Numbered from the stretch's first letter, positions 1 through 32,462 are shown. The stretch is DNA of 32,462 bases from Clostridia bacterium (GCA_017462965.1 JAFTQC010000057.1:1-32462), one strand, 5' to 3'. Notes: a model not told the origin generated them from the letters alone. Program-made: numbers and translations.

Positions 1-25
1 AAATCACCATATTAACTTCACGCAT
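1..25 (-). CDS. 5' end of a leftward gene, product unknown (partial)
   Basis: Only the first eight codons are inside the window, reading M-R-E-V-N-M-V-I. The start is supported by a clean GGAGGTG ribosome binding site on the minus strand (plus-strand cacctcc at 34-40), eight bases before the ATG at 25-23. Too little protein is visible to name a family. The upstream leader contains a direct repeat of GTCTCAAC (66-73 and 80-87, period 14) that could be an operator, but no convincing promoter was found. Confidence 0.55.
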
Positions 26-392
26 CGATTGCACACCTCCTTGCATTAAATTTTTATTTTCATTCGTCTCAACACGTTTGTCTCAACTACAACTTATTTT
101 CCCACAAAAGAATGCGCGTGTAAACGCACGCACTCGCGCGTGTTATTGAAATAGGTAGGGTTTGCGGATTTTCGCACCCCGTTTTTCCTTTACGGAAGCA
201 CCTTTTCACATTTCTGAATTGTGACAAAAATCGTCATTTATTAAGTTTAATTTACGTTTATATTACGTCCCAGTTACAAGCCCCGTAACAATTTTGTAAC
301 AATCATTTTAAAACTACCTTCTTCCCTTTTCTCCGTAGCCTTCCACACTCATTTCCCACTCGCCCTAGCAAAAGACACAAAAAAAGACCACG
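26..392. other. Intergenic region between divergent genes
   Basis: No gene is supported here. It holds the leader of the leftward gene, a GC-rich patch at about 112-145 with GCGCGTG present twice, a near-palindrome TGACAAAAATCGTCA at 222-236 (nearly identical to one at the abrB promoter), and GTTAC/GTAAC repeats around 270-300. From 393 the dispersed repeat elements begin. Confidence 0.5.
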
Positions 393-417
393 GGACAAAG
401 GGACGGGGCTTTTGTCC
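393..417 (+). repeat. Dispersed repeat, family A, copy 1
   Basis: A 25-base imperfect palindrome beginning GGACAAA and ending TTTGTCC around a GGGACGGGG core. The same unit lies inverted at 613-637. A family B unit follows directly at 424-452 (TTGGAA ... TTCCAA around GGGACGGTTCC). Confidence 0.85.
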
Positions 418-423
418 TTTTTT

Positions 424-452
424 TTGGAATTTGGGACGGTTCCTTTTTCCAA
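424..452 (+). repeat. Dispersed repeat, family B
   Basis: A 29-base unit with TTGGAA and TTCCAA ends and the core GGGACGGTTCC. It differs by one base from the unit at 9054-9082, and it is related to the palindrome at 21537-21599. Confidence 0.8.
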
Positions 453-478
453 ATTTAGCTCCATTTCCTGTGCAAATT

Positions 479-486
479 TTGTCGAA
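479..486 (+). promoter_or_regulatory. Spo0A-box-like site upstream of the nuclease gene
   Basis: The octamer TTGTCGAA matches the Spo0A (0A box) consensus exactly and lies nine bases before the -35 element at 496-501. The pilus-like operon promoter has the same arrangement with the same 9-base gap. Spo0A binding is an inference. Confidence 0.5.
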
Positions 487-495
487 CGATATTAA

Positions 496-525
496 TTGAC
501 AAACCAGTTATAACGAAGTTAAAAT
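496..525 (+). promoter_or_regulatory. Sigma-A-type promoter for the Rpn-like gene
   Basis: TTGACA at 496-501, an 18-base spacer, TAAAAT at 520-525. Transcription would start near 532 and run through two hairpins before the gene at 670. Confidence 0.55.
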
Positions 526-574
526 ATGCTTAGCAAATGGATATTGGGGGATATACAATTTCTTTTGAGAAATC

Positions 575-600
575 AAAGGGAATCGTATGTCCCTTTTTAT
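575..600 (+). terminator. Terminator-like hairpin in the leader of the Rpn-like gene
   Basis: AAAGGGA at 575-581 pairs with TCCCTTT at 590-596 and is followed by T-rich sequence. It lies between the promoter at 496-525 and the coding start at 670, so it could attenuate transcription. The stem is short. Confidence 0.35.
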
Positions 601-612
601 TTGTTTTTTTTG

Positions 613-637
613 GGACAAAAGCCCCGTCCCTTTGTCC
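613..637 (-). repeat. Dispersed repeat, family A, copy 2 (inverted)
   Basis: Exact reverse complement of the unit at 393-417. The two copies bracket 195 bases that contain the family B unit, the 0A-box-like site, the promoter and the leader of the nuclease gene. Confidence 0.85.
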
Positions 638-669
638 ATTTTTTTAAAAAGTAAGAAAGGAAGTATTGA

Positions 670-1596
670 ATGCAATTTACAAATCAAGAAATATTTAAAG
701 TTACACCTAAAAATGATATTGTTTTTAAGAAAATCTTTGGTACCAAGGGAAATGAGAGGATTCTTCAGGCTTTTCTCGAGTCGATACTTGATATTAAAAT
801 TAAGTCTTTGATGCTCGATTTGAATACCGAGATTCTTCCGGATTTTTATGATGGCAAGACTTCAAGGCTTGATGTGCTGGCAAAGCTTGATGATGGTACG
901 CTGGTGGATATTGAAGTGCAGATAAACAGCTACGGATTCAACGAAAAGAGATGCCTAGAGTATTGGAGTAGGTTATATACTAAGGAGCTTGAGAAGGGTC
1001 AAGATTATGTTAAACTTAATAAAACAATATGCATATGGATCATTGATGGTGCTGTCTATGACGATTTTAAGGAGTTTGAGAGTACGTGGAAAATTAGCGA
1101 GGAGAAATACGGATTAAAAGGACATTTTAATGATTTCGAAATACATATTATTGAATTGAAAAAGTTTAGGGAAAATGCTATAATGGAGCCAAGAAAGAAA
1201 GAATTCTGGTTGTGGTTTATAGACCATACCAATGAGGAGTTGGTGAAGATGGGGAGAATAACCGAGGAGCAATTGAATGAGGCATACGAAGAGTACATGC
1301 GAATAACTTCTGACAAGGCTATGATGACCGCCATAATAAATAAGCAAATCGCTGAGCAAGACGAGATTGCGAGGAATAGAATGATGAAAGAAGAAGCAAT
1401 GGCGGAAGGAAGAGCCGAAGGAATAGCCAAAGGAAGAGCCGAAGGAATAGCCAAAGGAAGAGCCGAAGGCTTGGAAAAGGGCAGAGAAGAAATGAAAAAA
1501 GAAATGGCCAAAAAGCTGCTAGATGCAAAAATGGATATTAATCAAATAGCTGAAATAACTGGACTTTCAATACAGGAAATTGAAAAACTAAAATAA
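670..1596 (+). CDS. Rpn/PDDEXK_2-family PD-(D/E)XK nuclease (transposase-like)
   Basis: A 308-residue protein that looks like the COG5464 / PDDEXK_2 family, often annotated as Rpn recombination-promoting nuclease or putative transposase. The N-terminal part has the family pattern of a phenylalanine-lysine-rich start, the active-site aspartate D68 in a RLDVLAK motif and E82-x-Q84 in DIEVQ, then a conserved EYWSRLY segment near residue 97. The C-terminal third is a charged helix with repeated G-(R/I)-A-(E/K)-G units, encoded by a 24-base DNA repeat at about 1408-1470, followed by a helical tail (ITGLSIQEIEKL) typical of the family. The start ATG has AAGAAAGGAAG upstream. No terminal inverted repeats typical of an insertion sequence flank it, although dispersed repeats lie on both sides. 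Family members act on DNA and raise recombination frequency in E. coli; the role here is unknown. Confidence 0.88.
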   Translation: MQFTNQEIFKVTPKNDIVFKKIFGTKGNERILQAFLESILDIKIKSLMLDLNTEILPDFYDGKTSRLDVLAKLDDGTLVDIEVQINSYGFNEKRCLEYWSRLYTKELEKGQDYVKLNKTICIWIIDGAVYDDFKEFESTWKISEEKYGLKGHFNDFEIHIIELKKFRENAIMEPRKKEFWLWFIDHTNEELVKMGRITEEQLNEAYEEYMRITSDKAMMTAIINKQIAEQDEIARNRMMKEEAMAEGRAEGIAKGRAEGIAKGRAEGLEKGREEMKKEMAKKLLDAKMDINQIAEITGLSIQEIEKLK

Positions 1597-1648
1597 ACAA
1601 TCACGCAGAATCGTCTCATGAAAATTGGGACGATTCCTTTTTTTCGCT

Positions 1649-1735
1649 TGAAACACGAGGGACGTCCGTTAAATGTTCATTTTTTGTAAATTTATTACAT
1701 TTCTTGAACATTTAACGGACGTCCCTCGTGTTTCA
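1649..1735. repeat. Perfect 31-bp inverted repeat, family C
   Basis: Arms 1649-1679 and 1705-1735 are perfect reverse complements around a 25-base loop. Each arm contains GGGACGTCC. The loop contains a second small inverted repeat (GTAA ... TTAC). A partial family B core (GGGACGATTCC) lies just before, at 1627-1637. It may act as terminator of the nuclease gene, but there is no T-run directly after the stem. Confidence 0.85.
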
Positions 1736-1762
1736 GTTTACCTTTATTACCACTACATTATG

Positions 1763-1791
1763 TTGACCGTTTTGTAAAAATATGTTATAAT
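1763..1791 (+). promoter_or_regulatory. Sigma-A-type promoter of the C-rich membrane-protein gene
   Basis: TTGACC at 1763-1768, a 17-base spacer, TATAAT at 1786-1791. The leader to the ATG at 1887 is about 90 bases. Confidence 0.75.
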
Positions 1792-1886
1792 TTTTCTCGG
1801 TATTCAATTGTTTCTCTGGTCAATCTAGTCACGGTGTATTCCTTGTGTCCCTACGAATTGACAAACATCATTAAGGAGGAAGAACA

Positions 1887-3488
1887 ATGATCTCAATCGT
1901 AATCTCAACCGTCATCTCCGCTCTGCTCTCTGGTGGATTGTACTACCTGGCACAGCCTGCGCTGAACTTCGCAAGTGGCGGATTCTGGTGGTTCCTGTTC
2001 GGCGTCGGCGTAATCTTCACCATCGTCGAATGGCTCGGCTTCTACATCGCTGACGAATGCTGTTACAACGCCCACCCGCTGCCGGCAATCATCGCATCTG
2101 GCTTCACTGGCCTGGTCGCTGTTGTTGGCGTCATCCTGTTTCTCGCTTCAACGGAAATGTTCCAGGCTAACGACTACCGGAACGCACACGAAGTGAAGCT
2201 TGCAAACGAAGGCGTCGCAGTAAGCGCACTGCCGGCGGTCGATACGAAAGATGATATTCCTGTCATCGACGTTTACACCGCAGCAAAGCTGGGCGACCGT
2301 GCCATGGGCGTGATGGAAAAATACCTGTCGCAGTACGAAGTCAGCAACGAATACACGCTGATTGAGTACAACGGAGAGTTTTTCCGCATCAGCCCCCTCG
2401 AGTACGGCGGCTTCTGGAAGTACAACAATTCCAAGGCCACCGGCATCCCCGGTTACGTCATGGTAAACATCTACTCTGGTGAGGCGAAACTTGTCGAACT
2501 CCCTGCAGAACTCGCTATCCGCTACGCGCCTAGTGCTTTCTGGGGCAAAGACATGTTCCGTCATCTCCGCGGTCAGTACGGCGGCACTATTTTCGGCGAC
2601 TATCATTTCGAAATCGACGAAACTGGTACCCCTTACTACATCATCTCGACCATGAAGCCCACCGCCGGCGTTTTTGGCGCAAGCGTAGTTAACGGCGTAA
2701 TCATCATGAATGCTGCGACCGGCGAATCCCAGAAATTCGCGCTGTCCAATGTTCCCGAATGGGTTGACAACGTCTACTCCATCGGGCATCTCATGGAGGA
2801 AATCGACTGGCACTTCTCCTACATTCACGGTGCCTTCAATTTCTCCAACAAGGACGTGCGTAGAACTTCCTACTACTTCGACCACTCCCAGTACTACATG
2901 TATCCTGACGGTGGCGACGTGATTTTGTACACCGGCGTGACCTCCGCTGGTAATGATGAATCTAATATTGGCTTCATTTTGGCCAATATGCGAACTGGTG
3001 AAATCACTTACTATGCGGCACCTGGCGCCGAAGAATCTTCCGCTCAGGCATCTGCTAAGGGTTTGGTTCAGCAGTATGGCTATTCCGCTGGTCCTGTCAT
3101 GCTTGTAAACATCGACGGCATCGAATCGTACTTCCTGACTCTGAAAGACAATCAGGGCCTGGTAAAGCGCTATGCCCTCGTAAACAAGGAAGACTACAAC
3201 ATCGTCGCCGTTGAAGAAATGGTCGACAAAGTTGTATTCTCCTACAGGCAGAAGGTAACCACGCTCGAAGCCCAGGGTGACGCTGGCGTCGTCGAATCCG
3301 TCTATGAAGCTGTAATCAATGGCAACACCACTTACATCTTCAAGCTGGTCGGCATCGACACCTACTACCTGTCCGACATCTCCGTCTCCTACGCCCAGCA
3401 CTCCCGCCTCACTGCCGGCACCACCGTCGAGCTCTCCTACATCGAGCAAAGCGACGTCCGCATCGTAGAAAACATCACCTTCAAGTAA
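1887..3488 (+). CDS. Large membrane protein of a conserved Firmicutes family, function unknown
   Basis: A 533-residue protein with about three membrane segments (roughly residues 4-22, 33-52 and 64-90) followed by a 440-residue soluble domain. The domain has stretches I recall from a widespread family of uncharacterised Firmicutes membrane proteins, for example GIPGYVMVN, VPEWVDNVY, VILYTGVTS, DESNIGFILANMRTGE and PGAEESSAQASAKG. No catalytic motif is evident. The start has AAGGAGG eight bases upstream. Codon use is unlike the neighbours: ATC, CTG, GGC, GTC and TAC dominate, making the gene visibly richer in G and C than the AT-rich genes around it. It has its own promoter at 1763-1791 and a terminator at 3493-3528, and a long antisense open frame (2148-3491) that is only a by-product of this composition. 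Transfer from another genome is the simplest explanation. The family call rests on memory, not on a search. Confidence 0.8.
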   Translation: MISIVISTVISALLSGGLYYLAQPALNFASGGFWWFLFGVGVIFTIVEWLGFYIADECCYNAHPLPAIIASGFTGLVAVVGVILFLASTEMFQANDYRNAHEVKLANEGVAVSALPAVDTKDDIPVIDVYTAAKLGDRAMGVMEKYLSQYEVSNEYTLIEYNGEFFRISPLEYGGFWKYNNSKATGIPGYVMVNIYSGEAKLVELPAELAIRYAPSAFWGKDMFRHLRGQYGGTIFGDYHFEIDETGTPYYIISTMKPTAGVFGASVVNGVIIMNAATGESQKFALSNVPEWVDNVYSIGHLMEEIDWHFSYIHGAFNFSNKDVRRTSYYFDHSQYYMYPDGGDVILYTGVTSAGNDESNIGFILANMRTGEITYYAAPGAEESSAQASAKGLVQQYGYSAGPVMLVNIDGIESYFLTLKDNQGLVKRYALVNKEDYNIVAVEEMVDKVVFSYRQKVTTLEAQGDAGVVESVYEAVINGNTTYIFKLVGIDTYYLSDISVSYAQHSRLTAGTTVELSYIEQSDVRIVENITFK

Positions 3489-3492
3489 CAAA

Positions 3493-3528
3493 AAGCCCGC
3501 AACATCTCACGATGCTGCGGGTTTCCTT
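3493..3528. terminator. Bidirectional rho-independent terminator
   Basis: An 11-base stem (CCCGCAACATC with GATGCTGCGGG, one mismatch) with a four-base loop. It is followed by GTTTCCTTT on the plus strand and by GCTTTTTG on the minus strand, so it suits both the upstream rightward gene and trpS, which converges on it. Confidence 0.8.
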
Positions 3529-3579
3529 TATCTGTTTTAATTTTAATCTATCATGATATAATTTATCAACAACTCTATC

Positions 3580-4566
3580 TTATCTTCTTAGCCCAATCTT
3601 ATTCTTCATCATCTCATACTTTGCCTTCGCGATTTCTCTAGACTTCTTCATTCCCTCATCCAAAATTTTGTCCAATTCATCGCTATTTATAAGCTCATTG
3701 TATCTTGCCTGAATCTTCTCAAATTTTTCTGCAACCACATCGCCTACAGCTTTTTTGAATGTTCCATAGTTTGCATCCGCAAATTGTTCTACAACTTCTT
3801 CCTTAGAAACACCAGTCAAACTTGTGTAAATATTGATAAGATTAGCAATTCCAGGTTGATTCTCTGGATCATAATTTACTTTACCAACAGAATCAGTAAC
3901 CGCAGAATTTATCTTCTTTCTAATTGTATTTACATCATCCAAAATTCTGATAACACCCTTTTGACTTTCCGAAGATTTACTCATTTTCTTCGTTGGATCT
4001 TGCAAATCCATAATCTTCGTACCAGCTTCTCTTATTAGAGGCTCAGGCACTACAAAAGTATCACCATATTTTTTGTTAAATCTAATCGCAATATCTCTAG
4101 CAATCTCAACATGTTGCTTTTGATCAATTCCCACAGGAACATAGTGAGTATCGTACGCAAGAATGTCTGCAGCCATTAACGCTGGATACGTAAATAATCC
4201 CGCTGTGAAATTCTGATTTTTTGCACTCTTATCCTTAAATTGAGTCATTCTACTAAGTTCCCCAAAATATGTATTACACTCAAGCATCCATGAAATATTT
4301 GCATGAAACTCATTATCCGACTGCAAGAAAATCAAATTCTTTTCAGGATCAATCCCGCAAGCAATATAAATTGCAACAAGCTGTCTTATATTATTCGCAA
4401 GCGTCTCACTATCAATCGGAACCGTAATCGCATGCATATCCGCAATAAAAATTATTGATTTATATTTCTCTTGATATTCAACCATTTGCTTAATCGCGCC
4501 AATATAATTCCCAAGCGTAATCGTACCAGTAGGTTGAAGACCAGTAAGCATTAATTTTTTCTCCAT
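3580..4566 (-). CDS. trpS: Tryptophan--tRNA ligase
   Basis: A 328-residue class I aminoacyl-tRNA synthetase, the usual length for bacterial TrpS. It charges tRNA-Trp with tryptophan in the cytoplasm. The N-terminal TGLQPTGTITLGNYIGA segment carries the HIGH-equivalent (TLGN, residues 17-20), and KMSKS is exact at residues 194-198. IADMHAIT (41-48) and VPVGIDQKQHVE (143-154) are further family signatures. The start ATG has AGGGGA upstream. Only 25 bases separate it from the ATPase gene upstream, leaving no room for a T-box leader, so it probably shares that gene's transcript or relies on a weak internal promoter. It ends at a bidirectional terminator. Confidence 0.97.
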   Translation of the reverse strand: MEKKLMLTGLQPTGTITLGNYIGAIKQMVEYQEKYKSIIFIADMHAITVPIDSETLANNIRQLVAIYIACGIDPEKNLIFLQSDNEFHANISWMLECNTYFGELSRMTQFKDKSAKNQNFTAGLFTYPALMAADILAYDTHYVPVGIDQKQHVEIARDIAIRFNKKYGDTFVVPEPLIREAGTKIMDLQDPTKKMSKSSESQKGVIRILDDVNTIRKKINSAVTDSVGKVNYDPENQPGIANLINIYTSLTGVSKEEVVEQFADANYGTFKKAVGDVVAEKFEKIQARYNELINSDELDKILDEGMKKSREIAKAKYEMMKNKIGLRR

Positions 4567-4591
4567 TTTAATTCCCCTAACTTTTTTATAA

Positions 4592-5947
4592 TTATTGCTC
4601 TATATAAATTTTATTAGTATCCTTTAAATATCTCTTTAGTAAGAAAGCGCAAAAATACGGAAACGTATATATTTTATTCGCATACCCTATGTTTCCATTT
4701 GCGAACTTGATACCATATTTTATGCAATCATATTTATCACTACTTATTAGTGAAGATAGAGATTTTGACTTATTATTTTTAGCCTTCACTTCAACAGGTA
4801 TCAATTCTGAAGCTGTTCTAACAAAAAAATCTTCCTCTAGTCTCGAATCCTCTTTCTTGTAGTAGTATAGCTCATATCCGCTCTTTTTTAAAGCTTCTCC
4901 TATCATATTTTCATACAACGCACCTTTATAGACTCCCAAATTCCTATTAGCTCTTAAATCTTCCCCAGCTTCCTCATCAAGCATCGCTACCATCAAACCG
5001 GTATCAGCAAAATAAATTTTATATTTTGTTTCATCAAAATTCCCTTTAAGCGGAAGCGCCGGAAAATTCAAACAATAACAAAGGTGAATCATCCCCGCAT
5101 CATTAAGCCATTCTATGCACCCTCTATAATCCTTAAACCTTGCACCCGCCGCAACCTTAGTGATTTGAAACTTTTTATTATCTTTCGCAAGTTGCACAGG
5201 AATCTGATTAAAAACATTAAGAATTCTAGTTTGGTCCATCCCCTCTGCATATTTTCTAATATCTTCCTTATAATCTAAAATTAATTGTCTCTGAATTTCC
5301 AAAGTTCCTTCAAATGTACCATTCTGTATGTATTCACGTACAACACCAGGCATTCCACCCAATATACAAAAATCAAGAAATAACGCATTTAAAACAGATA
5401 ATTCAAGTTCATTAAAAGGCTTCAGCTCTTTCATGTGAGAAAAAATATTGTCAACAAAATCATCCCCATATCCTTTCGACCACAAGAACTCCTCAAAATC
5501 CATCGATTTCATCTCATAGTCAATTTTGTAACCAACACTATTGCTCTCAATTTTTTTATAATTAATTCCAAGCATAGAACCACTGCATATAACATCAAAC
5601 CTAGCATCAATACAAAAAAACTTCAAAGACGTTGCTATTTCAGGACATTCCTGTATCTCATCAAAAAAAATAATCGTCTTGTTAGGAACAAATTTTTTCG
5701 ATGGATCTAAAAGAGAAATATTTTTTATAATATCATCCGTCTTATATCCATCTATTATTATATTTTTGTACTTCGGCTCCTCAACAAAGTTTATGTATAC
5801 AATACTCTCATAATGCTCTTTAGCAAATTTGTTTATTGATTCTGTTTTTCCAATCTGTCTTGCACCTTTAACAACGATTGGCTTTTTATTTTCAGTATTT
5901 TTCCATTTTACTAAAAATTCGTCTATTTTTCTTCTTAAATATGCCAT
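4592..5947 (-). CDS. AAA-type ATPase with DUF4143 domain
   Basis: A 451-residue protein of the large bacterial and archaeal family with an AAA_14-type ATPase domain and a C-terminal DUF4143 domain. Walker A is GARQIGKT (28-35) and Walker B is TIIFFDEIQE (91-100). Towards the C-terminus IPVEVKAKNNKS resembles the restriction-endonuclease-like lobe common in this family (E-x-K). The biological role of these ATPases is not settled; some are thought to be parts of mobile or defence-related loci, but nothing next to this copy points that way. The ATG at 5947 has GAGGTG seven bases upstream and a good promoter at 5982-6010. Confidence 0.9.
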   Translation of the reverse strand: MAYLRRKIDEFLVKWKNTENKKPIVVKGARQIGKTESINKFAKEHYESIVYINFVEEPKYKNIIIDGYKTDDIIKNISLLDPSKKFVPNKTIIFFDEIQECPEIATSLKFFCIDARFDVICSGSMLGINYKKIESNSVGYKIDYEMKSMDFEEFLWSKGYGDDFVDNIFSHMKELKPFNELELSVLNALFLDFCILGGMPGVVREYIQNGTFEGTLEIQRQLILDYKEDIRKYAEGMDQTRILNVFNQIPVQLAKDNKKFQITKVAAGARFKDYRGCIEWLNDAGMIHLCYCLNFPALPLKGNFDETKYKIYFADTGLMVAMLDEEAGEDLRANRNLGVYKGALYENMIGEALKKSGYELYYYKKEDSRLEEDFFVRTASELIPVEVKAKNNKSKSLSSLISSDKYDCIKYGIKFANGNIGYANKIYTFPYFCAFLLKRYLKDTNKIYIEQ

Positions 5948-5981
5948 TCAAATTCACCTCGCTCTAACACATTCTATTATT

Positions 5982-6010
5982 ACTATACACCAAAAAATGG
6001 AATAAATCAA
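5982..6010 (-). promoter_or_regulatory. Sigma-A-type promoter of the ATPase gene
   Basis: On the minus strand: TTGATT (plus 6005-6010), a 17-base spacer, TATAGT (plus 5982-5987). The leader is about 30 bases. Confidence 0.65.
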
Positions 6011-6019
6011 TTTCCTTTC

Positions 6020-6073
6020 ACAAAAAAATGAGCGATTTTTTTGACATTTTTACAAAAAAATGAGCGAATTTTT
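6020..6073. repeat. Two direct repeats upstream of the ATPase promoter
   Basis: ACAAAAAAATGAGCGA occurs at 6020-6035 and again at 6052-6067, each followed by a T-run; the period is 32 bases. They lie just upstream of the promoter at 5982-6010, a position that suits a two-site operator. Confidence 0.55.
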
Positions 6074-6109
6074 ATATTTTTTTACAAAATCCGGAACAAT
6101 TATACATAA

Positions 6110-6874
6110 TTAAGATTCAATTTTATAAAATCTTTTCGCGTTTCTTGTTGTTATTTCCGCGATTTTTTCAAGAGAACATTCCCTCAAATCCGCAATCTTT
6201 TGCGCTGTATGAACAACATAAGCAGCTTCATTTCGTTTTCCTCTAAAAGGCTCTGGTGCAAGGTATGGCGCATCCGTCTCGATGAGCAATCTATCCTCCG
6301 GAATCAACTTCGCCACGTCAATTAAAGAACGTGCATTTTTAAAAGTAACCGGACCAGCAAGCGATACGTAGGCACCTAACTTTAGCACTTCCTTCAAAAC
6401 CTCCGTGCTTGAAGAAAAACAATGCATCACAAATCCATTCTCAATCTTGTTCTCCTTCAAGATTTTAAGCATATCCATATCAGCATCTCTGCTATGAATC
6501 ACAACCGGCTTCCCAAGCTCGTTCGCAATTTGAATCTGCTTTACAAAAATCTCTTTCTGCTTTGCAGCATCTCCACCGTAATGATAATCAAGACCAATCT
6601 CGCCAACAGCAACCACTTTCGGTTCTTTTGCAAGTTCATATATAAATTTAAAATCATCATCTAAGTCATCAACATTTTCCGGATGAATCCCAACAACTGC
6701 ATAAACGCCATCATATTTTTTAGCATCTTCCACAGCCTTCACCGAAGTTTCCTTATTATACCCAATGTTAGCCATATACAAAACACTATTTTTCTTAGCA
6801 TTCTCAACAATTTCATCCCTTATGCCATCATATTGTTCATCCATCAAATGCGTATGCGAATCAAAAAAAATCAT
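6110..6874 (-). CDS. tatD: TatD-family metal-dependent hydrolase / DNase
   Basis: A TIM-barrel hydrolase of about 254 residues, the standard TatD length; members have 3'-5' exonuclease activity on DNA and RNA. With the start at 6874 (MIFFDSHTHL), metal ligands fall at H7 and H9 (HTH), E92 (GEIGLDYH), H127 (VIHSRD), H151 (MHCFS) and D201 (ETDAPYLAP). The frame could also begin at the ATG at 6880 or a TTG at 6901, but the latter lies inside a repeat element. None of these starts has a recognisable Shine-Dalgarno, because a family A repeat unit (6896-6920) ends 15 bases upstream of the ATG at 6880. metG lies upstream on the same strand, as often seen in Firmicutes, but the two are separated by a repeat pair. 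Confidence 0.93.
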   Translation of the reverse strand: MIFFDSHTHLMDEQYDGIRDEIVENAKKNSVLYMANIGYNKETSVKAVEDAKKYDGVYAVVGIHPENVDDLDDDFKFIYELAKEPKVVAVGEIGLDYHYGGDAAKQKEIFVKQIQIANELGKPVVIHSRDADMDMLKILKENKIENGFVMHCFSSSTEVLKEVLKLGAYVSLAGPVTFKNARSLIDVAKLIPEDRLLIETDAPYLAPEPFRGKRNEAAYVVHTAQKIADLRECSLEKIAEITTRNAKRFYKIES

Positions 6875-6895
6875 ATACATGTTATTTAGAAAAAA

Positions 6896-6993
6896 GGACA
6901 AAGGGACGGGGCTTTTGTCCTTTTTTTCATCCCCTTCTTTATGTTAAAATTAGGATGTGTCTTTTTATGGACAAAAGCCCCGTCCCTTTGTCC
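6896..6993. repeat. Inverted pair of family A repeats between metG and tatD
   Basis: Units at 6896-6920 and 6969-6993 are exact reverse complements (25 bases) with 48 bases between. They are identical to the pair at 393-417 and 613-637. The paired RNA would form a strong stem that could terminate or stabilise the metG transcript. Confidence 0.88.
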
Positions 6994-7003
6994 ATTTTTT
7001 TAT

Positions 7004-9010
7004 TTAGCAGACTTCTGAGCCTGCGTCGATCTCGCCTTCTACTGTTAATACTTTAACGACGTCGCCTTCGCCAGCAGCAAGAACCATGCCTTGAGACTCG
7101 ATTCCCTTAAGCTTAGCTGGTTTAAGGTTTGCAACTATTACAACATTTTTATTGATTAAATCTTCTGGTGCATAATATTTTTGAAGACCAGCAACAATTT
7201 GTCTTGTTTCGCTTCCTAAAGAAACTTGCAATTTAAGTAATTTTTCTGAGCCGTCAACCCTTTCAGCAGAAAGAACTTTAGCAACTCTTAACTTGATTTT
7301 ATCCAAATAATCTATTGAAATTAATTCATCATTTTCATTGTTATTTGATGTAGCCTTTGACACAGCAGTCGCAGCCTTAGCTTTCTCAGCTTCTTTAGCT
7401 TTATTAATTTCGTCAAATTTAGCTAAAACAACTTTTTCATCAAATCTTGTAAATAACACTTCAACGTTATCTAACTTAATTCCAGCATTAATTAAAACTG
7501 GCTCCCAAGTAGCTTTTTCGAAACCAAAGATTTCTCTAACTTTAGCTGAAGAAGCAGGCATAAATGGTTCCATAATATTAGCAATGTTTGCAATTAAAGT
7601 TGCACAAGTAAATATTGTGTTGTTGAATTCCTCAATGTTCTCCTTAAATTTAATCCAAGGTTTTTGATCATCATAATATTTGTTAGCATCATCAATTAAC
7701 TTAATCGCTTTATCTGCAGCATCTTTGAAGTTAAGTTTTTCAATATCGCTTCCGATTTCAGCGTAGGCATTCTTAATTAGTTCACTAATTGATGCATCCA
7801 CAACACCTTCAGGAATTTCAGAAATCCCTTTGAATTTCAATGTTCTATTAACAAAGTTTCCGTATTTGTTAGTAACCTCATTATTGTGAGTCGCAACATA
7901 CTCAGAAATTGAGAAGTTTGTATCTTTTCTCTCTGGTCCATTACTTATCAAATGGAATCTTATTGTATCTGAATTTAGGTTTTCAACAGCATCAAGCGCA
8001 CTAATTGCATTTCCTTTACTCTTAGAAGCCTTCTCGTTGTTGAAGTTCAAGTATTCAGAAGAAACAATAACATCAGGCAAAGAAAATCCTTCTCTTGAAG
8101 ATAAAAGCAAAGCAGGGAAAATAATGCTGTGGAACACGATGTTATCTTTTCCGTGAACCATGTACATTCTGTCAGCTCTCTTCCAGTAGTCTTCCCAGTC
8201 GATTCCACGCTCTTCGCAAATTCTCATAGCAGCTGTAACATAACCCAAAACAGCTTCTATCCAAACATACAATTTTTTATCATCATATCCCTCAACAGGA
8301 ACATCAATACCCCAATCTAAATCTCTTGTAATCGCTCTGTCTCTAAGACCTTCGCGAAGATATTTCTCAGTTTCATTTTGAGCATTGATTCTCCATTTGC
8401 TCTTATTTGCAGAAACAAATTTTTCAATTTCATCTTGCATCTTCGAAAGCGCAATATATAAATTTTTATTATCTTTTTGAACAGTTTGCGCGCCACACGC
8501 TCTACACGTAGCATTAAGCAAATCTTCTTCAGTTGGAGCGTATCCACAATCACAGCAATCACCCTTCGTAATCTCGCCACATTTTGGACAAGTAATTTGA
8601 AGCTCTCTATCCGCCATAAACTTGTGGCAATGTTCGCAATAAGCTTGAGGCTCAACCTTTTCATAAATTGCACCGTTATCATAAATTTTCTTTATAATCT
8701 CCTGAACCTTAGCTTTATGATAATCAGTTTCCGTCAAAGTATATAAATCATAAGAAAAATTCAAACCTTCAAAAGATTTCAAAAACAATTCATGATATTT
8801 GTCGCAAATCTCTTTTGGAGTAATCCCCTCTAACTTTGCTCTTTCAGTAATTGGTGTTCCATGGCAATCAGACCCTGAAACATAAATAACATCATCACCC
8901 TTCGCACGATGATATCTTGCAAGCAAGTCGCCACCAATCAAACCAGCAACATGCCCTAAATGTAACTTATAATTCGCATATGGCCAAGCGCCACCTATTA
9001 AAACTTTCAT
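7004..9010 (-). CDS. metG: Methionine--tRNA ligase
   Basis: A 668-residue class I synthetase that charges tRNA-Met, including the initiator. The HIGH-equivalent HLGH is at 17-20 and the KMSKS loop is a KASKS variant at 327-331. The connective domain has four cysteine pairs at about 125/128, 141/144, 152-155 and 169/172, the double zinc-knuckle type. After an alanine/lysine- and asparagine-rich linker (about 540-565), a C-terminal EMAPII/Arc1p-like tRNA-binding domain starts at IDYLDKIKLRVAKV and ends with GSEVC. The ATG at 9010 follows AAGGA. No T-box leader was found upstream. A 113-base repeat element separates it from acpS. Confidence 0.97.
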   Translation of the reverse strand: MKVLIGGAWPYANYKLHLGHVAGLIGGDLLARYHRAKGDDVIYVSGSDCHGTPITERAKLEGITPKEICDKYHELFLKSFEGLNFSYDLYTLTETDYHKAKVQEIIKKIYDNGAIYEKVEPQAYCEHCHKFMADRELQITCPKCGEITKGDCCDCGYAPTEEDLLNATCRACGAQTVQKDNKNLYIALSKMQDEIEKFVSANKSKWRINAQNETEKYLREGLRDRAITRDLDWGIDVPVEGYDDKKLYVWIEAVLGYVTAAMRICEERGIDWEDYWKRADRMYMVHGKDNIVFHSIIFPALLLSSREGFSLPDVIVSSEYLNFNNEKASKSKGNAISALDAVENLNSDTIRFHLISNGPERKDTNFSISEYVATHNNEVTNKYGNFVNRTLKFKGISEIPEGVVDASISELIKNAYAEIGSDIEKLNFKDAADKAIKLIDDANKYYDDQKPWIKFKENIEEFNNTIFTCATLIANIANIMEPFMPASSAKVREIFGFEKATWEPVLINAGIKLDNVEVLFTRFDEKVVLAKFDEINKAKEAEKAKAATAVSKATSNNNENDELISIDYLDKIKLRVAKVLSAERVDGSEKLLKLQVSLGSETRQIVAGLQKYYAPEDLINKNVVIVANLKPAKLKGIESQGMVLAAGEGDVVKVLTVEGEIDAGSEVC

Positions 9011-9053
9011 TAATTAATCCTTCTTTCTATATAAAAATGTTTCACGAATATTT

Positions 9054-9166
9054 TTGGAAATTGGGACGGTTCCTTTTTCCAAAAATCATTATAACTTATA
9101 TCATCCATTTAACGGACGTCCCTAGATGGACGATTATTTGGAAAAAGGAACCGTCCCAATTTCCAA
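9054..9166. repeat. REPIN-like element between acpS and metG
   Basis: Perfect 29-base inverted arms at 9054-9082 and 9138-9166 (family B, core GGGACGGTTCC) enclose a smaller palindromic segment with GGACGTCC (family C core, 9114-9121) flanked by TCCAT/ATGGA. The right arm overlaps the 3' end of acpS. The nested layout is what REPIN-type elements look like. Confidence 0.85.
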
Positions 9167-9556
9167 ATTTGCATCCGCAATTACGATTGTCGCGATGGCG
9201 AAAGTGTCGTCGTGTGATAAGCTCACATCAAATTCACTCGCCGTAAGGCCTCGCTCGTTTGCGATTTCTTCAAGTCGTCCATGAAAAACTAAAACGGGTT
9301 TTCCGTTATCTTTTCTAACAATTTCCGCATCATGCCATCGTACACCTTCAGCAGTATCTGGCGAAAGTGCCTTATACGCAGCCTCTTTAGCAGCAAAGCG
9401 TGCGGCATAACTTTGGAACTTCGACATTCGTCTAGATTCGCAATAGCTAATTTCTTCATCCGTGTATATTCTTTTAAGAAAAGTATCCCCAAGCTCATTT
9501 ATAGAATTTTTGATTCTTTCAACGCTCACAATATCTGTACCACAAAAAATCGCCAC
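9134..9556 (-). CDS. acpS: Holo-[acyl-carrier-protein] synthase
   Basis: AcpS transfers the 4'-phosphopantetheine group from CoA to acyl carrier protein. The start is taken as GTG at 9556, because GGAGGTG lies seven bases upstream; further upstream codons in frame have no support. This gives 140 residues. The Mg ligands fall at the canonical places: D8 (GTDIV) and E58 (RFAAKEAAYKAL). VSLSHD and AIATIVIA close the fold. The family is usually about 120-126 residues; the last ten or so residues (NLEIGTVPFSK) are encoded by a family B repeat arm, which also brings the stop codon. The natural end was probably just after the AIATIVIADA strand. It is the first gene of the leftward housekeeping block and has a consensus promoter. 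Confidence 0.93.
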   Translation of the reverse strand: MAIFCGTDIVSVERIKNSINELGDTFLKRIYTDEEISYCESRRMSKFQSYAARFAAKEAAYKALSPDTAEGVRWHDAEIVRKDNGKPVLVFHGRLEEIANERGLTASEFDVSLSHDDTFAIATIVIADANLEIGTVPFSK

Positions 9557-9627
9557 ACCTTCACCTCCAATTAAGTAAACCGTATGTGCTACGGCATAAA
9601 CAATCGATAAGTTCATTATCGGCAACA

Positions 9628-9656
9628 ATTATATACCATTTTAAAAAGAATATCAA
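9628..9656 (-). promoter_or_regulatory. Sigma-A-type promoter of acpS
   Basis: On the minus strand: TTGATA (plus 9651-9656), a 17-base spacer, TATAAT (plus 9628-9633). The leader to the GTG start is about 65 bases. It could serve metG and tatD too if the intervening repeats are read through. Confidence 0.8.
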
Positions 9657-9661
9657 CCGCA

Positions 9662-9698
9662 AATCGGCTAAACCGTAATATTTTTAGCCGATTTTTTT
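9662..9698 (+). terminator. Strong rightward terminator with no rightward gene before it
   Basis: AATCGGCTA (9662-9670) pairs perfectly with TAGCCGATT (9685-9693), followed by TTTTTTT. No rightward gene lies between 3488 and here. A second, weaker hairpin (AAGCT ... AGCTT) follows at about 9712-9740. It may end an antisense transcript, or insulate the small-gene operon. Confidence 0.65.
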
Positions 9699-9800
9699 GT
9701 AGCAAAAAAAAAAGCTATTCAATTAAAAATTCAGCTTCTTTTTCCATTTTATGTAACAAAATAATTTTCAAATTCATAGGTTCAATTTCTGCCGCACCTG

Positions 9801-9809
9801 CATATATTA
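9801..9809 (+). promoter_or_regulatory. Possible sporulation-sigma -10 element of the small-gene operon
   Basis: CATATATTA fits the sigma-K -10 pattern CATANNNTA and lies about 13 bases before the GGAGGTG site of the first small gene. No sigma-A promoter was found here. The -35 part is not clear, so this is weak. Confidence 0.25.
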
Positions 9810-9830
9810 TTTTATGGAGGTGCGTTTTTA

Positions 9831-9995
9831 ATGAATAACGAAATGATTTATACGATGTTTTTAAACAGTATTAGGAACATGAGTGATGAAGAATTAAACA
9901 AAACTTTAGAAAAAGCTAGGGGCATACTAAATGCAAATGATTATCAAAAATTGCTTGAATTAATAAAAAAGGAAAGACAAAATGACCAAAAATAA
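9831..9995 (+). CDS. Small protein, unknown function
   Basis: A 54-residue, helical, charged protein (MNNEMIYTMFLNSIRNMSDEE ..., ending KKERQNDQK). It is supported by a textbook GGAGGTG eight bases before the ATG and by its position ahead of two further small genes in the same direction. A MSDEELNK segment followed by leucine-rich heptads suggests a two-helix protein. I do not recognise a family. Confidence 0.7.
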   Translation: MNNEMIYTMFLNSIRNMSDEELNKTLEKARGILNANDYQKLLELIKKERQNDQK

Positions 9996-10059
9996 TCGAA
10001 TTTATACATTATTTCAACTACCAGGCACATTCAAATTTGTTTAATTAGGAGGTGAGATT

Positions 10060-10467
10060 ATGGGAGAAACTCCAGATTTATCAAAGCTTTTCGAAATGCT
10101 GTCAGGAATGAATAATTCGCAAAACGGATCCAGCGAAGCAAATATTTCAAATCTTTTGAATAGCATTTCAAATGCGAATACATCAAACTCAAGAAACACA
10201 AGTGATTCAGGTTCTTCAGGTACAACTAATTCAACTCAAAACAACTTCGAAATGCCTGATATGGAAACAATCATGAAAATCTCCAAACTAATGAAATCCA
10301 TGAATTCCAATGAAAACACCGCAAGCACAAATTTACTCAACTCTTTGCGACCATTTTTAAGGAAATCAAAACAAGAAAAAGTAGACCAATACATAAGAAT
10401 GCTAAGACTTTCTTCTGTAATCTCTGAATTAAATAGGAATGATGGTAAAAATGAAAATAAATTTTAA
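10060..10467 (+). CDS. Small Ser/Asn-rich protein with conserved C-terminal helix, unknown function
   Basis: A 135-residue protein. Residues 1-15 are acidic (GETPDLSKLFEMLSG), about 15-65 are low-complexity Asn/Ser, and 70-130 form a helical region (METIMKISKLMKSMNS, then NLLNSLRPFLRKSKQEKVDQYIRMLRL). The C-terminal pattern, LRPFL-x3-K-x-EKVDQYI, resembles small conserved proteins I recall from clostridial genomes, some near sporulation genes, but no function is known to me. The ATG follows AGGAGGTGA. The 3' end overlaps the next small gene by 17 bases in another frame, indicating a shared transcript and coupled translation. Confidence 0.8.
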   Translation: MGETPDLSKLFEMLSGMNNSQNGSSEANISNLLNSISNANTSNSRNTSDSGSSGTTNSTQNNFEMPDMETIMKISKLMKSMNSNENTASTNLLNSLRPFLRKSKQEKVDQYIRMLRLSSVISELNRNDGKNENKF

Positions 10468-10576
10468 AGAAAATTTTGACAACTTTTTAATAGGTTCATT
10501 AATTATATTTTTAATTAATGAGGGGGGCGAAGATACGTCAACGATGCTTGCTCTAGGACTGCTCTTACTTGCGTAA
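10451..10576 (+). CDS. Very small hydrophobic protein, unknown function
   Basis: A 41-residue frame starting inside the end of the preceding gene. It has an amphipathic start (MKINFKENFDNF), a hydrophobic stretch (LIGSLIIFLINE), a Gly-Gly-Glu-Asp turn and a second hydrophobic stretch (TMLALGLLLLA) at the very C-terminus. Short proteins with an acidic middle and a leucine-rich tail occur in clostridial small-gene clusters. The overlap with the previous gene and a GATGG just before the ATG support translation. It is not visible at normal length cut-offs. An inverted repeat (10529-10537 with 10581-10589) spans its 3' half and may be the operon's terminator. Confidence 0.55.
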   Translation: MKINFKENFDNFLIGSLIIFLINEGGEDTSTMLALGLLLLA

Positions 10577-10589
10577 TTGGCGTATCTTC
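10529..10589 (+). terminator. Long-loop inverted repeat at the end of the small-gene operon
   Basis: GAAGATACG and CGTATCTTC are perfect 9-base arms 43 bases apart. The T-run after the stem is weak, so this may be a terminator, a processing site or a structured 3' end. Confidence 0.35.
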
Positions 10590-10608
10590 TTTATGGATTA
10601 TTTAGATA

Positions 10609-11103
10609 TTAGCTATTTAAAATTTTCGCCGGCTCAATATATCCCGGAAAAATATCACTTTTCTTATTCATACCAGCTGTATTGAACACAAAATCATGAT
10701 CATCCAAAATGTTATACAGCATCGTATTTGTGTTATAAACTTCATAACAATTTATAATTCTAAGTTCGTTACACGATGACATCAATTTTTCTATTAAATA
10801 TGTATTTATCTCTTTGATAAATTCCATGGTACCTTGCACCACAATACTTACCGGATTTTGTTCTTCTTTTATTTCCATCACAAATTCTTCATTAAACCAA
10901 CTAATTTCGTCAATTCCCTTCTCATTATCAAAATGAAGATTCAATCTTTTCACTAAATTTTTCATTCCGCTCTCCAACTTGTCCTGCGAAATGACAACAA
11001 TCTTATTTTTTTGCTTCAACTCTTCACGCACATACGGCAAAAGCGCAGCAAATAAATGCCATTCACTAACATAAAAATTACAAGCTTTTATAATTTTATG
11101 CAT
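10609..11103 (-). CDS. Hypothetical protein
   Basis: I do not recognise this protein of about 164 residues (from MHKIIKACNFYVSEWHLFAA). It is soluble, alternating alpha/beta, with no membrane segment or cysteine cluster. The C-terminal half holds an NELRIINCYEVYNTN segment and the end reads PGYIEPAKILNS. ATG codons lie side by side at 11106 and 11103; GGAGG is four and seven bases upstream respectively, so 11103 fits better. A consensus promoter overlaps the farther in-frame ATG at 11163, which rules that one out. It is a single-gene unit convergent with the small-gene operon. No function is proposed. Confidence 0.75.
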   Translation of the reverse strand: MHKIIKACNFYVSEWHLFAALLPYVREELKQKNKIVVISQDKLESGMKNLVKRLNLHFDNEKGIDEISWFNEEFVMEIKEEQNPVSIVVQGTMEFIKEINTYLIEKLMSSCNELRIINCYEVYNTNTMLYNILDDHDFVFNTAGMNKKSDIFPGYIEPAKILNS

Positions 11104-11134
11104 CATTTTTCCTCCTTTGTTTTCGTCTGTTTTG

Positions 11135-11163
11135 ATATTACCATTTTTTACCATGTGTGTCAA
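11135..11163 (-). promoter_or_regulatory. Sigma-A-type promoter of the hypothetical gene
   Basis: On the minus strand: TTGACA (plus 11158-11163), a 17-base spacer, TAATAT (plus 11135-11140). Transcription would begin near 11128, giving a leader of about 25 bases. Confidence 0.75.
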
Positions 11164-11229
11164 TTATTATTTTCCATTTTATGGTATTTATTTTGTATCA
11201 CTTGGAAATACTCCATTTTGGAGGTGCTT

Positions 11230-11412
11230 ATGAAAAAATTTATTATCGTATTCGCATATTGGTGGTGCATCATGTATCCATCTTTAGGACTGGATGTACC
11301 TTATTTATCAATCAATTCCAATCCCCCTAATCAACAAAACTACGAGTTCAAATTTAAAATAGTAGAGTATTTTAAAAAAGGACAAGGGGACGGGGCTTTT
11401 GTCCATTTTTAA
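11230..11412 (+). CDS. Tiny protein of unknown function, 3' end inside a repeat
   Basis: A 60-residue frame with TGGAGG seven bases before the ATG. It starts with a short hydrophobic, tryptophan-containing segment (MKKFIIVFAYWWCIMYPSLG), then a polar stretch and FKFKIVEYFKK. The last eleven residues (GQGDGAFVHF and the preceding residue) come from a family A repeat that also supplies the stop. The original end may have been lost to the repeat. The good ribosome binding site is the main support; without homologues it stays tentative. Confidence 0.5.
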   Translation: MKKFIIVFAYWWCIMYPSLGLDVPYLSINSNPPNQQNYEFKFKIVEYFKKGQGDGAFVHF

Positions 11413-11451
11413 AAAGAAGCGTCCCTCTTGCTAATCCCCGTCCCCTTGTCC
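11380..11451. repeat. Family A repeat hairpin
   Basis: A 25-base unit at 11380-11404 plus an inverted half-unit at 11436-11451. The outer 16 bases (GGACAAGGGGACGGGG) pair perfectly with the right half-unit across 40 bases. The left unit overlaps the end of the small gene at 11230-11412. Confidence 0.85.
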
Positions 11452-11521
11452 ACAAAAATCAAACTACGTCAAAAGCCTTTTTCCGTAAAATCTTCATCAT
11501 AATCTTCTATAAAATATATAC

Positions 11522-11550
11522 TTGTAAATGAATTCCAACTATGATATATT
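11522..11550 (+). promoter_or_regulatory. Sigma-A-type promoter of mgtC
   Basis: TTGTAA at 11522-11527, a 17-base spacer, TATATT at 11545-11550. The leader of about 90 bases contains two hairpins. Confidence 0.65.
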
Positions 11551-11555
11551 CTTTA

Positions 11556-11613
11556 TGGGAGTTTAGGCTCCCAATTTTGCCCTAATTAAATAGTTTGTTA
11601 GGGCAAAATTTTT
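11556..11613 (+). promoter_or_regulatory. Structured mgtC leader with terminator-like hairpin
   Basis: A small hairpin TGGGAG/CTCCCA (11556-11573) starts at about the predicted transcription start. It is followed by a 12-base perfect stem (11573-11584 with 11599-11610) and a short T-run. The hairpins abut at 11573. A terminator between promoter and gene suggests attenuation. It does not match the M-box or Mn riboswitch patterns I know. Confidence 0.5.
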
Positions 11614-11647
11614 GAACATTTAAATATTTAGAAAAGGTGTGATATAA

Positions 11648-12367
11648 ATGGATTTTTTAGGTTTCTTTACTTCATCATTGGCGCTTGATACAGTTACTAA
11701 ATTATCAATCGCGTTAATTCTTTCTGCAATTATCGGTCTAGAAAGAGAATTAGTACATAAACCTGCCGGTATAAAAACTCATACTCTTATCTGTATTTCG
11801 GCTACTCTTGTAATGTCACTTGGCATGTACATGCGTAATATATATCCAGAAATCGTTCTTGATCCTACAAGATTACCTGCTCAAATTCTTGCTGGTATTG
11901 GATTTGTAGGCGCTGGAACAATTATTCGTGAAGGCCTTTCTGTTAAAGGAATCACAACAGCTGCCAGCTTACTATCAATAACATGTGTTGGCTTGGCCGT
12001 TGGTGCAGGCTTTTATGAAGGAGCAATTATAGCAACATTACTTATATTTGTAATTCTTTACTTTACATCACCAATTCAAAATGCGATTTCTAAAAAAAGT
12101 AAATTAACAACTTTTACTTTAATTTCTCGCAATGAATACGGTACAATAAGCAAAGCACAAGAATTATTCGAGAGAAATAAATTAGATGTTATTTCAATAA
12201 AACAAATAAAATCAAATTCATCAAACTCATTGATAATCAAGTTCTTAGTTAAATGCAGTGATGTTACAAACAAAGAAGCTCTAATTCAAGAACTTACTAA
12301 AATAGAAGGAATAACTGAAGTTAATCTTTCTAGAGGTTTAGCAAAAGTTGATGTTGATGCTGATTAA
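11648..12367 (+). CDS. MgtC/SapB-family membrane protein
   Basis: A 239-residue protein. The N-terminal 140 residues are the MgtC/SapB membrane domain with four to five helices and signatures IGLERELVHKPAGIKTH, GIGFVGAGTI and VKGITTAA. The C-terminal 90 residues form an ACT-like cytoplasmic domain. Family members are linked to survival at low magnesium and to control of F-type ATP synthase or phosphate in pathogens; their role in Clostridia is not settled. AAAGGTG precedes the ATG. The leader with two hairpins could make expression conditional. murA follows after 36 bases in the same direction. Confidence 0.92.
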   Translation: MDFLGFFTSSLALDTVTKLSIALILSAIIGLERELVHKPAGIKTHTLICISATLVMSLGMYMRNIYPEIVLDPTRLPAQILAGIGFVGAGTIIREGLSVKGITTAASLLSITCVGLAVGAGFYEGAIIATLLIFVILYFTSPIQNAISKKSKLTTFTLISRNEYGTISKAQELFERNKLDVISIKQIKSNSSNSLIIKFLVKCSDVTNKEALIQELTKIEGITEVNLSRGLAKVDVDAD

Positions 12368-12403
12368 TATACATTAATCTCATAATAAGAAAAGAGGTCT
12401 AGA

Positions 12404-13672
12404 ATGGATAAGTTTATAATAAAAGGAAATACTCCTCTAAGAGGAACAGTTAGTATTAACGGTGCAAAAAATGCTGCAGTAGCTATCTTACCTGCAACTG
12501 CTCTTATAAAAGGCAAATGCCGTATTGATAATATTCCAAACATTAGCGACATTAAACGTTGCTGCGAAATATTAGAGTTGTTAGGTGCAAAAGTCAACTT
12601 CATAACTCCAAACGAAGTGGAAATCGACTCAACAAATGTAGAAGAAAAGGAAATACCTCTAGATTTAACAAAAAAATTTAGAGCTTCATATTATTTCATA
12701 GGAGCACTTTTAAGCCGTTTCGGCAAAGCTTCAGTTGGCTTCCCTGGTGGATGCAACTTTGGTTCAAGACCTATAGATCAACACATCAAAGGTTTTGAAA
12801 CTCTTGGTGCAACTGTAAATTGCGAAGGTGGAATGATTTACGCTACTTCAGAAAACGGTTTAGAAGGAAATTCTGTATACCTTGATGTTGTAAGCGTTGG
12901 TGCTACAATTAACATTATGCTTTCAGCAGTTCTTGTTCCTGGTGTTACTACAATCGAGAATGCAGCTAAAGAACCTCATATCGTTGATTTAGCAAACTTC
13001 TTAAATACTATGGGCGCTAACATCAAAGGTGCCGGAACTGATATTATCAAAATCACTGGTGTAGAAGAATTACGCGGTAACGCTTCATATTCTATAGTAC
13101 CAGATCAAATCGAAGCAGGAACATTTATGATTGCTGCTGCTGCATCTCGTGGAGATGTTACTATTACAAATTGTATAACAAAACATTTAGACCCAATTTC
13201 TGCAAAACTAGTTGAGATGGGTGTCAACATAGAAGAATCTGAAGATGGCGACGAAATAAGAGTTTGGTCTGATGAAAGAACTACAAAAGGTAATATAAAA
13301 ACTTTACCTTATCCTGGTTTTCCTACAGACATGCAACCACAAGTTGCAGTTCTTCTTTCGGTTTCTCAAGGGACAAGCTATTTGACAGAAGGAGTTTTCG
13401 ATTCTCGTTTCCAATACACAGAAGAACTAAAAAAGATGGGAGCAAAAATCAGAATTGAAGGCAAAACAGCTTGTATCGAAGGTGTTGAAACACTTAACGG
13501 ATGCCAAGTTACAGCTACTGATTTAAGAGCCGGCGCAGCGTTAATAATTGCCGGCATCTGCGCTGATGGTGAAACAGAACTTTACGGCATAGAACATGTT
13601 GAAAGAGGCTACGAAAAAATAGCTGAACGTTTTAACTCACTTGGTGCAAAAATAGAGAGAGTTTCTGAATAA
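12404..13672 (+). CDS. murA: UDP-N-acetylglucosamine 1-carboxyvinyltransferase
   Basis: MurA catalyses the first committed step of peptidoglycan synthesis, moving enolpyruvate from PEP to UDP-GlcNAc in the cytoplasm. It has 422 residues, the usual length. K22-N23 sit in the INGAKNAAVA motif; the catalytic cysteine is C117 in the PGGCNFGSRPIDQH loop (C115 in E. coli), so fosfomycin sensitivity is expected. The PTDMQPQ motif near residue 308 carries the catalytic aspartate. AGAGG precedes the ATG. Firmicutes often carry two MurA paralogues; which one this is cannot be told. It is followed by a family C palindrome. Confidence 0.96.
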   Translation: MDKFIIKGNTPLRGTVSINGAKNAAVAILPATALIKGKCRIDNIPNISDIKRCCEILELLGAKVNFITPNEVEIDSTNVEEKEIPLDLTKKFRASYYFIGALLSRFGKASVGFPGGCNFGSRPIDQHIKGFETLGATVNCEGGMIYATSENGLEGNSVYLDVVSVGATINIMLSAVLVPGVTTIENAAKEPHIVDLANFLNTMGANIKGAGTDIIKITGVEELRGNASYSIVPDQIEAGTFMIAAAASRGDVTITNCITKHLDPISAKLVEMGVNIEESEDGDEIRVWSDERTTKGNIKTLPYPGFPTDMQPQVAVLLSVSQGTSYLTEGVFDSRFQYTEELKKMGAKIRIEGKTACIEGVETLNGCQVTATDLRAGAALIIAGICADGETELYGIEHVERGYEKIAERFNSLGAKIERVSE

Positions 13673-13683
13673 TGAACTATCGG

Positions 13684-13735
13684 GACGTAGGTTTTCGACC
13701 GTTGGGGACGTCCCCAATGGTCGAAACTCTACGTC
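13684..13735. repeat. Family C palindrome after murA
   Basis: A 52-base near-perfect palindrome, arms GACGTAG and CTACGTC outside, TTCGACC/GGTCGAA inside, and TTGGGGACGTCCCCAA at the centre. It has no T-run, so it may stabilise the 3' end rather than terminate. Confidence 0.85.
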
Positions 13736-13769
13736 TTCATTTTACATTTTCAATATTAAGGAGATACAT

Positions 13770-14552
13770 ATGATTAAATTTTGTAATTTATTTAGTGGTA
13801 GCAGCGGTAATTCAACATACATTGAAACTGATACCACAAAAATTTTAATAGATGCTGGTGTTAGTTGCACCAGAATAGTTAAAGCACTTGAATCACTTGG
13901 TGTTAGCTTTAGTGATATTGATGCAATTCTTATAACTCATGAACACACTGACCATACAAAAGGCTTAACGACAATCGCTAAAAAGTTTAACATACCAATT
14001 TATGCAACTGAAAAAACTTGGTCTCAAATGTGTTCACTAAATGTTTGTGATTCTTGCAAATACACGTTTACACCTGATAAAAATTTTGAAATTGGTGATG
14101 CAAATATTCATCCATTTTCGATTCCACATGATGCTATCGATCCTTGCGGATTCAGCATTTTATCCGATGGTAAAAAAATCACTGTAGCTACTGATATTGG
14201 CCACGTGGAAGAACGTCTTATAACTGAAATGACCGGAAGTGATATATTATTAATTGAATCGAACTATGATACAGACACTTTATTCTGTGGTGCATATCCA
14301 TATTTCTTGAAAAAAAGAATAGCTAGCGATGTTGGGCATTTATCTAATGAATCAACCAGCAAACTAGTTAAAACATTATATGAAAACGGTGTTACAAAAT
14401 TTATACTTGGACACTTGAGTAAAGAAAATAATTTCCCAGAACTTGCTTATCAGACCGTACTTAATGAATTAAATAGTTCTACACTTAACGTTCCTTTTCA
14501 TCTTTCAGTTGCTGGACGTGATACTGTGGATGACATTCTTGAAATAGTTTAG
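13770..14552 (+). CDS. YycJ/WalJ-type metallo-beta-lactamase-fold hydrolase
   Basis: A 260-residue protein with the family start CNLFSGSSGNSTYIE and the metal site THEHTDH (H57, H59, D61, H62). ATDIGHVEE, ESNYD, GHLSNE and ILGHLSKENN supply the remaining ligands. YycJ/WalJ proteins are linked to DNA 5'-3' exonuclease activity and, in Bacillus, to the walRK locus. Here there is no walRK, but rlmH follows nine bases downstream, as it does near YycJ in many Firmicutes. AAGGAGA lies upstream of the ATG. Confidence 0.93.
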   Translation: MIKFCNLFSGSSGNSTYIETDTTKILIDAGVSCTRIVKALESLGVSFSDIDAILITHEHTDHTKGLTTIAKKFNIPIYATEKTWSQMCSLNVCDSCKYTFTPDKNFEIGDANIHPFSIPHDAIDPCGFSILSDGKKITVATDIGHVEERLITEMTGSDILLIESNYDTDTLFCGAYPYFLKKRIASDVGHLSNESTSKLVKTLYENGVTKFILGHLSKENNFPELAYQTVLNELNSSTLNVPFHLSVAGRDTVDDILEIV

Positions 14553-14561
14553 GAGAATATT

Positions 14562-15041
14562 ATGAATATAAAAATAATATGCTTAGGTAAAATTAAAGAA
14601 CAATCGCTTGCATCTTTAATTGATGAATATAAAAAACGAATAAGTAAATATGCAAATCTTGAAATAATAGAGCTTTCTGATGAAGCAATTCCAAGCAATC
14701 CATCAGAAAAAGAAATTTTAAATATCAAAAAATTAGAAGCAAACAAAATAAAATCAAAGCTAAATTCTTCTGATTTCGTAATCTGTCTTGATCAATATGG
14801 AAAAACCTTAACATCAGAAGAATTCGCAGAAAAAATTCAAGATATAACTTTGAAAGGATTCAGTTCAATCGCCTTTATAATCGGTGGTACAACTGGATTA
14901 GACCGTGAATTAGTTGCTAACAGCAACTTCACTTTGTCGTTTTCAAAATTAACATTTCCACACCAACTTATTCGTCTTTTCCTAACTGAACAAATCTTTA
15001 GAGCATTCAAAATACAAAACAACGAGCGCTACCACTGGTAG
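14562..15041 (+). CDS. rlmH: 23S rRNA (pseudouridine-1915-N3)-methyltransferase
   Basis: A 159-residue SPOUT-class methyltransferase that modifies pseudouridine 1915 in helix 69 of 23S rRNA using S-adenosylmethionine. The start MNIKIICLGKIKE, the SAM loop IIGGTTGL (106-113) and the C-terminal block LTFPHQLIRLFLTEQIFRAF are diagnostic. The protein ends in YHW where the family usually ends in YHK or YHR. AGGAGA precedes the ATG, nine bases after the previous stop. Its last codons form the left arm of its own terminator. Confidence 0.96.
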   Translation: MNIKIICLGKIKEQSLASLIDEYKKRISKYANLEIIELSDEAIPSNPSEKEILNIKKLEANKIKSKLNSSDFVICLDQYGKTLTSEEFAEKIQDITLKGFSSIAFIIGGTTGLDRELVANSNFTLSFSKLTFPHQLIRLFLTEQIFRAFKIQNNERYHW

Positions 15042-15051
15042 TGCTTTTTTG
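15026..15051 (+). terminator. rlmH terminator overlapping the coding end
   Basis: AGCGCTACCA and TGGTAGTGCT pair (one G-U), followed by a T-run to 15051. The stem includes the last four codons and the stop. Confidence 0.75.
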
Positions 15052-15223
15052 GACAAGGGGCCGGGGTTATCAACGAGGACAGCCCTTTTCATCAACGGGG
15101 ACAGCCCTTTTTGATAAATAAGTAAAAGGAATTTTCGCTTTCATTAATATTTACATTTATCAAAAAGGGCTGTCCCCGTTGATGAAAAGGGCTGTCCTCG
15201 TTGATAACCCCGGCCCCTTGTCC
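15052..15223. repeat. Very long near-perfect inverted repeat, family D
   Basis: Arms of about 68 bases (15052-15119 and 15155-15223) pair with only a single-base bulge in a G-run around a 35-base loop. Each arm contains two tandem units of about 21 bases of the type ATCAACGGGGACAGCCCTTT and an outer unit related to family A (GGACAAGG ... CCGGGG). It fills the space between the convergent rlmH and pilus-like operon. Confidence 0.9.
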
Positions 15224-15233
15224 CAAAAAATTG

Positions 15234-15653
15234 CTACCTCTTACTCACAGAATTTCTTTCTATAACCATCGGTATATTCTCATCTTCCACGAACGGAATC
15301 TTCAAATCGTAATCATATGCCACCTTTAAAAATATTGGATTACCGTATGACACACGCGATGCAGTGTAACTTATTTTCAATTTGTTATTATCAAATCCTT
15401 GCGCTACCAATTCATTTTCTAAATTTTTAACTTCATTCTTTGTAAGATAGCCATACTCCTCCATCACAAAAATATATTTAATGCATGCACTCGACAATTT
15501 CTCATACCAAATGTACGGCATCAAAATATTTACGGCAAGTACAATCAAAGTAGAAACAAGCATAACCCCAATTGCTATAATTATTGGCGTTGTAAGAATT
15601 GCATTTCCTTTGCAAGAACTAATTTTTCCACACATCTTATCAGCTTTTTTCAT
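15234..15653 (-). CDS. TadE-like / DUF4320-like membrane-anchored protein
   Basis: A 139-residue protein, last gene of the pilus-like operon. A short charged start (MKKADKMCGK) leads to a single membrane segment at about 20-44 and an extracytoplasmic domain. The layout, and the NEVKNLENELVAQGF and LKISYTASRVSYGNP stretches, resemble TadE-type or DUF4320 minor pilin-like proteins, but similarity is weak. The preceding gene is 16 bases upstream. GATGG precedes the ATG. Confidence 0.6.
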   Translation of the reverse strand: MKKADKMCGKISSCKGNAILTTPIIIAIGVMLVSTLIVLAVNILMPYIWYEKLSSACIKYIFVMEEYGYLTKNEVKNLENELVAQGFDNNKLKISYTASRVSYGNPIFLKVAYDYDLKIPFVEDENIPMVIERNSVSKR

Positions 15654-15669
15654 ATATCCATCAAACTTC

Positions 15670-16173
15670 CTATCTTTCCGTTTTCATCAAATTTAATGCA
15701 ACATCTTCGTGAACACTAAAAACAAAAATATCTTCTAAAAAACTTTTCAAAATAATCGGCTTTATTTTTACTTTCAGCACAGTGTGAATTGTCCTGTCAC
15801 CACACGCTTTCTTGGTATAAGAATCATTACTTCCCTTTTCATATATCGCATACTCCACTATCTCAACTGAAGTTATCATCTTATCGTCATTTGACAAATT
15901 TTCATCCAATTCATAGTTACTTTTCAAAAATTTTATAAACTCATCTTTATACGCACCAACGTTATATGAAAACCTGTCAACACTTGTACTGTACTTATTT
16001 ACAGCAATTATCGCACTTCGGTTCATCGAATACATATCAAGTTTTAAGTTGTACAAAATATTATTTATATGACTCATGAAAACAGCAATTACAAAAGTAA
16101 AAATAACTAAAGCTATTGCAATAAATATTGATGCAATCGTTAATACGTCACCTTTTTGATTTTTAAATTTCAT
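15670..16173 (-). CDS. TadE/TadG-like membrane-anchored protein
   Basis: A 167-residue protein starting KFKNQKGDVLTIASIF, in the style of class III prepilin or TadE/G leaders (QKGD followed by a hydrophobic helix at about 10-34). The rest is extracytoplasmic, with many Asp, Glu and Lys residues. GAGG lies six bases before the ATG. It probably forms a minor pilin-like part of the same apparatus as its neighbours. The family call is inference from layout and context. Confidence 0.6.
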   Translation of the reverse strand: MKFKNQKGDVLTIASIFIAIALVIFTFVIAVFMSHINNILYNLKLDMYSMNRSAIIAVNKYSTSVDRFSYNVGAYKDEFIKFLKSNYELDENLSNDDKMITSVEIVEYAIYEKGSNDSYTKKACGDRTIHTVLKVKIKPIILKSFLEDIFVFSVHEDVALNLMKTER

Positions 16174-16203
16174 AGCTCGTCCTCACCTGCAATTTCTAGC
16201 TTT

Positions 16204-17859
16204 TTAATAATTCGATATATATTTTGAAATGTCGTGATTATACAATTCGTCCCATCTCTCAGCAACATCAAAGCTGTAATTCTTGGTACGACTTCCTTTA
16301 TCCGAAGTTGCTTTTACAACTAATGTATAGGAACTTCCCTTTCTCTTAAAAAGCTTAGACTCATCAATTTTGAAAGCATCTTTTTTCTCTTCACGTAGCG
16401 AATTCCACGAATGCAACGTTTGCGTCGTTTGATATGGAATCACGTAGGTTGCTGAGAAAATATTTGTTTCTCGCTTTGATTTTTCTAATTTTAATCTAGC
16501 CGGCATATTATAAGCTCTTTGCAATGCAGCCAAACTTGAATATCTCGATTTTTCTCCTCTACTTTGCGGCTCATCCCATAAAAATCTTTTAGTCAAATTA
16601 TCCAACGTTCGAATAGAATTTGAGCCAGAAAAATCAAATGTAACTTTCTCGGCGCTCTTCGATGTCTCAACCTCTATCTTTATAACTTGTCCAGCACAAA
16701 CAAAAGGAAGTCCAGTCTTTTCATTAACATACAAATCTTCAGCAACTTCATTTCCCCATTTATCTGTAGTTATACGTTTTAATTTTATATTGTAAATTAT
16801 CGGTGCATATCTATCGCTTTCACTTGAAACTTTATTTTTCGAATCCGACTCTAAGTTAATTGTTATCGTCGCATTCTTATTTGAATACAACACAGGATCC
16901 GACGGAAAATATGTCGTCGCAAACGAATTACATTCAAGATTTAAGGTGATTTTTCCAACACCAGGATAATCATTCCTGTTCACAATCAAACTTCCGTTTT
17001 TGCCTATTCTAATCGTTTCTGATGCACTAACAATATCATAAGTTATCCCATTAACTTTGAGTTCAGACTCAATCAGTTTTATATGTTCATCTCTCGCGTA
17101 TTCCGAAAGCCCATCAATATACGCTCCAAAAGAAAATGGAATTTCAATTTCATTTACATCCTTGGGAATTGTATATTCTGCGCCATTCATTAAATCCAAA
17201 ACACTATTTAATTTAGCTTCACCAGCCATTGGAGGAATGCTAAAAGTTGCAACCCAGTACACATTTCCTTGTCCAGGTTTTTCAGTATAAACACTGCCAG
17301 CACTTCCCCACGTAGCATAATTTTCAAGGCGCACCTTATCTAAACCTATATCCATAACCGTTAAATCGTATGTAGTTCCAAACCTCGACAGCTTCTGGCT
17401 TAGCATATATTCTTTCTGCTCGTCATACATATACTTCGTCGCATCACTCCAAGATTCTTCAGCACCATTTATTACTCTGTAATTCCACTCAAGCGGCGAT
17501 GTTCCAGAATTATAATCGTCCGGAAAAATTTCATTATGGACAGACTTACCTGAAAAATCTTGACCTAGAACCCAGTATTCACCACGCTCGCCAGCACCAT
17601 TCCATGCGCCACCATCTTTAGTCCAATTTCCGTTATCCGTGCTTTTCCATCTTTGCTTCGGATCATTCACCGTAGTAGGACTCCCATAAACAATCAAATT
17701 ATATTTTTCATAAATTTCTTCATTTATTGGCAGACCATTAACATTATTCATTTCAATTTTCATCGCAGTAATCATATACAGAAAACCGCTACTATACGCA
17801 TAACACATAGGCATAGACATCATAAAACAAAATGTCATCAAAAATAAAAATTTCTTCAA
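16204..17859 (-). CDS. Secreted protein of unknown function in the pilus-like operon
   Basis: About 551 residues from a TTG start at 17859, chosen because AAAGGA lies seven bases upstream; a farther TTG at 17880 lacks a site. A signal peptide is clear (MKKFLFLMTFCFMMSMPMCYA). The mature protein is beta-rich with no cysteine motif or anchor, a tryptophan- and glycine-rich segment (KSTDNGNWTKDGGAWNGAGE, then GEYWVLGQDFSG) and a C-terminal Ig-like part (TLVVKATSDKGSRTKNYSFDV). I do not recognise the family. Position between the SLH protein and TadE-like proteins suggests a surface or tip component. Confidence 0.75.
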   Translation of the reverse strand: MKKFLFLMTFCFMMSMPMCYAYSSGFLYMITAMKIEMNNVNGLPINEEIYEKYNLIVYGSPTTVNDPKQRWKSTDNGNWTKDGGAWNGAGERGEYWVLGQDFSGKSVHNEIFPDDYNSGTSPLEWNYRVINGAEESWSDATKYMYDEQKEYMLSQKLSRFGTTYDLTVMDIGLDKVRLENYATWGSAGSVYTEKPGQGNVYWVATFSIPPMAGEAKLNSVLDLMNGAEYTIPKDVNEIEIPFSFGAYIDGLSEYARDEHIKLIESELKVNGITYDIVSASETIRIGKNGSLIVNRNDYPGVGKITLNLECNSFATTYFPSDPVLYSNKNATITINLESDSKNKVSSESDRYAPIIYNIKLKRITTDKWGNEVAEDLYVNEKTGLPFVCAGQVIKIEVETSKSAEKVTFDFSGSNSIRTLDNLTKRFLWDEPQSRGEKSRYSSLAALQRAYNMPARLKLEKSKRETNIFSATYVIPYQTTQTLHSWNSLREEKKDAFKIDESKLFKRKGSSYTLVVKATSDKGSRTKNYSFDVAERWDELYNHDISKYISNY

Positions 17860-17898
17860 TCTAAAATCCTTTCTTAACAAGTTACAAACATCCTCAAA

Positions 17899-19188
17899 TT
17901 ACTTTTGCTTAGCCACATAAAACTGCGGAACACTACCTTCCGGCTGATAAAAATTAATTATATAATTTCCAAATTTCTTTTGTTCAACATGCTTTATATC
18001 GCGCTCAACATTTGTTACAAATTTAATATTTTTCTCCAAAATATACTCGCATATCAAATTAGCATATCCGCCAAACTCAACTTCAAGCGCTTCTGCCAAC
18101 TTTTCCTTTTTATACTCATCAACATATATTCCGCTTTGATAATCATAAAAATCATCCCACATTTTCAAAACATCAATCTTCAAATAGCACTCATCACTAA
18201 ACTCTTCCACACCCGAAATCCTAGATAATTCATATGGTTTGTCCTCATAATATGTGAAAGAAAAATCATATTCATTACTTAAAGTATTGATTTCACTTTT
18301 CCCATATAAAATTCGCAATTGATTTATTGTATATTTTGAAGGAACGTACACAACTGCTACATATCTATTTTCGCTAACCAGCGTTTTGATTATCTTTATT
18401 ACTTTTTTCACTTCGACATTTTTATCATTCACTTCGTATCCATCAAGCTTGGCATATCTTCCGTGATCATATATAAGTAAATCATTTCCCTTTATTTCAT
18501 AATACGTTTTTATCGAAGATTTATTTGGATCATTCAAAACTCTATAATTTGTCAAATCTATCCTTTTGGCAACATCATAATCACGCTCTGAAATCAGCTC
18601 ATCCCTAGCATTCAACGTCTTACAAATTATTGTTGCAGCCTCAGCACGCGTAACATTATTTTTGCCTCTATACGTCTTATCCTCATAACCATTTATAATC
18701 TTCAACTTCACTAATTTTAAAACTTCACTTTTATACTCATTATCTAAATCTTTAAAAATATTTTTATTTTCTCTTACATCACTAGTATCAACAAATTTCG
18801 AAACTACATTTGCAATTTCATATCTCGTAATTGCTCTGTCATAATTTTCAAAATCATCACGAAGAATTATTTTTTTGCTAACTGCTGTCTCGATATAAAA
18901 ATCAGGCCAAACTGAATCACCACTTCTTACTAACGGATATTCGCCAGCCTCCACAATCATCTTCAAAAACTCAGCAACTGTAACATTATTCTCAGGTCTG
19001 AAAGTCCCATCGCCGTAACCAGAAATTATATTTCGATTAACCAATTCCTCAATACTTTCCTTCGCCCAATGATTTTCTACATCAACAAAATCAACCATAT
19101 TTTTAGCATACACATCATCATTTTGAGTAAACACAAAACTCACAAATAAAATCACAAATGCAAACAATCTCATTAAATTTTTTCTCAT
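17899..19188 (-). CDS. S-layer-homology (SLH) domain protein in the pilus-like operon
   Basis: A 429-residue secreted protein. The ATG at 19188 follows AAAGGAG, and a signal peptide ends near residue 28 (DVYA-KN). Three SLH modules follow at about 33-78 (FVDVENHWAKESIEELV ... GYGDGTFRPENNVTVAEF), 92-130 and 143-190 (GYEDKTYRGKNNVTRAEA). SLH triplets bind pyruvylated secondary cell-wall polymers, so the protein should sit on the wall. The remaining 240 residues are not recognised. In this operon it could dock the pilus-like structure to the wall. It starts 55 bases after the preceding gene. Confidence 0.92.
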   Translation of the reverse strand: MRKNLMRLFAFVILFVSFVFTQNDDVYAKNMVDFVDVENHWAKESIEELVNRNIISGYGDGTFRPENNVTVAEFLKMIVEAGEYPLVRSGDSVWPDFYIETAVSKKIILRDDFENYDRAITRYEIANVVSKFVDTSDVRENKNIFKDLDNEYKSEVLKLVKLKIINGYEDKTYRGKNNVTRAEAATIICKTLNARDELISERDYDVAKRIDLTNYRVLNDPNKSSIKTYYEIKGNDLLIYDHGRYAKLDGYEVNDKNVEVKKVIKIIKTLVSENRYVAVVYVPSKYTINQLRILYGKSEINTLSNEYDFSFTYYEDKPYELSRISGVEEFSDECYLKIDVLKMWDDFYDYQSGIYVDEYKKEKLAEALEVEFGGYANLICEYILEKNIKFVTNVERDIKHVEQKKFGNYIINFYQPEGSVPQFYVAKQK

Positions 19189-19243
19189 AACTTCTCCTTT
19201 TTGTGCAAGGTGGCCGAAAATCTCCGTCACCCTCTCCAAATTC

Positions 19244-19567
19244 CTACACAAATGATTTTGTAATTCTCTCTGCAATATACTCGTCCGTAGCTTTTCCTGT
19301 AATTATATCAATAACTTTATAATTTTTTATATAATCGTAAATTGTATTTTGATCAATATCTTTAGATACGATTATCAAGTTATTGTATTTGCAAAGTAAA
19401 TCATTATCTTTATCGTATTTATTATATTCACTCAATATAACGTAATCGCTCTTCGTACTTTTAAATGAATATGTGTTTTTTATTTCCACATTCTCATAGC
19501 CCCTAGCTTTTATCTCTTTTGCAATTCTCCCGTTTTTCCCCGTCTTATCTATAAAATATATTTTCAT
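19244..19567 (-). CDS. Small alpha/beta protein, possibly a TadZ receiver-like domain
   Basis: A 107-residue protein with an alternating beta/alpha pattern (MKIYFIDKTGKNGRIAKEI, then DYVILSEYNKY, NNLIIVSKDID, YKVIDIITGK) like an atypical receiver domain. In Tad loci this place after cpaB is normally taken by TadZ/CpaE, which has such a domain followed by a ParA-like ATPase; the ATPase part is absent here. It overlaps the cpaB stop by four bases (ATGA), so translation is coupled. The TadZ comparison is inference from context and length. Confidence 0.6.
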   Translation of the reverse strand: MKIYFIDKTGKNGRIAKEIKARGYENVEIKNTYSFKSTKSDYVILSEYNKYDKDNDLLCKYNNLIIVSKDIDQNTIYDYIKNYKVIDIITGKATDEYIAERITKSFV

Positions 19568-20274
19568 ACTTCTTCATCCTCTACATATTGATTTGATATG
19601 CCTGTAATGTTAAACGTGGCAATATCTCTAAGTAAGTTTATTTGTTTTGCTTCATCTGGTGTAACTGCAACCATAATTGAATCAATGATTCCATCCTCAT
19701 ATCCATTAACCTCAATTCCGTCAATGTTAAACGTGCCTAGGACTTGCGTAGAATCAAGTAACTTAATTACAGTATATCCATCATACTCGTCTCCAACCGT
19801 CAATCGCTCGTTATTCACCAAAAAATTCTTCGCATAATCACTTCGAACTGTTGCATATACATTAACCAACGAATTTTGCTTTATCGCATACGATACACCA
19901 TTCTCTGCATTTTGAATTTTTATTGATATCTTTTCTTTTCCATTTTCAGCCTCATATATCGACAAATTTTCCTTTGTATCAAATTGATTTCTCATCGCAA
20001 TTTGACTTTTATAAATATTGTCTTTTGCATACATCCCTTCGATTTCAGAAAAACTTGTAACAACTTGTGCCGTTGAAATTAGAGAAATCGGTACACCTTT
20101 TAAGGCAAACATTTCTGCTTCCAACTTTTGATTTGCATCAACATCTTGATTCAACACTAAACAATTTATCTTTGGCTCATAATCAATAAGTTGTTTTTGC
20201 ATATATGTAGATATTGAAAATACAATTATAGTCAAAACCAGTGTTATGCTCAAAATTCCAATTTTATTTTTCAT
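19564..20274 (-). CDS. cpaB: CpaB-like pilus assembly protein (SAF domain)
   Basis: A 236-residue protein with an N-terminal membrane anchor at about 7-25, a SAF domain at about 38-95 (VLNQDVDANQKLEAEMF followed by a VP motif) and a C-terminal RcpC/CpaB part (SLVNVYATVR and VTPDEAKQINLL). CpaB helps the outer assembly of Flp pili and in Firmicutes sits outside the membrane. It lies downstream of the pilin-like gene and overlaps the next gene by four bases. Confidence 0.8.
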   Translation of the reverse strand: MKNKIGILSITLVLTIIVFSISTYMQKQLIDYEPKINCLVLNQDVDANQKLEAEMFALKGVPISLISTAQVVTSFSEIEGMYAKDNIYKSQIAMRNQFDTKENLSIYEAENGKEKISIKIQNAENGVSYAIKQNSLVNVYATVRSDYAKNFLVNNERLTVGDEYDGYTVIKLLDSTQVLGTFNIDGIEVNGYEDGIIDSIMVAVTPDEAKQINLLRDIATFNITGISNQYVEDEEV

Positions 20275-20319
20275 TTTTTCACTTCTTTCTGCATATATTA
20301 AATTTTGCTCAAACCAACA

Positions 20320-20511
20320 TTAAACCGTGAATGGTGCACTTCCTGTAGTTTTGAACCATGTCGATATTGTTCCCATAACATCTCCAAATAAAGTTTGCAT
20401 TTGAGGATAAAAAACTGTTATTACAATAACTAATAGTACACCTGCAATTAGTATTACCTGCAGTATTTCAGATCCTCTTTGTGATTTTAAATTTACTTTT
20501 TGTTTTTTCAT
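20320..20511 (-). CDS. Flp pilin-like small membrane protein
   Basis: A 63-residue protein: basic start, QRGSE at 11-15, a hydrophobic helix at about 17-36 and a short aromatic tail. This is the size and plan of Flp-type pilins, with a glycine (G13) as the possible prepilin cleavage point. The glutamate is at +2 rather than the usual +5 after the glycine. AAGGAG precedes the ATG. It is the likely major subunit of the apparatus encoded here. Confidence 0.7.
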   Translation of the reverse strand: MKKQKVNLKSQRGSEILQVILIAGVLLVIVITVFYPQMQTLFGDVMGTISTWFKTTGSAPFTV

Positions 20512-20552
20512 TTTAATTCTCCTTTTTAATATTTTTAATTCACTATCGCTTT

Positions 20553-21392
20553 CTAGCTAAATATTGAATTGAAGCCTTGTCCAATCGATATAAACAATGG
20601 ATAAAATGTCAGCATTATGATATTTCCCAGCGCAAGTATTACTCCAAAAGTTATATACAAAACTTTTGTACGAGTATCACTTTTTACTTTTTCTAAATAC
20701 TTTGTCTTCAGCGTATCCGATAGGTTTTCAAGGATTTCTATTATATTCCCAACCTTCGAATATTCTTTTAATGAATTACAAAACATATTAATTTCTAAAA
20801 TATCAAATTTGTTTTTCAATTCTTCCAACGATTTGTTTATATCCAATTCCGAAAGTTCATACTGCGTCGCAAATTCCAAAATGGCTCTTTTAAAATCTTT
20901 GTTCTTACAATTTTCAAATTGACGTCTCAACGAATCCTTCAGATTCATCTCCGCCGCAAGCTGCAAGGATATTGAATCTACTACATTTAAAAGATCCGTA
21001 CAAATTTCGTTGTCCCTCGTTTTTTTATTCAAATAAATATAAATGTCCACGCAAAAATATCCCAGTGCACCAAGCACTAAGCCTAACAAAACAGAATTAT
21101 AATTAAATGAAGCTGCGAAAAATAACAGAAACGTTAAAGAAACTTTCAATAAATAATATGAAATTGCATTTAAATTTAATGGGTAACCTTGTTTAGATAA
21201 AAAATTGTCTTTTGCCTTTACAAAATTGATCTTTTGAAAAAAATTTTTAATAGAATATTCTTTGGTAGAAAAATATAAATTGTTCTTCTTTTTATATTTA
21301 TCCGTTTTTAGAAAAATGTTGTATTTATTGACCAACAAATACACCAACATAAAAATCAAAACAAACAAGAATACATTTATCACGTCAATCAA
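20553..21392 (-). CDS. T2SS F-type (TadB/TadC-like) inner-membrane protein
   Basis: About 279 residues from a TTG start at 21392, chosen because GGAAGTG lies six bases upstream and because the promoter at 21432-21460 places the transcript start too close to the farther TTG at 21431. Membrane segments fall near the N-terminus, in the middle (two) and at the C-terminus (VLYITFGVILALGNIIML), around a T2SSF domain with a helical EEIL-like core. Such proteins form the platform for pilus or secretion ATPases. It is the first gene of the operon. Only one F-type protein is present; Tad systems usually have two (TadB and TadC). Confidence 0.75.
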   Translation of the reverse strand: MIDVINVFLFVLIFMLVYLLVNKYNIFLKTDKYKKKNNLYFSTKEYSIKNFFQKINFVKAKDNFLSKQGYPLNLNAISYYLLKVSLTFLLFFAASFNYNSVLLGLVLGALGYFCVDIYIYLNKKTRDNEICTDLLNVVDSISLQLAAEMNLKDSLRRQFENCKNKDFKRAILEFATQYELSELDINKSLEELKNKFDILEINMFCNSLKEYSKVGNIIEILENLSDTLKTKYLEKVKSDTRTKVLYITFGVILALGNIIMLTFYPLFISIGQGFNSIFS

Positions 21393-21431
21393 AATTTTCA
21401 CTTCCCGTAATTTGTTTATTTCTTGTTTCAA

Positions 21432-21460
21432 ATATTAAAACCATCTTTTTCAAAAGTCAA
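21432..21460 (-). promoter_or_regulatory. Promoter of the pilus-like operon
   Basis: On the minus strand: TTGACT (plus 21455-21460), a 17-base spacer, TAATAT (plus 21432-21437). It should drive all eight genes down to 15234. Confidence 0.75.
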
Positions 21461-21469
21461 CAAAAACAA

Positions 21470-21487
21470 TTCGACATTTCTCGACAA
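21470..21487 (-). promoter_or_regulatory. Tandem Spo0A-box-like sites upstream of the pilus-like operon
   Basis: Reading leftward: TTGTCGAG, two bases, ATGTCGAA, nine bases, then the -35 at 21455-21460. The two octamers are ten bases apart, one helical turn, in the same orientation as the promoter. Each differs from the 0A-box consensus by one base. Confidence 0.5.
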
Positions 21488-21500
21488 ATGCATACACAAT

Positions 21501-21628
21501 CGTCCATGGGGGACGTCCGTCAAATGGACGAAAAAATTTTGGAATTTAGAACCGTCCCAATTTCCAATTTGGAATTTGGGACGGTTCTAAATTCCAAAAA
21601 AGTGGACAAAAGCCCCGTCCCCTTGTCC
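21501..21628. repeat. Cluster of family C, B and A repeats
   Basis: A family C hairpin (21501-21530, CGTCCAT ... ATGGACG with GGACGTCC), then a 63-base near-perfect palindrome of family B (21537-21599, core GAACCGTCCC/GGGACGGTTC), then an inverted family A unit (21604-21628). The three families occur side by side, so they probably spread together or recruit one another. Confidence 0.85.
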
Positions 21629-21634
21629 ATAAAT

Positions 21635-21663
21635 TTGCAAAATTATGTAAATTATGGTATAAT
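21635..21663 (+). promoter_or_regulatory. Sigma-A-type promoter of the second C-rich gene
   Basis: TTGCAA at 21635-21640, a 17-base spacer, TATAAT at 21658-21663. The leader to the ATG at 21745 is about 75 bases and contains an AGTCT/AGACT inverted repeat. Confidence 0.75.
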
Positions 21664-21744
21664 ATTATAGTCACAAAGACACTTGCACAGTCTAGAGGTT
21701 CCTTTATGGAAAGACTAGTGCCGACAAGAAAGAGAGGTATTTTC

Positions 21745-22266
21745 ATGGCTTCTAACAACAAGTCCAAGCACCACTTCAAGGAGTTCGTACTCGCTCTGAT
21801 CCTGATTCTCATCGTATGGGTAGCATGCATGACGTCCGGCAATGACATCCTCGTGCATATCGCACTCTGGTTTTCCGTCGTTTTCCTGCTCGTTATGCTG
21901 ACTATCGTTGGCATCAACGTTGTCGTGGATTTCGTCGATCTCGCCCGTGTGTGGAACTGGCTCGTGGGTGACTGCTTCCTGGACAAATGCAAAACCATCG
22001 TCGACGCTGCTGTAGATGGTGGCTTCGAGGAAGACGTTCCCAACAGAAAGTTCGCTACTTTCCTGGTTCTCGTATGCGGAATCATTGGTGGCTTTCTGGC
22101 ACGTTGCTTGTTCCTATACTCGATGTGCATCATTCTTGACAATGGTCTCTTCGGGGTCCCGAGCTGGTATTGGCTTTCCCTCGTAATCTTCGAGGTAATC
22201 GCCATCCCCGCAGTCTTCGTGCACTTTGCACTCCCCGTAATCGACCAAGAACTCCAGACGCTCTGA
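21745..22266 (+). CDS. Membrane protein with C-rich codon use, unknown function
   Basis: A 173-residue protein from an ATG with GAGAGG upstream; the in-frame ATG at 21706 has no site. Membrane segments lie at about 13-28, 34-58, 102-130 and 139-162, with a hydrophilic loop around residues 76-101. I do not recognise the family. Codons are ATC-, CTG-, GTC- and CTC-rich, as in the membrane-protein gene at 1887-3488 and unlike the other neighbours. It has its own promoter and a strong terminator and is flanked by repeat clusters. Confidence 0.7.
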   Translation: MASNNKSKHHFKEFVLALILILIVWVACMTSGNDILVHIALWFSVVFLLVMLTIVGINVVVDFVDLARVWNWLVGDCFLDKCKTIVDAAVDGGFEEDVPNRKFATFLVLVCGIIGGFLARCLFLYSMCIILDNGLFGVPSWYWLSLVIFEVIAIPAVFVHFALPVIDQELQTL

Positions 22267-22280
22267 ACCTTTCAAATCAA

Positions 22281-22315
22281 CAATCCCGTCACCCTTTCGT
22301 GGCGGGATTGTTTTT
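22281..22315 (+). terminator. Strong terminator of the second C-rich gene
   Basis: CAATCCCG and CGGGATTG pair, with CAC/GTG inside the stem, followed by TTTTT. The stem is nearly perfect. Confidence 0.85.
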
Positions 22316-22316
22316 A

Positions 22317-22420
22317 TCAGGAGGGGCGTCCCTCTCGATGAACCGCTTGATGAAAAAAAGGACAAAAGCCCCGTCCCTTTGTCCTTTTTTCGTCTGTTTG
22401 ATGGATGTCCCTCGTAGACG
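22317..22420. repeat. Repeat cluster downstream of the second C-rich gene
   Basis: A family D fragment (GGGGCGTCCCTCT region, 22322-22335), an inverted family A unit (22360-22384, identical to 613-637) and a family C hairpin (22391-22420, CGTCT ... AGACG). The cluster ends two bases before the spmB stop codon. Confidence 0.75.
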
Positions 22421-22422
22421 AT

Positions 22423-22941
22423 TTATGCAAATAGCATGGTGGCAACTAGAAAAGCGATTAGGTCGCATAGCAGGCCGACGAATAAGGCGAATTTGGTGTT
22501 GGTGATGCCGATTGAGGCGGTGTAGATTGCAAGAACGTAGAGAGTGGTGTCACTTGAACCCATGATGGTTGAGGCAATGAGACCGATGGGAGTGTCAGGG
22601 CCGTGAGTTTGCAAGATGTCTGTCAAAACCGCTAAGGCGCCGCCGCCAGATATCGAGCGCATCACACCGATTGGAACAAGTTCACCAGGAACATTTATTG
22701 CCGAAAAGATTGGCGAAAGCAACTTTATGAAAAGATCCATGCATCCAGATATTTTAAATAAATTTATCGCAAGTACTACGGCCAGCATGCTTGGAAAGAT
22801 TTTTAATATTGCCTCAAAACCCTCCTGCGCACCCTCAACAAACGAATCATATGTAGAAACTTTCTTTTTCGTTGCAGCTACAACTATTACAAGAATTAGC
22901 GCCGGTACCATTGCATACGAAATATACTCAACAAAAATCAT
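22423..22941 (-). CDS. spmB: Spore maturation protein B
   Basis: A 172-residue membrane protein with a nucleoside-recognition (Gate) domain. Signatures include STYDSFVEGAQEGFE, FPSMLAVVLAI, MRSISGGGALAVL and MGSSDTTLYVLAIY. SpmB works with SpmA in the mother cell to dehydrate the spore core and give heat resistance. Its ATG overlaps the spmA stop by four bases (ATGA), after AAGGAGG. It is strong evidence for sporulation in this organism. Confidence 0.95.
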   Translation of the reverse strand: MIFVEYISYAMVPALILVIVVAATKKKVSTYDSFVEGAQEGFEAILKIFPSMLAVVLAINLFKISGCMDLFIKLLSPIFSAINVPGELVPIGVMRSISGGGALAVLTDILQTHGPDTPIGLIASTIMGSSDTTLYVLAIYTASIGITNTKFALFVGLLCDLIAFLVATMLFA

Positions 22942-23513
22942 TTTTCCTCCTTATAAAAAAACTTCACAATCATTACTCCCACAAGCGCTGCAGTAAAACT
23001 CGCCACCAAAACCGGTACAACAATTTGAACTGGATTATCAGATCCATACGTAGTCCTCAGCGCAATCACAGTCGTCGGAATCAGCTGAATTGACGCCATA
23101 TTCAGCACCAAAAACATCATCATCGACTTACTAAGTCGCTCCTTATTTTTATTCTCCTTTTGCAGCTCCTCCATCGCCTTAATTCCTAGGGGCGTAGCAA
23201 CATTCCCAAGTCCAATTATATTTGCCCCCATATTCATCGCAATGTCTCCCGTAGCTCTGCTATTCTTAGAAATTTCCGGAAACAATATGCGCACCAATGG
23301 ATACACAACCTTTTGCAATTTCTCAATCAACCCCGTTTGCTCCGCAATCTTCATGAGTCCAGACCAAATCGCAATAATACCAAAAATATTCAAACACGTA
23401 TCAATCGTGCTTTTGGCAGAATCAAAAACACACGTTGTCATCAGTTCCACTTTCCCCGAAAACAAGCCTACAACAAGCGAGACTATTATTATATACCCCC
23501 AGATTTTATTCAT
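22938..23513 (-). CDS. spmA: Spore maturation protein A
   Basis: A 191-residue membrane protein, partner of SpmB, with a Gate domain. The MNKIWGYI start at 23513 is preferred over a TTG at 23525 because it matches the family start; GGGGGT lies just upstream. AIWSGLMKIAE, NMGANIIGLGNVATPLGIKAM and LNMASIQLIPTT are family signatures. It is transcribed divergently from the AbrB-type gene. A sigma-E-like sequence lies about 40-70 bases upstream. Confidence 0.95.
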   Translation of the reverse strand: MNKIWGYIIIVSLVVGLFSGKVELMTTCVFDSAKSTIDTCLNIFGIIAIWSGLMKIAEQTGLIEKLQKVVYPLVRILFPEISKNSRATGDIAMNMGANIIGLGNVATPLGIKAMEELQKENKNKERLSKSMMMFLVLNMASIQLIPTTVIALRTTYGSDNPVQIVVPVLVASFTAALVGVMIVKFFYKEEK

Positions 23514-23553
23514 TTTTACCCCCAATCACGCCCAAAACAATTATTATCCCTAC

Positions 23554-23582
23554 ATCATATGCTCGTTTTCTCTCAATATACG
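23554..23582 (-). promoter_or_regulatory. Possible sigma-E-type promoter of spmAB
   Basis: On the minus strand: CGTATATT (plus 23575-23582), a 13-base spacer, CATATGAT (plus 23554-23561). It resembles the mother-cell sigma-E pattern (ATATT, about 14 bases, CATACAnT), as expected for spmA, but the -10 match is partial. Confidence 0.35.
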
Positions 23583-23642
23583 TCTACATAATTTTTGCAC
23601 TTTTGCGCATTTTTTTCTCATTTTCTTCCATTTTTTGTGTAA

Positions 23643-23650
23643 CTGTCGAA
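23643..23650 (+). promoter_or_regulatory. Spo0A-box-like site between spmA and the AbrB-type gene
   Basis: CTGTCGAA differs from the 0A-box consensus by one base. It is 94 bases upstream of the -35 of the AbrB-type gene. In Bacillus abrB is repressed by Spo0A, but there the boxes lie closer to the promoter. Confidence 0.3.
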
Positions 23651-23744
23651 AAAAATAAATTTCAAAATCGCCCTCAAACCCGCTCCTAGTGTACATTTTA
23701 CATAACGCATCTTACATATCCTTCCATAATTTCACTTAATTTCC

Positions 23745-23773
23745 TTGACAAAAATTGTCAAACATGATATATT
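23745..23773 (+). promoter_or_regulatory. Promoter of the AbrB-type gene with overlapping palindrome
   Basis: TTGACA at 23745-23750, a 17-base spacer, TATATT at 23768-23773. The -35 is part of a perfect palindrome TTGACAAAAATTGTCAA (23745-23761), a likely operator. A nearly identical sequence is at 222-236. Confidence 0.75.
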
Positions 23774-23826
23774 TATGTCGCCTTAAGAAATAAAGGATAG
23801 AAAGTAATTTGTAAGGAGGTATTTTC

Positions 23827-24069
23827 ATGAAATCAACTGGCATAGTTAGAAAGGTAGATGAACTAGGTAGAATCGTTTTACCAATCGAATTAAGAAGAAC
23901 TTTAGCAATCGACATTAAAGACTCAATCGAAATTTATGTTGATAATTCTACAATCGTTTTGAAAAAGTACGAGCCTACATGCATTTTCTGCGGAGAGTCT
24001 GAAGATGTAACAACTTATAAAGATAAAAATGTTTGCAAAAAATGTTTAGATGAAATTAAAAATTCATAA
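23827..24069 (+). CDS. AbrB/SpoVT-family transition-state regulator
   Basis: An 80-residue DNA-binding protein. Residues 1-50 are the AbrB swapped-hairpin domain (STGIVRKVDELGRIVLPIELRRTL), close to Bacillus AbrB and Abh. The tail has two cysteine pairs, CIFC at 52-55 and CKKC near 71-74, which could bind zinc and are common in clostridial members. It would regulate transition-state and sporulation genes. AAGGAGG precedes the ATG. The palindrome in its own promoter may be an operator, and Spo0A control is possible. AbrB or SpoVT orthology cannot be separated here. Confidence 0.93.
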   Translation: MKSTGIVRKVDELGRIVLPIELRRTLAIDIKDSIEIYVDNSTIVLKKYEPTCIFCGESEDVTTYKDKNVCKKCLDEIKNS

Positions 24070-24087
24070 TTAATATACGAAAAGAAA

Positions 24088-24135
24088 AAAATGCACTTTC
24101 GAGGATCCACTCCTTGAAGGTGCATTTTAATTTTT
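24088..24135 (+). terminator. Terminator of the AbrB-type gene
   Basis: A 13-base stem (24088-24100 with 24116-24128, one G-U) with a 15-base loop, followed by AATTTTT. It carries AAAATGCAC/GTGCATTTT. Confidence 0.85.
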
Positions 24136-24195
24136 ATCAAGGGGGACGCCCCTTTTTGTGAAAATTTTCTCAAAAAGGGGCGTCCCTCTTGATAA
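24134..24195. repeat. Family D hairpin
   Basis: TTATCAA and TTGATAA outside, GGGGACGCCCC and GGGGCGTCCC inside, 62 bases in all. It abuts the terminator of the AbrB-type gene. Confidence 0.8.
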
Positions 24196-24213
24196 ACCTC
24201 TTGAGAAAAAAAT

Positions 24214-24238
24214 GGACAAGAGAACCGTCCCCTTGTCC
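24214..24238 (-). repeat. Hybrid family A repeat
   Basis: GGACAAG and CTTGTCC ends as in family A but an AGAACCGTCCCC core as in family B. It may mark recombination or drift between the families. It is 13 bases from the stop of the giant surface protein. Confidence 0.75.
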
Positions 24239-24251
24239 ATTTTTTGTTTTG

Positions 24252-27200
24252 TTATTGTACTACGTAGCGGGCTGTGTTGCCGCATTTGTCGATTGTTTCT
24301 AGGATTGTGCCGCTTTCGACTGTGATGCCGTATTTGTTGCTTAGGTCGGTTGTTGTGATGCGGCCGTTTGTAAGCTCGACTGTCATGCCATTTACTTTAA
24401 GTACGTTTAGTCTGTGCTCTTCGGCGTCTTTAACTGTAATTTCTGTACCAGATACAGAAATTGTTGGTTTACCAAGTTCAACAATAACGTCTGTCTCAAT
24501 TTCGAATTCGCTAGCATTTGTAGTGTTTGATTTAACTGTATTTCCTGCTCTGTCTACTTCGGCGTATGTCTTGATTACCAAGAATACTGTACCATTTCCA
24601 GTTAGGTTCTCAGCGATTATGCTGTAGTATCTACCGTTCATAACCTCTGTTCCTTCTTGAACTGGTCCGTAAATCGTTGGAGCAGATTTTAAAGTTAAGC
24701 CTTCACCAAATCCAGTTTCGGCAACTACGTCACCTGCAACGTTCTTAACCCTGATCGCTATTTCAGCTTCAGTCAATTGCTCATTAAAATCATAATTAGC
24801 ATCTTTAATCAATAACTTGAATGATGTATTACTTACACCGTCATTACCAACGTATTGAGCAAGAAGTTTAATTGTAGCTGATGAATAACTGCTAATTCTG
24901 CCAACTCTATCTTTAACCCATACATAAACCGTCTTCTCACCATCACCAGTAGGCAAGTTCCAAAGAACTGTATCAGTGTATGGAACCCAGTCTTCTGAGT
25001 TATTAATTTGAGAATTTGTAAGAATAGTATTGCTTACTAAAACTTCAGCAAGACCAGTATCATCTTCAGCATCAATCTCAATCATAACAGCAGTGCTGTT
25101 TGCAAAACCTCTACCATCATCTTGAATCTTAATAGACTCAATCTTAGGAGCACTAGCATCAACAGTAGTAATATCAATAGCTTCGCCATATCTAGCAACA
25201 TTGCCAGCATCATCAATAACATATAGATAGTACACACCATTAGAAGTAACTGAAATCTCAAGAACAGTCTCAAGAGGAATACTATCAACTCGCTCCCATC
25301 TTGTAGGCTCAACGTCGTTCTTAGAAAGAACGTAACCGTAGATACCAGAAAGATCATCCTTAACCTCGGCAGAAAGAATAACTTCTTTTTGACCAGCCAA
25401 AGCTTCATACTTCACATTACCAAAAGTAGGTGAAACCTTATCTAAATTCTCAATAGTGATACTCTTCTCAGCAACATTACCAGCAAGGTCAACAGCAACG
25501 AAAGTATAAACACCATTTTCATCCACAGGAATTTCAATCATATCATCAACTAAAGTTATAGCAGCACCGTCAAATTTAACACTAAATAATCCAGACTCAT
25601 TATCTATAATTCTAGCTTCGATAATAACTTCACTGTTTCTCCACTCAGGCGTTAGATTTGTAAGTTCGATAGTAGGTTTAATAACGTCGAAATCAAGCAT
25701 AGCCTTCTCACGGTCGCCTACAGTCTTTCTAGAAAGCGCATATCCATCAACAACTTTAACATCGTCAGAGAACACCGCTCTGTAAAGAGCACCTTCAACA
25801 ACACCATCATAAAACTCTAAAGAACCTTGAACATTTCTAATACCATCCTTAGCACTGTAGATAGAAGGAACTTCAACGCTGATAGTTCCATCATCAGCAC
25901 CCATTACAACTTTACCAGATTGAATGTAGATACCTGTAGTAGCTCCGGCCGTACCAGAAGTAAGTCTAACAGCAATGTTACCACCAGTCATAACAGTATC
26001 ACCAGTATTGTAAACACCGTATGCAGTACCCTCTAAAGTACTTGCAGCAATTGATCCACCTCTAATATCTAACTTACCAGCATTCATAATAGCATAACCA
26101 GTACCATCTAAGTTAATCGCCTCGATGCTACCTCCATTTACAAGTGTCTTCGCATCAGTAGCATTGTAAACACCGTATGGAACGCCATCGCCAACGCCTT
26201 GAGCTCTAATAACACCATCAGTAACTGTAAGGTCACCCTCGTTCGAAATAACATAAACATTACCGTTATCACCACTAATGCCAAGTAAACCATTGCCAGA
26301 ATCCTTAATATTCATAACACCACGGTTGATAATTAAAGAGTTAGAAGCACTAGAATTCATCATAATATTTCTACCATTAATATCAATACCAACAAGTGTA
26401 TTTTCTTTGAATATAGCAGGTTCTGTAGCCTCTTCATCAAGTAATAAAGTTAAACTTCCTCTAACTGTAATATACTCAGCCGCAGCAGCAAGAGTTGTGA
26501 AATATTTATTAGCTTCAAAGTCGCTTTCAAGAAGAACGCCACTTCTTGCAAATACTTCTTTCTCATTAAATGTAGCATCAGTAAATACAGTCAAATTATT
26601 TTGATCATCATACAACTCACCAACAAATGAAACAGCAGTAATCTTACCGAAATCTTCAGGAGTAATTGTATATTCATACTTAATCTTGTTACCATTAACC
26701 TGGGTAGCTTCAAGCTCAGAAACCGCACCAGTTCCAAACACAATTGAAAGTACAGGTATAGTTCCTTTATCCTCTTTAAACTCTTCAGAAATAGTAGCAA
26801 CAATCTCTAAATATGTACCAGCGGCATAAGTACCACCATCAACATTTTCAACCTCAAGATTCAATACAGTAGGACCAAGTTCATCAATCAAGATGAAATC
26901 AACCTTCTCATCAGCATAATTAGCCGCATAATCCATCATCGCGTTGCAACCCTCGTAGTAGTAAACCTTAGAATTTTCACTAAAGTTCTTACCTAAATTC
27001 TCGAATACATCCCTTGCACCAGAAGCATCAGAAGTAATCGTAGTAATCGTTCTAGGAATTCTTAAAGTCTTAATATTATAAAGGTTAGCAAATGCATGAT
27101 GCTCAAGAGTAGTTAGGCTCTCGCAATCCATAAGCTCAAACTCAGTAATCATATTACATTCACTAAATGCATATGAACCAATCGTTTCAAGAGACTCAGA

Positions 27201-30200
27201 AAGCTCAACACCTAAAAGCTTATTACATCCAGCAAACGCATAAGCTGAAATCTTCGTTCCACCAATTTGACCATTAATCGACTCAAGGTTCTTAGCATTA
27301 TTAAATGCACCCTCAAGAAGAGTAGGATTTGATGAAACATCAATATTAATAATATTTTGATTATTAGCAAATGCATATTCAGCAATCACTTGAACAGCAC
27401 TATCAAGCACATAATCAGCAACATTATTCACATTAGAATGAACATATAGAATATCTTTATCCACTGAATATAAAGTTCTATCTTCATAAGTGAATATCGA
27501 AGTTCCGTTTGGGAACACGATGCTATCAAAGTTATTAGTCATAGCAAATGTAGAAGTTTCTACAGATACAAGGCTTGAAGGTAATGAAATAGTTTCAACC
27601 TTTGGTAATCTTCCAAGTGTATATTCTTGAAGAACAGTAACACCCTCTCTTACCTCAACACCAGCAATTTCATTAGCATAGTCAGCCCAAGGAAGTTCAT
27701 CCTCAGCAAAATATTTAACAGCGCCTTCACCCTCAATAACAAGCTCGTTATCAAAGTTGATTAATCCAAACACAGTTCCTGGAATAACACCGATATCCCA
27801 CTTAGCAAGACAAACATGTTTAGCTTCAATCTCTTGAACCGTAACATTTCCTGCCTCGTCTTTTACCCATACAAACCATAAACCGTTTGAATCAGCATGT
27901 AAAACATTTGTATCAACCCAAACCTCAGAATCAAGCGCTGGAGCTGTAACACCATCTTTAGTCAACGCATAACCAGCAATTCTGTGATTATCCTCAGCAA
28001 TAACAGTAAATCTCTCTCTCATCGCTTGAGCCTCATCAATAGTTTGAATTTCTTTAATAACTGGAGGAGTTGTATCTTGAACCTTAACAGTTCTAACAAC
28101 CTCTGCTCTAACCTCGCCTTCAGAATACAATGTATATCTAACCTCTTGATCACCTAAAACAGTTGTATCAAAGTTTGAAGTAATCTCTAATCTTAAGTTT
28201 CCAAGAGCTGAATGCTCGCCACTTTCAGTCATCAATTCCTCGATAACGAAAGCACCAAGTTCAACGTATTCATCGCCAGCTTCAACAACAACTTCATCAT
28301 CACCATTCAATCTCAATACATCGTAGATTCTAGCCTCTACACTAGCCCAATCACTTGAAGCCTTGTAACTAGCTGAATCAACAACATAAATATCAGCAGA
28401 ACCAGGAAGTAATGAAGCATCATCGATAGCACAAACAGTATCCTTCGCAGTCATAATAACTAAAGCATCTAATCTACCATCATTCTCAAAAGCATTAGCC
28501 TTAATATCAGTCGCACCATGTAAAGCCACTAAGCTCAAGTTATCAGAATCAGCAAACGCAAACTCAGGAATAACTTTAACCATACCAGGAACTTCAATCA
28601 TAGTAAGCGCTGTATTTCTAAACGCTTCTTTACCAATTTCTCTATAATCACCAGAAATCGAAATTGAAGTCATACCATCAGCATTCATAAATGCACCATT
28701 ACCAATTCTATCGATTACAACACCATCGATAACAACGTCACCAGCAAGAGCACCAACAGCAACAGCTATAAGTGTGTCAGTTTCATCATTAACAACATAA
28801 GTAGTGTTATAAACTGAATATTTAGAAATGTTATCTACATCTCCCATAGTAAACGCATTCACAATGCTTCCAGCGAAAGCACCTTCACTAATATTATCAA
28901 TAGTATTCAATAATACCACTCTATTAGCTGTAAGCGCATTTCTAAATGCATCCTCTTCAATATTCTTCATCAAAGTACCAATAGTAAGTGAAGTAGCCTC
29001 ATTTCCTTCGAAAGCAGCTTTCTTAACTTCTCTTACGTTGTTGCTTAACTTGATAGAAGATAAACCACAGTTCTTAAATGCATTCTCTTCAATCGTCATA
29101 GTACTAAATTTAAGCTCAACTTGAGTCAAGTTAGAACAATTTGCGAAAGCATCTTTACCAACACTAATTAGAGAATAAGGTAAATCAATTGAAGTAGTAG
29201 AAGTAGGAACAACAGCGTTTCCATCTAAACTTTCAACCTCAATTACCAAATAATCATTGCTTCCATCAACAACATCAGTAGGGAACTCTACAAAGCTATC
29301 AGTACCAGTGTATCTAACAACCTTCGCATATTTTCCACTAATATGTTTTTGATATTCAAACTCATCATATGTATAAATTGTATCCTCCCAAGAATCCTCG
29401 ATAACGTCAACCGTCTTCACGAATTCACCAGCAGGTAAACCATTATACAACAATGAATAAACAACTTTCTTCTCACCAACTGTAGTTACATCAATATCTT
29501 GGTTAACAACAACCGTCATACCATCTGTACTAATTACATAACCACCTTGAATAGAATCAACGTACTTATAATAATCTTTTCCAGACTTATCAACGTATTG
29601 AACTGTTAACTCACCACGGCTAAATGTAAAGTCTGTAATACCAAGCATAATCGTATCCACACCAGGAACACTAATATTATCACTTGAATCCATTGCCCAT
29701 ACATAAACTGTCTTCATGCCATTGCCAGCTGACAATGTATATGAAAGCTCAGTCTCGCCGTTATAATCTTGCCAACGAGAATCATCAGCTTTAAGATTTG
29801 TAAGATCAAGTTCAGTAACAAGAACCTTAGAAACCTCAATATCATCAGTAATCTTAACATTTAACACTACATCTCTATCACTTGTAGAAACAGCATCTTC
29901 ATTGATTACGAACTCTTCAACAACTGGAAGAACATCATCAATCATTACGAATGTTGTTCTATCACTTGTTGTCTTCACGTAATCCATCATAGCCTTGCAA
30001 GATGAATAGTAGTAGATTGGTCCAGCTACTCCATCAAACACATCAGCACCAATGCTTTCAAGTGTCTTAGGAATATGTGTACTTGCGTTAGCCTCTACAC
30101 CACCAAAGTGCTCTGCACCATTAAACGCCTTATCACCGATAGACTTAACGTTTGTTAAATCAAGAATTGTAATTGCAGTGTTACCAGCAAATGCTCCAGC

Positions 30201-32462
30201 ACAAATCTTTGTAACTGTTGATGGTAATGCATATGTGCCTTCGAATTCATTTGTATGAACATACAATGTTTCTTTAGAAGCATCATACAATGTGCCATCT
30301 TCATATACGAAGTTTGTATTTCCATTTAACTCGATATTATCGAAATTATTTGTTAGAGCAAATGTAGTATCACTAATTCTCTCTAGGCTTTCAGGAAGTT
30401 CTATATTTTGAACCATTGGCATGTTTTCAAATAGATAGCTTCCTAAATATCTAACTCCTTCGTCCACCTCGATGCTTGTGATATCCATTCTATTTCCTAG
30501 ATACCAAGGAGCACCAGATTTTTCGAAGTCTTTAGTCTCACCAATACCTTTGACGAATAACTCATCTCCGGCTGTAGATAGAATAGCTAAAACTGTTCTA
30601 TCACTATCTTTACTAATATCCCAAATAGCGCTACATACCCAAGAAGCTTCTACTTCATATGGATCAGAAACGTTACCAGCATTATCTCTTGCGAAGATAT
30701 ACCAAGTTCCGTTATCGTTTGCTTTAAGCGAGTTAGATGTTTGCCATCCAGCAACGTCTAAAGCAGGTTCATCACTTGAAGTACTGATAAAGAAACCAGT
30801 AACAGCGATATTATCTTCAGCATCAACTACAAATGTTTGATTATTTATAACCCAACTGCTGTCAGTCTCAACGCCGTTAATTACAGGTTTTACGTAATCA
30901 TTAATATCAACCGTTCTAAATACTCTATCAACTTCTACTCCATTATATTTTGCAATATAAGTAATAGTATGACGTTTAGCTTCATCAGGATTTACACTGC
31001 CTTCAACAACTAATTCAAGACCTGGGATCTTAGTTTCAGTTGTTGCAACATTAGTTACATCACCAAGAAGGTAAACACCTTCATCTGTGTATGGTGCATG
31101 TAATTCCCATTCCATTGATTGTTCACCAACCAATTTTAGAATTGGTTTAATTCTATTTGTGTAATCAGGAATTGTCTTGTAAACTGTATCACCTTCATAC
31201 ATAGCTTCCATTCCAAGTGGAACATAAACTGTTGCACCATCTGGAATTGCGTTTGCATTAGCAATTGTTGTGATACCTAAGTTTGTAGTAAACATGATAT
31301 CTTTTAAGTTTGCACAATCAGCAAATGCATATTCACCGATTGCAGCTTTGCTTTCAATAACTACATCGCTAAGCTTTGTATTTTGGAATGCTTTATATCC
31401 AATTCTACTCAAGTTCTTAGAGAACTCAAATGAAGTAATTGATGTACCAGCAAATGATTCAGTTCCAATTGTAGTAATATTTGAAGTTCCAGTTACTGTT
31501 GTTAATGTTGAAACCATCTTAAATGCGTCCGCATTTACTGTAGTAACATTAGCAAAATCTATAGTTTTAAGTTTAGTTGCATACATGAACGAAGATGATC
31601 CTATTACTTTTACACTATCTTGAACTTGATATGATTCAAAATCACTCGTAGTTGGATATGCAATTAACGTTGTTCCATCTGCTGTAAGAAGAGTAATATT
31701 GCTATCACACATCTTGTAATTTTGATTATTAGCATCAACATTTATGTCATAAATGTATGAACCTCTAAACGCACCTTCTGCAATATTCTCTACTGATGCA
31801 GGAATATTAATTACAAGGTTTTTGTTACTTGCAATCCATGATACTGAATTTCCTTCTATACTTCTTATAGTATTACCAAAATCAATATTATTCACGTTAA
31901 TACTCATCAAAGCGTTGCCTTCCAATACTCTGAAGTTATCTGGTAATACGAAATTATCTATTCTACTAGTGCTTCCTGATTTGTCAAATGCATAAGCTGC
32001 AATTGACATTACAGAACTTGGAATATCGATATTTTCTAATGCAGCACATTTTGAGAAAGCTCCTGCACTAATTCTTATTAGTGTATCTGGTAATATAATT
32101 TCTTTAATTGTATTGTCATATGTTGCACTATCAGAAGTTATAGATCCAAAGATATTCTTACTTACATCTGTATTTCCAACATCAATTACCTTATACTCTA
32201 CTCCGTTATGTGTTACTGTCTCTGGAATTTCAAATACTTCAGTAACTGTTCCTGTGAATCCTGTAATCTTAGCATATTTGCCATTTGTATGAAGTACGAA
32301 TGTGAATCCATCAGCTGTTGTGCCAAGAGCGCCATTCCATGAATTCTCGATTACATCAACAGTTCTGTGTTTTGTCACAACTTCTTTACCGTCAATAACG
32401 ATAGAGTAAGTAATTGTGTAAGTTCCAACTTCTTCATGATTTACGTTTCCTGTTACATAAAC
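24252..32462 (-). CDS. Giant BspA-like/Ig-like surface protein (5' end outside window)
   Basis: At least 2736 residues are visible; the reading frame is open to the right edge, so the true start lies beyond. It has a modular plan. Two tandem copies of a module of about 1000 residues occupy roughly 32460-29400 and 29400-26880: each starts with a TVDVIE(N/D)SW segment and a GKYAK beta domain, then a BspA-type (LRR_5) leucine-rich block, an Ig-like pair with DNAGNV or DEAGNV, a VC(S/L)A(I/K)WDI segment, a second LRR_5 block and a C(K/N)AMMDY segment. After 26880 a different part follows: a repeat-rich, probably beta-helical segment (26400-25730; GVMNIKDSGNG, GGSIEA), then several Ig-like domains (DLAGNVAE, DDAGNVARY). 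The end (DKCGNTARYVVQ) is an Ig strand with no LPXTG motif or SLH domain, so any anchor must be N-terminal. It is likely a secreted adhesin. Confidence 0.9.
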   Translation of the reverse strand, partial: VYVTGNVNHEEVGTYTITYSIVIDGKEVVTKHRTVDVIENSWNGALGTTADGFTFVLHTNGKYAKITGFTGTVTEVFEIPETVTHNGVEYKVIDVGNTDVSKNIFGSITSDSATYDNTIKEIILPDTLIRISAGAFSKCAALENIDIPSSVMSIAAYAFDKSGSTSRIDNFVLPDNFRVLEGNALMSINVNNIDFGNTIRSIEGNSVSWIASNKNLVINIPASVENIAEGAFRGSYIYDINVDANNQNYKMCDSNITLLTADGTTLIAYPTTSDFESYQVQDSVKVIGSSSFMYATKLKTIDFANVTTVNADAFKMVSTLTTVTGTSNITTIGTESFAGTSITSFEFSKNLSRIGYKAFQNTKLSDVVIESKAAIGEYAFADCANLKDIMFTTNLGITTIANANAIPDGATVYVPLGMEAMYEGDTVYKTIPDYTNRIKPILKLVGEQSMEWELHAPYTDEGVYLLGDVTNVATTETKIPGLELVVEGSVNPDEAKRHTITYIAKYNGVEVDRVFRTVDINDYVKPVINGVETDSSWVINNQTFVVDAEDNIAVTGFFISTSSDEPALDVAGWQTSNSLKANDNGTWYIFARDNAGNVSDPYEVEASWVCSAIWDISKDSDRTVLAILSTAGDELFVKGIGETKDFEKSGAPWYLGNRMDITSIEVDEGVRYLGSYLFENMPMVQNIELPESLERISDTTFALTNNFDNIELNGNTNFVYEDGTLYDASKETLYVHTNEFEGTYALPSTVTKICAGAFAGNTAITILDLTNVKSIGDKAFNGAEHFGGVEANASTHIPKTLESIGADVFDGVAGPIYYYSSCKAMMDYVKTTSDRTTFVMIDDVLPVVEEFVINEDAVSTSDRDVVLNVKITDDIEVSKVLVTELDLTNLKADDSRWQDYNGETELSYTLSAGNGMKTVYVWAMDSSDNISVPGVDTIMLGITDFTFSRGELTVQYVDKSGKDYYKYVDSIQGGYVISTDGMTVVVNQDIDVTTVGEKKVVYSLLYNGLPAGEFVKTVDVIEDSWEDTIYTYDEFEYQKHISGKYAKVVRYTGTDSFVEFPTDVVDGSNDYLVIEVESLDGNAVVPTSTTSIDLPYSLISVGKDAFANCSNLTQVELKFSTMTIEENAFKNCGLSSIKLSNNVREVKKAAFEGNEATSLTIGTLMKNIEEDAFRNALTANRVVLLNTIDNISEGAFAGSIVNAFTMGDVDNISKYSVYNTTYVVNDETDTLIAVAVGALAGDVVIDGVVIDRIGNGAFMNADGMTSISISGDYREIGKEAFRNTALTMIEVPGMVKVIPEFAFADSDNLSLVALHGATDIKANAFENDGRLDALVIMTAKDTVCAIDDASLLPGSADIYVVDSASYKASSDWASVEARIYDVLRLNGDDEVVVEAGDEYVELGAFVIEELMTESGEHSALGNLRLEITSNFDTTVLGDQEVRYTLYSEGEVRAEVVRTVKVQDTTPPVIKEIQTIDEAQAMRERFTVIAEDNHRIAGYALTKDGVTAPALDSEVWVDTNVLHADSNGLWFVWVKDEAGNVTVQEIEAKHVCLAKWDIGVIPGTVFGLINFDNELVIEGEGAVKYFAEDELPWADYANEIAGVEVREGVTVLQEYTLGRLPKVETISLPSSLVSVETSTFAMTNNFDSIVFPNGTSIFTYEDRTLYSVDKDILYVHSNVNNVADYVLDSAVQVIAEYAFANNQNIINIDVSSNPTLLEGAFNNAKNLESINGQIGGTKISAYAFAGCNKLLGVELSESLETIGSYAFSECNMITEFELMDCESLTTLEHHAFANLYNIKTLRIPRTITTITSDASGARDVFENLGKNFSENSKVYYYEGCNAMMDYAANYADEKVDFILIDELGPTVLNLEVENVDGGTYAAGTYLEIVATISEEFKEDKGTIPVLSIVFGTGAVSELEATQVNGNKIKYEYTITPEDFGKITAVSFVGELYDDQNNLTVFTDATFNEKEVFARSGVLLESDFEANKYFTTLAAAAEYITVRGSLTLLLDEEATEPAIFKENTLVGIDINGRNIMMNSSASNSLIINRGVMNIKDSGNGLLGISGDNGNVYVISNEGDLTVTDGVIRAQGVGDGVPYGVYNATDAKTLVNGGSIEAINLDGTGYAIMNAGKLDIRGGSIAASTLEGTAYGVYNTGDTVMTGGNIAVRLTSGTAGATTGIYIQSGKVVMGADDGTISVEVPSIYSAKDGIRNVQGSLEFYDGVVEGALYRAVFSDDVKVVDGYALSRKTVGDREKAMLDFDVIKPTIELTNLTPEWRNSEVIIEARIIDNESGLFSVKFDGAAITLVDDMIEIPVDENGVYTFVAVDLAGNVAEKSITIENLDKVSPTFGNVKYEALAGQKEVILSAEVKDDLSGIYGYVLSKNDVEPTRWERVDSIPLETVLEISVTSNGVYYLYVIDDAGNVARYGEAIDITTVDASAPKIESIKIQDDGRGFANSTAVMIEIDAEDDTGLAEVLVSNTILTNSQINNSEDWVPYTDTVLWNLPTGDGEKTVYVWVKDRVGRISSYSSATIKLLAQYVGNDGVSNTSFKLLIKDANYDFNEQLTEAEIAIRVKNVAGDVVAETGFGEGLTLKSAPTIYGPVQEGTEVMNGRYYSIIAENLTGNGTVFLVIKTYAEVDRAGNTVKSNTTNASEFEIETDVIVELGKPTISVSGTEITVKDAEEHRLNVLKVNGMTVELTNGRITTTDLSNKYGITVESGTILETIDKCGNTARYVVQ

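Follow-up and report, generated by a model that had tools for sequence, protein, structure and literature searches.

The stretch of DNA analysed here (the window; 32,462 nucleotides from a Clostridia bacterium, constituting the entire contig C33) carries on its minus strand, between positions 15234 and 21431, a cluster of eight genes with all ORFs intact and closely spaced (intergenic distances of 16 to 55 bp, with a single 4-bp overlap). Its products are one platform protein with a T2SSF domain, a pilin of the Flp type, CpaB, a receiver with a CheY fold, a protein with SLH repeats, a secreted protein with an Athe_2463 domain and two TadE/F-like pseudopilins, and the cluster is bordered by genes which, by sequence, are of housekeeping types (rlmH-/murA-type downstream and spmA/spmB-type upstream). 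Sigma-70-like sites were not more frequent than in shuffled sequences. The ORFs and their family matches confirmed the inventory proposed in an initial annotation (an F-type protein, a pilin-like peptide, CpaB, a short receiver-like protein, an SLH protein, a secreted protein and two TadE/G-like proteins). Profile searches of the eight ORFs recognised neither tadA nor tadZ inside the operon, and neither a further platform gene nor a prepilin peptidase, in agreement with the absences listed in that annotation (the TadA ATPase, a full TadZ, a second F-type protein and a prepilin peptidase) and with its view that the set departs from the classical Tad operon.

The platform gene (20553-21431, minus strand; PF00482, 3e-5) is the first of the cluster and is conserved in relatives. 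Its product, TadC-like by position, contains one T2SSF domain, which was matched in six of nine relatives, and four predicted transmembrane segments; an alignment places its start probably at the GTG at 21383. The Flp-type major pilin (20320-20511, minus strand) is 63 aa long, with a candidate processing site R-G/SEILQ. Its PF16982 score (6e-4, 19.8 bits) was below the curated cut-off of 33.5 bits, and the classical G/XXXXEY motif was not found in the 63 residues; identity to relatives was 31-97%, and the G-S of the site was invariant in an alignment of nine relatives. CpaB/RcpC (19564-20274, minus strand) has a SAF domain and one N-terminal transmembrane segment (TIGR03177, 1.6e-8; SAF, 4e-4; RcpC, 1e-3). 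At the other end of the cluster, the first putative pseudopilin (15670-16173, minus strand) has a prepilin-like site QKG/DVLT and one transmembrane segment; it gave no meaningful Pfam match and is called TadE/F-like from its K-G/hydrophobic N-terminus, its size and its conserved position. The second (15234-15653, minus strand) is TadE/F-like and DUF4320-like (PF14208, 2e-4, below the cut-off), with a CKG/NAILT site, and orthologues of both were found at the same place in the clusters of relatives. Several of the single-sequence HMM scores were below curated cut-offs, and those of the short proteins are weak taken alone; despite this, the cluster is well beyond chance, since its order and sequence are kept in many relatives.

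The protein previously described as receiver-like (19244-19567, minus strand; 107 aa) has a CheY fold in its AlphaFold model (pLDDT 90.7), with TM-scores of 0.75 to CheY and 0.68 to the pilus-assembly receiver 4dad, while a sequence search against solved structures returned nothing useful. As its phospho-acceptor Asp was not conserved in the alignment with relatives, it is probably an atypical stand-alone receiver; no orthologue was found in loci L052 and L069. The adjacent gene (17899-19188, minus strand; PF00395, 2e-27) encodes a secreted protein with a signal peptide, three SLH repeats carrying TRAE-like motifs (VTVAE, ITRYE and VTRAE) and a C-terminal region of about 230 aa; the start codon of the gene is probably the ATG at 19188 rather than the TTG at 19275. 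This protein is 42-78% identical within the family, and an SLH-type homologue is kept in families f87, f88, f28 and f63. The secreted Athe_2463-domain protein (16204-17880, minus strand; NF047340, 2e-26), the gene for which is single-copy in the genome, consists of an N-terminal domain and Ig-like beta-sandwich regions. In its AlphaFold model (pLDDT 79.5, with an uncertain N-terminal part), Ig-like sandwiches were matched over residues 221-541, though only to general Ig/FnIII folds (integrin, RbmA-like; Z about 9), and the fold comparison left the first 220 residues unmatched and indicated no function.

SLH-type and Athe_2463 genes were neighbours in about half of the 38 loci of the class that were examined outside the order. 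The pair was located within Tad loci in L063, L064, L098, L101, L102 and L125, and was found without Tad neighbours in L097, L103, L115 and L122; these stand-alone pairs rule out that Athe_2463 and SLH are Tad-only genes. In family f2, a short transmembrane protein takes the place of the SLH protein while Athe_2463 is retained. Given this replacement and the occurrence of the pair outside Tad loci, the surface module is not obligatory. The two proteins may serve as anchor or adhesin, and the initial proposal of a wall-anchored appendage is plausible in the form of a wall- or S-layer-associated structure.

The genome, searched family by family and in stretches, contained tadA, tadB and tadZ on another contig, C12, and candidate prepilin peptidases on two more, C70 and C44, so that the initial description of the system as 'reduced' fails at the genome level. 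The C12 operon lies between gyrA and rsmI; it begins with the gene for a 200-aa protein, continues with those for a VirB4-like ATPase, TadZ and TadA, and ends with a second T2SSF gene and the gene for a 159-aa protein. At this locus as in the window, housekeeping genes are present on both sides. Altogether, the genome was found to hold two single-domain T2SSF platform genes, one on C12 and one in the window, and no other. The C12 ATPase (421 aa; T2SSE, 8e-25) had CpaF as its best solved match (5e-25, along residues 49-406), above VirB11 (3e-19) and FlaI, and scored 146 bits against the curated NCBIfam model for VirB11 and 112 bits against that for TadA, both below the cut-off; its assignment as TadA/CpaF leans on the CpaF match, the gene context and the relatives. 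For TadZ (443 aa), the assignment rests on the ATPase region, which matched AAA_31 (2.8e-11) and ParA/MinD structures, the match to an actinobacterial CpaE-homologue model (1.3e-7) being below the cut-off.

Two good prepilin peptidases were found, neither of them at the window or on C12. The C70 enzyme (Peptidase_A24, 239 aa), which like TadV has no methylase domain at its N-terminus, was present in 87 of 95 genomes irrespective of Tad. This retention in Tad-less genomes does not support the C70 peptidase as a Tad-specific TadV, and any link between it and the Tad pilus would be a non-specific one. The C44 enzyme is a PilD with an N-terminal methylase domain, located inside a separate type IVa pilus locus (PilB, PilC and PilD).

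Across the 95 genomes of the order, TadA and Athe_2463 were both present in 31 and both absent in 61, leaving three discordant genomes (1 and 2; Fisher 1.7e-21, a value that ignores shared ancestry), and their presence was patchy within genus g5 of family f2. Two discordant genomes, G413 (many fragments) and G444 (a 94%-complete assembly), had the window cluster and no TadA match, and the third, G335, had TadA without the window cluster; some of the compared genomes are incomplete. The relatives that carry names are uncultured Clostridia, several of them from rumen, rectum, omasum and rabbit ('Lapin') samples.

The window cluster is thus best explained as one half of a divided monoderm Tad (type IVc) system, coding for the pilins and the surface proteins, with the motor half encoded on C12, a reading to which we assign a probability of roughly 0.87. 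The gene content of the two halves, their complementarity, their co-inheritance and the contiguous version in a related family (see below) are direct observations. The split does not disqualify the system from Tad membership, because the single-locus rule varies in other monoderms (PMC4322843), and the conserved split arrangement in this uncultured gut Clostridium is a variant of the Tad pilus, not a new machine.

The absence of tadA, tadZ, tadB and tadV from the cluster, together with the low single-sequence HMM scores, would also be expected of a non-functional remnant of a degraded or duplicated Tad locus. Against this, the eight genes are intact, and between the two nearest genomes (G000 and G066) dN/dS ranged from 0.03 to 0.14 in the window cluster and from 0.02 to 0.19 in the C12 operon, with no internal stops; both halves are under strong purifying selection. 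Gene order was moreover kept in the genus and across the family, at 42-97% identity, and a second copy of the window genes was not found in the genome. Nor is the cluster a degraded duplicate of a second full copy, a possibility raised in the initial annotation, as there is one Athe_2463 gene and the two halves are non-repeating. A remnant can therefore be given hardly any probability.

An assembly break was ruled out as the cause of the split, since each half lies in the interior of its contig and, in the near relative G066, a single contig of 499 kb carries both, with about 142 kb between them; where the halves share a contig, the distance ranged from about 12 kb (G266) to this value. In family f87, the genes are contiguous in the order TadZ-TadA-TadB-TadC-Flp-CpaB-SLH-Athe-TadE-TadE (loci L080 and L081, the pilin being recognised only in L081 of these two). 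The Tad, SLH and Athe_2463 genes are also found together in families f28 and f63 of the class, in f28 in a single cluster that includes VirB4. As the genes are together in f87, f28 and f63, the contiguous state is most simply taken as ancestral, and the break between tadB and tadC would be the derived state. The same comparison bears on the motor that serves the window cluster. The type IVa set on C44, which includes an ATPase, a platform protein and PilD of its own, is a motor in the same cell and could in principle serve the window genes in place of C12. These genes, however, co-occur with the C12 TadA, their counterparts in f87 are contiguous with tadZ, tadA and tadB, and Tad systems characteristically pair two single-domain platform proteins with TadA (PMC6668835), which together make service by the C44 machine very unlikely.

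The two-piece VirB4 beside the motor half is the least ordinary part of the system. The 200-aa protein covers positions 97-276 of the VirB4 model NF045975 and the 606-aa protein positions 304-893, and because both match parts of one model they are regarded as VirB4 in two pieces; in a search with a profile, the solved VirB4 4ag5 was matched at 5e-102. An integrative conjugative or other conjugative element at C12 was rejected, as the 17 kb around the operon holds housekeeping genes (dprA, comM, gyrA and rsmI) and no relaxase, coupling protein, VirB6 or VirB8 was recognised there. Among the matches listed, the VirB4 pair adjoins Tad motor genes in families f1, f2 and f88 and lies behind Tad-SLH-Athe in the distant family f28. 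The pair is not linked to Tad in f87, and it is retained without TadA, usually with a TadZ-like gene, in f3 and the Tad-less genomes of f2. These occurrences do not support VirB4 as an obligate Tad part and point instead to a neighbour with an independent life. Joint action of VirB4 with the pilus is possible, and its position beside the motor genes raises the question of DNA or protein transfer. By analogy with archaeal Ups/Ced, a Clostridia Tad pilus might have gained the SLH and Athe_2463 proteins as an exit or adhesion module and might work with VirB4 and TadZ in pilus-assisted transfer of DNA or protein, a scenario that we consider unlikely.

From the gene content, the split Tad system would operate as follows. 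TadZ would position the machine and TadA would drive the two platform proteins (TadB from C12 and the TadC-like protein from the window), while a prepilin peptidase encoded in the genome would process Flp and the two pseudopilins, and the machine would assemble a thin pilus. The three SLH repeats would hold the SLH protein on wall polysaccharide, where it and the Ig-rich Athe_2463 protein may form a surface collar or an adhesin at the exit of the pilus from the wall; CpaB and the receiver protein are candidate assembly or positioning factors. The likely function would be adhesion, and the product is probably a wall-anchored adhesive pilus. Alternatively, the split Tad machine could be mainly a device for DNA uptake, or for secretion by a short pseudopilus. 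Transformation of Micrococcus luteus needs Tad pili from two distant complementary tad loci (PMC4322843), and the VirB4-type ATPase beside the motor half would fit such a use, but adhesion accords better with the SLH and Ig-rich proteins of the surface, and we regard the uptake or secretion device as the less likely of the two, although it deserves consideration.

We know of no account of how Tad pili cross and hold onto the monoderm wall, and the SLH and Ig-rich secreted proteins encoded in Tad loci provide named candidates for this step. In the literature searched, which left most subscription papers outside, no report was found of SLH or VirB4 together with Tad pili; a paper on Paenibacillus among the matches (PMC5072692) has no bearing on the subject. 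The split is also a warning that annotation locus by locus would label both halves incomplete.

Reduced Tad machines in monoderms, and TadV encoded at another locus, have been published (PMC6916266, PMC4322843). The system of Bifidobacterium breve resembles the present one in having a small Flp pilin, minor pilins and platform proteins (two of each), TadA and TadZ; its prepilin peptidase is at a separate locus (PMC6916266), as are the candidate enzymes found here. In the present system, however, the genes are divided over two loci at tadB/tadC, and there are in addition CpaB, a stand-alone receiver, the SLH and Athe_2463 proteins, and the VirB4 pair beside tadZ. In Micrococcus luteus, tad-1 and tad-2 are likewise two distant complementary loci for one pilus, with no tadV in either (PMC4322843), but there each locus has a largely complete set, whereas the loci described here are complementary halves with one T2SSF gene each. 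Caldicellulosiruptor bescii has the same secreted Athe_2463 domain at Athe_2463/Athe_2464, and Athe_2463 and its operon neighbour were both abundant extracellularly; the words 'pilus' and 'Flp' gave no match in that paper (PMC5865380). For the VirB4 pair, archaeal Ced/Ups may be the nearest functional analogy: the archaeal Ced/Ted and Ups systems combine a pilus related to type IV with an ATPase of the VirB4 kind, and a ParA/MinD ATPase is likewise encoded in Ted loci (PMC9905601). In the present genome no VirB6-like channel was identified, and the likeness is one of analogy only. As far as the literature searched shows, what is new relative to these systems is that a gut Clostridia clade has the pilus genes cleanly separated into complementary halves, that Tad loci contain the SLH/Athe_2463 module, and that VirB4 is a neighbour.

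A palindrome of approximately 90 bp, with identical arms (GGGGACAGCCCTTTTTGATAAAT) spaced 35 bp apart, was found at both halves of the divided Tad gene set. One copy borders the window operon on its downstream side (window 15093-15181); the other borders, on the upstream side, the Tad operon of contig C12, which carries the motor half (positions 13358-13446 of the C12 stretch L008). No further copy was present in the roughly 90 kb of additional sequence from this genome that was compared, and the palindrome was absent from the relatives' loci examined. Its two positions could reflect either a mobile palindrome or a vestige of the split between the two Tad halves.

Upstream of the window operon, positions 21700-22270 formed a patch of 50% G+C (36% for the window as a whole). 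The patch encodes a membrane protein of 186 aa, in divergent orientation to the operon. At the equivalent place, the near relative G066 encoded a 200-aa, homologous-looking protein; no counterpart was seen among the genes listed there for the relatives G266 and G299. Repeats with GGGACGG/CCGTCCC hairpins were dispersed across the window, one of them (21500-21640) lying between the patch and the operon. Also upstream of the operon, a single open frame of 2708 aa (24252-32378) encoded what looks like a leucine-rich-repeat surface protein; a large, related-looking ORF was located in the vicinity in G066.

In the Tad-less family f3, virB4-tadZ lay next to gyrA and was followed by some 4 kb of strongly A-rich DNA in which no clear ORFs were seen (locus L066, 12490-16450); tadA and tadB may have decayed there. 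Short proteins with two transmembrane segments and the motif FIFPxNYxxxEKFLG (L082 3322-3648, L083 7138-7527 and L054 9041-9340, all relatives' loci) were encoded immediately upstream of the VirB4 pair in family f87, and elsewhere in G299. The L082 protein, the single one scanned, gave no Pfam match; by eye, the sequences resemble PrgI/VirB3-type proteins.
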